A stretch of 64,000 bases of DNA from Sphingobacteriales bacterium (lineage in GTDB: Bacteria; Bacteroidota; Bacteroidia; Sphingobacteriales; Sphingobacteriaceae): contig JAATFQ010000175.1 of the NCBI GenBank assembly GCA_015655115.1, positions 1 through 64,000 of the forward strand, written 5' to 3'. Positions within the stretch are counted from its first letter, which is position 1. Each line of letters opens with the position of its first letter. This document shows, one piece after another, positions 1 to 64,000 of this stretch. A program made the translations under genes and the position numbers. Under the pieces are notes generated by a model that was given only the letters and a program-made list of their open reading frames with translations, did not search any database and was not told the origin of the DNA.

Positions 1-330
1 CAGCTGGTACTTAATCCAGATGTAACTACACGTTCAAGAGGGGTAATGGAGAAATGCTCAATGTGTATCCAGCGTATTCAGGCAGGTAAGTTAACTGCTA
101 AAATGGAGAAACGCCCATTGAAAGACGGAGATATTAAAATGGCATGTCAGGAAGCTTGTTCGGCTAATGCAATTATATTTGGCGACGGCAATGATCCTAA
201 CTCTGAAGTATCGAAAGCATTGCGTAGTGAGCGTACTTACTATGTACTTGAAGAAATCAATACTCAGCCAGGTATAGGTTACATGACTAAAATTAGAAAC
301 ACAGATTCATTACCAACAGTAGTAGCGTAA
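1..330 (+). CDS. actB: Alternative complex III Fe-S/molybdopterin-like subunit ActB, C-terminal fragment (5' truncated by window edge)
   Basis: Frame open from base 1 ([22 protein letters not shown]...); ferredoxin-like Cys pattern [12 protein letters not shown] / [10 protein letters not shown]; directly upstream of actC-F. Confidence 0.85.
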
Positions 331-354
331 GCTGATAATAAAGAAAATTACATT

Positions 355-1827
355 ATGTCAGGACATAACGAATCAATATTAAGAGAACCACTAATCACAG
401 GCAGTGATATCACGTATGCAAAAATTACGGATGATATTTTAATGCCGGTTGAGAACAAGCCTAACAGGGCATGGTGGATAGGTTTTATAGCTGCCCTTTG
501 CGGGGCTACCTTATGGCTTGTTGCTGTGAGTTATACTTTCTGGTTCGGTATCGGATCGTGGGGGCTGAACAAAACAGTAGGATGGGCATGGGACATTACC
601 GGCTTCGTATGGTGGGTAGGTATCGGTCACGCCGGAACGTTGATTTCAGCAGTACTCCTGCTCTTCCGCCAGAACTGGAGAAATTCCATTAACAGGTCTG
701 CAGAGGCGATGACGATCTTCGCCGTTATCTGTGCCGCCACATATGTAGTATCCCACATGGGGCGCCCATGGTTAGCTTACTGGGTATTGCCATTGCCCAA
801 TCAGTTCGGATCATTATGGGTGAACTTTAACTCGCCCCTGGTTTGGGATATGTTTGCAATCTCTACTTACTTCTCTGTATCCTTATTATTCTGGTATACA
901 GGTTTATTACCAGATATTGCTACCATCCGTGACCGTGCTACAGGCTTACGCCGCAAGATCTATACTATCTTCTCTTTCGGATGGAGTGGTAACGTTAAAA
1001 CATGGCAACGATTTGAGACAGTGTCCCTGATCCTTGCTGGTATCTCTACACCACTGGTACTTTCGGTACACACAATTGTATCAATGGACTTTGCAACTTC
1101 GGTTATCCCGGGATGGCACACTACAATTTTCCCTCCTTATTTTGTTGCCGGAGCGATTTTCTCTGGTTTTGCAATGGTACTGACCTTGTTGCTGGTTGCA
1201 CGTAAGGTATTGGGACTGGAAAACTATATCACTATGTTCCACATTGAGTCGATGAATAAGATCATCATCTTAACGGGATCTATTGTTGGTGTGGCTTATA
1301 TCACTGAGTTTTTCATCGCCTGGTATTCGGGTTCCGAATATGAACAATATGCATTTATCAACAGATCTACCGGTCCATACTGGTGGGCATACTGGATGAT
1401 GATGACATGTAACGTAATTTCTCCACAGTTGCTTTGGTTTAAGAAAATCCGTCTGAGCATTCCTGCAACATGGATCTTATCTATTGTAGTGAATATAGGT
1501 ATGTGGTTTGAGCGTTTTGTAATTATTGTGACTTCATTGCACCGTGATTACCTTCCTTCGAGCTGGGCGATGTTCTATCCTACGTGGGTAGATGTGAGTG
1601 TCTTTGTAGGCTCTATCGGTGTATTCTTTACTTTATTCCTGTTGTTCTTAAGGGTTCTGCCTTCTATTGCTATTGCAGAGGTGAAACTATTGCTTAAAAC
1701 ATCCAGCGAGCAGGCTAAGATGGCACAGATTAAAGACGGCCACCTTGATAAAGTTTACGTAAAAGAATACGTAGAGTCTTTAGAGAAATTTGATAGTGTT
1801 AAACAAGAAGAATACGCAAAAATATAA
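355..1827 (+). CDS. actC: Alternative complex III NrfD-like quinol-interacting membrane subunit ActC
   Basis: 490 aa polytopic NrfD-like protein between ActB and DUF3341. Confidence 0.9.
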   Translation: MSGHNESILREPLITGSDITYAKITDDILMPVENKPNRAWWIGFIAALCGATLWLVAVSYTFWFGIGSWGLNKTVGWAWDITGFVWWVGIGHAGTLISAVLLLFRQNWRNSINRSAEAMTIFAVICAATYVVSHMGRPWLAYWVLPLPNQFGSLWVNFNSPLVWDMFAISTYFSVSLLFWYTGLLPDIATIRDRATGLRRKIYTIFSFGWSGNVKTWQRFETVSLILAGISTPLVLSVHTIVSMDFATSVIPGWHTTIFPPYFVAGAIFSGFAMVLTLLLVARKVLGLENYITMFHIESMNKIIILTGSIVGVAYITEFFIAWYSGSEYEQYAFINRSTGPYWWAYWMMMTCNVISPQLLWFKKIRLSIPATWILSIVVNIGMWFERFVIIVTSLHRDYLPSSWAMFYPTWVDVSVFVGSIGVFFTLFLLFLRVLPSIAIAEVKLLLKTSSEQAKMAQIKDGHLDKVYVKEYVESLEKFDSVKQEEYAKI

Positions 1828-1829
1828 CA

Positions 1830-2366
1830 ATGAGTAATATCAAATATATTTTAGGCAGTTTTGGCGATCCGGACGAAATGATGCATGGCATTGAAAAGTT
1901 ACAGGAGAACAACATTAAGATCCATGATGTTTATACGCCTATGCCTATACACGGCATCGAAGCCAAATTAGGGATTAAGAGATCAAGACTGGATATCCTG
2001 GCATTTTTCTGCGGGATTACAGGTACAGTATCGGCGTTCGCATTGATATACCTGACTTCAGTTGTAGACTGGAGAAATAATATTGGTGGTAAGCCTGCAT
2101 TTGCATTACCGGATTTTATTCCGATTATGTTTGAGCTGACCATCTTGTTTACTGCATTTGGTTTGGTAGGTTCTTATTATGCATCGTCTCACCTCTTCCC
2201 TGGAAGAGCGCCGAGGGTGATGGACTTAAGGGCTACAGATGATAGATTTGTTATCGCTGTTGATGCACAGGAGAATGTGGACCACAGTAAAATTGATGGT
2301 TTGTTATTAGAAGCTGGTGCTATTGAAGTAAAGCACAATGAAAGGAAGTATATTAGCTATGAATAA
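1830..2366 (+). CDS. actD: DUF3341 membrane protein, ActD
   Basis: 178 aa, two TM segments, position in act operon. Confidence 0.88.
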   Translation: MSNIKYILGSFGDPDEMMHGIEKLQENNIKIHDVYTPMPIHGIEAKLGIKRSRLDILAFFCGITGTVSAFALIYLTSVVDWRNNIGGKPAFALPDFIPIMFELTILFTAFGLVGSYYASSHLFPGRAPRVMDLRATDDRFVIAVDAQENVDHSKIDGLLLEAGAIEVKHNERKYISYE

Positions 2367-2943
2367 GAATAAAATAGTTGCAGCCTCATTTGTTGTTCTT
2401 GCCGCTGTTGCATCGCTGTCAGCATGTAGGAATAAAGAGAGCACAGGTTTAGAGTATGCACGTAATATGTATGATCCTATTGCTTATAATCCAGATCAGG
2501 CAAACAAGAATTTTGCAAATGGACAGACTGCACAGACGCCTCCGGCGAATACCAGTCCGGTAGGTTTTGTAAAGTATGAGTATGCAAATACTAAAGAAGG
2601 TTATGAAGCTGCGGGAGTTAGTTTAAAAAACCCTCTGGCTAAAACGCCTCAGAATATGTTATCAGGTAAACATTATTTTACTGTTTTCTGTAGCCCTTGT
2701 CATGGTGATAAAGGTGACGGTAAAGGCCACCTGGTTCAGATTGAAAAGTTTACAGGTGTTCCTGCTTATCATGGGGATGCAGCATCGTCACGTGGTGGTT
2801 TAATGAAAGACTTATCGGAAGGTAAGATCTACCATACCATTATGTACGGTTTAAATAACATGGGGTCGCACGCTTCACAACTTACTCCTGATCAAAGATG
2901 GAAAGTGGTGATGTATGTTCAACAATTACAACAAATACAATAG
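2359..2943 (+). CDS. actE: Lipoprotein mono-heme cytochrome c, ActE
   Basis: Lipobox-like LSAC; CSPCHGDKGDGKG heme c motif. ORF track start 2338 is probably too early; MNKNKIVAA start at 2359. Confidence 0.88.
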   Translation: MNKNKIVAASFVVLAAVASLSACRNKESTGLEYARNMYDPIAYNPDQANKNFANGQTAQTPPANTSPVGFVKYEYANTKEGYEAAGVSLKNPLAKTPQNMLSGKHYFTVFCSPCHGDKGDGKGHLVQIEKFTGVPAYHGDAASSRGGLMKDLSEGKIYHTIMYGLNNMGSHASQLTPDQRWKVVMYVQQLQQIQ

Positions 2944-2957
2944 AAAAGCAGATATAA

Positions 2958-4175
2958 ATGGGAACTCACAATTATAATTTAACTGAGCAGTTTGAGTTTA
3001 CAGGAAAGGCGAAAACTTTAAGTATCATAGCTATCGTAATCGGTATTGCTAGTGTTGCTTATGGTTTTACTGATCATGAACTTCATGAGCGGACTTTTGC
3101 CAACCTGTTACTGATGGCATATTATTTTGCCTGTGTATGTATGTCGGGCGTTTTCTTCTTGGCTGTTCAATTTGTAGCACAGGCCGGATGGTCTGCTTCT
3201 ATACTTCGTGTACCACAGGCAATGGCTAAAACGCTGCCTATTGCAGTAGTCATCCTGATTGCCGTTATCGGTGCAGGCTTAGCTACGCATAATCTTTACC
3301 ACCACTGGCATGCCGAAGGACTGACTGATCCTAATTCGCCAAACTATGATAAACTGATCGACGGTAAATCTGCCTTTCTGAACGTTCCTTTCTTTATGGG
3401 GCGCCAGGTGATTTTCTTAGGGATATATTGCTTTTTCGCTTTATTGCTTTCTAAGTTATCAAATAATGAAGATTTAGAAGGTGGTTTAAACTCTTATACG
3501 AAGAGCTTTAAATATTCATGTATATTTTTAGTGATCTATGGTTTCACTACGCCCATATTTGCGTTTGATACAGTGATGTCGTTAGAAGCGCACTGGTTCT
3601 CTACTATGTTCGGCTGGTATAATTTCGCAGCAATGTGGGTGAGCAGCCTGGCTACGATGGCAATCATTATCATCCTTTTAAGAAAAGCGGGATACATGCA
3701 ATGGGTAAACAATAGCCACCTCCATAACCTGGGACAATTCATATTTGGTTTCTCTATATTCTGGACTTATGTATGGTTTGCACAATTTATGCTGATCTAT
3801 TATGCCAACATGCCTGAAGAAACTGTATATTTTTATAAAAGGTTCGAGTTCTATAAATTGTGGTTCTTCCTCAATTTAGTACTGAACTTCTTATCTCCGG
3901 TATTGTTATTGATGGACCGTGATAATAAAAGACAGGAAAATATCCTGCTGGCTGTATCGATAGTAGTATTGTGCGGTCACTGGGTAGATTATTACCAGAT
4001 GATTATGCCAGGTGCTGTAAATGACGGTACAAACGGATTTGGTATTCCTGAAATTGGAACAGCTATAGGTTTTGTAGGGTTGTTTACATTTACAGTATTG
4101 ACTGCATTGAGTAAGAAACCATTAATTGCAAAGAATCACCCTCTTTTATCAGAGAGTTTGAATCATCATTTGTAG
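2958..4175 (+). CDS. actF: Alternative complex III quinol:cytochrome c oxidoreductase membrane subunit ActF
   Basis: 405 aa polytopic NrfD-like protein in act operon. Confidence 0.87.
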   Translation: MGTHNYNLTEQFEFTGKAKTLSIIAIVIGIASVAYGFTDHELHERTFANLLLMAYYFACVCMSGVFFLAVQFVAQAGWSASILRVPQAMAKTLPIAVVILIAVIGAGLATHNLYHHWHAEGLTDPNSPNYDKLIDGKSAFLNVPFFMGRQVIFLGIYCFFALLLSKLSNNEDLEGGLNSYTKSFKYSCIFLVIYGFTTPIFAFDTVMSLEAHWFSTMFGWYNFAAMWVSSLATMAIIIILLRKAGYMQWVNNSHLHNLGQFIFGFSIFWTYVWFAQFMLIYYANMPEETVYFYKRFEFYKLWFFLNLVLNFLSPVLLLMDRDNKRQENILLAVSIVVLCGHWVDYYQMIMPGAVNDGTNGFGIPEIGTAIGFVGLFTFTVLTALSKKPLIAKNHPLLSESLNHHL

Positions 4176-4237
4176 TTTTGGGAATAGAGGGTTTATCAAT
4201 TAATATAGTAGAAGTACATCGTACTACTTTTAAGAAA

Positions 4238-5500
4238 ATGAGTTTAAGAAAATTTATAAGCAATAAGACGATAGCGGCCCTGGCAGTAATTGTTACTGTG
4301 TTTGCAAATACCAGCGCATTTGCACAAGAAGCTGCCGCGGGTGCTGCCACTGCGGCTGTCGCAAAACCTGTTGATATGTTTCCGATTTATAAATCGATAG
4401 CATTTTATGCCATGTTATTTTTACTGCTATGCTTATTTATAGCAATAGTAGGAAAAGCAATGAGGGTGTATGAATTGACACGTGAAGCCCAGGAAAAATC
4501 CGCTGGTATTAACTGGGATACTGTTAATGGTGTACTTTTTGTACTTTTCTTAATCGTTGGATTGTACGGTGTTTATTTTGAATATACTGTCCACGGACAT
4601 ATGATACTGCCGGATGCAGCGTCTGAACATGGTCAGAAAATTGACCAGATGTTCAATATCACGCTGATCCTGACTACGATAGTATTCATCGGTACACATA
4701 TTGTATTGTTCTCGTTTTCTTATTTTTATAAGCACTCAGGAAAAAGAAAAGCATATTACTACCCTCATAATAATGCGTTAGAGCGTATCTGGACTATTGT
4801 TCCTGCTTTAGTGCTTACCGTATTGGTACTGATGGGGTTCCTTACCTGGAGATCTATCTTCTTTAAAATTGAAGACCCTAATCATAAACCTTTGAGTATC
4901 GAAATTACTTCTCAGCAGTTTGCGTGGACAATCCGTTATCCTGGAGCTGATGGAGTGGTAGGTTTGAAAAACTATAAATTGATTACTGGTGTCAATGCCT
5001 TAGGAATGGATTTCAAGGATAAAAACAACCTTGATGATCAAACTGCTGATGAGCTGGTGATCCCTGTAAATAAGCCGGTGAGACTGATCTTAACGAGTAA
5101 AGATGTGCTGCACAGTTTCTATATGCCACATTTCAGGATCCAGCTGAATACAGTTCCGGGTATGACTTCATATTTTGAATTTACACCTACAATTACTACT
5201 GCAGATATGCAGACTAAAGTAAATGACCCAGCCTTTAAATTCCTTTTTTACTGTTCAAAAATTTGCGGATCTGGTCACTACAACATGCAAAAGGTGGTTA
5301 GAGTGGTTTCTCAGGCTGAGTATGATGCCTGGGTAATTAAACAACCTAAGATTATCAACAATGATTTGAGAAAGGCATTTAATTTACCAATAGTACCAGA
5401 AGCAGCAGCACCTGCGGCATCGGCACCAGCTGATAGCACCGCAAAACCTGCGAAAGATTCTGCTGCTGTAGCAATGAACAAACCGGCTTTAAAAAAATAA
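4238..5500 (+). CDS. coxB: Cytochrome c oxidase subunit II
   Basis: CuA motif CSKICGSGHYNM; signal peptide after MSLRKFISNK; ORF track start (TTG 4178) probably too early. Confidence 0.92.
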   Translation: MSLRKFISNKTIAALAVIVTVFANTSAFAQEAAAGAATAAVAKPVDMFPIYKSIAFYAMLFLLLCLFIAIVGKAMRVYELTREAQEKSAGINWDTVNGVLFVLFLIVGLYGVYFEYTVHGHMILPDAASEHGQKIDQMFNITLILTTIVFIGTHIVLFSFSYFYKHSGKRKAYYYPHNNALERIWTIVPALVLTVLVLMGFLTWRSIFFKIEDPNHKPLSIEITSQQFAWTIRYPGADGVVGLKNYKLITGVNALGMDFKDKNNLDDQTADELVIPVNKPVRLILTSKDVLHSFYMPHFRIQLNTVPGMTSYFEFTPTITTADMQTKVNDPAFKFLFYCSKICGSGHYNMQKVVRVVSQAEYDAWVIKQPKIINNDLRKAFNLPIVPEAAAPAASAPADSTAKPAKDSAAVAMNKPALKK

Positions 5501-5520
5501 TTATACTGGAATAGCGCATT

Positions 5521-7419
5521 ATGTCAACTATAACATTAAACGATACACATAACAACGATCACCATGACGGTCACGACCATGGTCATCACAAACAATCTTT
5601 TATAACTAAATACGTATTTAGCCAGGATCACAAAATGATCGCTAAACAGTTTTTGATAACTGGTATCGTTATGGCTGTTATTGCAATGGGATTGTCCATC
5701 TTATTCCGTATCCAACTGGCATGGCCAGATAAAAGCTTTCCTTTCCTGGAGACGTTTTTAGGGAAATGGGCTGAAGGCGGAAGGATTAAACCTGACTTTT
5801 ACCTCGCACTGGTTACTATACATGGTACCATAATGGTGTTCTTTGTACTGACGGCAGGACTGAGTGGTACTTTCAGTAATTTACTGATCCCTCTGCAATT
5901 GGGGGTAAGGGATATGGCATCGCCATTTATGAATATGCTGTCGTACTGGTTTTTCTTTACTGCATGTGTGATCATGATGGCTTCATTCTTTATTGAAACA
6001 GGGCCTGCAAGTGCAGGTTGGACGGTATATCCGCCTTTATCTGCATTGCCTAAAGCTATTCCCGGTTCAGGATTAGGGATGACGTTGTGGTTAGCAAGTA
6101 TGTTCATCTTTGTGGCCTCACAGTTAATGGGTGGTATCAATTATGTGAGTACAGTGCTGAACATGCGTACTAAAGGGATGGACCTCTGGAAAATGCCTTT
6201 AACAATCTGGGCTTTCTTCCTTACTGCTATATTGGGTATCTTATCTTTCCCTGTATTGGTGGCTGGTGTGGTACTGCTGATCTTTGACCGTAGTTTCGGT
6301 ACAAGTTTCTACTTGTCTGATATTGTTATGGGTACGCAGGTATTGCCTAATCAGGGTGGTTCTCCAATCTTATGGCAGCATTTATTCTGGTTCTTAGGTC
6401 ACCCTGAGGTATATATTGTAATCATGCCTGCTTTGGGTATCTCTTCTGAGGTGATTTCGGTAAATTCAAGAAAACCTATTTTCGGCTACCATGCGATGGT
6501 TTATTCATTGATTGGTATTACTATTTTATCATTTATTGTATGGGGTCACCATATGTTTGTAACGGGAATGAACCCGTTGCTGGGGGGGGTATTTATGATC
6601 ACGACGCTGATCATTGCTGTACCTTCTGCTGTAAAGACTTTCAATTATCTGGCTACGCTGTGGCGCGGTAATATCAGGTTTACACCTGCTATGTTGTGTG
6701 CTATCGGTATGGTTTCCTTTTTTATCTCTGGTGGTTTAACCGGTATATTTTTAGGTAATGCATCACTGGATATCAACTTACATGATACTTACTTTGTTGT
6801 TGCCCACTTCCACCTGGTGATGGGATCTGCAGCTATTTTCGGTATGCTGGCAGGTGTTTATCACTGGTATCCTAAAATGTTCGGAAGAATGATGAATGCT
6901 AAACTGGGTTACCTGCACTTCTGGGTTACTTTCATTTGTGCTTACCTGGTATTCTTCCCGCTACACTTCTTAGGTTTAGATGGTGTGCCACGCCGTTATT
7001 ATGCATTCACCGAGTTTGAGTTTATGCAGAAATGGGTTACTGTGAATATATTCGTTACCTGGTCTGCCATCGTTGCTGCTTTAGCACAGGTTGCCTTCCT
7101 GTTTAACTTCTTCTATTCTATATTCTTCGGTAAAAAAGCTACTCAGAATCCTTGGGAAGCAAATACTTTAGAATGGACTACCCCTGTTGAGCATATCCAT
7201 GGTAACTGGCCGGGAGAGATCCCAACAGTATACCGTTGGCCATATGACTACAGTAAGCCAGGTGCTGAAGAGGATTATATTCCTCAGACTGTCCCTTACT
7301 CACAGACTATGAGCTCTAACATGCCTCACGATTTTGAGGGCAATGCTGAATCTGAACGCATACAAAGGGAATGGGATGCGAAAAATAATCCTGATAAAGC
7401 TGATGTTCACTTTCATTAA
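5521..7419 (+). CDS. coxA: Cytochrome c oxidase subunit I
   Basis: WFLGHPEVYIVIMPALG, WGHHMF, DTYFVVAHFHLVMG heme-copper oxidase motifs. Confidence 0.96.
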   Translation: MSTITLNDTHNNDHHDGHDHGHHKQSFITKYVFSQDHKMIAKQFLITGIVMAVIAMGLSILFRIQLAWPDKSFPFLETFLGKWAEGGRIKPDFYLALVTIHGTIMVFFVLTAGLSGTFSNLLIPLQLGVRDMASPFMNMLSYWFFFTACVIMMASFFIETGPASAGWTVYPPLSALPKAIPGSGLGMTLWLASMFIFVASQLMGGINYVSTVLNMRTKGMDLWKMPLTIWAFFLTAILGILSFPVLVAGVVLLIFDRSFGTSFYLSDIVMGTQVLPNQGGSPILWQHLFWFLGHPEVYIVIMPALGISSEVISVNSRKPIFGYHAMVYSLIGITILSFIVWGHHMFVTGMNPLLGGVFMITTLIIAVPSAVKTFNYLATLWRGNIRFTPAMLCAIGMVSFFISGGLTGIFLGNASLDINLHDTYFVVAHFHLVMGSAAIFGMLAGVYHWYPKMFGRMMNAKLGYLHFWVTFICAYLVFFPLHFLGLDGVPRRYYAFTEFEFMQKWVTVNIFVTWSAIVAALAQVAFLFNFFYSIFFGKKATQNPWEANTLEWTTPVEHIHGNWPGEIPTVYRWPYDYSKPGAEEDYIPQTVPYSQTMSSNMPHDFEGNAESERIQREWDAKNNPDKADVHFH

Positions 7420-7437
7420 TATCAATTTTTAAAATAT

Positions 7438-7483
7438 AAAATGAGGTTACAGACTAAGTACATACTTAGCCTGACCTCATTTT
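7438..7483 (+). terminator. Hairpin downstream of coxA
   Basis: AAAATGAGGT ... ACTAAGTAcatACTTAG ... ACCTCATTTT inverted repeat in the coxA-ctaA gap. Confidence 0.6.
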
Positions 7484-7539
7484 CATTAGTATCTCCCTGC
7501 TGTTTTTAAGCTGTATACTGGTGATGGCTTTTTACATAC

Positions 7540-8616
7540 ATGTCAATGGTTCCCAAATCTGAGAATAGATTTATCCGGTTAAACCTTATTACTATTATCA
7601 TTACGTTGGTACTTATCCTTGCAGGAGCAGTTGTACGTAGTACAGGTTCTGGTATGGGGTGTCCTGACTGGCCTAAATGTTTTGATCAGTATGTTCCACC
7701 GACGGATGTAGATCAGCTGCCAAAAGATTACAAAGAGAAGTATGTTGCTGGCAGGATTGCCAAGAATGAGCGCTTTGCTAAGCTGCTCGACAAGATGGGC
7801 AAGAGCAATCTGGCAGATAGTATCAGGCATGATCAGACGATTACTGTACCTGAAACATTTAATGTCGCTAAAACCTGGACGGAATATATCAACAGGCTGA
7901 CAGGTGCGGTTACAGGATTTTTATTGCTGGGGCTGATGATACTTTCCTTTGTGTATCGAAAAAAGGCAAAGAGGATCGTTGTACTGAGTTTCATCAATCT
8001 TATCGTCGTATTCTTCCAGGCATGGCTTGGATCGATTGTGGTCTCCACAAACCTGCTTGCATGGATAGTAACGGTCCACATGCTATTGGCCCTTGTGATA
8101 CTAGCCATATTGGTTTATACGTATTATTATAGCAGTAACCTGTACAAGCAGAATACGACTGTGATTGCCAATGTATTCTGGTTAAAACTTTTGATACTAC
8201 TGGCAATAGTGGTTAGTGTTGTGCAAATAACGCTGGGTACTGAAGTGAGGGAAGCTATAGATGCCGTTTCAAAGCAGCTGCTTTATGGGCAGCGTGATAC
8301 CTGGGTAGCTAAAATAGGGAGTATATTTTCTTATCACCGTGATATGGCAGTGGCCCTTGTTGTTGTTAACCTGTTTGTTTATCAGCTGGTGGCCGATAAA
8401 TTTGGAGGCAAAGCAACGGAGCTGAGATTAGGTAATTCTATTGCACTGGTATTACTTATACAGATTGCAAGTGGATTAATATTGTCTAACTTTGCACTGC
8501 CACCATTTTCACAAGTTATACATTTAGTGTTCTCAACCGTTCTATTTACGCTGCAGTTTTATCTCTTCCTGCTGGTATACAGGACTGACACTTATACAAA
8601 TATTAAAACAAATTAG
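7540..8616 (+). CDS. ctaA: Heme A synthase, CtaA/COX15 family
   Basis: GAVVRSTGSGMGCPDWPKCFDQYVPP and EYINRLTGAVTG motifs. Confidence 0.9.
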   Translation: MSMVPKSENRFIRLNLITIIITLVLILAGAVVRSTGSGMGCPDWPKCFDQYVPPTDVDQLPKDYKEKYVAGRIAKNERFAKLLDKMGKSNLADSIRHDQTITVPETFNVAKTWTEYINRLTGAVTGFLLLGLMILSFVYRKKAKRIVVLSFINLIVVFFQAWLGSIVVSTNLLAWIVTVHMLLALVILAILVYTYYYSSNLYKQNTTVIANVFWLKLLILLAIVVSVVQITLGTEVREAIDAVSKQLLYGQRDTWVAKIGSIFSYHRDMAVALVVVNLFVYQLVADKFGGKATELRLGNSIALVLLIQIASGLILSNFALPPFSQVIHLVFSTVLFTLQFYLFLLVYRTDTYTNIKTN

Positions 8617-8618
8617 AA

Positions 8619-9524
8619 TTGAAGTTATTTTTCTCAGATTTATCTAAGCTCATCAAATTCCGCCTTACTTTCCTGGTGGATTTCTCAGCGTCAGTTACTT
8701 TTCTGATTGGATCAAGAATGCAGGTGGCCAGGGGCGAGATGCCTGCTATTGACTGGGGCAACTGGTGGATACTGGTAGCCGGGGGGTTTTTAGTTACTGC
8801 AGCAGCAAATTGTTTTAACGAGATTATTGAAAAAGACCTTGATAAATTAATGACGCGTACAAAGGACCGGCCAATGGCTGCCGGGAGAATGACTACAGGA
8901 CAGGGTCTGGTGATGGGTTTGGTAATGGGAATGTTGGGTACGTGGTTATTAGGTAAACTAAACCTGGAAACAGGTTTGTTGTCTGTGTTCTCCATTTTTA
9001 TATATGCCTTTATCTATACTCCATTGAAACGTAGGGCACCAATTCTGGCTGTGTTTATAGGTGCTATTGCAGGTGCTTTTCCGCCGTTAATCGGTTATTT
9101 GGCCGCGCTAGGGCATATCCGTCATTTCTTTCCTATCGACTATGAAATTGCGATTATATTGTTCCTTATACAATTTGCATGGCAGTTCCCACATTTCTGG
9201 TCTATTGCATGGGTACTGGATGATGATTATAAACTGGCGGGCTTCAGGTTTTTGCCAACAAAGAAGAGAGATAAAGGGAGTGCGATCGTAATTTTTGTGA
9301 GTACACTGGTATTGATTGCCGTGAGTCTGCTGCCTACTATTTATGGTTTCGGAGGCTATTATATTGCTGGGGTCTCTATACTTGCCGGACTGATTTTTGC
9401 ATATCTGGCATTTAAATTGGTGGTGAAACTGGACATAGAAAGTGCACGCAGAGTGATGTTCTGTTCTTTCTTTTATATCCCACTGGTACAGTTGATTTTG
9501 TTATTTGATTTTATAGGTAAATAA
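8619..9524 (+). CDS. ctaB: Protoheme IX farnesyltransferase
   Basis: UbiA-family motif KDLDKLMTRTKDRPMAAGRM; adjacent to ctaA; TTG start. Confidence 0.9.
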   Translation: MKLFFSDLSKLIKFRLTFLVDFSASVTFLIGSRMQVARGEMPAIDWGNWWILVAGGFLVTAAANCFNEIIEKDLDKLMTRTKDRPMAAGRMTTGQGLVMGLVMGMLGTWLLGKLNLETGLLSVFSIFIYAFIYTPLKRRAPILAVFIGAIAGAFPPLIGYLAALGHIRHFFPIDYEIAIILFLIQFAWQFPHFWSIAWVLDDDYKLAGFRFLPTKKRDKGSAIVIFVSTLVLIAVSLLPTIYGFGGYYIAGVSILAGLIFAYLAFKLVVKLDIESARRVMFCSFFYIPLVQLILLFDFIGK

Positions 9525-9531
9525 GGTTTAT

Positions 9532-10122
9532 ATGGTACATACATTACAACAGGAAGATCTGATTCAGGATGCTGATGGTTCTTCAAAAGCTAAGAAATTT
9601 ATTCTATGGCTTTTTGTGGTATCCTCAACAATTATGTTTGGAGGATTTACCAGTTATTATATTGTGTTTGCAGCATCAAAAGGTAAGGGACATGGTTTAG
9701 TGCTTCCTGATGTGTTTATATATAGCACATTGGTACTGGTGCTGAGCAGCATATGTCTGTTTTTTGCTGCAAAGGCTGTACGTAATCAGAATGTGCAGAC
9801 ACAAAAGATACTTTTATGGTTTACACTTATATTAGGAGCAACTTTCGGTTATTTACAGGTGGATGCCTGGACAGCTTTATATCAAAGCGGAGCTACGCTT
9901 GTAAACAACAATGCGGCTATTTCTGTGATATATATTGTGTCTGGAATGCACTTATTGCATATTTTCGGTGGACTTTGTATCATTATCAATAGTCTTTGGG
10001 GTGCCTATGCTAAAGTTTCTCATCCAACAGCAGTATATCGTATAGAAATAGCTTCAATATTCTGGCATTTTATTGATATATTGTGGATATATCTTTATGT
10101 TTTTTTACTTTTGAACAGTTAG
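9532..10122 (+). CDS. Cytochrome c oxidase subunit III-like protein (copy 1)
   Basis: 196 aa, GMHLLHIFGGLC and FWHFIDILWIYLY motifs. Confidence 0.85.
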   Translation: MVHTLQQEDLIQDADGSSKAKKFILWLFVVSSTIMFGGFTSYYIVFAASKGKGHGLVLPDVFIYSTLVLVLSSICLFFAAKAVRNQNVQTQKILLWFTLILGATFGYLQVDAWTALYQSGATLVNNNAAISVIYIVSGMHLLHIFGGLCIIINSLWGAYAKVSHPTAVYRIEIASIFWHFIDILWIYLYVFLLLNS

Positions 10123-10152
10123 ACTTTTTAACAAACTATTACAATTTTTAAA

Positions 10153-10860
10153 ATGGATTCATTGACACAATTAGATCAGGTAAAAACTACTCCATGGAGC
10201 GGAGGTCGCTCTCCGTGGTCGGTAGAATACGGAAAAATAATGATGTGGTTTTTCTTGCTATCAGATGCATTTACATTCTCTTCATTATTGGTATACTACG
10301 GCGCGCAGCGTTTCACAAAGTTCACATGGCCAGATCCTGATTTGGTATTCCAGTCTATTCCTGGTATAGTGGAAACCGGAGCTCCATTGGTATTTGTGGG
10401 TATCATGACTTTTATCCTGATCATGAGTTCGGTAACGATGGTCCTTGCTGTTGAAGCCGGGCACAGACGTGCTAAAAATGAAGTAATTGGCTGGATGATA
10501 GCTACCATTATTGGAGGTTTTATGTTTTTGGGCTGTCAGGCTATTGAGTGGACACACTTACACCATGAAGGTTTCTGGTGGGGTACTATTCCTGCTGCTG
10601 AGCATTTACAACAGTTCTTTACTGGTCCTGTGTCTGATGTTGCCGCACAACAGTTTGCTAACCTTTTCTTTACAATTACCGGATTCCACGGATTTCACGT
10701 TTTTACCGGAGTGCTTATAAATGTTATCATTCTTTGTATGACCATCAACGGGACATTCGAGAAACGTGGCCATTACCTGATGGTAGAAAAAGTAGGTCTT
10801 TACTGGCACTTTGTTGACCTGGTTTGGGTCTTCGTATTTACCTTCTTCTATTTAGTATAA
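10153..10860 (+). CDS. Cytochrome c oxidase subunit III (copy 2)
   Basis: GFHGFHVFTGVLIN and YWHFVDLVWVFVF motifs. Confidence 0.9.
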   Translation: MDSLTQLDQVKTTPWSGGRSPWSVEYGKIMMWFFLLSDAFTFSSLLVYYGAQRFTKFTWPDPDLVFQSIPGIVETGAPLVFVGIMTFILIMSSVTMVLAVEAGHRRAKNEVIGWMIATIIGGFMFLGCQAIEWTHLHHEGFWWGTIPAAEHLQQFFTGPVSDVAAQQFANLFFTITGFHGFHVFTGVLINVIILCMTINGTFEKRGHYLMVEKVGLYWHFVDLVWVFVFTFFYLV

Positions 10861-10912
10861 TTGAAGGTCTGATAACTGATAAAAGAAATATATCTATAAA
10901 AAAAATATTATT

Positions 10913-11266
10913 ATGTCTGAACATAACACACACACAACAGGAGAGCATGGGCATGATGAGCATGTCGGCTTAAGCAAAGGAAAAATATGGCAGGTATTTT
11001 TTATCTTATTAGGAATAACTGTTATAGAGTTTATCATTGCACTGGTAATTTTGCCTAAAGGCCTTATTCCTCATACTGCAGGGAATATAGCTTATATCTT
11101 ATTGACGCTGCTTAAGGCATATTATATTGTTGCTTTCTTTATGCACCTGAAATTTGAAAAAGTTGGCCTGCAATTATCACTGGGACTCGCGTTTATTTTT
11201 ATCATCTACTTTATCACGCTGATGCTGATAGAGGGCGGCTACCTGCACATACATATGAACGTTTAA
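10913..11266 (+). CDS. Cytochrome c oxidase subunit IV-like (COX4_pro family)
   Basis: Three TM helices, FMHLKFEK motif, downstream of subunit III. Confidence 0.8.
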   Translation: MSEHNTHTTGEHGHDEHVGLSKGKIWQVFFILLGITVIEFIIALVILPKGLIPHTAGNIAYILLTLLKAYYIVAFFMHLKFEKVGLQLSLGLAFIFIIYFITLMLIEGGYLHIHMNV

Positions 11267-11269
11267 TTC

Positions 11270-11977
11270 ATGAAGCTAGCTTCAATAAAAAAAGTATTAA
11301 TCCTGGTATCGATTTTAGCGGTACCGGGATTTTTATATTATGAGCTCGTGGAACAGGGCAAGAACAGGTATAAACCTCTTCCCTTTTTCGGGCCTAAAAA
11401 AGTGGCTGCTACTTTTCATACAAAGAGAGGACAGAAAATTCCTGATACTTTATATCACCAGCTTCCTGATTTTAAATTCGTTAACCAGTTGGGGGACACA
11501 GTAAAATGGGATACCTACAAAGGGAAAATACTTGTGCTGGACCTTTTCTATGTTAAAGGGAATAATTATGCGGTAGACTTCGCCAATAAGGCTATGAAAG
11601 TATTTGTGAATACGTATGGCAAGAATCCGCTTATCCATTTTGTCGGATTAAGTATAGACCCGGTAAGGGACACACCTGTGGCATTGAAACTGTATGCTGA
11701 TCAGCTTTCTGCCAGCGCTGGCAAATGGGACCTTCTGACAGGTGATAGTACTGCTATTTATAACTGGGTAAATAAGGGCTTATTTATAGATGCCCAACAG
11801 GAAATAGTAAATGGTGAGCATAAGTTTACCTATAGCAATATGTTTGTGCTGCTGGACTCCCAGCGCCATATACGTGGTTACTATGAAGCAACAAACCAGG
11901 AGTCGCTCGCTAAACTGGACGATGAAATTAAAGTGCTTGTTGCCGAGGAACTGAGAAATTTAAATGATGGCCGTTAG
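11270..11977 (+). CDS. SCO1/SenC-family thioredoxin-fold protein lacking the CxxxC motif
   Basis: SCO-like LSIDPVRDTPVALKLYA, KWDLLTG, MFVLLD; N-terminal TM; no Cys in whole protein. Confidence 0.8.
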   Translation: MKLASIKKVLILVSILAVPGFLYYELVEQGKNRYKPLPFFGPKKVAATFHTKRGQKIPDTLYHQLPDFKFVNQLGDTVKWDTYKGKILVLDLFYVKGNNYAVDFANKAMKVFVNTYGKNPLIHFVGLSIDPVRDTPVALKLYADQLSASAGKWDLLTGDSTAIYNWVNKGLFIDAQQEIVNGEHKFTYSNMFVLLDSQRHIRGYYEATNQESLAKLDDEIKVLVAEELRNLNDGR

Positions 11978-12003
11978 GCTTTTATTTTTTTATATATATA
12001 CAA

Positions 12004-12576
12004 ATGAAACTGAACGACAAATTCTTTTTAAGGCTGATCTGGATAGTGAGCGCCGTGGTATTATTGGTAGTCATTATCTTAAAGGTTATTCCTCCGCCGC
12101 AGTATAAGCCATCTTTTATCTATTTATTACCCCATGTAATTGGTGGCATTAATGCGACATGTGCTGTGTTGCTGGTGATTTCATTAATCTTTATCAAAAG
12201 GAAAAATATCCAGGCACATAAGGTTACCAATGTAATCACCTTTATCTTATCAGCTTTATTTCTGGTTTTTTATATCCTTTTTCACCTTTATGAGAAAGAT
12301 ACTAAATACGGAGACCTTGATCATAACGGTGTGCTTTCTGCTGCTGAGCTTGCCGCGGTAGGCATCACCAGAATAATTTACTTTGTAATTTTGATTACAC
12401 ATATCATCCTTGCAGTAGTAGTACTGCCATTGATCCTGATTAGCTTTTTACGCGGTTTCAGCATGCAGATTGAGCGCCACCGCAAGATTGTGAGATGGGC
12501 TTATCCGATCTGGTTATACGTGGCTGTTACGGGGGTTATCGTCTATCTGATGATCTCGCCTTATTATAATTTTTAG
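12004..12576 (+). CDS. DUF420 (CtaM/YozB-like) membrane protein with EF-hand loop
   Basis: Polytopic, conserved HLYE / LITHI motifs, oxidase assembly locus; DLDHNGVLSAAE. Confidence 0.8.
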   Translation: MKLNDKFFLRLIWIVSAVVLLVVIILKVIPPPQYKPSFIYLLPHVIGGINATCAVLLVISLIFIKRKNIQAHKVTNVITFILSALFLVFYILFHLYEKDTKYGDLDHNGVLSAAELAAVGITRIIYFVILITHIILAVVVLPLILISFLRGFSMQIERHRKIVRWAYPIWLYVAVTGVIVYLMISPYYNF

Positions 12577-12719
12577 GCACGCTGTCCTTCGCATATCCAT
12601 TTACTGCTTCTGCCATCGTGCGCTGTAAGCTATAAGGATATAGGTAAGCCTTGTTCATTTTGATTTTGTAATGACGTAATGTTATGCGGGCTTTACCGTT
12701 TTATAACTATATTTATACT

Positions 12720-13031
12720 ATGAAGAAGATTGTCTGTTTTATTCTTTTCGTTTTAATGCTCTCAGCTTCAAACGTTACCGTAGTTTCTGCACAGTGTGCG
12801 ATGTGTGCTATCAGCGCAGATCAGGGTACTAAGCACGGCAATACACAGGCAAAAGGGATTAACTCGGGGGTGATATACCTGATGGTAATTCCTTATATCC
12901 TCATTGCTGGTTTGGGTGTGCTGTGGTATAAAAAATACTATACACCACGTGCACAACGTGCTCAATATTCTCCGGAAAACCCGGACGCTTTGCATTCTCA
13001 ATCCTCCCCAGGTTCTTCTCATTTTTCATAG
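12720..13031 (+). CDS. Small single-TM protein with signal peptide and CxxC (SAQCAMCAIS)
   Basis: MKKIVCFILFVLMLSASNVTVVSAQCAMC...; probable start at 12720 rather than 12684. Confidence 0.75.
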   Translation: MKKIVCFILFVLMLSASNVTVVSAQCAMCAISADQGTKHGNTQAKGINSGVIYLMVIPYILIAGLGVLWYKKYYTPRAQRAQYSPENPDALHSQSSPGSSHFS

Positions 13032-13037
13032 CAACGT

Positions 13038-13436
13038 ATGAAGAAAACGACAAAGCTTTATGCTCTTGTACATGGGAAATGCCCGCATTGCCGCAGGGGC
13101 GATATTTTTACCGGTAATTTATACGGATTTAACCTGCAGCGCACTAATGAAATCTGCAGCCATTGCGGGCAACGTTACGAGATAGAGCCTGGTTACTTCT
13201 ATGCTGCTATGTATGTAAGCTATGCCATGAATGTGATGGAGATGATCGCTGTGGGGATTGCTACCTATGTATTCTCGGGTGGCAACCTGGAATTTGACTC
13301 CCTGTGGCTGTATGTATCTGTTATTTTTGGCGGATGTCTTCTGCTGGCGCCTTTTAATTACAGATATTCGAGAGTGATTTTACTGCACTGGCTCTCGCCC
13401 AAGATTAGTTACAACGCTTTTTACGATACACTATGA
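13038..13436 (+). CDS. DUF983 family protein
   Basis: Zinc-ribbon-like KCPHC...CSHCG followed by two TMs. Confidence 0.85.
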   Translation: MKKTTKLYALVHGKCPHCRRGDIFTGNLYGFNLQRTNEICSHCGQRYEIEPGYFYAAMYVSYAMNVMEMIAVGIATYVFSGGNLEFDSLWLYVSVIFGGCLLLAPFNYRYSRVILLHWLSPKISYNAFYDTL

Positions 13437-14092
13437 TTAAACCAGAAACACTTGCTTTTTTAACAGAAGTAACTGAAAATAACAATAGGGAATGGTTTGC
13501 CCTTAATAAAGACCGTTACGAAACTGCCAGGGCTGATGTCATTTCTTTTATTGAAGTGCTTATCCCGCTGATTGCAGCAGCGGCTCCTGCATATGCTTTG
13601 GAAACACAGGCGAAAAAATGCCTGATGAGGATTTACAGAGATGTAAGGTTCAGCAAGAATAAAGATCCATATAAAAATAATTACGGCATCTCTTTTAAAG
13701 CTAAAGGAGACCCGGGGCCGGAATATTACCTGCACTTGCAGCCTGGTGGAAATTCTTTTTTTGCCGCAGGTTTCTGGATGCCTGAGGCTGCTCATCTGAA
13801 AAATATCAGGGAGGAAATTGATTATAATACCTCGGAATTCCTGGATATTTTATCAGAGAAAAGTTTCAGCAATATGTTTGAACTGAGCAGAGAGGACACA
13901 CTTAAAAAGGCCCCTAAGGGCTATGATCCGGAGCATCCCCAAATAGAATTACTAAAACTTAAAAGTTATATAGCCTCTTTCCCTATTAAGGATGAGGAAT
14001 TGTTTAAGCCAACTATTGTTAACCATTTAAAAAAGGCTTTTGCGGGTGCTTTCCCGTTTGTTCAGTTTTTGAGAAAAGCCGTAGTCCAATAA
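13433..14092 (+). CDS. DUF2461 (TIGR02453-like) family protein
   Basis: NNREWFALNKDRYE, RIYRDVRFSKNKDPYKNNYG, YYLHLQPGG motifs. Confidence 0.88.
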   Translation: MIKPETLAFLTEVTENNNREWFALNKDRYETARADVISFIEVLIPLIAAAAPAYALETQAKKCLMRIYRDVRFSKNKDPYKNNYGISFKAKGDPGPEYYLHLQPGGNSFFAAGFWMPEAAHLKNIREEIDYNTSEFLDILSEKSFSNMFELSREDTLKKAPKGYDPEHPQIELLKLKSYIASFPIKDEELFKPTIVNHLKKAFAGAFPFVQFLRKAVVQ

Positions 14093-14094
14093 TT

Positions 14095-14937
14095 ATGAAG
14101 AGAATAGCTGTTTTTTTAGCAATTGGCTTATTGGCCAGTGCATTTAGTTCATGTGTAGTCTTATCCCCTAAAAAATATAAAGCTTTGCTGGCAAGGCAGG
14201 ACTCGCTGAATACAGGCTGGGGCGAATCTCAGTTAACTGCTGAGGAAATGGGCAAAACGATCTCTAAGCTGAAAGAGGATACGGCCAATCTATATGGCCG
14301 CCTGAATGAACTTCAAGGAAAGTATGATGAAATCGGAGGTAAGTATTCGAAGTTAAGGAGTAATAGCTCTACAGAAATCAGTAAGCTGTCTGCAGACCTT
14401 AAAAAACGGGAGCAACGTTTGAAAGAGGTGGAAGAGGTGTTACGCAAGCGAGATGAAGCATCGAACCAGCTGAAAGAGAAATTACAGCAGGCACTGCTAG
14501 GTTTTACCAAGAATGGCCTTACCGTAGAAATGAAAAATGGGAAAGTCTATGTATCCCTTACTGACAAATTGTTGTTTCCTTCTGGAAGTATAGTGATTGA
14601 TGAAAAAGGTAAACAGGCATTGGCACAACTGGCAAAAGTATTGACATCGCAGCCGGAGATCATTATAGCTGTAGAAGGACATACGGATTCGCAGAAGATC
14701 AATAACCTGGGACAGATTAAGGATAACTGGGATTTAAGTGTATTGCGTTCTACATCAGTAGTAAGATACCTTACGGAGGTAGAGAAGGTACCTGGTGTGA
14801 GGATGACTGCAACAGGAAAGGGCGAATTTCAGCCTTTAGGGGCCAATACTACTGCCGAAGGCCGTAGCAGAAACCGGAGGATAGAGATCGTATTGTCGCC
14901 TAAACTGGATGAATTGTACGATTTAATCAAGCAGTAA
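14095..14937 (+). CDS. OmpA-family lipoprotein with coiled-coil N-terminal region
   Basis: Lipobox SSC; OmpA C-terminal VEGHTDSQKINN...GEFQPLGANTTAEGRSRNRRIEIVL. Confidence 0.9.
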   Translation: MKRIAVFLAIGLLASAFSSCVVLSPKKYKALLARQDSLNTGWGESQLTAEEMGKTISKLKEDTANLYGRLNELQGKYDEIGGKYSKLRSNSSTEISKLSADLKKREQRLKEVEEVLRKRDEASNQLKEKLQQALLGFTKNGLTVEMKNGKVYVSLTDKLLFPSGSIVIDEKGKQALAQLAKVLTSQPEIIIAVEGHTDSQKINNLGQIKDNWDLSVLRSTSVVRYLTEVEKVPGVRMTATGKGEFQPLGANTTAEGRSRNRRIEIVLSPKLDELYDLIKQ

Positions 14938-14995
14938 GTATCATTTAAGTCGCGGGCTATCTTTTGGTACAGCTTCTTCAGTTAGTTAAAATATT

Positions 14996-15027
14996 AAAAA
15001 GGCACTCTGGTTTCAGGGTGCCTTTTT
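14996..15027 (+). terminator. Rho-independent-like terminator after the OmpA gene
   Basis: AAAAAGGCACTCTG-gttt-CAGGGTGCCTTTTT hairpin. Confidence 0.85.
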
Positions 15028-15143
15028 GATGAGAATATTTTTGAGCATCGGAAATATAATGAGTCTGGAGGGTATTCAGGCTATCCACAACCGCCCCTGC
15101 TCTTATCCAATCCCTACTGTTTAAGTTAGTGTTTGATTACAGC

Positions 15144-15698
15144 TTAAAAGGGGCTTATGAAGTTTTTAAAAGCAGGAAGGATAAGATCTTTATCAGAAAG
15201 AAGAAGATTTGCTTCAGTAAGCTCTTCAGTCCAGTTGATGTTAAGGTCGCTATCATTCCATATTACACCCACTTCAGATTCCTTATCGTAGTAGTTGGTA
15301 ACTTTATAAGTGAAGATCGTATCATCCTCAAGGGTTAAAAAGCCATGGAGAAAACCTGGTGGTACCCATAATTGCCTGTGATTATCTCCACTAAGTTCAA
15401 TACTGAAATGCTGTCCATAGGTAGCAGAATCCTTTCTCACATCTACAGCTACGTCAAGTACTTTTCCCTGGATCACCCGTACCAGTTTACCCTGTGCAAA
15501 AGGAGCTTTCTGGGCGTGTAATCCGCGAAGTGTGCCCTTTTGTGAGAAAGATTGGTTGTCCTGGACAAAAGCTTCCCTGACACCTGCTTCAGCAAGGGTC
15601 CTGGCACTGAAGCTTTCATAAAAATAACCTCTGTTATCTTTCCATACTTTAGGTTCGATCACTAAAAGATCGGCAATAGGTGTTTGTATAATATTCAT
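15144..15698 (-). CDS. rfbC: dTDP-4-dehydrorhamnose 3,5-epimerase
   Basis: DNRGYFYESF, LRGLHAQ, LVRVIQGKVLDVAVDVR, WVPPGFLHGF motifs. Confidence 0.93.
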   Translation of the reverse strand: MNIIQTPIADLLVIEPKVWKDNRGYFYESFSARTLAEAGVREAFVQDNQSFSQKGTLRGLHAQKAPFAQGKLVRVIQGKVLDVAVDVRKDSATYGQHFSIELSGDNHRQLWVPPGFLHGFLTLEDDTIFTYKVTNYYDKESEVGVIWNDSDLNINWTEELTEANLLLSDKDLILPAFKNFISPF

Positions 15699-15702
15699 AT
15701 AG

Positions 15703-16005
15703 CTAGTCGATGTATTCCATTAGAGTCCTGAAAGCAACAAATTTATCTTTAAACAGGATATTTAACTCTTCCTGAAGAAAAGGAGCATGATTTAACTGGT
15801 AAGCGTCATAATCCTCAAGAGTCTGGGCAACATATTGAGAACAATACGTTACACCTTCATTTGGCGAGTCTAATACTTTGAGCAATCTGTTGGATACGAA
15901 CAATCCGGTATCCAGGACTTTTGGGATATGCTCTCCCTGCATCCATTGCAGCCACGCTGTTTCAGCGCTATCTTCAATAATAAAGGTTACATTGTATAAT
16001 AACAT
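15703..16005 (-). CDS. DUF4286 family protein
   Basis: MLLYNVTFIIEDSAETAWLQWMQ...; start revised from 16080 to 16005 so as not to overlap the upstream gene. Confidence 0.75.
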   Translation of the reverse strand: MLLYNVTFIIEDSAETAWLQWMQGEHIPKVLDTGLFVSNRLLKVLDSPNEGVTYCSQYVAQTLEDYDAYQLNHAPFLQEELNILFKDKFVAFRTLMEYID

Positions 16006-16021
16006 CCGGCAAAGATAGAAA

Positions 16022-17830
16022 CTATGTACCAATATTATCGCCACGAAGTTTCCGAAAATGCTTTCGTGCTGCAGCAACATACATGCTTCCCGGAAAGTCT
16101 GTAATTAACCGCTGATATAGCAGGCTAGCCTGTCCGGGTTCCTTCAGCTGATCTTCATACAGGCTGGCAAGGGTAAATAATGCGTCATCTGTCAGCCTGT
16201 TTTTTTGAGGATGGTCGATAAGCGCCTTCAGTAGCCTGGCAGCAGAAGCGAATTCTTTATTTTTGATATAGATGCGTGACTTCGACATCAGGATCTCATC
16301 GGCCAGATTATTCTGAGGATACACAAGGGCAATACTGTCCAGCTGTAAGAGAGCCTGGTCTGGCAGGTTTTTAAACTGCATCAGTTCTGCTGTGGCATAT
16401 CTTTTTAGTGCAAGTGTATCTGAGCCGGTTTCCAGGTGATCTGAAAGCAGCAGGCTAAGTTCCATAGCATCATTTGCAATCAGCTGGGCTGTTGATGCTT
16501 TAAGCACGTCGGCCTGAGATTTCGCGTAATTAAAGTTACCCTGATAAAAAGAAAGTCGTGCAGAGCGGAACCTGGCTTCATCGCCAATATGCTGGTTTTC
16601 GCACTCTTTGGCTACTTGCTCATAAACAAGAATAGCTTCCCATGGTTCCTGGTTGAGCACATAGATGTCGCCCAGGGCCAGTTTGAGTTCTCCCTGTTGT
16701 GTGCTTTGCAAACCCGGGATTTTTATAGCTGTTTCCAATGCTTCTTCAGCTTTGCTGAGGTTATGCAAATAATAGGCCTGTATATAAGCCATTTTCTGCA
16801 GGGCGAAGCGTGTTTTTGCATTTTGCCCATACTCATCTAAAATAGCCTGGTATGCATCGGAGAGCGCTATAATCTCAATGGCTGGCGAGTTTCCCTGTAA
16901 TAGCTGCTGATAGCGGGCATCTGTAATGGCGAGTTTTGAAGGGAGGTAATATTGGTTGTCTTTCCCTTTAGACATTAAATAAGTGTAAGCCTTAATAGCA
17001 GTGTCATAAGCTTCTCCGTCCACAAAGAGCTGTGCATTTTCAAAAAGAAGTGCACCGTCATCTTTAGTCCTTTTGTCTTGCGCTATCAGCTGCCGCAATG
17101 CCTGCTCATATTCTTCCTGTTGCAGGTATTGCCAGATGAGGAGTTTTACAAAGGACTCATTTTGGGGTTCTTTTTGTATTTTCCTAAATATGGCACTTTG
17201 CAGCAGCAGGTAGTCAGAATTGCCATCAAACATGGCGGAGAATACCATTTGTGCCTGCTGAATGAGCTGTGGCATCGTGGATAGGGCATGCAGGTATTCA
17301 TCAATCAGGTTCAATTTGTCTTTCTTAAACCGGTAGACACTGAGCAGTTCGAACGTAAAAAGCTGATCATTGCCGAGGATTTTCCGTCCTTGCAGAAAGG
17401 CTTGAATGGCAAAATCATATTCTTCTGCCTGGTAAAAATTGTTTGCAAGTTCCCTGATGCCGAATTCGTCTTTAGGGAGATGTTCAATGATCTGGCTATA
17501 TGTTTTTACAGCGTTTGCCTGCTGCCCGCTTTCTTTGTAAATTCTGCCCAGGGCAATGTGATATTTTAACAGGTCAGGGTTCTGCCTGATTAATTTTTTA
17601 ACTACTTTTTCTGCTTCCTGATATTGTTTAGACTTAAGGAGGGCTCTGAAATACAAGTCAAAATAGCCTTCGTCTTTTGTTTTTAGGAAAAGTTTCTGCA
17701 TTATTACAGCTACTTTTTCATACTCACCGTCCTGGTAATACTGGAGTGCCAGCGCATTGTCCTGATTATCCTGAGCATACAATAAGGGAGACAGAGAAAA
17801 GAAGAAGATGATCAGAAATAATTTCTTCAT
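16022..17830 (-). CDS. Secreted tetratricopeptide-repeat protein
   Basis: Signal peptide MKKLFLIIFFFSLSPLLYAQ, multiple TPR-like repeats. Confidence 0.8.
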   Translation of the reverse strand: MKKLFLIIFFFSLSPLLYAQDNQDNALALQYYQDGEYEKVAVIMQKLFLKTKDEGYFDLYFRALLKSKQYQEAEKVVKKLIRQNPDLLKYHIALGRIYKESGQQANAVKTYSQIIEHLPKDEFGIRELANNFYQAEEYDFAIQAFLQGRKILGNDQLFTFELLSVYRFKKDKLNLIDEYLHALSTMPQLIQQAQMVFSAMFDGNSDYLLLQSAIFRKIQKEPQNESFVKLLIWQYLQQEEYEQALRQLIAQDKRTKDDGALLFENAQLFVDGEAYDTAIKAYTYLMSKGKDNQYYLPSKLAITDARYQQLLQGNSPAIEIIALSDAYQAILDEYGQNAKTRFALQKMAYIQAYYLHNLSKAEEALETAIKIPGLQSTQQGELKLALGDIYVLNQEPWEAILVYEQVAKECENQHIGDEARFRSARLSFYQGNFNYAKSQADVLKASTAQLIANDAMELSLLLSDHLETGSDTLALKRYATAELMQFKNLPDQALLQLDSIALVYPQNNLADEILMSKSRIYIKNKEFASAARLLKALIDHPQKNRLTDDALFTLASLYEDQLKEPGQASLLYQRLITDFPGSMYVAAARKHFRKLRGDNIGT

Positions 17831-18007
17831 AGGATGTAAATTGCTTTCTGCTACTAAATTAATAAACATTTATAATTGTGCGTATTTTAATTGTTACCAT
17901 CAATGCTTTCGGGACCGGAGAGATATAACTATTTTGATACGGCTTTGCCAGTATCCTGGTAAGGTAACAATGTTGGTGTATAATCCTTTTAGGCAAGAGG
18001 TGTTATG

Positions 18008-18015
18008 TATTTTTG
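18008..18015 (+). promoter_or_regulatory. Bacteroidota -7 promoter element (TAnnTTTG) for the S9-like lipoprotein gene
   Basis: TATTTTTG about 16 nt upstream of ATG 18031; clear -33 element not verified. Confidence 0.45.
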
Positions 18016-18030
18016 CAGGCTATATTCATT

Positions 18031-19923
18031 ATGACCGGAGCTAAAACTTATATATTGATTGTTCTTACCCTTTTGTCTGCTGCATGCCGGCATGGACAAG
18101 AGGTGAGAGTTATTCCTGTAGCTGATTTTTTCAGATCGCAGGATAAAGGGTCCTATGGGATTTCTCCTGATGGTAAGCTGCTGTCTTATCTGAAAGTAGA
18201 GGGGAAAAAGCAAAATCTGTTTGTCGAGGACCTGTCGACTGGTGCTGCTGTGCAAATAACACAACTCAATGAGAAAAATATAAATTATTATTTCTGGGTA
18301 AGTAATGATAAGCTGATTTATTATAAAGATAAGACTGTTGCTGAGCGTCAGTCTGATGTTTTTATGATTGATAAAGATGGTAAAAACGAGCGCAAGCTGA
18401 GCGATAATGGAAAGAGTAAGCTCAAGGTTTTAAAAGATCAGTTAATAGAGAATAAATACCTTCTTTTATCATCTAATAAAAGGGACTCTACAGTTTTTGA
18501 TATATACAGGCTGAATGTAAACACCGGGCAGATGGAAATGACGGTAAAAAATCCTGGTAATATTACAGAGTGGATCACCGATTCGCAGGGCAGGCTGCGC
18601 TTAGCTACTGCGAGTGATGGTGTAAATGAAACTTTATTATACAGGGATAAGGAGAGCGAAGCCTTCAGACCAGTAATTACTAATAATTTTAAGACCACCT
18701 TCAGGCCCATTGCACTGTCAGATACAAAGCCAGAGAATGTCTATGCGGTATCTAACGTAAACAGGGATAAGAATGCCCTGGTGGAACTGAATTGTAAGAC
18801 AGGGAAGGAAGTCCGTATATTGTTTAGCAATGATACGCTGAATGTTGTGGATGCACAGTATTCTAAAACAAAGAAGAGCATGACTTTTGTGGTATGTGAA
18901 ACCTGGAAGAAGGAAAAACATTATCTTGATTTCTCCACAAAACGATTGTATAATGAGCTGGATAAGTTACTGCCTGGTACCGAGTCGAGAATTATTGACA
19001 GGGATAAGGCCGAGCGCACTTTTATTATAAGGACCTTTACAGACAGGAATCCTGGTTCGTATTATATTTATTTTGCGGCGAAGGGACTGCTGAAGAAGCT
19101 GAGTGATTTTAATCCATCGATTAAAGAATCGGAAATGAGCAGTATGAAACCCATCACTTACACTTCCAGGGATGGCCTGGCGATCCATGGATACCTGACG
19201 CTGCCGCTCAATAAATCTCCGGAAAACCTGCCAGTAATTGTTTTGCCGCACAACGGTCCTGGCAGCAGAAATTCATGGGGTTATAATGCCGAAGTTCAGT
19301 TTCTGGCGAACAGAGGGTATGCGGTATTCCAGATGAATTATAGGGGCTCTTCCGGTTATGGCAAATCTTTCATGGCTGCAGGCTTTAGAGAGTGGGGAGG
19401 GAAAATACAGGATGACATTGACGATGGTGTAAAGTGGCTTATCGCAAGAAAAGTAGCTAATCCTAAAAAGATAGCGATATATGGAACAGGATTTGGGGGC
19501 TATATTGCTTTGAATAGCTTATATTCGAGTCCCGGAATGTATACCTGTGGTGGTTCTAATTCTGGGGTAATCAATTTATTCAGCTACTTAAAGTCTATTC
19601 CTCCATTTTTAAAAACTAATCTGCAGATGTATTACGAGATCATTGGTAATCCGGTTACACAAGTAGAATATATGCGTCAGGCATCGCCTGTATTTCATGC
19701 CTATAAGTTTAGTGTGCCTGTTTTTATAGCACAGAGTCCTAAAGATCCGCGTAGTAATGCAGGGGAGGCTATACAATTTGTAAAGGAGCTGAAAAAGAGA
19801 AATGTAAATGTTACTTATCTGGAGAAGGAAAACAATGAGTTTTCGTCCCAGGGGGAGGAAGACCGGCAGAAATTATATACCGCCCTTGAGCAATTTCTGG
19901 CCGCTAACCTATCTAAAAAATAG
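18031..19923 (+). CDS. S9 (prolyl oligopeptidase)-family lipoprotein, predicted pseudopeptidase
   Basis: Lipobox LSAAC; beta-propeller-like N-terminus; S9 alpha/beta-hydrolase domain (LPVIVLPHNGPGSR, GYAVFQMNYRGSSGYGK) but GTGFGG instead of GxSxGG. ORF track start 18013 is an in-frame TTG. Confidence 0.87.
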   Translation: MTGAKTYILIVLTLLSAACRHGQEVRVIPVADFFRSQDKGSYGISPDGKLLSYLKVEGKKQNLFVEDLSTGAAVQITQLNEKNINYYFWVSNDKLIYYKDKTVAERQSDVFMIDKDGKNERKLSDNGKSKLKVLKDQLIENKYLLLSSNKRDSTVFDIYRLNVNTGQMEMTVKNPGNITEWITDSQGRLRLATASDGVNETLLYRDKESEAFRPVITNNFKTTFRPIALSDTKPENVYAVSNVNRDKNALVELNCKTGKEVRILFSNDTLNVVDAQYSKTKKSMTFVVCETWKKEKHYLDFSTKRLYNELDKLLPGTESRIIDRDKAERTFIIRTFTDRNPGSYYIYFAAKGLLKKLSDFNPSIKESEMSSMKPITYTSRDGLAIHGYLTLPLNKSPENLPVIVLPHNGPGSRNSWGYNAEVQFLANRGYAVFQMNYRGSSGYGKSFMAAGFREWGGKIQDDIDDGVKWLIARKVANPKKIAIYGTGFGGYIALNSLYSSPGMYTCGGSNSGVINLFSYLKSIPPFLKTNLQMYYEIIGNPVTQVEYMRQASPVFHAYKFSVPVFIAQSPKDPRSNAGEAIQFVKELKKRNVNVTYLEKENNEFSSQGEEDRQKLYTALEQFLAANLSKK

Positions 19924-19934
19924 CCTTCGCCATT

Positions 19935-21602
19935 ATGATTTCAGAAAGATATAGTGGTTACCGTAAGAACTTTTCATTGATCCTGATATTTATTGTCCTG
20001 ATTTCTGTGCTCTTTATCCTTTCGCTTTTTCTGGCTTATAATTTTAGCAAGAAGTTTATAGAAAATGAGTTCGTATCCGAGAAGGTAAAAGTACTGGAAG
20101 AAAGTATTAAGCCTTATAATGATTTTTTCCAGAATAAACTTCCTGAAATTTCTTATTATAATGGGTATCTGGACTCAGCGACGACAGCGAAATTTGTAGA
20201 TACTATACTTCATGATTACCCTTTTGTTTCTAAGGTTGTTTTTTACGACTGTGAGGTGAAGAACCTAACGGTGAAAGATGGGCTGAATGCAGGTCATTTT
20301 TCCTTTGGGCCTAAGTATATTTATCAGTTTGGGGATCTTGTTCCCTTAGACTCGGTGAAGCTTTTCTCGAAAGATGATACCCGTAAGTTTAAGCGGAGGG
20401 ATGACTTCAATGAGCTGGGTATAAAGCTCATCTCTTATATTGAGACGCTGGATACAGCAAAAGTTCCCGGACAGGATGAGCTTTTTACGAACTTCAGCAA
20501 TATCAGGTCTAACAAAATCACGTATCTGAATATACCGAGGATAGAGGACCTTAAAGTGTATAAAGAAATGTTGCGGAGGCAGCTTCGCACCTCACCGGTT
20601 TATCAGCAGGACATGCTTTCTTTCCTGCTTGATCCTTATCAGATAAAAATTTTAAATACGCGCCCTTTACTATATCAAAATATAAGAATAGAGCCTTTAA
20701 CTTACGATCCGCTCAACACATCGGCCGACTATGTAGCGACGGAGATTACGCTGCCTGGTCCTTTCTCAGAATATAAGCTGTATTTCATATCGGCAAAGTC
20801 ATTTGTTGATAAAGAGATCCTGAGTTACTTTTTGCCGATAGCCATCACCATGCTTGTATTTTATAGTATTTTAGTGCTGGTTGCTTTTTTAATTTACAGA
20901 AATCTGAATATCAACCAGAAGATGTTTAAGCTGCAGTATGATTTTGTGAATAACCTTACCCATGAATTTAAAACGCCTGTAAGCGTAATAAAAATAGCCG
21001 GTAACAATATAAAGAGTGCAAGTTCGCTTACTGAGCGCGAATTAAAACTCTATGGAAAGATACTTGATGAAGAGGCCGATAAACTAAATGGGCTGATGAA
21101 TAAACTGCTGGCCTTCACGCAGATTGAAAATCAGGCAATAGAGCTCAACCAGGACGAGATCAATATAGAAGATTTTATTGAAAGTACCGTAGAGTCGCAC
21201 AAGCTCAAACATCCCGATTTTAAATTTACCTATGAAGTGTCGGGCTTCAGCACGTTTATTACCGATCCGGTATTACTGGGTAGCCTTTTTGATAACCTGG
21301 CAGAAAATGCCTATAAATATTCGCCGGCCGAGCATAAAAAACTTCATATTACGGCGCGAATGATTAAGAATAAAGTTATTTTTAGATTTGCTGATCAGGG
21401 GATAGGTATTCCCGCATCGGAGATCAATAATGTGTTTAAGAAATTTTATCGGATACAGAACCTGTATAACCAGAATGGGAGCGTAGGCTTAGGGCTTGCT
21501 TTCTGTAAGGAGCTGGTGAATTTTATGAAGGGCGAGATAACAGTAAAAAGTAAAGTAAATAAAGGGACGGAATTTAAGATCGTACTCCCTTATAATAACT
21601 AA
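19935..21602 (+). CDS. Membrane sensor histidine kinase
   Basis: Two TMs flanking a periplasmic domain; H-box FVNNLTHEFKTPVSVI; N-, G-boxes NLAENAYKYSP, GQGIGIP-like DQGIGIP, GLGLAFCKELV. Confidence 0.93.
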   Translation: MISERYSGYRKNFSLILIFIVLISVLFILSLFLAYNFSKKFIENEFVSEKVKVLEESIKPYNDFFQNKLPEISYYNGYLDSATTAKFVDTILHDYPFVSKVVFYDCEVKNLTVKDGLNAGHFSFGPKYIYQFGDLVPLDSVKLFSKDDTRKFKRRDDFNELGIKLISYIETLDTAKVPGQDELFTNFSNIRSNKITYLNIPRIEDLKVYKEMLRRQLRTSPVYQQDMLSFLLDPYQIKILNTRPLLYQNIRIEPLTYDPLNTSADYVATEITLPGPFSEYKLYFISAKSFVDKEILSYFLPIAITMLVFYSILVLVAFLIYRNLNINQKMFKLQYDFVNNLTHEFKTPVSVIKIAGNNIKSASSLTERELKLYGKILDEEADKLNGLMNKLLAFTQIENQAIELNQDEINIEDFIESTVESHKLKHPDFKFTYEVSGFSTFITDPVLLGSLFDNLAENAYKYSPAEHKKLHITARMIKNKVIFRFADQGIGIPASEINNVFKKFYRIQNLYNQNGSVGLGLAFCKELVNFMKGEITVKSKVNKGTEFKIVLPYNN

Positions 21603-21607
21603 ATGAT

Positions 21608-22297
21608 ATGTCTAAAGGAATTAAAATACTTATTGTAGAGGATGATGAAAACTTAAGGTTTTTAGTAGTGCACCGTTTGAAGTCGGAAGGGTATAGTATC
21701 ATCGAAACAGGGGATGGCGAAGAAGCTGAAAAGACTATACTTGCTGAGAAGCCGGATATAGTATTGCTGGACTGGATGCTGCCTGGTAAACAGGGGGCCG
21801 ACATTTGTGAATCTGTACGTAAGCAGGGCTTTGATAACCTGATTATCATGATGACAGCCAAGGCACAGGATGTAGATAAGATTGATGCCTACAGCTTTGG
21901 TGCATCAGATTACGTAACAAAGCCTTTCAATATGGATGTGCTCGTAGCCATGCTCGAAAGTAAGGTGAAGTTTCTGCTGAATAATGACCGCTCTGAGATC
22001 CATCGCTTTGGCGAGATGGAGCACCACCCGAATATCCATACGCTTTATCGTAACGGCAAGAAAATAGAGCTGACGATATTAGAGAACAGAATACTATTAT
22101 ACTTCCTTAGAAACCCTAATAAGGTCATTAACCGCGACGAGCTGATGCTTGAAGTATGGGGGTATAATTCGGATGTGAATACACGTACACTCGACATGCA
22201 TATAGTACGGTTGAGGAAAAAGATTGAGCTTAACCCTGATAACCCACAGTTACTGCAGACAGTGAGGGGAATAGGTTACAGGTTTAATGCCGGATAA
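21608..22297 (+). CDS. OmpR/PhoB-family response regulator
   Basis: Receiver Asp in VLLDWMLPG; winged-helix C-terminus VRLRKKIELNPDNPQLLQTVRGIGYRF. Confidence 0.94.
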   Translation: MSKGIKILIVEDDENLRFLVVHRLKSEGYSIIETGDGEEAEKTILAEKPDIVLLDWMLPGKQGADICESVRKQGFDNLIIMMTAKAQDVDKIDAYSFGASDYVTKPFNMDVLVAMLESKVKFLLNNDRSEIHRFGEMEHHPNIHTLYRNGKKIELTILENRILLYFLRNPNKVINRDELMLEVWGYNSDVNTRTLDMHIVRLRKKIELNPDNPQLLQTVRGIGYRFNAG

Positions 22298-22371
22298 GCT
22301 TACTGATATAATTGGATGAGCTCATCGATATAAAAGAATACAGTTTGTTGTTTTAAGGAAAACAAAATACT

Positions 22372-22421
22372 GATTTAAAAGAAAAGGAACTGCCGAAAGA
22401 CAGTTCCTTTTCTTTTAAATC
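22372..22421. terminator. Bidirectional terminator between convergent genes
   Basis: 21-bp perfect inverted repeat GATTTAAAAGAAAAGGAACTG / CAGTTCCTTTTCTTTTAAATC with 8-nt loop. Confidence 0.88.
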
Positions 22422-22435
22422 CCTTTAATGCTCTC

Positions 22436-23692
22436 TTAAGCCCTTTTAAGCGTAAATATGGTGATTTCTGGCAGGATGCCTACTCTGCCGGGATAACCCA
22501 AAAATCCGTATCCTACATTTACATACAGCTGTTGGTGCTGTTCCTGGTACAACCCTGCCCATTCCTTATAAATATACTGGATAGGGCTCCATTCAAAATC
22601 TTTGGTACGTACGCCAAATTGCATACCATGCGTATGCCCGCTGAACATAGCGTCTATCTGAGGGTATTTAGGCAATACCTCTGCCCGCCAATGCGAGGGA
22701 TCATGAGATAGCAATAATTTAACAGGCAGGTCATCTGTATTTTTTGTGGCAAGATCCATGCGTCCATATTTTGGAAAGCGGCCCATCCCCCAGTTTTCGA
22801 TGCCCAGGATACCTATTTCCTCACCATTTACTTTTAGGCGTCGGTGTTCATTCATTAACAGGTCCCAGCCCATCAGCTCATGGGTTTTGATCACGTCTTT
22901 AAGGTTTTTAGCTTTGGCTGGCGAAGCCTCCTTACCGAAGTGATAATCGCCATAATCATGGTTTCCTAATGAGGAGAATACCCCCAAAGGTGCTTTCACC
23001 TTTGAAAATATATCCTGATAATCGCGCATTTCTGTAGCCATATCGTTAACAATATCGCCAGTAAAAAAGATAAAATCAGGTTTTTGTGCCAGTAGCAGCT
23101 CTACCCCACCTTTAACAGCTTTGGGGTTATAAAAACTACCTGAATGTATATCAGAAATCTGTCCCATCGTAATCCCGTCAAATGCAGCAGGGAGGTTGGG
23201 CAATATCAATGTTTTTCTCCTTACCTGGTAATCGTAAGCACCGGAAGTAATGCCCCAGGTCAGAGAGGTGAGCGGTACAGCCGCTGCAACAAGTCCGGCT
23301 TTCACAATAAATGCAGACCTGCTGATCGGTTCTGCTGAAGTATGAGGTTTTTCATCAGTACCTGCTGTTGCAGTTTCAGGTTTCCTAAAGATCCTGATCA
23401 GCAATCTGCGCAGGTCGTCTACCAATAAAAAAGGCAGCATCACCATTTTACATCCCGTAAGGAGGAAAAATGCCACCAGGATAACAGCGCGCAGGGAGAG
23501 GAAAATATTAACAAATATACCAGCAAATATACCGGCGATCAGCAACAGGCTGATTGTCCAGTAAATGATAGAAAACCTTTGTTTAGCTTTGTCGCTCCAG
23601 GTTTTAAAAACGGCCAGTAAGGCTGTTAAGCAGTAATAATCAAATGCAACAATTAAAGCACATCCTGCAATAAGAAAGGGTAGTCGTCCCAT
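22436..23692 (-). CDS. Membrane-anchored metallophosphoesterase
   Basis: DIHSG, GDIVND, GNHDYG, LLSHDP, SGHTHG metallophosphatase motifs; N-terminal TMs. Confidence 0.93.
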   Translation of the reverse strand: MGRLPFLIAGCALIVAFDYYCLTALLAVFKTWSDKAKQRFSIIYWTISLLLIAGIFAGIFVNIFLSLRAVILVAFFLLTGCKMVMLPFLLVDDLRRLLIRIFRKPETATAGTDEKPHTSAEPISRSAFIVKAGLVAAAVPLTSLTWGITSGAYDYQVRRKTLILPNLPAAFDGITMGQISDIHSGSFYNPKAVKGGVELLLAQKPDFIFFTGDIVNDMATEMRDYQDIFSKVKAPLGVFSSLGNHDYGDYHFGKEASPAKAKNLKDVIKTHELMGWDLLMNEHRRLKVNGEEIGILGIENWGMGRFPKYGRMDLATKNTDDLPVKLLLSHDPSHWRAEVLPKYPQIDAMFSGHTHGMQFGVRTKDFEWSPIQYIYKEWAGLYQEQHQQLYVNVGYGFLGYPGRVGILPEITIFTLKRA

Positions 23693-23719
23693 TAATTGAT
23701 ATTAAAATTATATATTAAA

Positions 23720-25234
23720 CTAGCGGAAATCCGTCTGTTCATCATCTTCCTCATCTTCCTCATCATCAGTATTGAAAAGGCTATCGAACATATCCGAGAA
23801 GCCGAAACCGCCGTCGAGATATTTCTTGTTCAGCTGAGAGTATTCTGCCAGTCCGTGTAAAGCAAATTCCATCAACAGCAGCGTCTGGTTTGCACTTAGT
23901 TTAGGGTGGAACTTTTTGACAAGATCGTTCAGTCCGTCTACCTGCATCAGTTCTTTTTTATATTGTGCAGCGGTTAAGCTATCCGGGATATCAAGGTGGT
24001 GATCTTCAGCGAACCAGTCCAGTATTTTTTCATAAGGGCTGGCGGTTTTACTTTTTTTAGCCTTTTCCGGATCAGGGAAAAAGCGGCTGAAAAGTGTTTT
24101 TATCGCTTTGCCGATCAATGTATTAGCCACTTTGGCCGGCCCTTCCAATTCTCCTTCATAAACAAGCTCTATTTTTCCTGTTACTGCCGGAATAATGCCG
24201 GTAAGGTCGGAGAGTCTGACGAATGTGCTTTTCTCTCTGTTGATGAGCATTCTTCGTTCAGCAGAGCTGATCAGGTTTTCATAGGCAGAGATCGTCAGCC
24301 TTGCAGAAACACCCGATTTCTGGTCAATGAATTCGCTCTTGCGCGCTTCAAAGGCCACCTGTTCTATTAAGTCTTTTACCAGTCCATCCGCTTCAATAGT
24401 CGCTTTTTGTGATTCTGTTATTTTGGCTTCCTGGAAAGTTATCTTTCTGGAAATGGCAATTGTCTTTGGATAGTGGGTAAGGATCTGGCTTTCAATCCTG
24501 TCTTTTAGCGGAGTAACAATAGAGCCCCTGTTTGTATAATCTTCCGGGTTGGCGGTAAATACAAACTGTACATCCAGCGGAAGGCGTAGCTTAAACCCTC
24601 TGATCTGAATATCTTTCTCCTGCAGCATATTAAATAAAGCTACCTGGATACGTGCCTGTAAGTCGGGCAGTTCATTAATTACGAAAATACTGCGGTGAGC
24701 TCTGGGAATCAGTCCGAAATGTATTACCCTTTCATCATTGTAAGTAAGCTTTAATGTCGCTGCTTTGATAGGGTCAACATCACCAATTAAATCAGCTACA
24801 GTTACATCCGGCGTAGCCAGTTTTTCGGTATAGCGGTCCGAGCGGTGCTGCCAGCTGATAGATGTATTATCGCCATGGATTTCAATTTCACGGTGGGCAT
24901 ACCACGATATCGGGTTCAGCGGGTCGTCGAAGATCTCACTACCTGTTACGTAAGGAATGTATTCATCAAGCAAGTTTACCATTAACCTGGCGATACGTGT
25001 TTTAGCCTGTCCGCGTAAGCCGAGCAGCAGAATATTATGTCTCGATAAAATTGCTGTCTGCAGTTCTGGGATAACAGTGTCGTCATATCCCAGAATACCT
25101 TCGAAGCCCGCATCTTTATTTTGCAGTTGCTGAATAAGATTTTTGCGTAATTCGTCTTTTACAGAAAGTGAAATATAGTTTGAGGCTTTTAACTGGCCAA
25201 GAGTTTGAATGAGATTGTGCTCCATATGATTCAT
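23720..25234 (-). CDS. Magnesium-chelatase/MoxR-like AAA ATPase
   Basis: Walker A GLRGQAKT, Walker B-like IFVINELPDL, FTANPEDYTNRG. Confidence 0.87.
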   Translation of the reverse strand: MNHMEHNLIQTLGQLKASNYISLSVKDELRKNLIQQLQNKDAGFEGILGYDDTVIPELQTAILSRHNILLLGLRGQAKTRIARLMVNLLDEYIPYVTGSEIFDDPLNPISWYAHREIEIHGDNTSISWQHRSDRYTEKLATPDVTVADLIGDVDPIKAATLKLTYNDERVIHFGLIPRAHRSIFVINELPDLQARIQVALFNMLQEKDIQIRGFKLRLPLDVQFVFTANPEDYTNRGSIVTPLKDRIESQILTHYPKTIAISRKITFQEAKITESQKATIEADGLVKDLIEQVAFEARKSEFIDQKSGVSARLTISAYENLISSAERRMLINREKSTFVRLSDLTGIIPAVTGKIELVYEGELEGPAKVANTLIGKAIKTLFSRFFPDPEKAKKSKTASPYEKILDWFAEDHHLDIPDSLTAAQYKKELMQVDGLNDLVKKFHPKLSANQTLLLMEFALHGLAEYSQLNKKYLDGGFGFSDMFDSLFNTDDEEDEEDDEQTDFR

Positions 25235-25243
25235 GTGTCCGGA

Positions 25244-26341
25244 CTAGCGAACTGTTTTTCTTCTGTTTTTAATGTAATCTTCAAAGATATATTCTCCCAG
25301 GCCTGTCAGAGAGCTATAAAATGCCCTTCCACCGTTTGTTCTGGTAAAATCCCTGACAAACTGCTGTAAATATGGATCCTGGGCAATCATAAATGTAGTA
25401 ATAGGAATATTAAGGCGTTTACATTGCGCCGCCATATTCAGTGTTTTGTTGATCACTTTTCTGTCCAGCCCCATACTGTTTTTGTAATAACGCCCATTTT
25501 CTTTCAGGCAGGTAGGCTTTCCGTCGGTGATCATGAAAATCTGCTTGTTATGCGTCTTGCGGCGGCGTAGTAAATCTGCTGCAAGCTCCAGTCCTGCCAG
25601 CGTATTGGTATGGTATGGCCCTACCTGCAGATAAGGAAGATCTTTCACTGTAATCGGGTAGGCATCATTGCCAAAGGCAACGATATCTAACGTGTCTTTA
25701 GGGTAACGTGTGCTGATGAGTTCTGCAAGGGCCATAGCCACTTTCTTTGCAGGAGTAATACGATCCTCTCCATACAAGATCATAGAATGAGAGATGTCGA
25801 TCATCAGGACCGTGGAAGTCAGTGTTTTGTAGTCCTTTTCTTCCACCTCCAGATCGCGCTCCGTCAGTGTAAAGTTTCCTATACCATGGTTAATCTGTGC
25901 ATTCTGTATAGATGCGGTCATATCAATCTGATCCAGGCTGTCGCCAAAAGTGTACTCGCGGCGGTCGGCATTTTTCTCTTCTCCGATTCCGGAAATATTG
26001 CTGTTATGATTGCCTTTACCCGCTTTTTTAAGCTTGCCAAAGATTTCTTCAAGGGCCGACTTACGGATGGTTTGTTCAGTTTTGGAGGTAATATCTACCC
26101 CCCCATTATCTTTATTTTCTTTAATATAACCTTTCTCTTTAAGCTCGTCAATAAAATCGCCCATACCATATTCGCCGGTAGTGAATTTATATTGTTTATC
26201 GAGCTCGTTCATCCATGCCAGGGTTTCTCCGGCATCCCCGGCAGTATAATTTAATAACTGTGTAAACATATTCAGCATTTCATCGAACCCACCCTTAGGC
26301 AATTCGTCTGGCTGGTATTTTGAAAATTGGAATCCCCTCAT
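25244..26341 (-). CDS. VWA-domain protein paired with AAA ATPase
   Basis: MIDAS DISHS, MITDGKPT; operonic with AAA gene. Confidence 0.88.
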   Translation of the reverse strand: MRGFQFSKYQPDELPKGGFDEMLNMFTQLLNYTAGDAGETLAWMNELDKQYKFTTGEYGMGDFIDELKEKGYIKENKDNGGVDITSKTEQTIRKSALEEIFGKLKKAGKGNHNSNISGIGEEKNADRREYTFGDSLDQIDMTASIQNAQINHGIGNFTLTERDLEVEEKDYKTLTSTVLMIDISHSMILYGEDRITPAKKVAMALAELISTRYPKDTLDIVAFGNDAYPITVKDLPYLQVGPYHTNTLAGLELAADLLRRRKTHNKQIFMITDGKPTCLKENGRYYKNSMGLDRKVINKTLNMAAQCKRLNIPITTFMIAQDPYLQQFVRDFTRTNGGRAFYSSLTGLGEYIFEDYIKNRRKTVR

Positions 26342-26426
26342 GTTATTAGTCTTAACGATATACCGAAGATAAAATTTTACGGACTGAATAGTGTTACTTA
26401 CTTGTAAAAATACAAGTATAAATTAT

Positions 26427-27310
26427 TTACCGGGTTGGGCGTCCTTTGGCTAGTGCTGCTTCGGCTCGTTTAATGGCTAGTTTTTCTCTGAATTTAGCAT
26501 ATGGTGCTTTAAGCCACATTTTTAAAAGACTATCAAGGCCTCCTTTTACAGCCAGATTAAAGATGCTTTGTGTTTTTCTCAGCAGAGAAGCATCCCAGGC
26601 GCGTAAGCTTAAGGAGAACGAGCCATCCAGGTATTTCATCCAGTGCCACATGCCTGTGGGCATAAAAAGAGTGTCACCATGTTCAAGGAAGACTTCATAG
26701 CCTTCCACACCTTTTAAAGCAGGGAATTTTTCAAAGTCAGGATTTGATACATCATAATCTTCAAGCGCATACGTAGCATTTGGAATACAGTACAAGCGTT
26801 CTTTCCATTTGTTATCGAAGAGGATGATATGTTTTCTGCCACCAAAATGGGTATGGAAAAGGTGAGGCAGGTCTATATCATAATGCAGAAAGGTAACGGA
26901 GTTGGAACCTCCGAAAAACATTGCCGGCATGCTCTCTATAAATCCACCCATGAGATCTTTTGGCAATACAATGTCGTTGATCAGATTGTGACGTGTTTAA
27001 AAAGGTTAAAGAAAAATATCCGGAGCTCTGTCGGCTGGGTTTTAATCAGGTCGAGGTATTCACCCAGGCGCATGTGTGTAACGGCAGAATTAATAGGTTT
27101 GGAGGGGTCTGCCTTTGCATTGTCGTACAAGGGTACTTCCAGCTGTCCGCCAATTTCTTTCAGATATTCAGTGGTCCATTTTTCGCGGGCAGGCCATGTT
27201 TTTGTCAGGCCTTTGATGACTAATGGCCTTCTGCGGTCTAAATAGTTCTTTTTAAAGTCTGCAGGACTGATGTTCTCAACGGTATCTACCGGCTTTAGTA
27301 TAAAGCTCAT
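26427..27310 (-). pseudogene. Cupin_8/JmjC-like protein, apparent 1-nt frameshift (ORFs 26981..27310 and 26427..26966)
   Basis: Two ORFs together align along the full length of the paralogue at 27408..28289; -1 frame change near 26984-26995. Confidence 0.75.
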
Positions 27311-27407
27311 AAAGGTATGTTCATCTTGTTAGCCAACAAAAGTGTAAAATATTTATTGCTTATTTACAAAATATTGGGCCCGGCAGATGTGATCAGCTAT
27401 AACATTA

Positions 27408-28289
27408 CTATTGAGGCCGATGTTTCGCTAATGCTTTATTTGCGCGTTTAACAGCCAGTTTTTCCTTCCAGGACATATACTGTGCCCTGAAATTTGATTT
27501 CATAAAGTTGTCGAACTTACGTTGAATGGTCAGGTTATAAAGGCTGTTTATTTTTACAGCCCATGATTTATCCCAGGCTCTGAGGCTGATAGAGAAAGAG
27601 CCGTCCAGGTATTTCATCCAGTGCCAGTAACCGGTAGGCATAAACAGCGTATCCCCATGTTCGAGATAGGCTTCAATACCTTTAACGCCTTTCAGTGCCG
27701 GGAACTTGTCAAAGTCCGGATTTTCAATATCATAGTCCTCCAGGGCATACGTAGCAAAAGGGATTTTGTACAGACGGTCTTTCCATTTATTTTCAAAAAG
27801 GATCACATGTTTACGTCCATTGAAATGCGTATGAAAGATATGGGCAAGGTCTATATCGTAATGCAGGAATGTTATAGATCCCTTGCCACCAAAAAACAGA
27901 TTGGGGTAGCTATCGAGGAAACCGCCCATTAAGTTTTTTGGGGCGATATAGTCCCTCAGCAGTTTCGGTGCATATTTTATGGGGTCGAACAAAAAGATAC
28001 GGAGGTCCGTAGGCTTGCGTTTAATCAGGTCTATATAATCAGCAAACTTCATTTCAGCTACAGCTGCATTTATAGGCTTGGAAGGGTCTGCTTTGGCGCT
28101 GTCATATAGTGGTACAATTTTATCACCAACAACAGTTTTCATGTATTCCATTGACCATTTTTCATAAGCAGGCCAATTTTTAGACATGTTTTTGATGATT
28201 AAAGGTTTACGCGCCTTCAGGTAGTTCTTTTCAAAATCTTCTTTTGAAATATCGTCTACGCAATCGATTTGAGATAAATCAAACTTCAT
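27408..28289 (-). CDS. Cupin_8/JmjC-like (putative Fe(II)/2-oxoglutarate dioxygenase) protein
   Basis: HYDIDLAHIFHTHFNGRKHVILF (HxD) and HGDTLFMPTGYWHWMKYLDGSFSISLRAWD. Confidence 0.85.
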   Translation of the reverse strand: MKFDLSQIDCVDDISKEDFEKNYLKARKPLIIKNMSKNWPAYEKWSMEYMKTVVGDKIVPLYDSAKADPSKPINAAVAEMKFADYIDLIKRKPTDLRIFLFDPIKYAPKLLRDYIAPKNLMGGFLDSYPNLFFGGKGSITFLHYDIDLAHIFHTHFNGRKHVILFENKWKDRLYKIPFATYALEDYDIENPDFDKFPALKGVKGIEAYLEHGDTLFMPTGYWHWMKYLDGSFSISLRAWDKSWAVKINSLYNLTIQRKFDNFMKSNFRAQYMSWKEKLAVKRANKALAKHRPQ

Positions 28290-28549
28290 GTTATCTTAAT
28301 ATAGGGTTTATAAAGTAAAATTATGTAAAAATGAAATTGCTAGCTAAACCGCTAATTTAAAATCTCAGATTCTGACAAAATTAACACACATCTGCGGGTT
28401 AAGTTTTATGAATAACAGCTCGTTTTGTTTGCTTTTTATAATCAAGCATAATATACGCAAATAGCTGGTGCAGCATTTGAGGTTATTGCAATAAATCGTA
28501 AGATAGGTTATAGTTCAACCTACATGGAGTCGGTAGGCTTCCCGGCTAA

Positions 28550-29689
28550 TTATTCATGATGTTCATTAATCAGAAATATTTCTGAGGCAATATAATCTGC
28601 GAAAAGCTTGCCATCCTGGGTGAGTACGAGTGTGTTATTTTCATTTTTAAGCCAGTCCCTTTTTAGAAAGGGCTTGATATTTTCGAGCGTTTCTGCCAAA
28701 AAGATGGAGCCAAAATCATTTTTTATCTTTTGGAGATCTGTTCCCCACATGGTACGAAGGGAGGTCATGACATATTCATTGAACCTGTCATATTTATCCA
28801 GTTCTTCTACTGTTTCGGCAAGTTGGCCCAGTGCCAGTTGCTGTAGATATTTGGCATTATTAGCCACATTAAGATACCTGACATTGCCGTTGAAGCCATG
28901 CGCTGAAGGGCCAATTCCCAGGTAGGGAATGCCGCGCCAGTAATTGGTATTATGAACGGCATGGCGGCCAGGGAGGCTGAAATTGGAAATTTCATAATGA
29001 TCAAATGCTGCAAGGCCAAGCTTTTCTGCCAGGAAGATAAATTGTGCAGCACTTTGCTCCTCATTTACTGGTATTTGCCGGCCTTTTTTTATGGAATATG
29101 CCAGAGCAGTGCGCGGTTCTACGGTTAAGGAATAGGCAGAGATATGCGGGATCTGCAGGCTAAGTACTGTATTGATGTTGCTCAGCCATTTTTCGTCTGT
29201 TAGTAAAGGATAGCCATAGATCAGATCAATACTAAGATTTTCAAATCCTGCATCCTGACTACGTTTGATGCAGGTTTCGGCCTCGGTAGCGTTATGCGCT
29301 CTGTTCATCCAAAGCAGGTCTTCATTAAAGAACGACTGTACACCGATACTGAAACGGTTGACAGGCAGTTGTCGCAGCTCTGCGATTTTTTTTGCGTCAA
29401 GGTCATCGGGATTAGTCTCGATGGTGATTTCTGCATCTGCAGCAATAGAAAAGTGGGTGGTTAATGTATCAAATATTTTCGCCAGTGCCGCTGTAGGCAG
29501 TACTGAAGGAGTTCCACCACCGAAATAGATACTGCCCACCTGTTCTGTAATCCTATCCTTTTTAAGGATTATTTCTTTGCAAATCGCATCAACCATTTCA
29601 TCAGCATATTTCAGTGAGGTGCTGAAATGAAAATCACAGTAGTGGCATGCTTGTTTACAGAAGGGGATATGGATATAAATTCCGGCCAT
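28550..29689 (-). CDS. hemW: Radical SAM HemW (coproporphyrinogen III oxidase-like / heme chaperone)
   Basis: CKQACHYCDFHF radical SAM motif; IYFGGGTPSVL; GIGPSAHGF. Confidence 0.92.
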   Translation of the reverse strand: MAGIYIHIPFCKQACHYCDFHFSTSLKYADEMVDAICKEIILKKDRITEQVGSIYFGGGTPSVLPTAALAKIFDTLTTHFSIAADAEITIETNPDDLDAKKIAELRQLPVNRFSIGVQSFFNEDLLWMNRAHNATEAETCIKRSQDAGFENLSIDLIYGYPLLTDEKWLSNINTVLSLQIPHISAYSLTVEPRTALAYSIKKGRQIPVNEEQSAAQFIFLAEKLGLAAFDHYEISNFSLPGRHAVHNTNYWRGIPYLGIGPSAHGFNGNVRYLNVANNAKYLQQLALGQLAETVEELDKYDRFNEYVMTSLRTMWGTDLQKIKNDFGSIFLAETLENIKPFLKRDWLKNENNTLVLTQDGKLFADYIASEIFLINEHHE

Positions 29690-29770
29690 TTGGCAAAGAT
29701 CGTGAAATATTATTCTTTAATTTCAATTTGCATTGCGTAACGCCCTATTTAAAACTAAATAATAATAACC

Positions 29771-29778
29771 TACTTTTG
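29771..29778 (+). promoter_or_regulatory. Candidate -7 promoter element (TAnnTTTG)
   Basis: TACTTTTG about 38 nt upstream of the DUF4271 start. Confidence 0.45.
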
Positions 29779-29815
29779 TGCAAAGTTAATCCCAAACCGT
29801 CGTTTAACAGATTAG

Positions 29816-30799
29816 ATGTATAAATACCTTCTTGTTTTTTTTCTTCTTTTATCTTTAGGATCTCGAAAAGTAAATGCGCAGAATGTGCCATTAGCTGCAG
29901 ATTCTACTGTGGAGCAAAGGGTTTACAGGCCGCGGGTGCTGCGGGATTCTGCCTTTTTGGCCAGGCAGAAGTTCGTGACCGATTCTATCATGACCCATAC
30001 CTGGATCTTACCCGACTCGCTGATTGACCGGTCAATTTTAATTGACAGCATTATGAAGGCAAATGTATTTCCAACGCTTGATCTCGACGCATGGTTTAAG
30101 AAGTACGGCAAGTTTAAAAAAGAGAGCAGGTTCAGAGTAGGGACTCCGATGCCTAAAGGGAAAGTGTGGGTGCTGGGGTTTATTGCTTTTCTGCTGGTTG
30201 TATTCGGCGTATTAAGGATTTCTTTTGCCAAGCAATTACAAGGGATAGTACAGGCTTTTTATAGCGAAAGGGGATTAAATAATCTGAATAAAGAGGACAA
30301 TGCTTTTACGTCCTGGCCTTTTTTACTTCTATTTATACAGTTTGGCTTTACTATTGGTATGTTTTTTTATCTGGTAGCCCAATACTACAAACTAGCTTAT
30401 ATAGACAAAGGATTTAGCTTTTTTGTCAGTATTTCTATTTTGATCATTATCCTGTATGCACTTAAACTTTTCCTGCTGCGGGCGATGGGTCACCTCTTTA
30501 ATATTCAAAAAGCGGTACATGAATATATTTCAATATTATATTTAAGTTATTTTAACATTTCCCTGATTTTTATTCCGTTAGTGGTCGCTTTTGCCTTATC
30601 TCCTCTTAAATATGGTATCTATTACATAGTTATCTCATTTGGATTGCTGGCCTTAATCTTTACGTTTCAATTCATTAGGGCAGGAGTTAATATTTTATCT
30701 CATTATCGGTTTTCAAAAGTCTATTTATTTATGTACTTTTGTGCCCTCGAAATATGTCCTATTTTGATATTAATCAAGGCGATAGGATTTGAGATGTAA
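29816..30799 (+). CDS. DUF4271 membrane protein
   Basis: Signal peptide plus several TMs; upstream of hemD as in other Bacteroidota. Confidence 0.75.
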   Translation: MYKYLLVFFLLLSLGSRKVNAQNVPLAADSTVEQRVYRPRVLRDSAFLARQKFVTDSIMTHTWILPDSLIDRSILIDSIMKANVFPTLDLDAWFKKYGKFKKESRFRVGTPMPKGKVWVLGFIAFLLVVFGVLRISFAKQLQGIVQAFYSERGLNNLNKEDNAFTSWPFLLLFIQFGFTIGMFFYLVAQYYKLAYIDKGFSFFVSISILIIILYALKLFLLRAMGHLFNIQKAVHEYISILYLSYFNISLIFIPLVVAFALSPLKYGIYYIVISFGLLALIFTFQFIRAGVNILSHYRFSKVYLFMYFCALEICPILILIKAIGFEM

Positions 30800-30808
30800 C
30801 TAGGTAAA

Positions 30809-31579
30809 ATGCAAGAAAAAACAGAAGATAGGTTGCGTAAAGTAAAAAGTATACTGATAACTTTGCCTAAACCCGAGACAGAGAAATCTCCTTATTTTGA
30901 TTTGGCTAAGAAATACAACGTAAAAGTTGATTTCAGGTCGTTCATTCATGTGGAAGGTGTACCTGCAAGAGATTTTAGGAAAGAGAAAATCAGTTTAGGT
31001 GATTTTACAGCTGTTGTTTTTACAAGTAGAAACGCAGTGGATCATTTCTTTAGGATTTGTGAAGAGATGCGGTATGAGGTGAAGGCAGATTTAAAATATT
31101 TCTGTATTTCAGAATCTACAGCATTGTATCTTCAGAAATATATTCAGTACCGGAAGCGGAAGATTTTCTTCGGAAAACAAACTGCTGCCGATCTGGCTGA
31201 TGTATTGAAAAAACATGCGACGGAGAAATTCCTTTATCCGTGTTCGGATGTTGCAACGGAGGATACAATGAATTTCCTGTTGAAAAATGGGTACGCTATT
31301 ACTCCGGCAGTTTTATTTAAAACTGTAGTAAGCGATTTGTCTGACCTTGCTGATGTAACTTACGATGTCATTGGATTTTTCAGTCCTTCAAGCATCCAGT
31401 CGCTGTATATAAATTTCCCCAATTTTCAACAAAATAATACCCGTCTGGCTGCGTTTGGTGTGAACACACACAAAGCAGTTAAAGACGCAGGATTGATTGT
31501 CGATATTGCTGCTCCATCGCCGGAATCGCCCTCAATGATCATGGCAATTGAGAACTATATCAAGAAATCCAATAAATAG
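30809..31579 (+). CDS. hemD: Uroporphyrinogen-III synthase family protein
   Basis: VFTSRNAVDHFF, SESTALYLQ, FFSPSSIQSL motifs. Confidence 0.85.
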   Translation: MQEKTEDRLRKVKSILITLPKPETEKSPYFDLAKKYNVKVDFRSFIHVEGVPARDFRKEKISLGDFTAVVFTSRNAVDHFFRICEEMRYEVKADLKYFCISESTALYLQKYIQYRKRKIFFGKQTAADLADVLKKHATEKFLYPCSDVATEDTMNFLLKNGYAITPAVLFKTVVSDLSDLADVTYDVIGFFSPSSIQSLYINFPNFQQNNTRLAAFGVNTHKAVKDAGLIVDIAAPSPESPSMIMAIENYIKKSNK

Positions 31580-31642
31580 ACTGATAATTACAAGGTTACA
31601 AACCAAGCTTTTAGTGCTTAATAGGTTAATCTTTTAATTTCG

Positions 31643-31683
31643 ATTGAGCAAGTTGTTGTGTATATGTTAACATCTTGCTCAAT
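31643..31683. terminator. Hairpin between hemD and gldK
   Basis: ATTGAGCAAG ... CTTGCTCAAT perfect 10-bp arms, inner TGTT/AACA pairing. Confidence 0.5.
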
Positions 31684-31770
31684 TTGCGTTTAAGACAGAA
31701 TTTTTGTCTGTTTATATTGTTTATATCAAGGATATTCGATAAAATTGTTGTAAAATTGCTCTAAGGACTT

Positions 31771-33144
31771 ATGAGGAAAATTTACACACTTGGTATTATA
31801 TTAGTTGCTGCACTGTTTTCAGGTTGCGGGAAAGGCGGCCAGGGAGAATTACTTGGTGTATATAACAGAAAATTCAATAATAAAAAAATGCCGCTGGGAA
31901 TGGTTTATATTCCTCAGGGAAAAACGCTTATTGGTATGTCTGATGAGGATATAAACAATACGCAGAGTTCACCTGCAAGAATGACTTCATTCAGCGCTTT
32001 TTATATGGATGAGACAGAGATTACAAATGCAGAATACAGGCAATTTGTAAACTGGGTCAGAGATTCTGTTGCACTGACATCCTTAGGTCCCGGAGCTGCG
32101 CCTGCCTATTTCACTATACCTAAAGGTGGTGCTGCTACTCCCGGAGGAGCAACACTTTCTTCTCAGAGAAATATCAATTGGAATAAAGTAGGTAATGGTT
32201 CTGCGCTATGGAGCAATAAAAGCGGCGGACTAGGTGGCAAACTTGAAAATATGTACTATACCGGGGATGATGCTTTGCCCGGGCGTAAAGAGTTTGATAT
32301 TCGAAAATTCAGATACTCCTATAGTTTTGTAAATCTTGATCTGGCGGAAGCAGGCAGAAAGGATCCCTCAAAAAAGCGTAAAGATTTTATTGAGAGTTAT
32401 GTAGATTCTCCTGATCCTAATAATCCTAACCAGTTTCCTTCTGTAAGTGTTTACCCCGACACAATGGTTTGGAAAATAGATTATTCCTATTCACAGAATG
32501 ACCCTATGGTCAAAGCCTATTTTAATCACCCCTCATATGATAATTATCCCGTAGTTGGCGTTTCGTGGGAGCAGGCACAGGCTTTTTGTGTATGGCGTAC
32601 CCGCTTGTATGAGCCTGTAGCGGCACAACGGAAAATCCCCATAAGTTCCAGACCGGAATACAGATTGCCCACTGAAGCTGAGTTTGAATATGCAGCACGT
32701 GGTGGTAATGTTAAAACAAAATATCCATGGGGGGGGCCTTATGTGAGAAATACAAAAGGCTGTATGCAGGCTAACTTTAAGGTCGGAAGAGGAAATTATT
32801 CTGATGACGGCGGTTTGTATACCGTAAATGTCAGATCGTATTTCCCTAATGATTACGGGTTGTACAATATGGCAGGAAATGTTGCCGAATGGACTGTAAC
32901 AGCATATAATCAATCTGCAGCACCTTTGTTGCTCGATTTCAATCCTAACTTTACCTATGTAGCGAAAGGTGCTGATAGTAAATACCTTAAACGTAAGGTT
33001 GTAAGAGGCGGATCGTGGAAAGATATAGGTTTCTTTCTTCAGAATTCTGTAGGCACTTACGAATATCAGGATCAGGCGCGGTCTTATATTGGTTTCAGAT
33101 GTGTTTCCTCATATGCAGGAACGGATATCAATTTCAGAAACTAA
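31771..33144 (+). CDS. gldK: GldK/PorK, type IX secretion/gliding lipoprotein (FGE-sulfatase-like)
   Basis: Lipobox SGC; FGE-like motifs MDETEITNAEYRQF, RLPTEAEFEYAARGG, NMAGNVAEWT, RGGSW; followed by gldLMN. Confidence 0.95.
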   Translation: MRKIYTLGIILVAALFSGCGKGGQGELLGVYNRKFNNKKMPLGMVYIPQGKTLIGMSDEDINNTQSSPARMTSFSAFYMDETEITNAEYRQFVNWVRDSVALTSLGPGAAPAYFTIPKGGAATPGGATLSSQRNINWNKVGNGSALWSNKSGGLGGKLENMYYTGDDALPGRKEFDIRKFRYSYSFVNLDLAEAGRKDPSKKRKDFIESYVDSPDPNNPNQFPSVSVYPDTMVWKIDYSYSQNDPMVKAYFNHPSYDNYPVVGVSWEQAQAFCVWRTRLYEPVAAQRKIPISSRPEYRLPTEAEFEYAARGGNVKTKYPWGGPYVRNTKGCMQANFKVGRGNYSDDGGLYTVNVRSYFPNDYGLYNMAGNVAEWTVTAYNQSAAPLLLDFNPNFTYVAKGADSKYLKRKVVRGGSWKDIGFFLQNSVGTYEYQDQARSYIGFRCVSSYAGTDINFRN

Positions 33145-33200
33145 TTTCTCGGGCAATATAAAAATCAACATATACCACACAACAATTATCTAAGAAAAAC

Positions 33201-34013
33201 ATGGCAGCAAAAAAGAAGTTTGATTGGTTACACGTAGCAATATCATGGGGAGCGAGTATCGTTATTATCGGGGCTTTGTTTAAAATCCTTCACCTTGGTG
33301 GAATATGGGGAAATTACATGATCGGAATCGGTTTGGGTGTAGAGGCATTTTTGTTCTTTCTGACCGGTTTATTTCCACCTGCACCAGAAGTTGCCTGGGA
33401 AAAGGTATATCCTGAACTGAACGACGATTTTACAGGTGAATTGCCGAAGGCTACAGTAAGACCTGCTGCAGTAGCCAGTGCCGGATTTTCTTCAACAGCA
33501 GCGTTAGACAAGATGCTGGTTGATGCTAAAATTGGTCCTGAGTTAATTGAAAGCCTTGGTAATGGCTTACGCACTTTTGGTGATAAAGTAGCTGCCATAT
33601 CTGGTGTTGCAGATGCTTCTGCAGCAACTACTGAATTTACAGGTAAAGTGAAACAAGCTTCTGCAAGTTTCGATGGTTTAAACAGTGCCTTTGGTAAGGC
33701 GACAGCTCAGCTGGTTGAAATGGGCGAGAGCAGTGGTGATTCGAAAGTATATCACGAACAGGTAATCAGTCTTGGAAAGAATTTAGCTGCCCTGAATGCT
33801 GTTTATGAACTGGAGTTACAAGATTCCAGTGCTCACTTAAAATCGATGAATACTTTCTACTCGAATCTGTCTTTAACTATGCACAACTTTAATGAGTCGC
33901 TTGACGATTCCAAACAATTTAAAGAAGAAGTGGGTAAGCTGGCTAAAAATCTGTCTTCGCTGAATGCGATTTATGGCAATATGCTTACGGCTATGAATCA
34001 GCCACGTATTTAA
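33201..34013 (+). CDS. gldL: GldL/PorL T9SS motor membrane protein
   Basis: Two N-terminal TMs (SIVIIGALFKILHLGGIWGNYMIGIGLGVEAFLFFLTGLFPP). Confidence 0.95.
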   Translation: MAAKKKFDWLHVAISWGASIVIIGALFKILHLGGIWGNYMIGIGLGVEAFLFFLTGLFPPAPEVAWEKVYPELNDDFTGELPKATVRPAAVASAGFSSTAALDKMLVDAKIGPELIESLGNGLRTFGDKVAAISGVADASAATTEFTGKVKQASASFDGLNSAFGKATAQLVEMGESSGDSKVYHEQVISLGKNLAALNAVYELELQDSSAHLKSMNTFYSNLSLTMHNFNESLDDSKQFKEEVGKLAKNLSSLNAIYGNMLTAMNQPRI

Positions 34014-34061
34014 TCAGAGGTAACCAATTATTTAATAATTAACCAGAGATACCTATAAATA

Positions 34062-35600
34062 ATGGCAGGAGGAAAAGAAACCGCGAGGCAGAAGATGATC
34101 AATATCATGTATTTGGTATTATTAGCCATGCTCGCTTTGAACGTGTCTGATACGATACTAAATGCATTTAAGAATATCAATGATAGTCTTGAATCATCAA
34201 GGTCGAATGTAAATACGAGTATAGATCAGTTGTTTACAGCTTTTCAAAATACTAAACTGAAAGAAGAACCTGCAAGGGCACAGCCTATTTGGGAAAAAGC
34301 CAATAAAGCAAAAGTATACGCGGATGAGCTGAATGTGTATGTTCAAAAATTGAAAGATGAATTTGAGAGGGCTGGTGGCGGCAAAAGTGAAGAAACAGGC
34401 GACCTTGTAGAACGAGGAAACCTTGACATTGCTCAGGGGATCATGATTAACAAGAAAGAAGGGGAAAAGCTGAAGGCGAAAATTAATGAAACCCGTACAA
34501 AACTGATTGCTTTGCTGGATACTAAGGATCAGGCAAGTGTTACCTTTACCCTGGAGGCTAAAGATGCAGTAAAGAGTACTGACGGTAAAAAATTATGGCA
34601 GGATATCAACTTCGGTGAAGGCACTCCGCTTACTGCTGCAAATACAGTGTTGACGAAAATACAGTCTGACACAAAAAATGCAGAGGCAGAAATTGTGAAA
34701 AAGTTGTTTGGCAATATGGATAAGTCGCTGGTTAACCTGGATCAATTTGATGCAGTAGCTGTTGCGCCAACGTCATATGTAATCCAGGGGCAACCGTATG
34801 TTGCACAGGTATTCCTGACAGCGAGTGACTCGAAATCAAGTCCCGAAATTACCGTTGGAGGTAGCCGTTTAGCTACGAAAGACGGTAAAGGAACTTATAC
34901 TGGTAGTACTGGATCTGTAGGGGTGTTTAAATGGGTTGGAACGATCCGCGTAAAACAAACCGATGGACAAATTAAAGAGTATAAAACGGCAGAACAAAGC
35001 TATCAGGTGGCAAAACCTTCTGCTACAGTATCTCCGGATAAGATGAACGTTATTTATGCGGGTATTCCTAATCCGTTTTCTGTATCTGCTGCAGGCTTTC
35101 CTTTAGAGAGCGTAAGGGCAAATATCTCTGGCGGATCTATCAGAGGTGGTAATGGTAAATTCATGGTTTCTGTAGGTAGTGATCAGGTTGGTAAAGTGGT
35201 TAACATTACTGTATCTGCAAATAATGCAGGTAAAACGGTGAACATGGGGTCGCAACCCTTCAGGGTAAAAGCATTGCCGACACCTAAAGCCTTTGTTAAA
35301 GGTAAGTCTGGCGGTAACGTGGACTTGGAATGGTTAGAGCGCTCTAATGTGATCGATACTGAGCTGGATGATTTCGTATTTGATATTAAATACAGAGTAA
35401 TCAGATTTTCTGTTACTTTCATCAATCCAAGGTCTGATGCTGTTACCATGCAAAATAGTGGCGGCTCATTCAGCGGTTCGGTAAAAGGAGCTTTGAATTC
35501 AATTAAACCTGGAGCCATAGTTATTTTTAAAGATATTATCGCTGAAGGACCTGACGGCAGACAAAAAAGTCTGGATGCAATAACATTTACAGCTAAATAG
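34062..35600 (+). CDS. gldM: GldM/PorM T9SS motor protein
   Basis: MAGGKETARQKMINIMYLVLLAMLALNVSDTILNAF N-terminus; position. Confidence 0.95.
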   Translation: MAGGKETARQKMINIMYLVLLAMLALNVSDTILNAFKNINDSLESSRSNVNTSIDQLFTAFQNTKLKEEPARAQPIWEKANKAKVYADELNVYVQKLKDEFERAGGGKSEETGDLVERGNLDIAQGIMINKKEGEKLKAKINETRTKLIALLDTKDQASVTFTLEAKDAVKSTDGKKLWQDINFGEGTPLTAANTVLTKIQSDTKNAEAEIVKKLFGNMDKSLVNLDQFDAVAVAPTSYVIQGQPYVAQVFLTASDSKSSPEITVGGSRLATKDGKGTYTGSTGSVGVFKWVGTIRVKQTDGQIKEYKTAEQSYQVAKPSATVSPDKMNVIYAGIPNPFSVSAAGFPLESVRANISGGSIRGGNGKFMVSVGSDQVGKVVNITVSANNAGKTVNMGSQPFRVKALPTPKAFVKGKSGGNVDLEWLERSNVIDTELDDFVFDIKYRVIRFSVTFINPRSDAVTMQNSGGSFSGSVKGALNSIKPGAIVIFKDIIAEGPDGRQKSLDAITFTAK

Positions 35601-35606
35601 AATCAA

Positions 35607-36554
35607 ATGAAACAAGTACTGTACATTATCATTCTTTTGTTTTTCGGAACAGTGGCTTTCGCACAAAAGCGCAGGGTGCCAGCTAAGAAGGCCGGGGCTG
35701 CTGTAGCAGTATCTCCTGTGGCTGTAGCCCCTGTAATTGCAGATACGGTAGCAGCAGCAAAACCGTTAAAAAAGGTTAAGATAAAGACGCCGCCGAAAGA
35801 TGGTTTTTTTGCCAGGAAAGATGTAGACAGCAGTGTCATGGTTCCTTTTGCTGACGTAAGGGAAGAGGATGTTTTTTACTCTAAGCGTGTTTGGAGAGAA
35901 ATTGATCTGCGCGATACAATTAATTCAGTACTGAAATCTGAAAATTCAAAGCTGATTGATATCATTATGGAGGCGGTTGCAAACGAAGAACTGACAGTGT
36001 ATTCTCCAAAAGATACTACCCAGGGCAAACTGCTGGAAGATAATGATTCCTTCCGCATCGCAATGACTGCCCAGGAAGCACTGATGAGTGCAAGGGGTAC
36101 TTCAGAAGGTGAACCTGATGCAAATGGTAAAATCGGAGCCCCTACATTGAGGAGGCTAAGGCCGGACGAGTTTATGAAATACAGGATTAAGGAAGACTGG
36201 ATTTTTGATATTAAAAGATCCGTTTTTGAACCGCGTATTGTAGGTATTGCACCTATGAAAATGGTAGAAGGAAACTGGCAGCCTGTATTCTGGATATATT
36301 ACGACGAGGCCAGGCCACTGCTGAGTAAGTCAAAGCTGACCAACCCCGGTAATGATGCATCGGTATTAACTTATGATGATTTCTTTGTAAGGCGTTTGTT
36401 TGCCAGTAATATTGTGAAGGAAACGAATCCTGCAAATAAAACGATCATCGAAATATTGAATCAGACGGATCCTAAAGATCCGCGAAAGCTATATGAATCT
36501 GAACGTATTAAGAAAGGCATAGCAGACTACGAACAAAGTCTGTGGGAATATTAA
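35607..36554 (+). CDS. gldN: GldN/PorN
   Basis: Signal peptide, DVFYSKRVWREIDLRDTIN; ends gldKLMN cluster. Confidence 0.93.
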   Translation: MKQVLYIIILLFFGTVAFAQKRRVPAKKAGAAVAVSPVAVAPVIADTVAAAKPLKKVKIKTPPKDGFFARKDVDSSVMVPFADVREEDVFYSKRVWREIDLRDTINSVLKSENSKLIDIIMEAVANEELTVYSPKDTTQGKLLEDNDSFRIAMTAQEALMSARGTSEGEPDANGKIGAPTLRRLRPDEFMKYRIKEDWIFDIKRSVFEPRIVGIAPMKMVEGNWQPVFWIYYDEARPLLSKSKLTNPGNDASVLTYDDFFVRRLFASNIVKETNPANKTIIEILNQTDPKDPRKLYESERIKKGIADYEQSLWEY

Positions 36555-36558
36555 AATC

Positions 36559-36588
36559 AACCCTGGTGAGTATCTCATCAGGGTTTTT
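36559..36588 (+). terminator. Terminator after gldN
   Basis: AACCCTGGTGAG-tat-CTCATCAGGGTTTTT hairpin. Confidence 0.8.
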
Positions 36589-36607
36589 GCTTTTACAGCA
36601 GGCTGGT

Positions 36608-38413
36608 TTATTCTGTTTTTGCTCTGAAATAATCCAGCAGCGTTTTTAATTGTGCCTTGTTTACTACCTGTGCCAACTCGCTTTCACTTGCCTCTTTAAT
36701 TCTTTTAACGGATTTAAACTGTCTCAGCAGATTATCGGCAGTGGTTTTTCCGATGCCGGAAATAGCCTCCAGTTGTGTTTTCAGGGTTCCCTGATCTCTT
36801 TTCTTTCTGTGAAAAGTAATTCCAAAGCGGTGTGCTTCATCGCGAAGCTGCTGGATTACCTTTAATGTTTCTGACTTTTTATCCAGGTGTAAAGGATAGC
36901 TGTCTCCCGGATAATATAATTCCTCCAGCCGTTTCGCAATTCCAATAACGGTAACTTTTTTATCAATACCGAGCTTTTTAAGACTGCTTACGGCTGATGA
37001 TAGCTGCCCTTTACCTCCGTCAATGATGATGAGCTGAGGCAATGTGCCCTCTTCCTCAAGCATGCGCTTATAGCGCCTGTAAACGGCTTCTTCCATTGTG
37101 GCAAAATCATTAGGCCCTTCAACTGTCTTTACATTGAAGTGCCGGTAGTCTTTTTTGGATGGTTTTGCGTCTTTGAAGACAACAATAGCGGAAACAGGAT
37201 ACTGTCCCTGAAAGTTGGAATTATCAAAGCATTCTATATGTACAGGGAGCTGCGTAAGCATCAGGTCTTTCTGCATCTGAGTTAATATGCGTTCTGATCT
37301 AAGGTCAGGATTAAGTTTTTCGTACTGATTGAGCTTCTCCCTTTTAAAGAAGAGCACATTTTTATGTGAAAGATCCAGCAGGTTTTTTTTCTCACCAAGC
37401 TTAGGGACGGTAAACTTCAGATTTTCATCTGCTATAGTGAGCTCAAAAGGAACAATAATCTCTCTTGATGTACTGTTGAACTTGGTGCGGAATTCAGTAA
37501 TAGCTATACTAAGCAGCTCCTCATCAGATTCATCCAGCTTTTTTTTGATTTCGATTGTCTGTGTCTGAATGATACTGCCATTCATGATCTTGAGGTAGTT
37601 GACGAAGGCATAGCGTTCATCTGAAGCAATGCTGACTACATCGACATTGGTAATTGAGCTGTTTACTACAGTAGACTTGCTTTGGTATTTTTCCAGCACC
37701 AGTAATTTTCGCTGGTATTGATGTGCATATTCAAAATTCAACTCTGCAACAGCATTTTTAATGATCTGTTTTACCTCGCGGATCACATTACTGATCTTCC
37801 CGTTGAGGATATCTTTTATTTCTTCAATACTTTGATCATAATCTTCAGCCGGCTGAAATGCCTGGCATGGGCATTTGCAGTTGCCGATCTGGTATTCCAG
37901 GCACACTTTAAATTTCCCGCTTTCGATATTCTCCTGGGTAAGGGGCAGATTGCAGGTGCGGAGTGGATATGTTTCCTTAATCAGGTCAAGAATAGTATGC
38001 ATCATACCTACAGAGGCATATGGCCCAAAATAGGTAGAGCCGTCCTTCACCATTTTCCTTGTCCAGTATAAACGTGGGAATGGTTCTTTTTTGATAATAA
38101 TCCATGGATAGGTCTTATCATCTTTAAGCATGATATTATACCGGGGCTGATGTTTTTTGATCAGGCTGTTTTCCAGCAGCCATGCATCGATTTCGGTATC
38201 TACTATGGTAAAAGTTATCTTGCGGATCTTAGAAACCAGTACTTTGGTCTTACCGTTCATCTGGTTATCCTGATTGAAATAGGAGCCCACACGGTTTCTC
38301 AGATCTTTGGCCTTGCCGATATAAATCAGTATTTCATCCTGGTCCCAGTATTGATAGATCCCGGGCTTATGTGGAATATCGGCTAATGCCTTTTTGTAAT
38401 CAAAAGCGCTCAT
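36608..38413 (-). CDS. uvrC: Excinuclease ABC subunit C
   Basis: GIYQYWDQDEILIYIGKAKDLRNRV, ECFDNSNFQG, IIDGGKGQL, GIGKTTADNLL. Confidence 0.95.
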   Translation of the reverse strand: MSAFDYKKALADIPHKPGIYQYWDQDEILIYIGKAKDLRNRVGSYFNQDNQMNGKTKVLVSKIRKITFTIVDTEIDAWLLENSLIKKHQPRYNIMLKDDKTYPWIIIKKEPFPRLYWTRKMVKDGSTYFGPYASVGMMHTILDLIKETYPLRTCNLPLTQENIESGKFKVCLEYQIGNCKCPCQAFQPAEDYDQSIEEIKDILNGKISNVIREVKQIIKNAVAELNFEYAHQYQRKLLVLEKYQSKSTVVNSSITNVDVVSIASDERYAFVNYLKIMNGSIIQTQTIEIKKKLDESDEELLSIAITEFRTKFNSTSREIIVPFELTIADENLKFTVPKLGEKKNLLDLSHKNVLFFKREKLNQYEKLNPDLRSERILTQMQKDLMLTQLPVHIECFDNSNFQGQYPVSAIVVFKDAKPSKKDYRHFNVKTVEGPNDFATMEEAVYRRYKRMLEEEGTLPQLIIIDGGKGQLSSAVSSLKKLGIDKKVTVIGIAKRLEELYYPGDSYPLHLDKKSETLKVIQQLRDEAHRFGITFHRKKRDQGTLKTQLEAISGIGKTTADNLLRQFKSVKRIKEASESELAQVVNKAQLKTLLDYFRAKTE

Positions 38414-40639
38414 TTAAAACCCTAACTTCTGGTCCAATTCTGTCGTATCTGTTTGCTGTTGCTGATATTGATTGCAGTCGTATGTGATAGATACCCCATT
38501 TTTAGGCATTTCAAAATCACCTTTGCTTACTTTAAGCTTTGGATTGGCATATACTTTTTTCAGAAAGCCTCCAAAAATAGGCAATGCAGTTTTGGCACCC
38601 TCACCCTGGGTGGTATTGATAAAGTGAAATGCACGGTCCTCACAACCTGTCCACACACCCGCAACGAGGTCTGGAGTGATCCCAACAAACCAGCCATCAG
38701 AGTTATTCTGTGTAGTTCCTGTTTTACCACCCACAGGATTTTTGATGCCAAATTTGCTGATCAGGCTGTATCCATAGCCATTTCTAACCACACCTTCCAG
38801 CATACGTGTCATTACATAAGCCACTTCTTCATTCATTGCCGGATGTTTTTGCGGTGTTTGGGAGAATAAAACTACGCCATTCTTATCTTCAATTTTTAAA
38901 ATGTACGTTGGCTGTGTCCATATCCCTTTGTTGGCGAACACAGAATAGGCGCCTACCATATCAAATACAGATGCATCAAATGTGCCCAGTGCGATAGAAG
39001 GATAGGCGGGTACATTGGAAGTAATACCCATTTTTTTTGCCAGTGTAGCCACGGCTGTTGGTCCTACCTGTTTCATCAGGAAAGCAGCGATAAAGTTTTG
39101 TGAATATGCCAGCGCTTTTTGCAGCGTAATATATCCTGGTAAAGTACCGCCGGATTTTGGGGTCCATGGTGCACTGCCGGGAACTTCTATGGTTACAGGT
39201 TCATTTAACACCTGGTAACAAGGTGAATATCCATTTTCTATAGCTACAGAATAGGTAAATGGTTTTGCAGTAGATCCCACTTGTCTGGTACCCATCTTTA
39301 CCTGGTCGTATTTGAAATGTTCATAGTTAATACCTCCAACCCATGCTTTGACATATCCTGTTTTTGGATCCATGGCCATCATGGCATTTCTCAATAATAA
39401 TTTATAATACTTAACAGAGTCAATAGGCTTCATCAGTGTATCAATATCGCCCTTCCAGGTGAAAATACTCATTTCTACAGGCGTGTTGAAATCAGTTTTG
39501 ATCTCATCATCCGATTTCCCTTCCAGTTGGAGGGCTTTGTAACGGTCAGACCTTTTCATTCCCTGGTCGATCTGTAATTCTTTATCTTTAAACGGATTCT
39601 TACCTTTCCAGCTTTTAAGGAATTGGGCCTGCAGGAGCTTCATCGCTTCTTTTTGTGCTTCTTCTGCATATACCTGCATATCGTAGTTGATCGTTGTGAT
39701 AACCCTTAGTCCATCTCTGTCCAAATCATATGGGGTACCATCTGCTTTGAGAATAGAGCGCTCCACAAAAATCCTTTTGATATCATTTTTAAGCACAGCC
39801 CTGAAATAAGGGGCAATTCCGTCATTTACCGTTGCGGCATTAAATTGCAGGTTAAGAGGCGTTTGTTTTTGTGTCTCAAAGTCCTGTTCAGTCAGCATAC
39901 CTTCTTTAACCATGTTGGACATCACCGTATTCCGGCGGGCCAGAGATCTTTCCGGATTCCGGGTGGGAGAATACCTGGTAATACCTTTTTGCAATCCAAC
40001 CAGCGTTGCTGCCTGTGGTACGGTAAGCTTATCGGGGGTGGTATTAAAATATACTCTTGCAGCAGATTTAATACCGAAGGCCTGGTTACCAAAATCGACT
40101 GTATTCAAGTACATGGTAATAATTTCTTCTTTGGTGTAGTTCCTTTCCAGCTTAACGGCGACAATCCATTCCTGGAATTTTTGCATCAGGCGTTTAAAAA
40201 CATTGCGCTGCCTTCCCTCTTCAGAAAAAAGGTTAAGTGCCAGCTGTTGTGTGATTGTACTTGCCCCCTGTTTCTTGCCTATCAGATTGTAGAAAATAAT
40301 AGTGAACGTACGCTTAAAGTCTATTCCGGAGTGTTCTTTAAAACGGGTATCTTCAGTTGAAATCAGCGCATTGATCACATTTGGTGAGATCTCAGTATAA
40401 GTTACATTAGAGCGGTTTTGCACGAAATAGGTACCCAGTACTCTTTTATCTTCGGTTAATATTTCTGTGGCCTGGTTACTTTTAGGATGCTCTATATCCC
40501 TGAATGAAGGCAAAGGGCCAAATAGGCTGAAGCCAATGGCAATGATAAAGAGAGAAAAGAGCACCAGTGCCCCGATTAATATTTTCCAGAGTGTCAGGTT
40601 GTAATGTTTTATCTCTGCAGCTGAAATATCTTTGGTCAT
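38414..40639 (-). CDS. Penicillin-binding protein 1A-like bifunctional transglycosylase/transpeptidase
   Basis: EDTRFKEHSGID, STITQQLALNLF, GSTAKPF, GKTGTTQNNSDGWFVG. Confidence 0.94.
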   Translation of the reverse strand: MTKDISAAEIKHYNLTLWKILIGALVLFSLFIIAIGFSLFGPLPSFRDIEHPKSNQATEILTEDKRVLGTYFVQNRSNVTYTEISPNVINALISTEDTRFKEHSGIDFKRTFTIIFYNLIGKKQGASTITQQLALNLFSEEGRQRNVFKRLMQKFQEWIVAVKLERNYTKEEIITMYLNTVDFGNQAFGIKSAARVYFNTTPDKLTVPQAATLVGLQKGITRYSPTRNPERSLARRNTVMSNMVKEGMLTEQDFETQKQTPLNLQFNAATVNDGIAPYFRAVLKNDIKRIFVERSILKADGTPYDLDRDGLRVITTINYDMQVYAEEAQKEAMKLLQAQFLKSWKGKNPFKDKELQIDQGMKRSDRYKALQLEGKSDDEIKTDFNTPVEMSIFTWKGDIDTLMKPIDSVKYYKLLLRNAMMAMDPKTGYVKAWVGGINYEHFKYDQVKMGTRQVGSTAKPFTYSVAIENGYSPCYQVLNEPVTIEVPGSAPWTPKSGGTLPGYITLQKALAYSQNFIAAFLMKQVGPTAVATLAKKMGITSNVPAYPSIALGTFDASVFDMVGAYSVFANKGIWTQPTYILKIEDKNGVVLFSQTPQKHPAMNEEVAYVMTRMLEGVVRNGYGYSLISKFGIKNPVGGKTGTTQNNSDGWFVGITPDLVAGVWTGCEDRAFHFINTTQGEGAKTALPIFGGFLKKVYANPKLKVSKGDFEMPKNGVSITYDCNQYQQQQTDTTELDQKLGF

Positions 40640-43404
40640 TTTGCGTAATTATTTTTGAAGAATTCTAAGTATTGGGTTACGACACCTTTGCTCTGAAGTT
40701 TTTCGAAATTTTCCTTACTGATGATGAAACTGGAATAGATGCCAGCAGGTACTTTCATAATTTGTTTCAGATAAGGTATTATTCCTTCAGCGTAACTTTT
40801 TACTTCTGCAAAACTACTAAAGTTCCCTATATATATCAGTTGATCATTGTCAAATTCTAATAATCGATGCTTTAGTCCGCTATCTGCATAATTTCCCCTG
40901 TTAAACTGGCCAATTCCGAAGCGTGAGGAGCTCAGTGTAAGGCTGGCATCTTCCACATCAATTACAAAGTAATAAGTTTCAGAAATTGCGGTACTGAATA
41001 TTTCTCCGGGTTGCACGGGTTTGTTTGCTGTATGATTCCCACTCTCCGGTGTAGGAGGTATTATTTCAGGTAGTGCAGTGCTTAGCAATGCTGCTACAGG
41101 TTGTGCAGCCGGGTTGACGGCTTTCCTGGCTGCCAGGATCGGAGGAGCATAAAAACGGGGCTCATTGCTATCGAAATCTGGCAGGGCAACCTTTCTTTTT
41201 CTGAATTCTCCTATATGCTGCGCGATATAAGCAAGATGGTCATTGATGAGCGGGACGATTATCCTGTCTTCAGGATACTGTTCGGTAATCTGTCTGAATG
41301 CTTTTACTAAACTGTCCACTGGTTGCATTCTTCCAATGGCAATAGCTTTAAGGTATGCAGCTTGTGTATTGATCTCATTGCCTGGATATTCGGAAGCTAT
41401 AGCATTCGCACCTGTGATCACCTGAGGAAATTGCTTCTCCTCGTATTTACTGAAAAGGGTATTATATTTTTGTAGTACTGCAACCTGCATTTCAGACTGT
41501 CTGACTGAAAATTGAGGATCTTTAATCGTTTTGGCATAAATGCTGTTTGGAAATTGGTTGAGCACTAAGTCTTTGTATTTGTTGCTTTTTACAGGATCAC
41601 TATTTTTGTTTGCCAGATACAAACTATAATAAATAGATGGCAGCCGGTTATTTTGTGGGAAACGTGTTAGCAGGAGTTCGTAAATTCTGATCGCTTCCTG
41701 CTGATCGTTCAGCTCCTGCAGGTAGAAATTAGCGATTTCATCATATGCGCCAATTATTTTCTGATTTGACTGTGCGAGCGAATCTGCCGAAAGTGGAAGT
41801 GCCTGCAGATATTGGCTGATCTCATTCATATTGGCTGTTGTTTTCGTATACTGAATACTGACAGGCACTATGGTGGAGTCTTCTGCTCTCGCTATATTTT
41901 CAGCAGTACTCTGAGCAGAAGATTTTATACTTTGGCGCCAGTTATCTTCTAAAGCTCTGTTTCCCCATCTTTTCAGGAAGTCTGAGTAGCCATTGGAGAT
42001 GGCAGTATTGTTATTAAAATAAAAGGTGCTCTGAGCGGAAGTACCAGGTGATAAAAGCCCAAGAGGTACTGGTTGGTTAGCAGGGGCTGCTGTCTCCAGT
42101 CTGAGTGCTGCCTTCGTTTTGGCATTGATTATTTTTTGAATCCTTGCAACGCGTTCATCTGCCGGGGTTGCTGCGAGCAGCTGAAGTGTATCCTGCATAG
42201 ATATAATACCATATCTCTTGGTCAGGTATTCCAGATTCTGGCTTTTTTTTAATACCAGTGCATAGCCTGCATAGTTTTTAGGTAAGGTGCTCACCGCACT
42301 GTCATAGTACAGTTTTGCCTTCAGAAAGTCGTGCATTTCTTTGAAATTCAAATCTGCAATCTTAAGATATGATAGGCCTTTCTGGTATCTGTTTTTTGTA
42401 CTATTGCGGACAGAGAGGTTATAATACTTTTCGGCCGCCGGATAGTCACTGTCGCCTGCATAGCTTTCAGCAACCTGGAAGTAAATCTGGTCTTTGTAGT
42501 CCAGATTTTTATCGTCTTTCAGCAATACCAGTAATTGTTTTTTTCTGTTTAATTTTTCACCGTTAAGGAAGCCATTGATTTTAATTTTGTTGAGATTCGC
42601 ATTAAAGTACAATTCAAAGGCTGCATTGCTTTTCTGTACTTCAGTATAATTGCGCAGCGCTTCCTGATAATTTTTTTGTTTTTCATACAGCTGGGCGAGG
42701 ATGTAGGTCCACCTGATGCGGTTACGTTTCAGCTCTGATTCCTTAACTGCTCTTTCCAGCATGGGTATTGCCTGTTCTATTTTATCCTGATAGATATACA
42801 TTTGGGCAATGGTGGCCATAGGCTCAGCGGTATGTGCTTTTACCAAGGGCAGGTTGTTGTAAACGGTATCCAGCAGCAGAGCGGCATCCGTTAAGTTATT
42901 CAACTGCATCAGGCATCTCGCTTTCCAGGTTATTGCACTCATCAGCACATCCGGATCATTTGCATAAGTTTTGGCCGTATAGTCGAAAAACTCCTGTGCT
43001 ATAAAATAATTTGCTTTAAGATAATTGCTCTTTCCTAGTAAAAGATAAGATTCATCGATATAATTGCTGAACGATTTCTCGGCAATGATAACCCTGGCCT
43101 TTACGATGACAGCGTCCAGTTCCTTTTCGTTTGGCTGAGGAGCTGCAACAGCAGAAGGGTTGAACTTTTCCGGATTGGTATATACGGGTAAAATGTCATT
43201 GTAATTATCTTCGTAGCTTTGGTATAATACCTCTTCATAATTGTTCAGGATCAGGTTTGAATTATAGATGTAATTATACCTTGCGGTAAGATTCTGCATT
43301 CCCCTGCTCATGGCAGTATCTTTTTGGCTGCCGCATGCAAAAAGGAAACAGCTTCCTATATAAAATAAGAGTAACTTTAAATTTAATTGGCTGGAATTCT
43401 TCAA
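40636..43404 (-). CDS. SprE/PorW-like T9SS-associated TPR lipoprotein
   Basis: Lipobox FAC, 922 aa TPR, characteristic C-terminal domain (YYFVIDVEDASLTLSSSRFGIGQFNRGNY...SFIISKENFEKLQ). Confidence 0.82.
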   Translation of the reverse strand: MKNSSQLNLKLLLFYIGSCFLFACGSQKDTAMSRGMQNLTARYNYIYNSNLILNNYEEVLYQSYEDNYNDILPVYTNPEKFNPSAVAAPQPNEKELDAVIVKARVIIAEKSFSNYIDESYLLLGKSNYLKANYFIAQEFFDYTAKTYANDPDVLMSAITWKARCLMQLNNLTDAALLLDTVYNNLPLVKAHTAEPMATIAQMYIYQDKIEQAIPMLERAVKESELKRNRIRWTYILAQLYEKQKNYQEALRNYTEVQKSNAAFELYFNANLNKIKINGFLNGEKLNRKKQLLVLLKDDKNLDYKDQIYFQVAESYAGDSDYPAAEKYYNLSVRNSTKNRYQKGLSYLKIADLNFKEMHDFLKAKLYYDSAVSTLPKNYAGYALVLKKSQNLEYLTKRYGIISMQDTLQLLAATPADERVARIQKIINAKTKAALRLETAAPANQPVPLGLLSPGTSAQSTFYFNNNTAISNGYSDFLKRWGNRALEDNWRQSIKSSAQSTAENIARAEDSTIVPVSIQYTKTTANMNEISQYLQALPLSADSLAQSNQKIIGAYDEIANFYLQELNDQQEAIRIYELLLTRFPQNNRLPSIYYSLYLANKNSDPVKSNKYKDLVLNQFPNSIYAKTIKDPQFSVRQSEMQVAVLQKYNTLFSKYEEKQFPQVITGANAIASEYPGNEINTQAAYLKAIAIGRMQPVDSLVKAFRQITEQYPEDRIIVPLINDHLAYIAQHIGEFRKRKVALPDFDSNEPRFYAPPILAARKAVNPAAQPVAALLSTALPEIIPPTPESGNHTANKPVQPGEIFSTAISETYYFVIDVEDASLTLSSSRFGIGQFNRGNYADSGLKHRLLEFDNDQLIYIGNFSSFAEVKSYAEGIIPYLKQIMKVPAGIYSSFIISKENFEKLQSKGVVTQYLEFFKNNYAK

Positions 43405-43508
43405 AATGTTTTCGAGTCAGTACTTAAAAGGATAGAATGTATGTAAAATATTTTATTCCCCAATATTTCTAAATAAAGGTAGATTAATTATTTATAGAAT
43501 ATACGAGA

Positions 43509-43727
43509 ATGGACAACGAAGAGAAAGATAAAAGTTCGGCAACTTATGTAAAATACACCAGTATGGGATTTCAGATGCTGGTGATTATAGGTGTATTTGC
43601 CTTTGCGGGAAATAAAATTGATCATTACCGCGGGAGCAAAACACCACTTTTCACTGCTCTGTTAAGTTTGATAGGTGTAGTTATTTCACTTTATCAGGTG
43701 ATACGGCAGCTGAATGCTAAAAAGTAA
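43509..43727 (+). CDS. AtpZ/AtpI-like small membrane protein
   Basis: 72 aa, two TMs, heads the ATP synthase cluster. Confidence 0.75.
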   Translation: MDNEEKDKSSATYVKYTSMGFQMLVIIGVFAFAGNKIDHYRGSKTPLFTALLSLIGVVISLYQVIRQLNAKK

Positions 43728-43770
43728 TTCAAGATCCGGCTGTTTTTTATATTTTTGTTAAAAAATAGCT

Positions 43771-44157
43771 TTGAGTATACGTAAGTTTTCCCTCTACTAC
43801 CTGGTCTATAGCTTGCTGCTGGCAGCAATAGTTTTCCTGATGACAAGTGTTTTTAAGGATACAGATCTGATCGTCGATAAATTCTGGCTGATCTTTTTTT
43901 TCCTGGGTGGACTGACCTATATTGCATATGTTGTAGCTTCCAGCGGCATTAAAAAGAACCCTGAAATAGGTGTAATGACAATAATGGGGTCTATTGTGAT
44001 TAAAATCATATTTTCATTAGCTTTCGTACTGATTTACAGTATAAATACGGGTGATAAAGGTCACATTTTTATATTAAATTTTTTTTCTTTATATTTCTTG
44101 TTCAGCTTCTTTGAAATATACTCCCTGTTATGTAACTTGCGCCACCAAAATAAATAG
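43771..44157 (+). CDS. Small polytopic membrane protein of ATP synthase cluster
   Basis: 128 aa, four predicted TMs, TTG start, between AtpZ-like and atpB. Confidence 0.65.
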   Translation: MSIRKFSLYYLVYSLLLAAIVFLMTSVFKDTDLIVDKFWLIFFFLGGLTYIAYVVASSGIKKNPEIGVMTIMGSIVIKIIFSLAFVLIYSINTGDKGHIFILNFFSLYFLFSFFEIYSLLCNLRHQNK

Positions 44158-44173
44158 TAAAATCTGCGAGTAA

Positions 44174-45307
44174 ATGGATTGTAACCACGTTTTTGATTTC
44201 AAAGTGAAAAGGTTAATTGTTGTTGTTGCGCTTTTATCAGCGTTTTTATCTATAAGGTCAAGCGCCTATGCGCAGACCGATAGCCTCGCTGCTGTAGCCG
44301 GTAATGAGGTTCCTTCCACTGAAGTTCATGCTGAGGGCGCAGGTCACGGTGCCCCGGGCGGAGAAGAGAAATTTGAACCGACAAAAGTGATTGTGGAGCA
44401 CATTGCGGATTCGCACATGTGGCATATGTGGGGTGAGACTTCTATCCCTCTTCCTGTAATTGTATATACAGCCAACGGCGGACTGGATTTATTTTCTTCA
44501 GCTCATTTTCATCATGGCAAAGAAGATTATAAAGGAGCTGTAAACACTTATCGTCTGGTAGAAGATAAGGTGAAAGTTGTGGGAGCGGACGGAAAAATAG
44601 ATGAGGCAGCTTCCGCTTCACTGATTGATATTTCAATCACCAAAAATGTGGCGGCTATGTTTGTTTCCGTTGTGGTTATCCTGCTGGTGTTTATCTCAGC
44701 AGCCGGAGCTTATAAAAGGCGTACTGGTAAAGGGCCGAGAGGAATACAATCCATCGTTGAACCTTTTATTGTTTTTGTGAGAGATGATATTGCCCGTCCT
44801 AATATCGGCCACAAGTATGCTAAATTCATGCCTTACCTGCTGACCATATTTTTCTTTATCTGGATTAATAATATGCTGGGCCTGATCCCTATATTTCCGG
44901 GAGGTGCCAATGTTACGGGTAACATTGCATTAACACTTGTACTTTCCGTGGCTACCCTGATTATTGTCAATCTGAATGGTAACAAACATTACTGGAAACA
45001 CATCTTTTTTCCTGACGTTCCATTCTGGTTATGGCCACTAATGGTCGTTGTTGAAGTAGTAGGTGTAATTTCAAAGCCCTTCGCATTGATGATTCGTTTG
45101 TTTGCAAACATCACTGCAGGCCACATTATCGTATTAAGTTTAATCTCTTTAATATTTATCTTTAAAACAATGGCAATTGCTCCGGTATCTATCGCATTTG
45201 TATTGTTTATGGATGTACTGGAGTTATTGGTAGCATTTTTACAGGCGTTTATTTTTACATTGCTTACTGCTTTATTTATCGGTATGGCAGTAGATGAGCA
45301 CCATTAA
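44174..45307 (+). CDS. atpB: ATP synthase F0 subunit a, with long N-terminal extension
   Basis: KPFALMIRLFANITAGHIIV; 377 aa. Confidence 0.94.
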   Translation: MDCNHVFDFKVKRLIVVVALLSAFLSIRSSAYAQTDSLAAVAGNEVPSTEVHAEGAGHGAPGGEEKFEPTKVIVEHIADSHMWHMWGETSIPLPVIVYTANGGLDLFSSAHFHHGKEDYKGAVNTYRLVEDKVKVVGADGKIDEAASASLIDISITKNVAAMFVSVVVILLVFISAAGAYKRRTGKGPRGIQSIVEPFIVFVRDDIARPNIGHKYAKFMPYLLTIFFFIWINNMLGLIPIFPGGANVTGNIALTLVLSVATLIIVNLNGNKHYWKHIFFPDVPFWLWPLMVVVEVVGVISKPFALMIRLFANITAGHIIVLSLISLIFIFKTMAIAPVSIAFVLFMDVLELLVAFLQAFIFTLLTALFIGMAVDEHH

Positions 45308-45342
45308 TATTAAATAGAAACCTTTTTTTACAAATTATATAA

Positions 45343-45570
<228 letters not shown>

Positions 45571-45587
45571 TTCAAACTGAAAATTTT

Positions 45588-45622
45588 AAGCAGGTATTTG
45601 GCGATTGGCCATTTACCTGCTT
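45588..45622. other. Intergenic hairpin between atpE and atpF
   Basis: AAGCAGGTAttTGGC-GATTG-GCCAttTACCTGCTT, followed by only a short T run. Confidence 0.7.
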
Positions 45623-45655
45623 TAATATAGAAAACAAGTTTAAAAGTATCATATA

Positions 45656-46150
45656 ATGGAATTAGTAACCCCGAGCATTGGAATAATTTTTTGGACAGTT
45701 ATAGCGTTTGTCTTCTTATTAATATTACTGAGGATATTTGCCTGGAAACCTATACTGGAAGCAATCAGAGAACGTGAGCAATCAATCGATGACGCTTTAA
45801 ACCAGGCTGAACTTGCAAAAGTTGAGATGAGCCGTTTAACTGCTCAAAATGAGGAATTGATGAAATCAGCACGTGCTGAACGTGACCTGATCCTTAAAGA
45901 GGCGAAAACGCTGAAGGATAACATTGTTAACGAAGCTAAAACACAAGCTCATAATGAAGGTGTTAAACTGATTGAGAAAGCAAGGATTGAAATTGATAAC
46001 CAGAAGAAAGCTGCTTTAGCCGAATTGAAAGATCAGGTTTCTACACTTTCAATTGAAATTGCGGAACGCGTATTGCGTGGCCAGTTATCTGACAAAGCTA
46101 AGCAACAGGATTTAGTTGCAAATTTGTTGAAAGAGGTTGAGCTAAACTAA
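45656..46150 (+). CDS. atpF: ATP synthase F0 subunit b
   Basis: N-terminal TM plus long charged helix; position. Confidence 0.93.
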   Translation: MELVTPSIGIIFWTVIAFVFLLILLRIFAWKPILEAIREREQSIDDALNQAELAKVEMSRLTAQNEELMKSARAERDLILKEAKTLKDNIVNEAKTQAHNEGVKLIEKARIEIDNQKKAALAELKDQVSTLSIEIAERVLRGQLSDKAKQQDLVANLLKEVELN

Positions 46151-46178
46151 TTACTTGTTTTAGTTAAAGAAAATTAAA

Positions 46179-46727
46179 ATGTCACAAAATAAAGCATCAG
46201 CCAGATACGCCAAATCGTTAATTGATCTCTCTATTGAGCAAAAAGCTTTTGAAGAAATCAGAAATGATATGGTACTTATTGAGCAGACTATCGACAAAAA
46301 CAGCTTATTGGAGGCTATCCTCCAAAACCCTGTGATCCCTTTGGGTAAGAAGTCCGGTATTTTAGATCAGATCTTCGGCGATAAGATCCATGCTGTCACC
46401 AGGTCTTTTCTAAAGTTAGTGGTTAATAAAGGCCGGTCTGCCATTTTATTTGATACCACAAAGGCTTTCGTTACGCAATATAATCTGATCAAAGGTATCG
46501 TTACTGCTGAAGTTTCGTCGGCCAGTGCTCTTACTGACGAAAACAGAGCTGAAATAATTGCTGTAGTTGCAAAGGAAACAGGTGCAAACCAGGTGCTCAT
46601 TAAAGAAAAGGTAAATGAAGACCTTATCGGTGGTTTCATCCTTAAAGTTGGTGACAAACAGTTTGACGCCAGTATTGCAGGCAGCTTGAATAAATTAAAA
46701 AAGGAATTGTCATTGGTAACAATGTAA
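46179..46727 (+). CDS. atpH: ATP synthase F1 subunit delta
   Basis: ARYAKSLIDLSIEQ...LIGGFILKVGDKQFDASIAGSLNKLKKEL. Confidence 0.94.
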   Translation: MSQNKASARYAKSLIDLSIEQKAFEEIRNDMVLIEQTIDKNSLLEAILQNPVIPLGKKSGILDQIFGDKIHAVTRSFLKLVVNKGRSAILFDTTKAFVTQYNLIKGIVTAEVSSASALTDENRAEIIAVVAKETGANQVLIKEKVNEDLIGGFILKVGDKQFDASIAGSLNKLKKELSLVTM

Positions 46728-46772
46728 TCCTGAATAACCAAATAAGAATTACAAAAGAAATAACATAAAACT

Positions 46773-48347
46773 ATGGTAGAGGTAAGACCAGACGAAGTTT
46801 CGGCAATTATCAGGCAACAATTGTCGGGCTTCAAATCAGAAGCTGAACTTGAAGAAGTTGGTACCGTATTACAAGTGGGGGATGGTATTGCCCGTGTATA
46901 TGGTTTAACTAAAGTTCAATCAGGCGAGTTAGTTGAATTTGAAAACGGCTTGCAAGGTATTGTTTTGAACCTTGAAGAAGATAATGTTGGTGTGGTTTTA
47001 TTAGGCCCATCCAGCACGATTAAAGAAGGGGATACGATTAAACGTACTAAGAAAATCGCCTCTATCAGAGTTGGTGAAGGTATGTTAGGACGTGTTGTAA
47101 ATACTTTGGGCGAACCAATTGATGGCAAAGGCCCGATTCTTGGCGAGACTTATGAAATGCCGATCGAGCGTAAAGCTCCTGGGGTAATTTACCGTCAGCC
47201 GGTTAATGAGCCATTACAAACTGGTATCAAAGCTATTGATGCAATGATCCCTATCGGACGTGGTCAGCGTGAGCTGGTTATCGGCGACCGTCAGACTGGT
47301 AAGAGTGCGGTTTGTATCGATACGATTATCAACCAGAAAGAATTTTATGAAGCGGGAAATCCTGTTTTATGTATATATGTTGCCTGCGGCCAGAAAGCAA
47401 GTACAGTAGCAAACGTTGTCCGTACTTTAGAAGAGAATGGTGCAATGGCTTATACTGTTGTTGTTTCAGCCTCTGCGGCAGACCCTGCTCCATTGCAGTT
47501 TTATGCTCCTTTCTCTGGTGCCGCAATTGGTGAGTACTTCCGTGATACAGGTCGCCCTGCACTGATTGTTTATGATGATTTGTCTAAACAAGCTGTTGCT
47601 TATCGTGAAGTGTCATTGTTACTTCGTCGCCCACCGGGCCGTGAAGCTTATCCTGGAGACGTATTTTATCTGCACAGCCGTTTATTAGAGCGTGCAGCGA
47701 AAATCAACTCTAATGATGAGATTGCAAAAAATATGAACGACTTACCAGAGTCATTAAGAGCAATTGTAAAAGGTGGAGGTTCACTGACTGCATTGCCAAT
47801 TATTGAAACTCAGGCTGGTGACGTTTCCGCTTATATCCCTACTAACGTAATTTCAATTACTGACGGTCAGATATTCTTGGAATCTAACTTATTTAATGCA
47901 GGTGTTCGTCCGGCTATTAACGTAGGTATTTCGGTATCACGTGTTGGTGGTAACGCACAAATTAAATCAATGAAAAAGGTAGCTGGTACATTAAAATTAG
48001 ACCAGGCTCAATACCGTGAATTGGAGGCTTTCTCTAAGTTCGGATCTGATTTGGACGCGGCTACTAAATCTGTACTGGACAAAGGATCAAGAAACGTTGA
48101 GATCCTGAAACAAGGACAATTCTCGCCAATGACTGTTGAGAAACAGGTAGCGATTATATATGTTGGTACAAAAAACCTGATGCGTTCTGTTCCTGTGAAT
48201 AAGGTAAAGGAATTTGAGGCAGAATATGTACAGCAATTAGAATTACGTCACCCGCAAACTTTAGCTGCTTTAAAAGCCGGTAAACTGGATGATGAGATTA
48301 CAGGCGTATTAGAGGCTGTAGCTAAAGAATTAGCTGGTAAATACTAA
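46773..48347 (+). CDS. atpA: ATP synthase F1 subunit alpha
   Basis: [15 protein letters not shown]-like [37 protein letters not shown]. Confidence 0.97.
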
Positions 48348-48372
48348 GTAAAAAGGAGAAGACTAAAAGAGC

Positions 48373-49275
48373 ATGGCAAATTTAAAAGAAGTAAGAATTC
48401 GTATAGCATCGGTGCAATCTACGCAGCAGATTACCAAAGCCATGAAAATGGTTTCGGCAGCGAAGCTGAAACGTGCAACTAATGCTATTGTTCAGTTACG
48501 TCCGTATGCTACGAAGCTTAAAGAGATCTTAGCGAATCTTTCTGCTAGTCTGGAAGGATCTTCATCTCCTTATGTACAGGAACGCGAGCCCAATAAAGTG
48601 TTGATCGTTGTCGTATCGTCGAATCGTGGTTTAGCAGGTGCATTCAATATGAATGTAATCAAAGCTACAAATAACCTGATTACAGATAAATACACCGAAC
48701 AGTACAAAAAAGGAAACGTAAGTATTGTTGCTATTGGTAAAAAGGCTCATGATTTTTATGAAAAGCGTGGCTATAATGTTATTGGAAACAATAATGAACT
48801 TTACGCTGATTTAACTTTTGCTAATGTAACCAGCATTACAGAGGCAATCATGACTGGATTTAAAAAGGGAGACTTTGATAAAGTTGAAGTTGTTTATAAC
48901 CAGTTCAAGAATGCTGTTGTTCAAATCCTGACTACAGAACAGTTATTGCCATTGCCCAAAACTGCAATTGAACAGGCTGCTAAATCTGAAAATACAAAGG
49001 TTGCAAAAACACAGATCGATTATATCATTGAGCCTTCTGAAAAGGAGATCGTTGAGGAGTTGATACCAAAATCTATTAAAATTCAATTGTATAAAGCAGT
49101 ACTGGACTCTCATGCTTCAGAGCATGGTGCAAGGATGACTTCAATGGAGAAAGCAACGGAAAATGCCGGTGATCTAATCAAAGCATTGAAACTGTCTTAC
49201 AACCAGGCACGTCAGGCTGCCATTACTACTGAGCTTACAGAGATTGTGAGTGGTGCGGCAGCTCTTAACGGCTAA
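48373..49275 (+). CDS. atpG: ATP synthase F1 subunit gamma
   Basis: RIASVQSTQQITKAMKMVSAAKLKRA; SEHGARMTSMEKATENA. Confidence 0.96.
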   Translation: MANLKEVRIRIASVQSTQQITKAMKMVSAAKLKRATNAIVQLRPYATKLKEILANLSASLEGSSSPYVQEREPNKVLIVVVSSNRGLAGAFNMNVIKATNNLITDKYTEQYKKGNVSIVAIGKKAHDFYEKRGYNVIGNNNELYADLTFANVTSITEAIMTGFKKGDFDKVEVVYNQFKNAVVQILTTEQLLPLPKTAIEQAAKSENTKVAKTQIDYIIEPSEKEIVEELIPKSIKIQLYKAVLDSHASEHGARMTSMEKATENAGDLIKALKLSYNQARQAAITTELTEIVSGAAALNG

Positions 49276-49293
49276 GCATTCTAAACCTATAAT

Positions 49294-49328
49294 AAAGGCT
49301 CTTATCAATACTTGGTAAGGGCCTTTTT
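49294..49328 (+). terminator. Terminator after atpG
   Basis: AAAGGCTCTTATCA-atact-TGGTAAGGGCCTTTTT (G-U tolerant stem, T tract). Confidence 0.78.
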
Positions 49329-49362
49329 ACATAGCGGCTATTTTTATCGCTTGCGTTTTATC

Positions 49363-49370
49363 TATTTTTG
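49363..49370 (+). promoter_or_regulatory. Candidate -7 promoter element (TAnnTTTG)
   Basis: TATTTTTG 16 nt upstream of phosphatase ATG. Confidence 0.4.
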
Positions 49371-49385
49371 TAGAAACATTAAGAT

Positions 49386-50171
49386 ATGAAACTCAAGATC
49401 ATCCCTGCGGTACTTACTTTACTTTCCCCAATATGCTTATTTGCACAAAGCAACCCACTGGCTGTAGCGGCTAAGGACTATACTATGGCAGTTGCATGGC
49501 AGCAGCATTCCGGAGAGTACCGCGCATTGTGTTTCCAGGCTTATAATTTTGCAAGACTCTCTTTAACGGAGCAGCTCAAATCTGCGGATACCATAAAACC
49601 GAAATGTGTAATTGTGGATATTGATGAGACTGTGCTTGATAATTCCCCTTTTCAGGGGTATGAACTGAAGAAAGGGGTAAGCTATGATTTGAAAGATTGG
49701 ACAGACTGGACGGGGAAGGCGGCCGCAGATACTGTCCCCGGAGCACTGAATTTTCTGAAGTATGCCGGATCACAGAAGGTCGAGACTTTTTATGTGAGCA
49801 ACCGCTCTGAACCTGAATACAAGGCAACATTGAAAAACCTCCAGCATTTTGGTTTTCCTGATGCTGATGAGGCGCACCTGATGGTGAAATCGACTACTTC
49901 TGACAAGGAGCCCCGTAGGCAAAAGATAATGGAGAAGTATACTATCCTGTTGCTTTGCGGCGATAACCTGAGCGATTTCTCCAATGTTTTCTACAGAGAA
50001 GGGAAGGATACCAAAGCTGAAGTAGGAAAGGCTATGGAAGATTTCGGGAGCCGTTTCATTGTATTGCCTAACCCAATGTACGGCGACTGGGAAAAGCTGC
50101 TTTATAAAGGAGAACATCTGGATGAAATGGAGAAATCAAAACAACGTACCGAGGGGCTAAAAGCGTATTAA
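49386..50171 (+). CDS. HAD-superfamily class B/C-like acid phosphatase (5'-nucleotidase, lipoprotein e(P4)-like)
   Basis: Signal peptide; CVIVDIDETVLDNSPFQG; GDNLSDF. Confidence 0.9.
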   Translation: MKLKIIPAVLTLLSPICLFAQSNPLAVAAKDYTMAVAWQQHSGEYRALCFQAYNFARLSLTEQLKSADTIKPKCVIVDIDETVLDNSPFQGYELKKGVSYDLKDWTDWTGKAAADTVPGALNFLKYAGSQKVETFYVSNRSEPEYKATLKNLQHFGFPDADEAHLMVKSTTSDKEPRRQKIMEKYTILLLCGDNLSDFSNVFYREGKDTKAEVGKAMEDFGSRFIVLPNPMYGDWEKLLYKGEHLDEMEKSKQRTEGLKAY

Positions 50172-50259
50172 TAAGCGGGTAATTGAAATTATTCTCTACA
50201 GATCGTGCCGCTTTTATATAAATAATATTAATTTTGTACAGCAATTAAAAAATAAACAA

Positions 50260-50475
50260 ATGGAGATAAACCCGAAACAAAATACTAAAAGCATGGAAAA
50301 TGCTAATCAGGCGTCAATATATAAATTATTGATTGTAGGTGTCGTAGTTAGCATGGTTGGGGTATATTTACGTTTCGCCTTTGATTCCAGTATGTTATCA
50401 CTTGTATCCTGGATAATTTTATTCTTAGGTGCATTTATCTGCTGTAAGGCAGTATTTAAAATCTTAGGATCCTAG
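50260..50475 (+). CDS. Small two-TM membrane protein
   Basis: 71 aa, hydrophobic helices, TAATTTTG upstream at 50229; start may be 50293. Confidence 0.6.
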   Translation: MEINPKQNTKSMENANQASIYKLLIVGVVVSMVGVYLRFAFDSSMLSLVSWIILFLGAFICCKAVFKILGS

Positions 50476-50480
50476 ATATT

Positions 50481-50554
50481 TAAAATACTCATAAATACTA
50501 AAAGCCTGGAATAGTTGATGCTATTGCAGGCTTTTAGTATTTATGAGTATTTTA
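50481..50554. terminator. Long bidirectional terminator-like inverted repeat, overlapping the ruvC stop codon
   Basis: 28-bp perfect arms TAAAATACTCATAAATACTAAAAGCCTG / CAGGCTTTTAGTATTTATGAGTATTTTA, inner GAATAG/CTATTG nearly paired. Confidence 0.88.
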
Positions 50555-51115
50555 TTTTAATCTTTTCTGATTGTCCTTGGCAAAGGCAGCCCAGCCAGAA
50601 TATGATTTGCCGCTACCGCTTGTGCTCACCCGCTGAAATGAATGGCATACTGCCACTGCAAGTCCGTCAGTAGCATCTAAAAATTCGGGTGTCTCTTTAA
50701 AGTTCAATAACCGCTGCAGCATAGCTGCAACCTGCTCTTTACCGGCGCTGCCGTTCCCTGTAATAGCTTGTTTGACTTTCCGCGGTGCATATTCAGTAAT
50801 TGGGATATCCCTCGACAGAGCGGCTGCCATAGCGATTCCCTGGGCTCTGCCTAATTTCAGCATTACCTGGATGTTCTTTCCATAAAACGGAGCTTCAAGT
50901 GCAACTACATCGGGCTTATATTCATCAACCAATCCCACGGTTTTTGCGAAAATCCGTTGCAGCTTTAGAAAGTGGTCGTCTAAATGGTCCATGCGCACAA
51001 TGCCCATGGTGATCAGTTCTATCTTACTCCCCTTTTCTAAAATAACCCCATATCCCATGATAGATGTTCCCGGATCTATGCCCATGATCACTCTTTCCTT
51101 TTTTTCAGCCAACAT
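50552..51115 (-). CDS. ruvC: Holliday junction resolvase RuvC
   Basis: MGIDPGTSIMGYGVI, ALEAPFYGKN, YAPRKVKQAITGNGSAGKEQV. Confidence 0.95.
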   Translation of the reverse strand: MLAEKKERVIMGIDPGTSIMGYGVILEKGSKIELITMGIVRMDHLDDHFLKLQRIFAKTVGLVDEYKPDVVALEAPFYGKNIQVMLKLGRAQGIAMAAALSRDIPITEYAPRKVKQAITGNGSAGKEQVAAMLQRLLNFKETPEFLDATDGLAVAVCHSFQRVSTSGSGKSYSGWAAFAKDNQKRLK

Positions 51116-51161
51116 AAAACAATATTAAGCATATTTGCACAGAGTAAAAGCATAAAAAAAA

Positions 51162-52139
51162 TTGTTAGCTAAGCATAAGGTATTATTTTCTTATTTTCTG
51201 AAATTTGCGATAGTCATCTTTGCATTCTGGTTTATCTATGATAAACTATCTAATAACAATAACCTCAAAGATTTTAAGCATATCCTCGAAGGAATTCCGG
51301 CAACTCAAATTACTGTGGTACTAACTGTCGTAGTGGTGCTGATGCTGGTTAACTGGGGATTGGAATGCCTGAAGTGGAAGAGGCTATTGCGACAGATTGA
51401 GCGGATTTCTTTATGGCAAGCTGTGGCATCTGTTTTCTGCGGACTCACCTGGGCGGTATTTACGCCCAACAGAATAGGTGAGTATGGTGGACGGGTATTC
51501 TTCCTGTCTTCAAAAAGGCGGATCATTGGGATTGTTGCTATGGCGGTTGGAAACATCGGGCAGATGGTGCTGACAAATATTTTTGGCGCTATAGCACTTT
51601 GCATATTTATCTATCGGTTTGTAGGTCTTGATTACCGGTTAAACTATGCACTTATTATATTATCTGTCATGTTCTGCCTGTTTTTTATCATTTTCTTTTT
51701 TAATATACGCTGGCTTAACGGTCTGTTGCTATCCATGCGCTTTACCCGTAAATACAAGAAGTTTTACAGCATATTAGGGCGGTATCAAAAAAACGAGCTT
51801 TTGAAGATTCTTTTATTTTGCCTGGCACGTTATGTCGTTTTTAGTACGCAGTATTTCATCATGTTTTATTGGTTAATTCCAGACATTCATTATCTCGATA
51901 TTTTGATGATGGTCTGCATTTTATTTTTTGTACAATCTACCTTACCATCATTAGATTTATTTGATATTGGTGTAAGGAGTGTAACTGCCTCTTATTTTTT
52001 TAGCTTTGTAACCCATCAGGATGTAGCAGTCATAGCATGTACCGCCAGTATCTGGCTGATAAATATTATTATTCCTGCTATATTAGGTTCATATTTTGTC
52101 TTTAAATTAAATTTTTTTGGAAGTCTGCAGCGTCGTTAG
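51162..52139 (+). CDS. Lysylphosphatidylglycerol synthase TM-region/flippase-like membrane protein
   Basis: 325 aa polytopic, TPNRIGEYGGRVFFL motif; TTG start. Confidence 0.75.
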   Translation: MLAKHKVLFSYFLKFAIVIFAFWFIYDKLSNNNNLKDFKHILEGIPATQITVVLTVVVVLMLVNWGLECLKWKRLLRQIERISLWQAVASVFCGLTWAVFTPNRIGEYGGRVFFLSSKRRIIGIVAMAVGNIGQMVLTNIFGAIALCIFIYRFVGLDYRLNYALIILSVMFCLFFIIFFFNIRWLNGLLLSMRFTRKYKKFYSILGRYQKNELLKILLFCLARYVVFSTQYFIMFYWLIPDIHYLDILMMVCILFFVQSTLPSLDLFDIGVRSVTASYFFSFVTHQDVAVIACTASIWLINIIIPAILGSYFVFKLNFFGSLQRR

Positions 52140-53253
52140 TTACCTATCATTATTTTTAACCATTATATATCTGGCTGTTGTGATCTCTTTTATCAGAGGC
52201 TGGCACCGTTTAATCCCATTTCAATATCAACCAGCAACAGCGTCTACTTCTGTATCCATCATTGTTGCGGCACGTAATGAAGCGCTTAAAATTCACGAGA
52301 CTATTGAGGCCTTACTGGCACAGGATTTTCCTAAGGAACTCGTAGAGATTATTTTTATAGACGACCATTCCACAGATGATACTGCCGGAATCATCAGGTG
52401 TTTTGCTGCTCAGGGAGTAAAGCTGATTTCCTTAAAAGAAGACAGGGCTTTGAATTCTTATAAAAAGAAAGCTATACAGACTGCCATTGCAGGAGCAAGC
52501 GGAAAATTGATTATTACTACAGATGCGGACTGCCGGATGGGTATAAACTGGTTGAAGACTATAGTGTCTTTTTATGAAAAGCATAACTATAAAATGATTT
52601 CGTCGCCTGTGGCATACGACCAGGAACAGAGTTTCTTTGAAAGATCACAGTCGCTCGAGTTTTTATACCTTATCGGTTTAGGAGCCTCAACTATTGGAAA
52701 TGGCAAGCCTTCAACATGTAACGGTGCAAACTTAGCTTATGAGAGGGACGCTTTTTACGAAGTGGGAGGGTTCCAGGGAATAGATGATCTTGCATCGGGA
52801 GATGATGAGCTGTTGCTTCATAAAATAGCAGCCCGTTATGATGGCCATATCGGATTTCTTAAAAACCGCGATGCCATAGTATATACTCATGCTAAACCTA
52901 CGCTTGCAGAATTTATTCAGCAGCGCAAGCGATGGGCTTCAAAAAGTACGCGTTATAAAAATAAAGCCATTATTGTGCTTGGTGTTTTTATCTGGTTCTT
53001 TAATGTAAGTATTTTGCTGAATCTGCTGGCGGGGATCTTCCTGATCGCTTATCTTAAAATAGCATTACTCCAGCTGATATTTAAAATTGCTATTGAATTG
53101 ATATTCCTGGTCGATGTGACCGGATTTGCTAAAAGAAGAAGTCTGCTCGTTCTCCTGCCTCTACTGAATGTTTTTCATGTGCTGTATATTATCTATATTG
53201 GCATAGCAGGAAATTCAGGTAAATACAACTGGAAGGGTAGAATGGTTAGATAA
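52117..53253 (+). CDS. Family 2 glycosyltransferase
   Basis: SVSIIVAARNEALKIHETIEALLAQDFP, IDDHSTDDT, TDADC, GDDELLLHK, QQRKRWASK. Confidence 0.9.
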   Translation: MEVCSVVSYLSLFLTIIYLAVVISFIRGWHRLIPFQYQPATASTSVSIIVAARNEALKIHETIEALLAQDFPKELVEIIFIDDHSTDDTAGIIRCFAAQGVKLISLKEDRALNSYKKKAIQTAIAGASGKLIITTDADCRMGINWLKTIVSFYEKHNYKMISSPVAYDQEQSFFERSQSLEFLYLIGLGASTIGNGKPSTCNGANLAYERDAFYEVGGFQGIDDLASGDDELLLHKIAARYDGHIGFLKNRDAIVYTHAKPTLAEFIQQRKRWASKSTRYKNKAIIVLGVFIWFFNVSILLNLLAGIFLIAYLKIALLQLIFKIAIELIFLVDVTGFAKRRSLLVLLPLLNVFHVLYIIYIGIAGNSGKYNWKGRMVR

Positions 53254-54362
53254 TGGAGAAAAGCAATAGTCCGACGAGAAAAATATGGATTAAGTTTAAG
53301 CGGAACAAGCTTGCTTTGGGAGGACTTGTATTCCTGATTTTATTGTTGTTAATGGCTGTTTCAGGGTACCTGATTACACCCGATCAAACGCCAATGGCAA
53401 ATACGATGCATTTACAGTTGAGCAATAAAAAGCCGGGGAGGACATTTAACTTTTTAATTATCAGTACTAATCCCTCTGTCAGGAAGGTAAACCTGTTTGA
53501 AAAAATGATCTATGGTCAGGAGGTTGCTTTTAAGAGTATCCCTATCAGCAGCTACAGGATTTCCGGAAATCAGCTCATGGTCAGAGAATACATAGGAGAC
53601 GACGAGCAAGCTGTTGAAAGCAGCTACCCTGCAGGAACTCATCCGCAGGAATTTATCCATACCCATATTTATAAGCAGACATTTTTATTCGGTACGGATG
53701 GATATGGCCGTGACTTACTTAGCAGGATGATCATCGGCATCCGCGTTTCACTTTCAGTGGGACTGATGGCTGTACTGATTTCTATCAGTATAGGTATTAC
53801 CCTTGGGGCTATCGCGGGTTACTTTGGTGGCAAAGCTGATATATTTATCAGCTGGCTCATGAATGTGATCTGGTCGCTCCCTTCCTTGTTGCTGGTTATT
53901 GCAATTTCATTTGCCTTAGGAAAAGGATTCTGGCAAATATTTATTGCGGTGGGGCTTTCTACCTGGGTAGATGTTGCCAGGCTTGTGCGCGGGCAGGTGA
54001 TGGCTTTAAAGGAAGTAGAATTTGTGGAGGCGGCCAAATCTCTCGGATTTTCATCGCCGCGCATTATCATCAAACATATCCTGCCTAATATCGCCGGTCC
54101 TGTACTTGTGATGGCTTCGGCAAACTTTGCCTCAGCCATACTTTTAGAAACTGGTCTAAGTTTTCTGGGATTTGGTGCACAGCCTCCTATGCCAAGCTGG
54201 GGTGGGATGATTAAAGAAAACTATGGCTATATCATTATGGATGCGGCCTATCTGGCCATATTCCCGGGTATGGCAATTATGTTAACAGTTTATGCGTTTA
54301 ATTTAATTGCTATGGGCCTGCAGGATGTATTTGATGTAAAATCTCAAAATACTACTATCTGA
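53253..54362 (+). CDS. OppC/DppC-like ABC transporter permease with periplasmic insertion
   Basis: [68 protein letters not shown]. Confidence 0.92.
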
Positions 54363-54390
54363 TTTATTACATAATTTATTAAATTGCCAA

Positions 54391-55008
54391 ATGTTATTGA
54401 ACTGTTATCAACTGGAATTTTTAGAAGCAGGGTGTGATGAAGCAGGAAGAGGCTGTTTAGCCGGGCCTGTGTATGCTGCAGCTGTAATTTTACCTGCAGA
54501 TTTTTTGGCCGGAGAATTAAATGACTCGAAACAAGTTACACATAAGCAACGGGTAGCCCTAAGGCACATCATAGAAAAAGAGGCAATAGCCTGGGCTGTA
54601 GCCTCCGTAGACAATAATGAAATCGACGAAATCAATATACTCAATGCTTCTTTTCTGGCGATGCACAGGGCAGTAGAAAAACTGAAAATCCAGCCTCAGT
54701 ATTTAAGTATAGATGGAAACCGTTTCAAACAATATCCCGGTATTCCACATGCGTGTATTGTTAAAGGAGATGGGAAATACTTGAATATCGCTGCTGCCTC
54801 AATTCTGGCAAAAACACACCGTGATGAATACATGGACAACCTTTCTGTTGAATACCCTGTATACCAATGGCATCAGAATAAAGGTTACCCTACCAAAGTG
54901 CATCGGCTGGCAGCAATAGAACATGGTATAACTCCTTTTCACCGTAAAACTTTTAACCTTAGTGATCCAGGGCTTGTTCTTGTCTCAGATCTGGAGGGTA
55001 ATCAGTAA
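54391..55008 (+). CDS. rnhB: Ribonuclease HII
   Basis: [39 protein letters not shown]. Confidence 0.95.
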
Positions 55009-55045
55009 TTTTTCGTGCAATTTAAATAGTAATTTTCATACAAAT

Positions 55046-56248
55046 TTGAAAGCTTTAATACTAACTAACAGAGTTCCTTTTCCACCCAACAGCGGCTATC
55101 CTATTGTGGTTTATAATACTATAAATGGGCTGTTAAAATTGGGTGTAGAGATTACTTTGTTTAGTATCAACACGAATAAACATAATGTTGACATAGACGA
55201 TATCTACGATCCTGTATATGAGAAGATCAAATTTTATTCTTTTGATATCGATACAGATGTAAATCTCTGGGGTGCTTTTTTTAATATTTTTTCTAATGAA
55301 TCTTACAATGTGTCGCGTTTTTACGATGAAAATGCAGCTAAATTGCTTGAAAATATTCTCCGTGAAAGTGAATTTGATATCATTCAGTTTGAAGGGCTGC
55401 ATGTTGTGCCTTATCTCGATGTAGTTAAGCATTACAGTAAGGCAAAGCTTATCTACCGTGCGCATAATGTTTTGTTTGATGTATGGGAAAGACTGGCCAA
55501 CTCTGAGCGGTTTACACCCCGGCGTCACTATCTTCATTTCCTCGCGCGCAGACTGAAGGTGTATGAGACAGAGCAGATCAATCGTTTTCATCAGATTTTT
55601 GCGATCAGCGAGCAGGACAGGCAGAGCATTCTTCAGTTTGGTTGCGAAACCTGTCTGGATGTTTTTCCTGTGGCACTGGATCTGGATAAATATGTGATTG
55701 ATAAAACTAAAACAAGCTTTCCTACGCTATTTCATTTAGGAGCTATGGACTGGCGTCCGAATAAAGAAGGACTGGAATGGTTTATAGACGAAATATGGCC
55801 CGACATTGAAAAGCTGAATTCTGAACTCCGGTTTTATATCGCCGGGAAATCTATGCCCGAACATTTTTATGAGTACGACTCGGATAACCTTGTAGTAGAA
55901 GGAGAGGTTCTTGATGCCATAGAATTTATCAATTCCAAAGCAATAATGATAGTGCCAATCTTGTCAGGCAGCGGCATGCGGGTAAAGATTATTGAGGGGA
56001 TGGCCATGAAGAAATGTATCATCGCTACCAGCTATGCCGCCGAGGGGATTAATTGTAAAAATGGTAAAGATATCCTGATTGCGAATACTAAAGACGAGTT
56101 TTACAGATCAATTTTACAATGTATTACACACCCCAACCGCTGGCATGAAATAGGTGAGAATGCGCGAAAAACCGCAGAAAGGGATCATAATATATCCTCC
56201 AGTTCAGAAAGGATGCTAAGTGTTTATCACCGATTAGTAAATGGCTAA
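55046..56248 (+). CDS. Group 1 glycosyltransferase
   Basis: KALILTNRVPFPPNSGYPIVVYN; HLGAMDWRPNKEGLEWF; probable TTG start 55046 rather than GTG 54962, which lies inside rnhB. Confidence 0.87.
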   Translation: MKALILTNRVPFPPNSGYPIVVYNTINGLLKLGVEITLFSINTNKHNVDIDDIYDPVYEKIKFYSFDIDTDVNLWGAFFNIFSNESYNVSRFYDENAAKLLENILRESEFDIIQFEGLHVVPYLDVVKHYSKAKLIYRAHNVLFDVWERLANSERFTPRRHYLHFLARRLKVYETEQINRFHQIFAISEQDRQSILQFGCETCLDVFPVALDLDKYVIDKTKTSFPTLFHLGAMDWRPNKEGLEWFIDEIWPDIEKLNSELRFYIAGKSMPEHFYEYDSDNLVVEGEVLDAIEFINSKAIMIVPILSGSGMRVKIIEGMAMKKCIIATSYAAEGINCKNGKDILIANTKDEFYRSILQCITHPNRWHEIGENARKTAERDHNISSSSERMLSVYHRLVNG

Positions 56249-56256
56249 ATTTTATG

Positions 56257-56264
56257 TACTTTTG
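56257..56264 (+). promoter_or_regulatory. Candidate -7 promoter element (TAnnTTTG) for gcvT
   Basis: TACTTTTG about 27 nt upstream of gcvT ATG. Confidence 0.5.
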
Positions 56265-56290
56265 CCCTCGATTTTTAAGCGCAACAGCAC

Positions 56291-57370
56291 ATGAACAATA
56301 CCGCACTAACCAATAAACACATTTCATTGGGCGCCAAAATGGTGCCATTCGCAGGCTACAATATGCCCGTTCAATACGAAGGTATTAACGCCGAACACGC
56401 TACAGTAAGAAAAAGCGTAGGTGTTTTTGATGTCAGCCATATGGGAGAATTTATCCTTAAAGGTGAAAATGCTTTAGATTTAATCCAAAGGGTCATCAGT
56501 AACGATGCTTCAAAATTATACGATGGAAAAGTACAATATGCGTACCTTCCCAATGAAGATGGCGGTATTGTAGACGATTTACTGGTATACAGGATCGATG
56601 AAAAAAGCTATATGCTTGTTGTCAATGCATCGAACATTGAAAAAGACTGGAACTGGATTCAAAAATTCAATACAAAAGGAGTGGAGATGCACAATATCTC
56701 TGATAAAACTTCTCTTTTAGCTATCCAGGGACCAAAAGCTGCAGAGGCATTGCAAAGTTTAACTAGCATCGACCTTGCTTCTATGGAATACTATAATTTC
56801 AAAAAAGGAACTTTTGCAGGTGTTGACAATGTGGTAGTTTCTGCTACAGGATATACTGGTGCAGGAGGGTTTGAGATTTATTGTGACAATGAGCATGCTG
56901 AGAAAGTTTGGGATGCTGTATTTGAAGCAGGAAAACCATTCAACATCAAACCTATTGGCCTGGGTGCACGTGATACACTCCGTTTAGAAATGGGTTTCTG
57001 TTTATATGGAAATGATATTGACGATACGAGTTCACCAATCGAAGCTGGTTTAGGCTGGGTAACAAAGTTTACCAAGACGTTTACCAATTCTGAAGCACTG
57101 CTGGCACAAAAAGAAGCTGGCGTGAAGCGTAAACTGGTTGGTTTCGAAATGATTGACCGAGGTATTCCCCGCCATGATTATGAGATTGTTGATGAGGCTG
57201 GCACCGTAATTGGAAAAGTAACTTCGGGTACTCAGTCTCCTTCGCTGCAAAAAGCAATCGGAATGGGTTATGTAGCTAAAGAACATGCTAAAGAAGGTGC
57301 TGACATCTTTATCCTGATCCGCAACAATAAGATCAAAGCTAAAATTGTAAAATTCCCTTTTTATAAATAA
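56291..57370 (+). CDS. gcvT: Glycine cleavage system T protein (aminomethyltransferase)
   Basis: [52 protein letters not shown]. Confidence 0.96.
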
Positions 57371-57384
57371 TACGCTTTCTCTAC

Positions 57385-58098
57385 ATGCAAAGAAAAATAG
57401 AAGTCTGCCTTACGCCTGCTCTTATAAATTTATATACGATCACAGAAAGTATCGTTGTGGTAATTGATATTTTAAGGGCTACCTCTTCCATAGTTTATGG
57501 AATAGACAATGGTGCAGAGGCAATTATTCCTGTCGCCCAGGTTGAAGAGTGCCTAACCTATGCCGATAAAGGGTTCTTACTGGCCGCAGAAAGAAACGGG
57601 GAGGTTGTTGCCGGGTACGACTTTGGCAATTCTCCATTCTCCTACACGCCTGATAAAGTCGCAGGTAAGACAGTAGTACTTACTACCACAAACGGTACAA
57701 AGGCTTTACATCTCGCCAGGAAGGCCCATCAGGTAGTTATAGGTTCATTCCTCAATCTGGAATCTTTGTGCAGCTGGTTAAAAACGCAGGACAGAGATAT
57801 TTTGTTACTTTGTGCAGGATGGAAAGACCAGTTTAACCTGGAAGATACCATTTTTGCAGGTGCTGTTGTTCAGCAGTTACGTTCTTCATTTGTCTTATCT
57901 GATGATGCGAGTGTCGCTGCCGAAGATCTATATATTCTTGCTAAAGATAACTTAAGGGCCTACGTTGGTAAATCTTCACATAGCAATAGGATGGTAGCGC
58001 TGAATATTGAAGAAGACGTACAGTTCTGCCTGCAATTAAATATTTGTACTGCAATACCGGTACTTGTTGGCGATAGTTTAGTGGCTTTAAAAAAATAG
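57385..58098 (+). CDS. comB: 2-phosphosulfolactate phosphatase family (ComB-like)
   Basis: VVIDILRATSSIVYGIDNGA, LAAERNGEVVAGYDFGNSP, LTTTNGTKAL, CAGWKDQFNLEDT. Confidence 0.9.
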   Translation: MQRKIEVCLTPALINLYTITESIVVVIDILRATSSIVYGIDNGAEAIIPVAQVEECLTYADKGFLLAAERNGEVVAGYDFGNSPFSYTPDKVAGKTVVLTTTNGTKALHLARKAHQVVIGSFLNLESLCSWLKTQDRDILLLCAGWKDQFNLEDTIFAGAVVQQLRSSFVLSDDASVAAEDLYILAKDNLRAYVGKSSHSNRMVALNIEEDVQFCLQLNICTAIPVLVGDSLVALKK

Positions 58099-58229
58099 AA
58101 ATATTTCACTTCAGAATGATTTGTAAATACCAGACCATATAGAACAGATTATTTAAAATAGATCATTTAAACGCGCCATTTAAAGCTGACGATTTGAAAT
58201 GATCCCTAAACCGGTTATATATCTATTTG

Positions 58230-58276
58230 TGCTGATTATATGAAACAACTCCTTTATGGTATTCATATAATCAGCA
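58230..58276. terminator. Inverted repeat between convergent comB and patatin genes
   Basis: TGCTGATTATATGAA ... TTCATATAATCAGCA perfect 15-bp arms followed by TTTT. Confidence 0.72.
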
Positions 58277-58311
58277 TTTTTATATCTCTATTTTAAGTTC
58301 GGTTAATCAGC

Positions 58312-59091
58312 TCAGCGATTAATCAGGCCAGTCAAGATCGGATTATTATTGATAGTCCTCAGGGTTTCCTCATAAGCAAGCCAATAAATAATTTCCGCTT
58401 TTTTAGTGTCGAATGTACTGATTTCGCCCATGCCCTTAGGCTCAATCAGGATATTACAGAAAGCTGCTTTCTGTTCCACATCTTTATTAACAGACATCAC
58501 ACCTGCTCTTGCTATCAATGAAGTAATATTTGTGATCTTTTGAATAGGTTTTAGATGATTGCAGGATGAGCCGATGATAAAATCACAATTATTCAATAAG
58601 GGCTCTACCGGAAAATTATTGAGGACCCCGCCGTCAACATACATCTGGTTATCGATCATGATAGGCCTGAATATGCCGGGAATACAGCTTGATGCCAGAA
58701 TCGCTCTGATCAATGGTCCTTTTGTAAAATAGACAAGCCTGCCTTCACTAAAATTTGTGGCTGCAATGGTAAGTGGGATTTTCAGATTCTCAATTTGATC
58801 ATCCGGGAAATATTCCTTCAGTAAGTTAGCTGTATTTTCTATGTTAATGAGGCCAAGCGAGCCGACAGCAGGCCTGATAAAGCGGAGGAGTTTAGCTTTT
58901 ATAAAGATCTTCAGTCCTTCTTCAGGGTCAATCCCTGCTGCATAGAAGGCACCGGCAATAGAGCCGGCACTTGTGCCGCTGATATGGCTAAATGTTATGC
59001 CGGCATTGATAAATGCTTTTAAGACGCCTAAGTGGGCGATGCCCCTAATGCCACCGCCAGATAATACAATCCCTACTTTCGTTGTCTCCAT
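58312..59091 (-). CDS. Patatin-like phospholipase
   Basis: GGGIRGIAHLG, GTSAGS, VDGGVLNNFP. Confidence 0.92.
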   Translation of the reverse strand: METTKVGIVLSGGGIRGIAHLGVLKAFINAGITFSHISGTSAGSIAGAFYAAGIDPEEGLKIFIKAKLLRFIRPAVGSLGLINIENTANLLKEYFPDDQIENLKIPLTIAATNFSEGRLVYFTKGPLIRAILASSCIPGIFRPIMIDNQMYVDGGVLNNFPVEPLLNNCDFIIGSSCNHLKPIQKITNITSLIARAGVMSVNKDVEQKAAFCNILIEPKGMGEISTFDTKKAEIIYWLAYEETLRTINNNPILTGLINR

Positions 59092-59108
59092 CTTTTCAAG
59101 ATATGTAT

Positions 59109-60137
59109 TTATTTTGGTTTGTACTTTGCTGTACTCAATATTTTCTGTGCATCCTGATCGTCCATTAATTGCTGTAATGATATTTCAGGATGTTCATTCA
59201 TATATTTCCGCACAATCTGCCAGCCTATCCATATGCCTAATTTAGGAGCGGATTCATTTTTCTCCCCTAGTCCGGGCGTAAATGGGGCTTCACTTACATA
59301 CATCTGTATTTTCTGGAAGTCTGTTTCAAACAGGAGGTCATTTTGCATGAAGTAGGACCATATATCGCCTTCAAAAGTTTTGCACCAGGTAAGCTGTTTC
59401 TCTGTATACCCGATTTTAACGGTATCAGGAACATTGTCATCCAATACTTTGTCCATGAAATAAAGGATTTTTCCATTTTCAATCATCTTGGCCAGCAACG
59501 AACGGTTTTCATCCTTTTGTGGAAAAAGTTCTTCCCTGGCATAGGTTTCCACGAGGCGCGGAACAATATATTCAGGGGCAAACCTTCTGGATAGGTATAG
59601 TGGAACACTTTTAACAATAGCAGGGTAGAACCTGCTGTTCCTGCCAAGGAACATATCGAGGCCTATGCCCATATAATTATCCCCTATGGGGGTTTGTACA
59701 GAGAATCCGGATATAAAAGAAATGAAGCGGGGCACTCTGGCTTTCGGATAATAGTACAGGATATATTTGAACGACTGGTTCAGTGCCTGCCCTGTAGGTT
59801 TCATATCTTTAAAAACACTGTCAACATCATGGTTCAGGTCTGCGTAAGCCTGGTCTTTATATAAGGTAGCGAGTATTTGCTGATCAGTATAACTCACATT
59901 GCCAACCATGCGGTGAACATAATCGTCATAAAAAGCACCATACTTTTTCTTCAGTATCAGGTCTGTTTGTACAAGACCATCAGACTTGCCTTTATATAGG
60001 TCCTGATCAAATCTTTCAATTTTTATATCCGGGTTTATCCCCTCAACATTAGGCGTCTTGCCTTGTTTACATGAAAAAAATGTGGCTATACACAGAAAAA
60101 ATAGATAAATTTGGTAATATTTTACGTTATCAATCAT
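59109..60137 (-). CDS. gldB: Gliding motility lipoprotein GldB
   Basis: Lipobox FSC; IKIERFDQDLY, FISGFSVQTPIGDNYMGIGLDMFLG. Confidence 0.92.
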   Translation of the reverse strand: MIDNVKYYQIYLFFLCIATFFSCKQGKTPNVEGINPDIKIERFDQDLYKGKSDGLVQTDLILKKKYGAFYDDYVHRMVGNVSYTDQQILATLYKDQAYADLNHDVDSVFKDMKPTGQALNQSFKYILYYYPKARVPRFISFISGFSVQTPIGDNYMGIGLDMFLGRNSRFYPAIVKSVPLYLSRRFAPEYIVPRLVETYAREELFPQKDENRSLLAKMIENGKILYFMDKVLDDNVPDTVKIGYTEKQLTWCKTFEGDIWSYFMQNDLLFETDFQKIQMYVSEAPFTPGLGEKNESAPKLGIWIGWQIVRKYMNEHPEISLQQLMDDQDAQKILSTAKYKPK

Positions 60138-60329
60138 TGTATAGCAAATATAAAAAGTTGTAAGATCAAACCACCATCAGCAAGTGGTTATAATCCAAAA
60201 CAAACACAGTTTTAATCGCTTTTTAACATATAGTCTGAATTCAGGGAATAAACATTCTGAATGCAATATGCTGAGCGTAAATATCTTGAGGTATAAAGTA
60301 AATAAAGAATAATTGAAAATCAATATATA

Positions 60330-61001
60330 ATGATGAAACACATTTTTACGGGATTACTATTACTTATTTTAACAGGCAGTGCCTTTGCTCAATATAATCA
60401 GAGACCAAATTATGGCTTTAGGTTAGGCCTTACTGCCTCTCCAACTATTGGATGGGCAAAGCCCGAAACCGGAAAAAGCAATGGTGTCAATCTTGGCTTT
60501 TCTTATGGCCTGCTGGCCGATTTCAACTTCGCGGAAAACTATAGTTTTTCAACGGGCTTAACGATCACAACAATCAATGGAAGGACTACTGAGATCAATC
60601 CGAGTCCTTATGCTACAGGAGTAACTGAGCCCACAGCATACGATTTAAAATATATGCTGCAGTATGTAGAGATTCCATTTACCTTAAAGCTGAAAACTGA
60701 TAAGGTTGAAGGTATGCGCTGGTATGGACAGTTTGGCCTGTCGAACGACTTCAACATTGGTGCAAGGCAGGATGTTGAGCTTAATGGAAAGAGTGTGGCG
60801 AAAGATATAGGGGTTAAGAAAGACATTAACTTTTACCGTGCCGGACTGATTATTGGCGGGGGAGTAGAATACGATGTTGCCCGAAGTACAAGTGTCGCTG
60901 CCGGGCTAACATTCAACAATGGTTTTACCGATATATCTGACGATAAAAACAGAAGCGTACGCAACCATTACCTGGGCATAACTTTAGGAGTTTTCTTTTA
61001 A
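60330..61001 (+). CDS. Outer-membrane beta-barrel protein (PorT-like family)
   Basis: Signal peptide; alternating strands; YVEIPFTLKLKT; terminal LGITLGVFF. Confidence 0.78.
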   Translation: MMKHIFTGLLLLILTGSAFAQYNQRPNYGFRLGLTASPTIGWAKPETGKSNGVNLGFSYGLLADFNFAENYSFSTGLTITTINGRTTEINPSPYATGVTEPTAYDLKYMLQYVEIPFTLKLKTDKVEGMRWYGQFGLSNDFNIGARQDVELNGKSVAKDIGVKKDINFYRAGLIIGGGVEYDVARSTSVAAGLTFNNGFTDISDDKNRSVRNHYLGITLGVFF

Positions 61002-61007
61002 CAAATT

Positions 61008-62648
61008 ATGAAGATAGCATTAGCACAACTCAATTACCATATCGGTAATTTTGAAAGCAATACAAAAAAGATAATTGAGCATATCGCATTAGCTAAGGCA
61101 GATGGGGCAGACCTGGTTGTGTTTGCAGAGCTTGCAGTATGCGGTTATCCTCCGCGCGATTTTCTAGAGTTCGAAGAGTTTATCTCGCTCTGTGAGGATG
61201 CAGCAAAGGAAATTGCAGCACATTGTATAGGTATTGCCTGTATTGTAGGGCTGCCGGTAAAAAACGAACAGATTGCCGGTAAGGATCTGTACAATGCCGC
61301 CTATTTTATTGAAGATGGAGAGGTGAAAGCGATTGCCAAAAAAGCATTGCTGCCTAACTATGATGTATTTGATGAGTACCGTTATTTTGAGCCTGCCACA
61401 CAGTTTAGCTGTATAGATTTTAAGGGAACAAAGATCGCCCTGACTATCTGTGAAGACCTGTGGAATATCAATAATAATCCTTTATATGTTTCCAATCCTA
61501 TGGATGTGCTGATCACAGAAAATCCTGATGTGATGATCAATATTGCGGCTTCACCATTTTCTTATCAGCATGATGATGAACGTCTGGCGGTGCTCTCCGG
61601 AAATGCAAAAAAATATCGGCTTCCATTGTTGTATGTAAACCAGGTGGGTTCACAAACTGAGATCATCTTTGACGGCGGATCTATGGTCTTCGATAAGGAA
61701 GGTAACCTGCTGGATGAAATGCATTATTTTAAGGAGCATTTAAGGGTGTATGAGCTACTCGACCATAAAATACAGGGATATACCCCGATAATACATAAAG
61801 ATGCGTCAGATGTTGCGCAAATCCACGACGCATTGGTATTGGGTATCACGGATTATTTTAGTAAGTCGGGTTTTTCCAAAGCAGTTTTAGGCTTGTCAGG
61901 AGGGATAGATTCCGCCATTGTATGTGCTTTGGCCTGCCGCGCGCTTGGCCCCGAAAACGTAATGGCGGTATTGATGCCTTCAAAATACTCTTCGGACCAT
62001 TCTATTAAAGATGCGCTGGACCTGGTAGAAAACTTTGGCTGTAAACATGAAATTATTTCTATTGCTGCTGCGGCTGATGCATTTGACAGTATGATGGCCG
62101 GAGCTTTTGATGGCCTTCCTTTTAATTTAACGGAAGAAAATATACAGGCACGCAGCAGGGGGATAGTGGTGATGGCGATGTCTAATAAGTTCGGCTATAT
62201 TCTTCTAAATACGTCTAATAAAAGCGAGTGTGCAGTAGGATACGGTACACTGTATGGTGATATGTGCGGTGCAATCGGTGTTATCGGCGACGTATATAAA
62301 ACACAGATTTATGAACTGGCTCATTATATCAATAAAGATAGGGAGGTCATTCCTGAGAATACAATTGTAAAACCACCGTCTGCAGAACTTAGGCCGGGAC
62401 AGAAGGATTCGGACTCATTGCCGGATTACGATATACTGGATGCTATCCTTTATCAGTTTATAGAGCTTAAGAAAAGCTCTTCAGCGATTATCGCTTTAGG
62501 GTATGAGGAGGCTTTGGTAAAAAGGATTATGAAAATGGTCAATGCGGCTGAGTTTAAGCGTTACCAGACGCCGCCGATTTTACGGGTGTCGCCCAAGGCT
62601 TTCGGCATGGGGCGGAGGATGCCGATTGTCGGCAAGTACTTAGCATAA
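61008..62648 (+). CDS. nadE: NAD+ synthase, glutamine-hydrolysing
   Basis: Nitrilase-type domain (FAELAVCGYPPRDFL, KKALLPNYDVFDE, ICEDLW) and synthetase domain LGLSGGIDSAIVCALA. Confidence 0.96.
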   Translation: MKIALAQLNYHIGNFESNTKKIIEHIALAKADGADLVVFAELAVCGYPPRDFLEFEEFISLCEDAAKEIAAHCIGIACIVGLPVKNEQIAGKDLYNAAYFIEDGEVKAIAKKALLPNYDVFDEYRYFEPATQFSCIDFKGTKIALTICEDLWNINNNPLYVSNPMDVLITENPDVMINIAASPFSYQHDDERLAVLSGNAKKYRLPLLYVNQVGSQTEIIFDGGSMVFDKEGNLLDEMHYFKEHLRVYELLDHKIQGYTPIIHKDASDVAQIHDALVLGITDYFSKSGFSKAVLGLSGGIDSAIVCALACRALGPENVMAVLMPSKYSSDHSIKDALDLVENFGCKHEIISIAAAADAFDSMMAGAFDGLPFNLTEENIQARSRGIVVMAMSNKFGYILLNTSNKSECAVGYGTLYGDMCGAIGVIGDVYKTQIYELAHYINKDREVIPENTIVKPPSAELRPGQKDSDSLPDYDILDAILYQFIELKKSSSAIIALGYEEALVKRIMKMVNAAEFKRYQTPPILRVSPKAFGMGRRMPIVGKYLA

Positions 62649-62843
62649 AGATTTTGTAAAAGATCATCCTGCGTAAAAAAGATAAGCCAGGGATTTAATT
62701 AAAGATGAACTGAAGAGTTTTTCATCCATTGCAGTTGAGTTGCGGGATCATTGAATTTGAGCTAATCTGCAATGGATTTACCAGGTTTCTTTCTATTTGG
62801 TTTGCCCCTGTACCTGATACGTGTGGTGGAAGATCATCTTTAA

Positions 62844-62922
62844 AAAAAGACTGTGTCCTGTTTGCAGGCCTTGGCCCTTTTCTTCAAAGGGGCGTAGTCG
62901 GCAAACAGGATACAGTCTTTTT
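62844..62922. terminator. Large imperfect inverted repeat, bidirectional terminator-like
   Basis: AAAAAGACTGTGTCCTGTTTGC / GCAAACAGGATACAGTCTTTTT 22-bp arms (one wobble) with inner CCCTTT/AAAGGG hairpin. Confidence 0.75.
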
Positions 62923-62989
62923 ATACAAAATCTTTATGAATCCTGCCAGTCAGACCTAACAGTCAATCCGGCTGGTTTACCCAATCAGA

Positions 62990-64000
62990 TCAACCTTTAA
63001 CAGTTTGTTTCTTCCTGAAAAAAGTAAAATATGGAATAAACAATGCAAGTACAATTCCGGCAAGGCATAGCAGTTGCGCGATAATATCGCCACTTTTCGC
63101 GTACAGTGTAAGCTTGTCGTTCAGGTTAATATCCATTTTAAGTGCATCACGCGTCCACCATTTAGAAGCTTTAATCACATCGCCACGCTGGTTAATAAAA
63201 CCCGAAATCCCTGTGTTTGCCGAGCGTACCACCCATCTGCGTGTTTCAATAGCCCTCAGTTTAGCATACATGAAATGCTGGTCTTTGCCCGAAGTATTCC
63301 CCCACCATCCGTCATTGGTGATAATCGCAATAAACTGTGCACCATCCCTTACAGATTCAGCAATCCAGCTTCCCCATAAAGACTCATAGCAGATCACGGG
63401 GGCAACACCCACGCCGCTCTGCGAGTAAAACACACCCGGTTTATCCTGCCATCCCCAGCCAGAAACTGTACCACCCAGTCCCGCGAAAACCGGTGCCAGG
63501 AAAGACAGCGTTTTAGGGAAAGGCATTTTCTCCACTCCTGGTACCAGTTTAGATTTATGGTAAAACTGTACATTGGCAGAATTTTCCACCTGCATGGCCG
63601 AGTTAAAGTTATCGTAGAAAGTACTGCTATTGCCATCTTGTTTGGCAGACAATGTCTTCTTCTCCGTATAAAATTTGACACTTTCGATTCCCGTGATCAG
63701 CGTTCCGTTTTTGTATTTACTTAAAAACTGCTGTGCAAAAAGATACTCACCCGTGCTGCGGATGTGGTCCTCATCAGCATAACTTGGAATAGCCGTTTCA
63801 GGCCATATAAAATATTCAGTATTCACCTGTGCTACTGAGTCCGACAAATGTGTGAGTGTGCGTAGCTGTTCTGCCGGGGTAATGCCGCCATTTTTCTCAT
63901 AAGGGTCGATGTTAGGCTGCACAACAATAACATTCACAGGCATAGATTTTTCTTCATAGCCGTAATACTTAATCAGTGAAATTCCGATTGGGATAATTAC
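62990..64000 (-). CDS. lnt: Apolipoprotein N-acyltransferase, C-terminal part (truncated by window edge)
   Basis: VNVIVVQPNIDPYEK, WPETAIPSY, SKLVPGVEKMPF, VICYESLWG; frame stays open to base 64000. Confidence 0.92.
   Translation of the reverse strand, partial: VIIPIGISLIKYYGYEEKSMPVNVIVVQPNIDPYEKNGGITPAEQLRTLTHLSDSVAQVNTEYFIWPETAIPSYADEDHIRSTGEYLFAQQFLSKYKNGTLITGIESVKFYTEKKTLSAKQDGNSSTFYDNFNSAMQVENSANVQFYHKSKLVPGVEKMPFPKTLSFLAPVFAGLGGTVSGWGWQDKPGVFYSQSGVGVAPVICYESLWGSWIAESVRDGAQFIAIITNDGWWGNTSGKDQHFMYAKLRAIETRRWVVRSANTGISGFINQRGDVIKASKWWTRDALKMDINLNDKLTLYAKSGDIIAQLLCLAGIVLALFIPYFTFFRKKQTVKG

Follow-up and report, generated by a model that had tools for sequence, protein, structure and literature searches.

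A SCO1/SenC-family protein without copper ligands is conserved in the cytochrome oxidase operon of Pedobacter

The operon and its SCO-family protein

The DNA analyzed here is a stretch of 64,000 nucleotides from a Sphingobacteriaceae genome (assembly GCA_015655115.1, contig JAATFQ010000175.1), referred to below as the window. It carries, on the forward strand, a cytochrome oxidase operon. The region at 2958–10860 holds an ActF-like gene, coxB, coxA, ctaA, ctaB, and two subunit III-like genes; ctaA and coxB were identified by Pfam, and the others we take to be ActF, coxA, ctaB, and subunit III based on their position. CoxB (subunit II; 4178–5500) has an intact CuA motif, CSKICGSGHYNM, at 5252–5287, as had been claimed in an earlier reading of this DNA made from the sequence alone (the sequence-only reading). 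CoxB was found in 76 of 80 named loci, nearly all of them labelled Pedobacter, and the C...C...H..M pattern of the CuA site was present in 76/76. The operon continues with oxidase subunit IV (COX4_pro by Pfam; 10913–11266), whose stop codon is separated by 3 bases from the start codon of the gene under study (11270–11977), and, 26 bases downstream of the latter, with a DUF420 membrane protein, a CtaM-like oxidase assembly factor (12004–12576). The SCO gene follows cox4 in all 80 named loci, and DUF420 comes next in 79. DUF420 corresponds to the CtaM family; CtaM, an oxidase assembly factor, is required for the activity of aa3/caa3 oxidases in Staphylococcus and Bacillus by a mechanism that has not been assigned (PMC9145763). 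CtaM is a different protein from SCO, with its gene placed after the SCO gene, and is likely a neighbor in function.

Downstream of DUF420, at 12684–13031, we noted a small membrane protein with a CAMC motif directly after its predicted signal peptide. It was observed in 48/80 Pedobacter loci, with a CxxC every time, and also occurs close to the cox locus in many Bacteroidia besides Pedobacter; it has no Pfam family and is possibly a periplasmic thiol or metal-binding partner. One locus among the Pedobacter rows (L232) comes from a record named "Flavobacteriaceae bacterium PS02338". The locus is of the Pedobacter type, its SCO is 52% identical, and the record is probably misnamed.

SCO1/PrrC proteins bind copper through a CxxxC motif and a distal His, and metallate or reduce CuA. 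The ORF at 11270–11977 (forward strand, ATG start) encodes a protein of 235 amino acids that contains no Cys at all, so the CXXXC of copper-binding SCO proteins is absent, and a Tyr occupies the position of the distal His. The protein matched PF02630 with an E-value of 1.4e-11 and 44.9 bits (curated cut-off 22.8), and comparison with PDB sequences returned Bacillus Sco structures (E 2e-8). The LSIDPxxDTP and KWxxLTG motifs are present. An AlphaFold2 model, for which the alignment input was 79 Pedobacter sequences, had a mean pLDDT of 86.3 and consisted of an N-terminal helix (residues 6–28), a beta-hairpin, a thioredoxin-like domain, and a C-terminal helix. The first of these is predicted to be hydrophobic, matching the membrane anchor of SCO1/SenC proteins. 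Among the best 18 PDB neighbors of the model, 15 were Sco chains (from Bacillus, Bradyrhizobium, human, yeast, and Arabidopsis) and three were Aquifex aq_2194 chains; TM-scores of the Sco matches, by target length, were 0.70–0.79, in keeping with a Sco-type thioredoxin fold. The product is a true SCO1/SenC protein by sequence, predicted fold, and locus, and the earlier description of a Cys-free SCO-family protein of 235 residues was borne out by the ORF, the PF02630 match, and the fold. That it belongs to a different thioredoxin-fold family is ruled out by the Pfam match, the PDB sequence and fold matches, and the presence of CxxxC...H in sister orthologues. We refer to it as the pseudo-SCO; a PF02630 annotation by itself does not make a protein a copper chaperone.

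Alignment with canonical SCO proteins placed the two CxxxC cysteines at G97 (window 11558) and V102 (window 11573). Both lie in a former copper loop, FYVKGNNYAVDF (11546–11581), that is one residue longer than in canonical SCO proteins and is now highly variable, based on the alignment and column entropy. The former distal-His site reads KFTYSNMF (11822–11845), with Y188 (window 11831) at the ligand position. The sequence-only reading was therefore correct that both the CxxxC and the distal-His sites had been lost, and this loss extends across Pedobacter. The distal-His position is Tyr, Phe, or Ile in all Pedobacter rows except one. The exception, L111 (genome G201), is the sole genus member with a His at the ligand position; both of its Cys are gone, and the His is probably a chance reversion.

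Repeated loss of the ligands within the family

The CxxxC motif was absent from all 80 named Pedobacter loci, and 78 of these had no Cys whatsoever. A sequencing error or frameshift at 11555–11590 is ruled out, as 67 readable orthologues of the GTDB genus and the 80 named loci (two overlapping sets) all lack CxxxC and have open frames. In the GTDB family of the window, 186 cox-locus orthologue rows were read, one of which ends at a contig edge before the copper loop. CxxxC and His were intact in 34 of the 186 rows, and CxxC with His was found in two. The Cys pair was kept and the His gone in 36 rows (genera g3 and g14, and one row of g7). The Cys pair was gone in 113 readable rows, comprising g1 (Pedobacter), g5, g8, g15, g16, g17, g18, g25, and two rows in g14, with the His retained despite this loss in g15, g17, and part of g18. 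This family-wide reading rules out that the loss is limited to the present assembly or to Pedobacter. The idea that the Cys-less form is conserved at this locus throughout Sphingobacteriaceae held for Pedobacter, in which none of the 80 loci had CxxxC, but not for the family as a whole, given its 34 intact rows.

Several forms of partial loss were observed. In a large sister clade, the SCO appears thiol-only, with CxxxC present and the distal His replaced by Tyr, Phe, Leu, Val, or Ala (L060, L061, and L307 in g3; L048 and L257–L287 in g14). Two g14 members, L259 and L282, subsequently lost the Cys pair too. In other rows CxxxC has become CxxC, the thioredoxin spacing, either with the His (L076 and L313, g20) or without it (L064, g7). 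These CxxC forms could represent a switch to plain thiol-disulfide chemistry.

To place these changes, we used a maximum-likelihood tree computed without the ligand columns. Outside the family, the cox-locus orthologues on the tree had CxxxC and His in 24/24 cases, and the ancestral state is thus the intact one. The tree has at least eight changes for the Cys pair and at least eight for the His, of which well-supported branches force five each; the exact count is uncertain because the deepest branches have weak support, and the g5 and g8 rows sit on long branches. With these same weak deep branches and long g5 and g8 branches, a single origin of all losses is ruled out on the tree. Ligand loss has been repeated within the family, with intermediates. 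CxxxC...H is found in sister genera at the positions that align with the former sites, and the pseudo-SCO lineage itself thus once had a copper site.

Constraint on the gene and other copper handlers

Among Pedobacter loci, 21 independent near pairs gave a median dN/dS of 0.097 for the pseudo-SCO, and the same comparison gave 0.074 for cox4, 0.058 for coxB, and 0.036 for DUF420. The gene is under purifying selection and is not decaying. This selection, together with the recurrence of the loss across the family, goes beyond what the sequence-only reading had recognized.

Conservation is unevenly distributed along the protein. The N-terminal transmembrane helix (residues 6–28; 11285–11353), predicted by AlphaFold2, lies in a low-entropy stretch (residues 1–43) with a conserved sequence, and its P19 is invariant or nearly so in all groups. 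It is followed by a juxtamembrane linker and beta-hairpin (11354–11458) whose N32, Y34, L37, G41, D59, T60, and H63 are conserved in Pedobacter, in the other Cys-less lineages, and in intact family members. Kept likewise in Pedobacter and the other Cys-less lineages, as is P19, are W153, L194, D196, R202, G203, Y205, E219, and E226. The C-terminal helix and tail, ATNQESLAKLDDEIKVLVAEELRNLNDGR (11888–11974; helix from the AlphaFold2 model), are more conserved in Pedobacter than in the intact-SCO genera. Mean column entropy, uncorrected for the narrower phylogenetic span of Pedobacter, was 0.74 in Pedobacter versus 1.32 in intact genera for the C-terminal helix, and 0.70 versus 0.97 for the membrane segment and linker. 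This bias would lower Pedobacter entropy everywhere, and the robust part of the comparison is therefore the rise in the copper loop, where Pedobacter reaches 2.18 bits; intact cox-locus orthologues have 1.04 and canonical SCO lipoproteins 0.35. As judged by the alignments, constraint has shifted, with the copper loop freed and the membrane segment, linker, and C-terminal helix conserved.

The source genome (a draft, 81% complete) encodes two intact SCO lipoproteins on another contig (C241), elsewhere than the cox locus. These have CPTICP (L001) and CTSICP (L002) at the copper loop, both with the His, and so the second, Cys-containing SCO that the sequence-only reading had suggested looking for does exist. 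A strong canonical SCO match was found in 59/61 genomes of the genus; the exceptions are G223 (80% complete), in which the pseudo-SCO is present and no second SCO was seen, and G227 (92% complete). Exactly one CoxB was found in 25/26 genus genomes, with none in an incomplete draft. In the 18 single-SCO genomes whose sequence was read (six in the family and 12 in the class), the cox-locus copy was intact every time; single-SCO genomes are either related to the family or distant from it and are non-independent samples, so that the link between ligand loss and a second SCO lacks phylogenetic independence, and a nominal Fisher test on them is given no weight. Within these limits, ligand loss was seen only where a second SCO exists, with the incomplete draft G223 as an apparent exception.

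The same earlier reading had also suggested PCuAC as the other copper carrier, and this was not supported, as 0/41 Pedobacter genomes matched PF04314. Cox11 was likewise not detected in any of the 41 genomes, nor Caa3_CtaG in any of 26, and control genomes were positive in each search. None of the three is therefore a candidate substitute carrier, within a search that sees only homologues above the cut-off. With PCuAC, Cox11, and Caa3_CtaG undetected, no CuB chaperone of the Pedobacter aa3 oxidase was recognized by way of known families. At one locus (L379; 229–1311 and 3356–3970), a small CxxCH cytochrome c lipoprotein comes after an intact SCO lipoprotein, with another intact SCO 2 kb away; adjacency of an SCO lipoprotein and a CxxCH cytochrome was observed in 10/30 canonical SCO loci examined.

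A probable copper-free role and known SCO systems

The ligand-free pseudo-SCO is genuine, conserved, and recurrent. Its job is probably a copper-free one, because the ligands were lost several times independently and the gene has nevertheless been kept in the oxidase operon under strong selection. As to what that job might be, we hypothesize, with a probability of roughly 0.6, that the pseudo-SCO is anchored in the membrane and, without catalytic activity, serves the assembly of the aa3-type oxidase encoded in the same operon as a docking factor, and that copper reaches the CuA site of the single CoxB from a separate, intact SCO lipoprotein. We infer this function from the sequence comparisons. 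An SCO of the ancestral type would carry copper and also dock on the oxidase, using its membrane segment, linker, and C-terminal helix. Once a second SCO had taken over copper delivery, the copy in the cox operon would have been free to lose its ligands and still dock. These three conserved segments would then bind CoxB, CtaM/DUF420, or another part of the oxidase, and docking may keep CoxB or the second SCO in position while CuA is assembled. Subfunctionalization of this kind is the most economical reading; the loss, the selection, the retention in the operon, the second SCO, and the single CoxB were observed, and the takeover of copper delivery, the identity of the docking partner, and the function of docking are its presumed elements. 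More tentatively, and with a little less than an even chance in our estimate, SCO proteins in general have a copper-independent oxidase-docking function that is separable from their copper chemistry, and one bacterial family has repeatedly split the two onto two genes, with the cox-operon pseudo-SCO docking and an unlinked SCO lipoprotein carrying copper.

Other roles were considered. Rather than a transient factor, the pseudo-SCO could be a structural subunit that stays in the oxidase for good, or in an alternative complex III-oxidase supercomplex encoded by the operon. Its gene is kept between structural and assembly genes in 80/80 loci, its conservation is highest in the membrane segment and C-terminal helix, and the small subunit IV has a similar dN/dS; however, orthologues with an intact CxxxC and His occupy the same place, which points to an origin in assembly, and we consider a structural role unlikely. 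A copper-free role outside CuA assembly, for example in redox-stress signaling or with another ligand in the remodeled loop, has a precedent in the proposal for plant HCC2, which is without copper ligands, is dispensable for oxidase activity, and rescues the stress sensitivity of a yeast sco2/sod1 mutant (PMC3971200, PMC6307045, PMC6696091). Because HCC2 is dispensable in this way (PMC3971200), a role of the pseudo-SCO outside assembly is possible, and the partner of the conserved transmembrane and C-terminal helix segments could have nothing to do with CuA assembly. Yet a protein with no Cys is incapable of direct thiol redox chemistry, the variability of the copper loop within Pedobacter argues that no new conserved site has arisen in its place, and the strict operon location favors a role with the oxidase, which together make this alternative quite unlikely.

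We regard two further readings as very improbable. One is a new type of metallochaperone, in which the pseudo-SCO would continue to bind copper with residues other than the lost ligands, for instance H63 and H50 in the linker hairpin. H63 is conserved in at least 93% of every group, but equally so in intact SCO proteins, and is thus not a replacement; H50 is kept in just 39% of other Cys-less lineages, and loss of the Cys pair did not bring with it any group of two or more conserved His/Met. The other is that the gene is a decaying relic, made redundant by the second SCO and kept by its operon position only. The repeated erosion of the ligand site, a loop free to vary, and the intact paralogue in the genome would fit a relic. 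Decay is ruled out by the dN/dS, however; moreover, no frameshifts or stops were found in the orthologues read, the gene was kept wherever a family genome that was read has the locus assembled, and the conserved segments agree across independent losses.

The docking hypothesis bears on whether SCO proteins have a function besides copper handling, a question raised by plant HCC2. The family constitutes a graded natural experiment, with Cys-less, intact, and partial-loss genera (CxxxC without His, His without Cys, and CxxC spacing). It sits in culturable bacteria that have a single CoxB and no recognized PCuAC, Cox11, or Caa3_CtaG, and in such bacteria a copper-independent SCO function would be directly measurable.

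The pseudo-SCO shares with the SCO1/SenC CuA copper chaperones, such as Bacillus subtilis YpmQ/BsSco and Bradyrhizobium ScoI, its family, predicted fold, single membrane anchor, cytochrome oxidase locus, and the LSIDPxxDTP and KWxxLTG motifs. It differs from them in having lost both Cys and the distal His, that is, the defining CXXXCXnH site. In the SCO pairs of Paracoccus, yeast, and human, neither member is known to lack the copper site. These pairs (Paracoccus ScoA/ScoB, yeast and human Sco1/Sco2) are two SCO paralogues per oxidase with divided or overlapping roles (PMC9145763), an arrangement like that proposed here for the pseudo-SCO and SCO lipoprotein. No description of a ligand-free bacterial SCO was found in the open literature searched.

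The closest counterpart is Arabidopsis HCC2, an SCO without copper ligands that exists next to an intact HCC1 and is of a kind reportedly common in plants (PMC3971200). According to published reports, HCC2 interacts with the metallochaperone module and complements a yeast sco2 mutant, a finding described in a review as "very surprising" (PMC6696091). It retains five other cysteines (PMC3971200), and thiol or copper chemistry through these is not fully excludable according to the authors of the yeast study (PMC6307045), a caveat that the Pedobacter orthologues without any Cys remove. Both proteins lack the two Cys and the His and have an intact paralogue in the same organism. HCC2, however, is nuclear-encoded, mitochondrial, and Cys-containing, whereas the pseudo-SCO has no Cys, is encoded in a cox operon, and arose through losses that recur within one bacterial family. 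That the losses are local, inside Sphingobacteriaceae, makes it near certain that the pseudo-SCO originated independently of HCC2.
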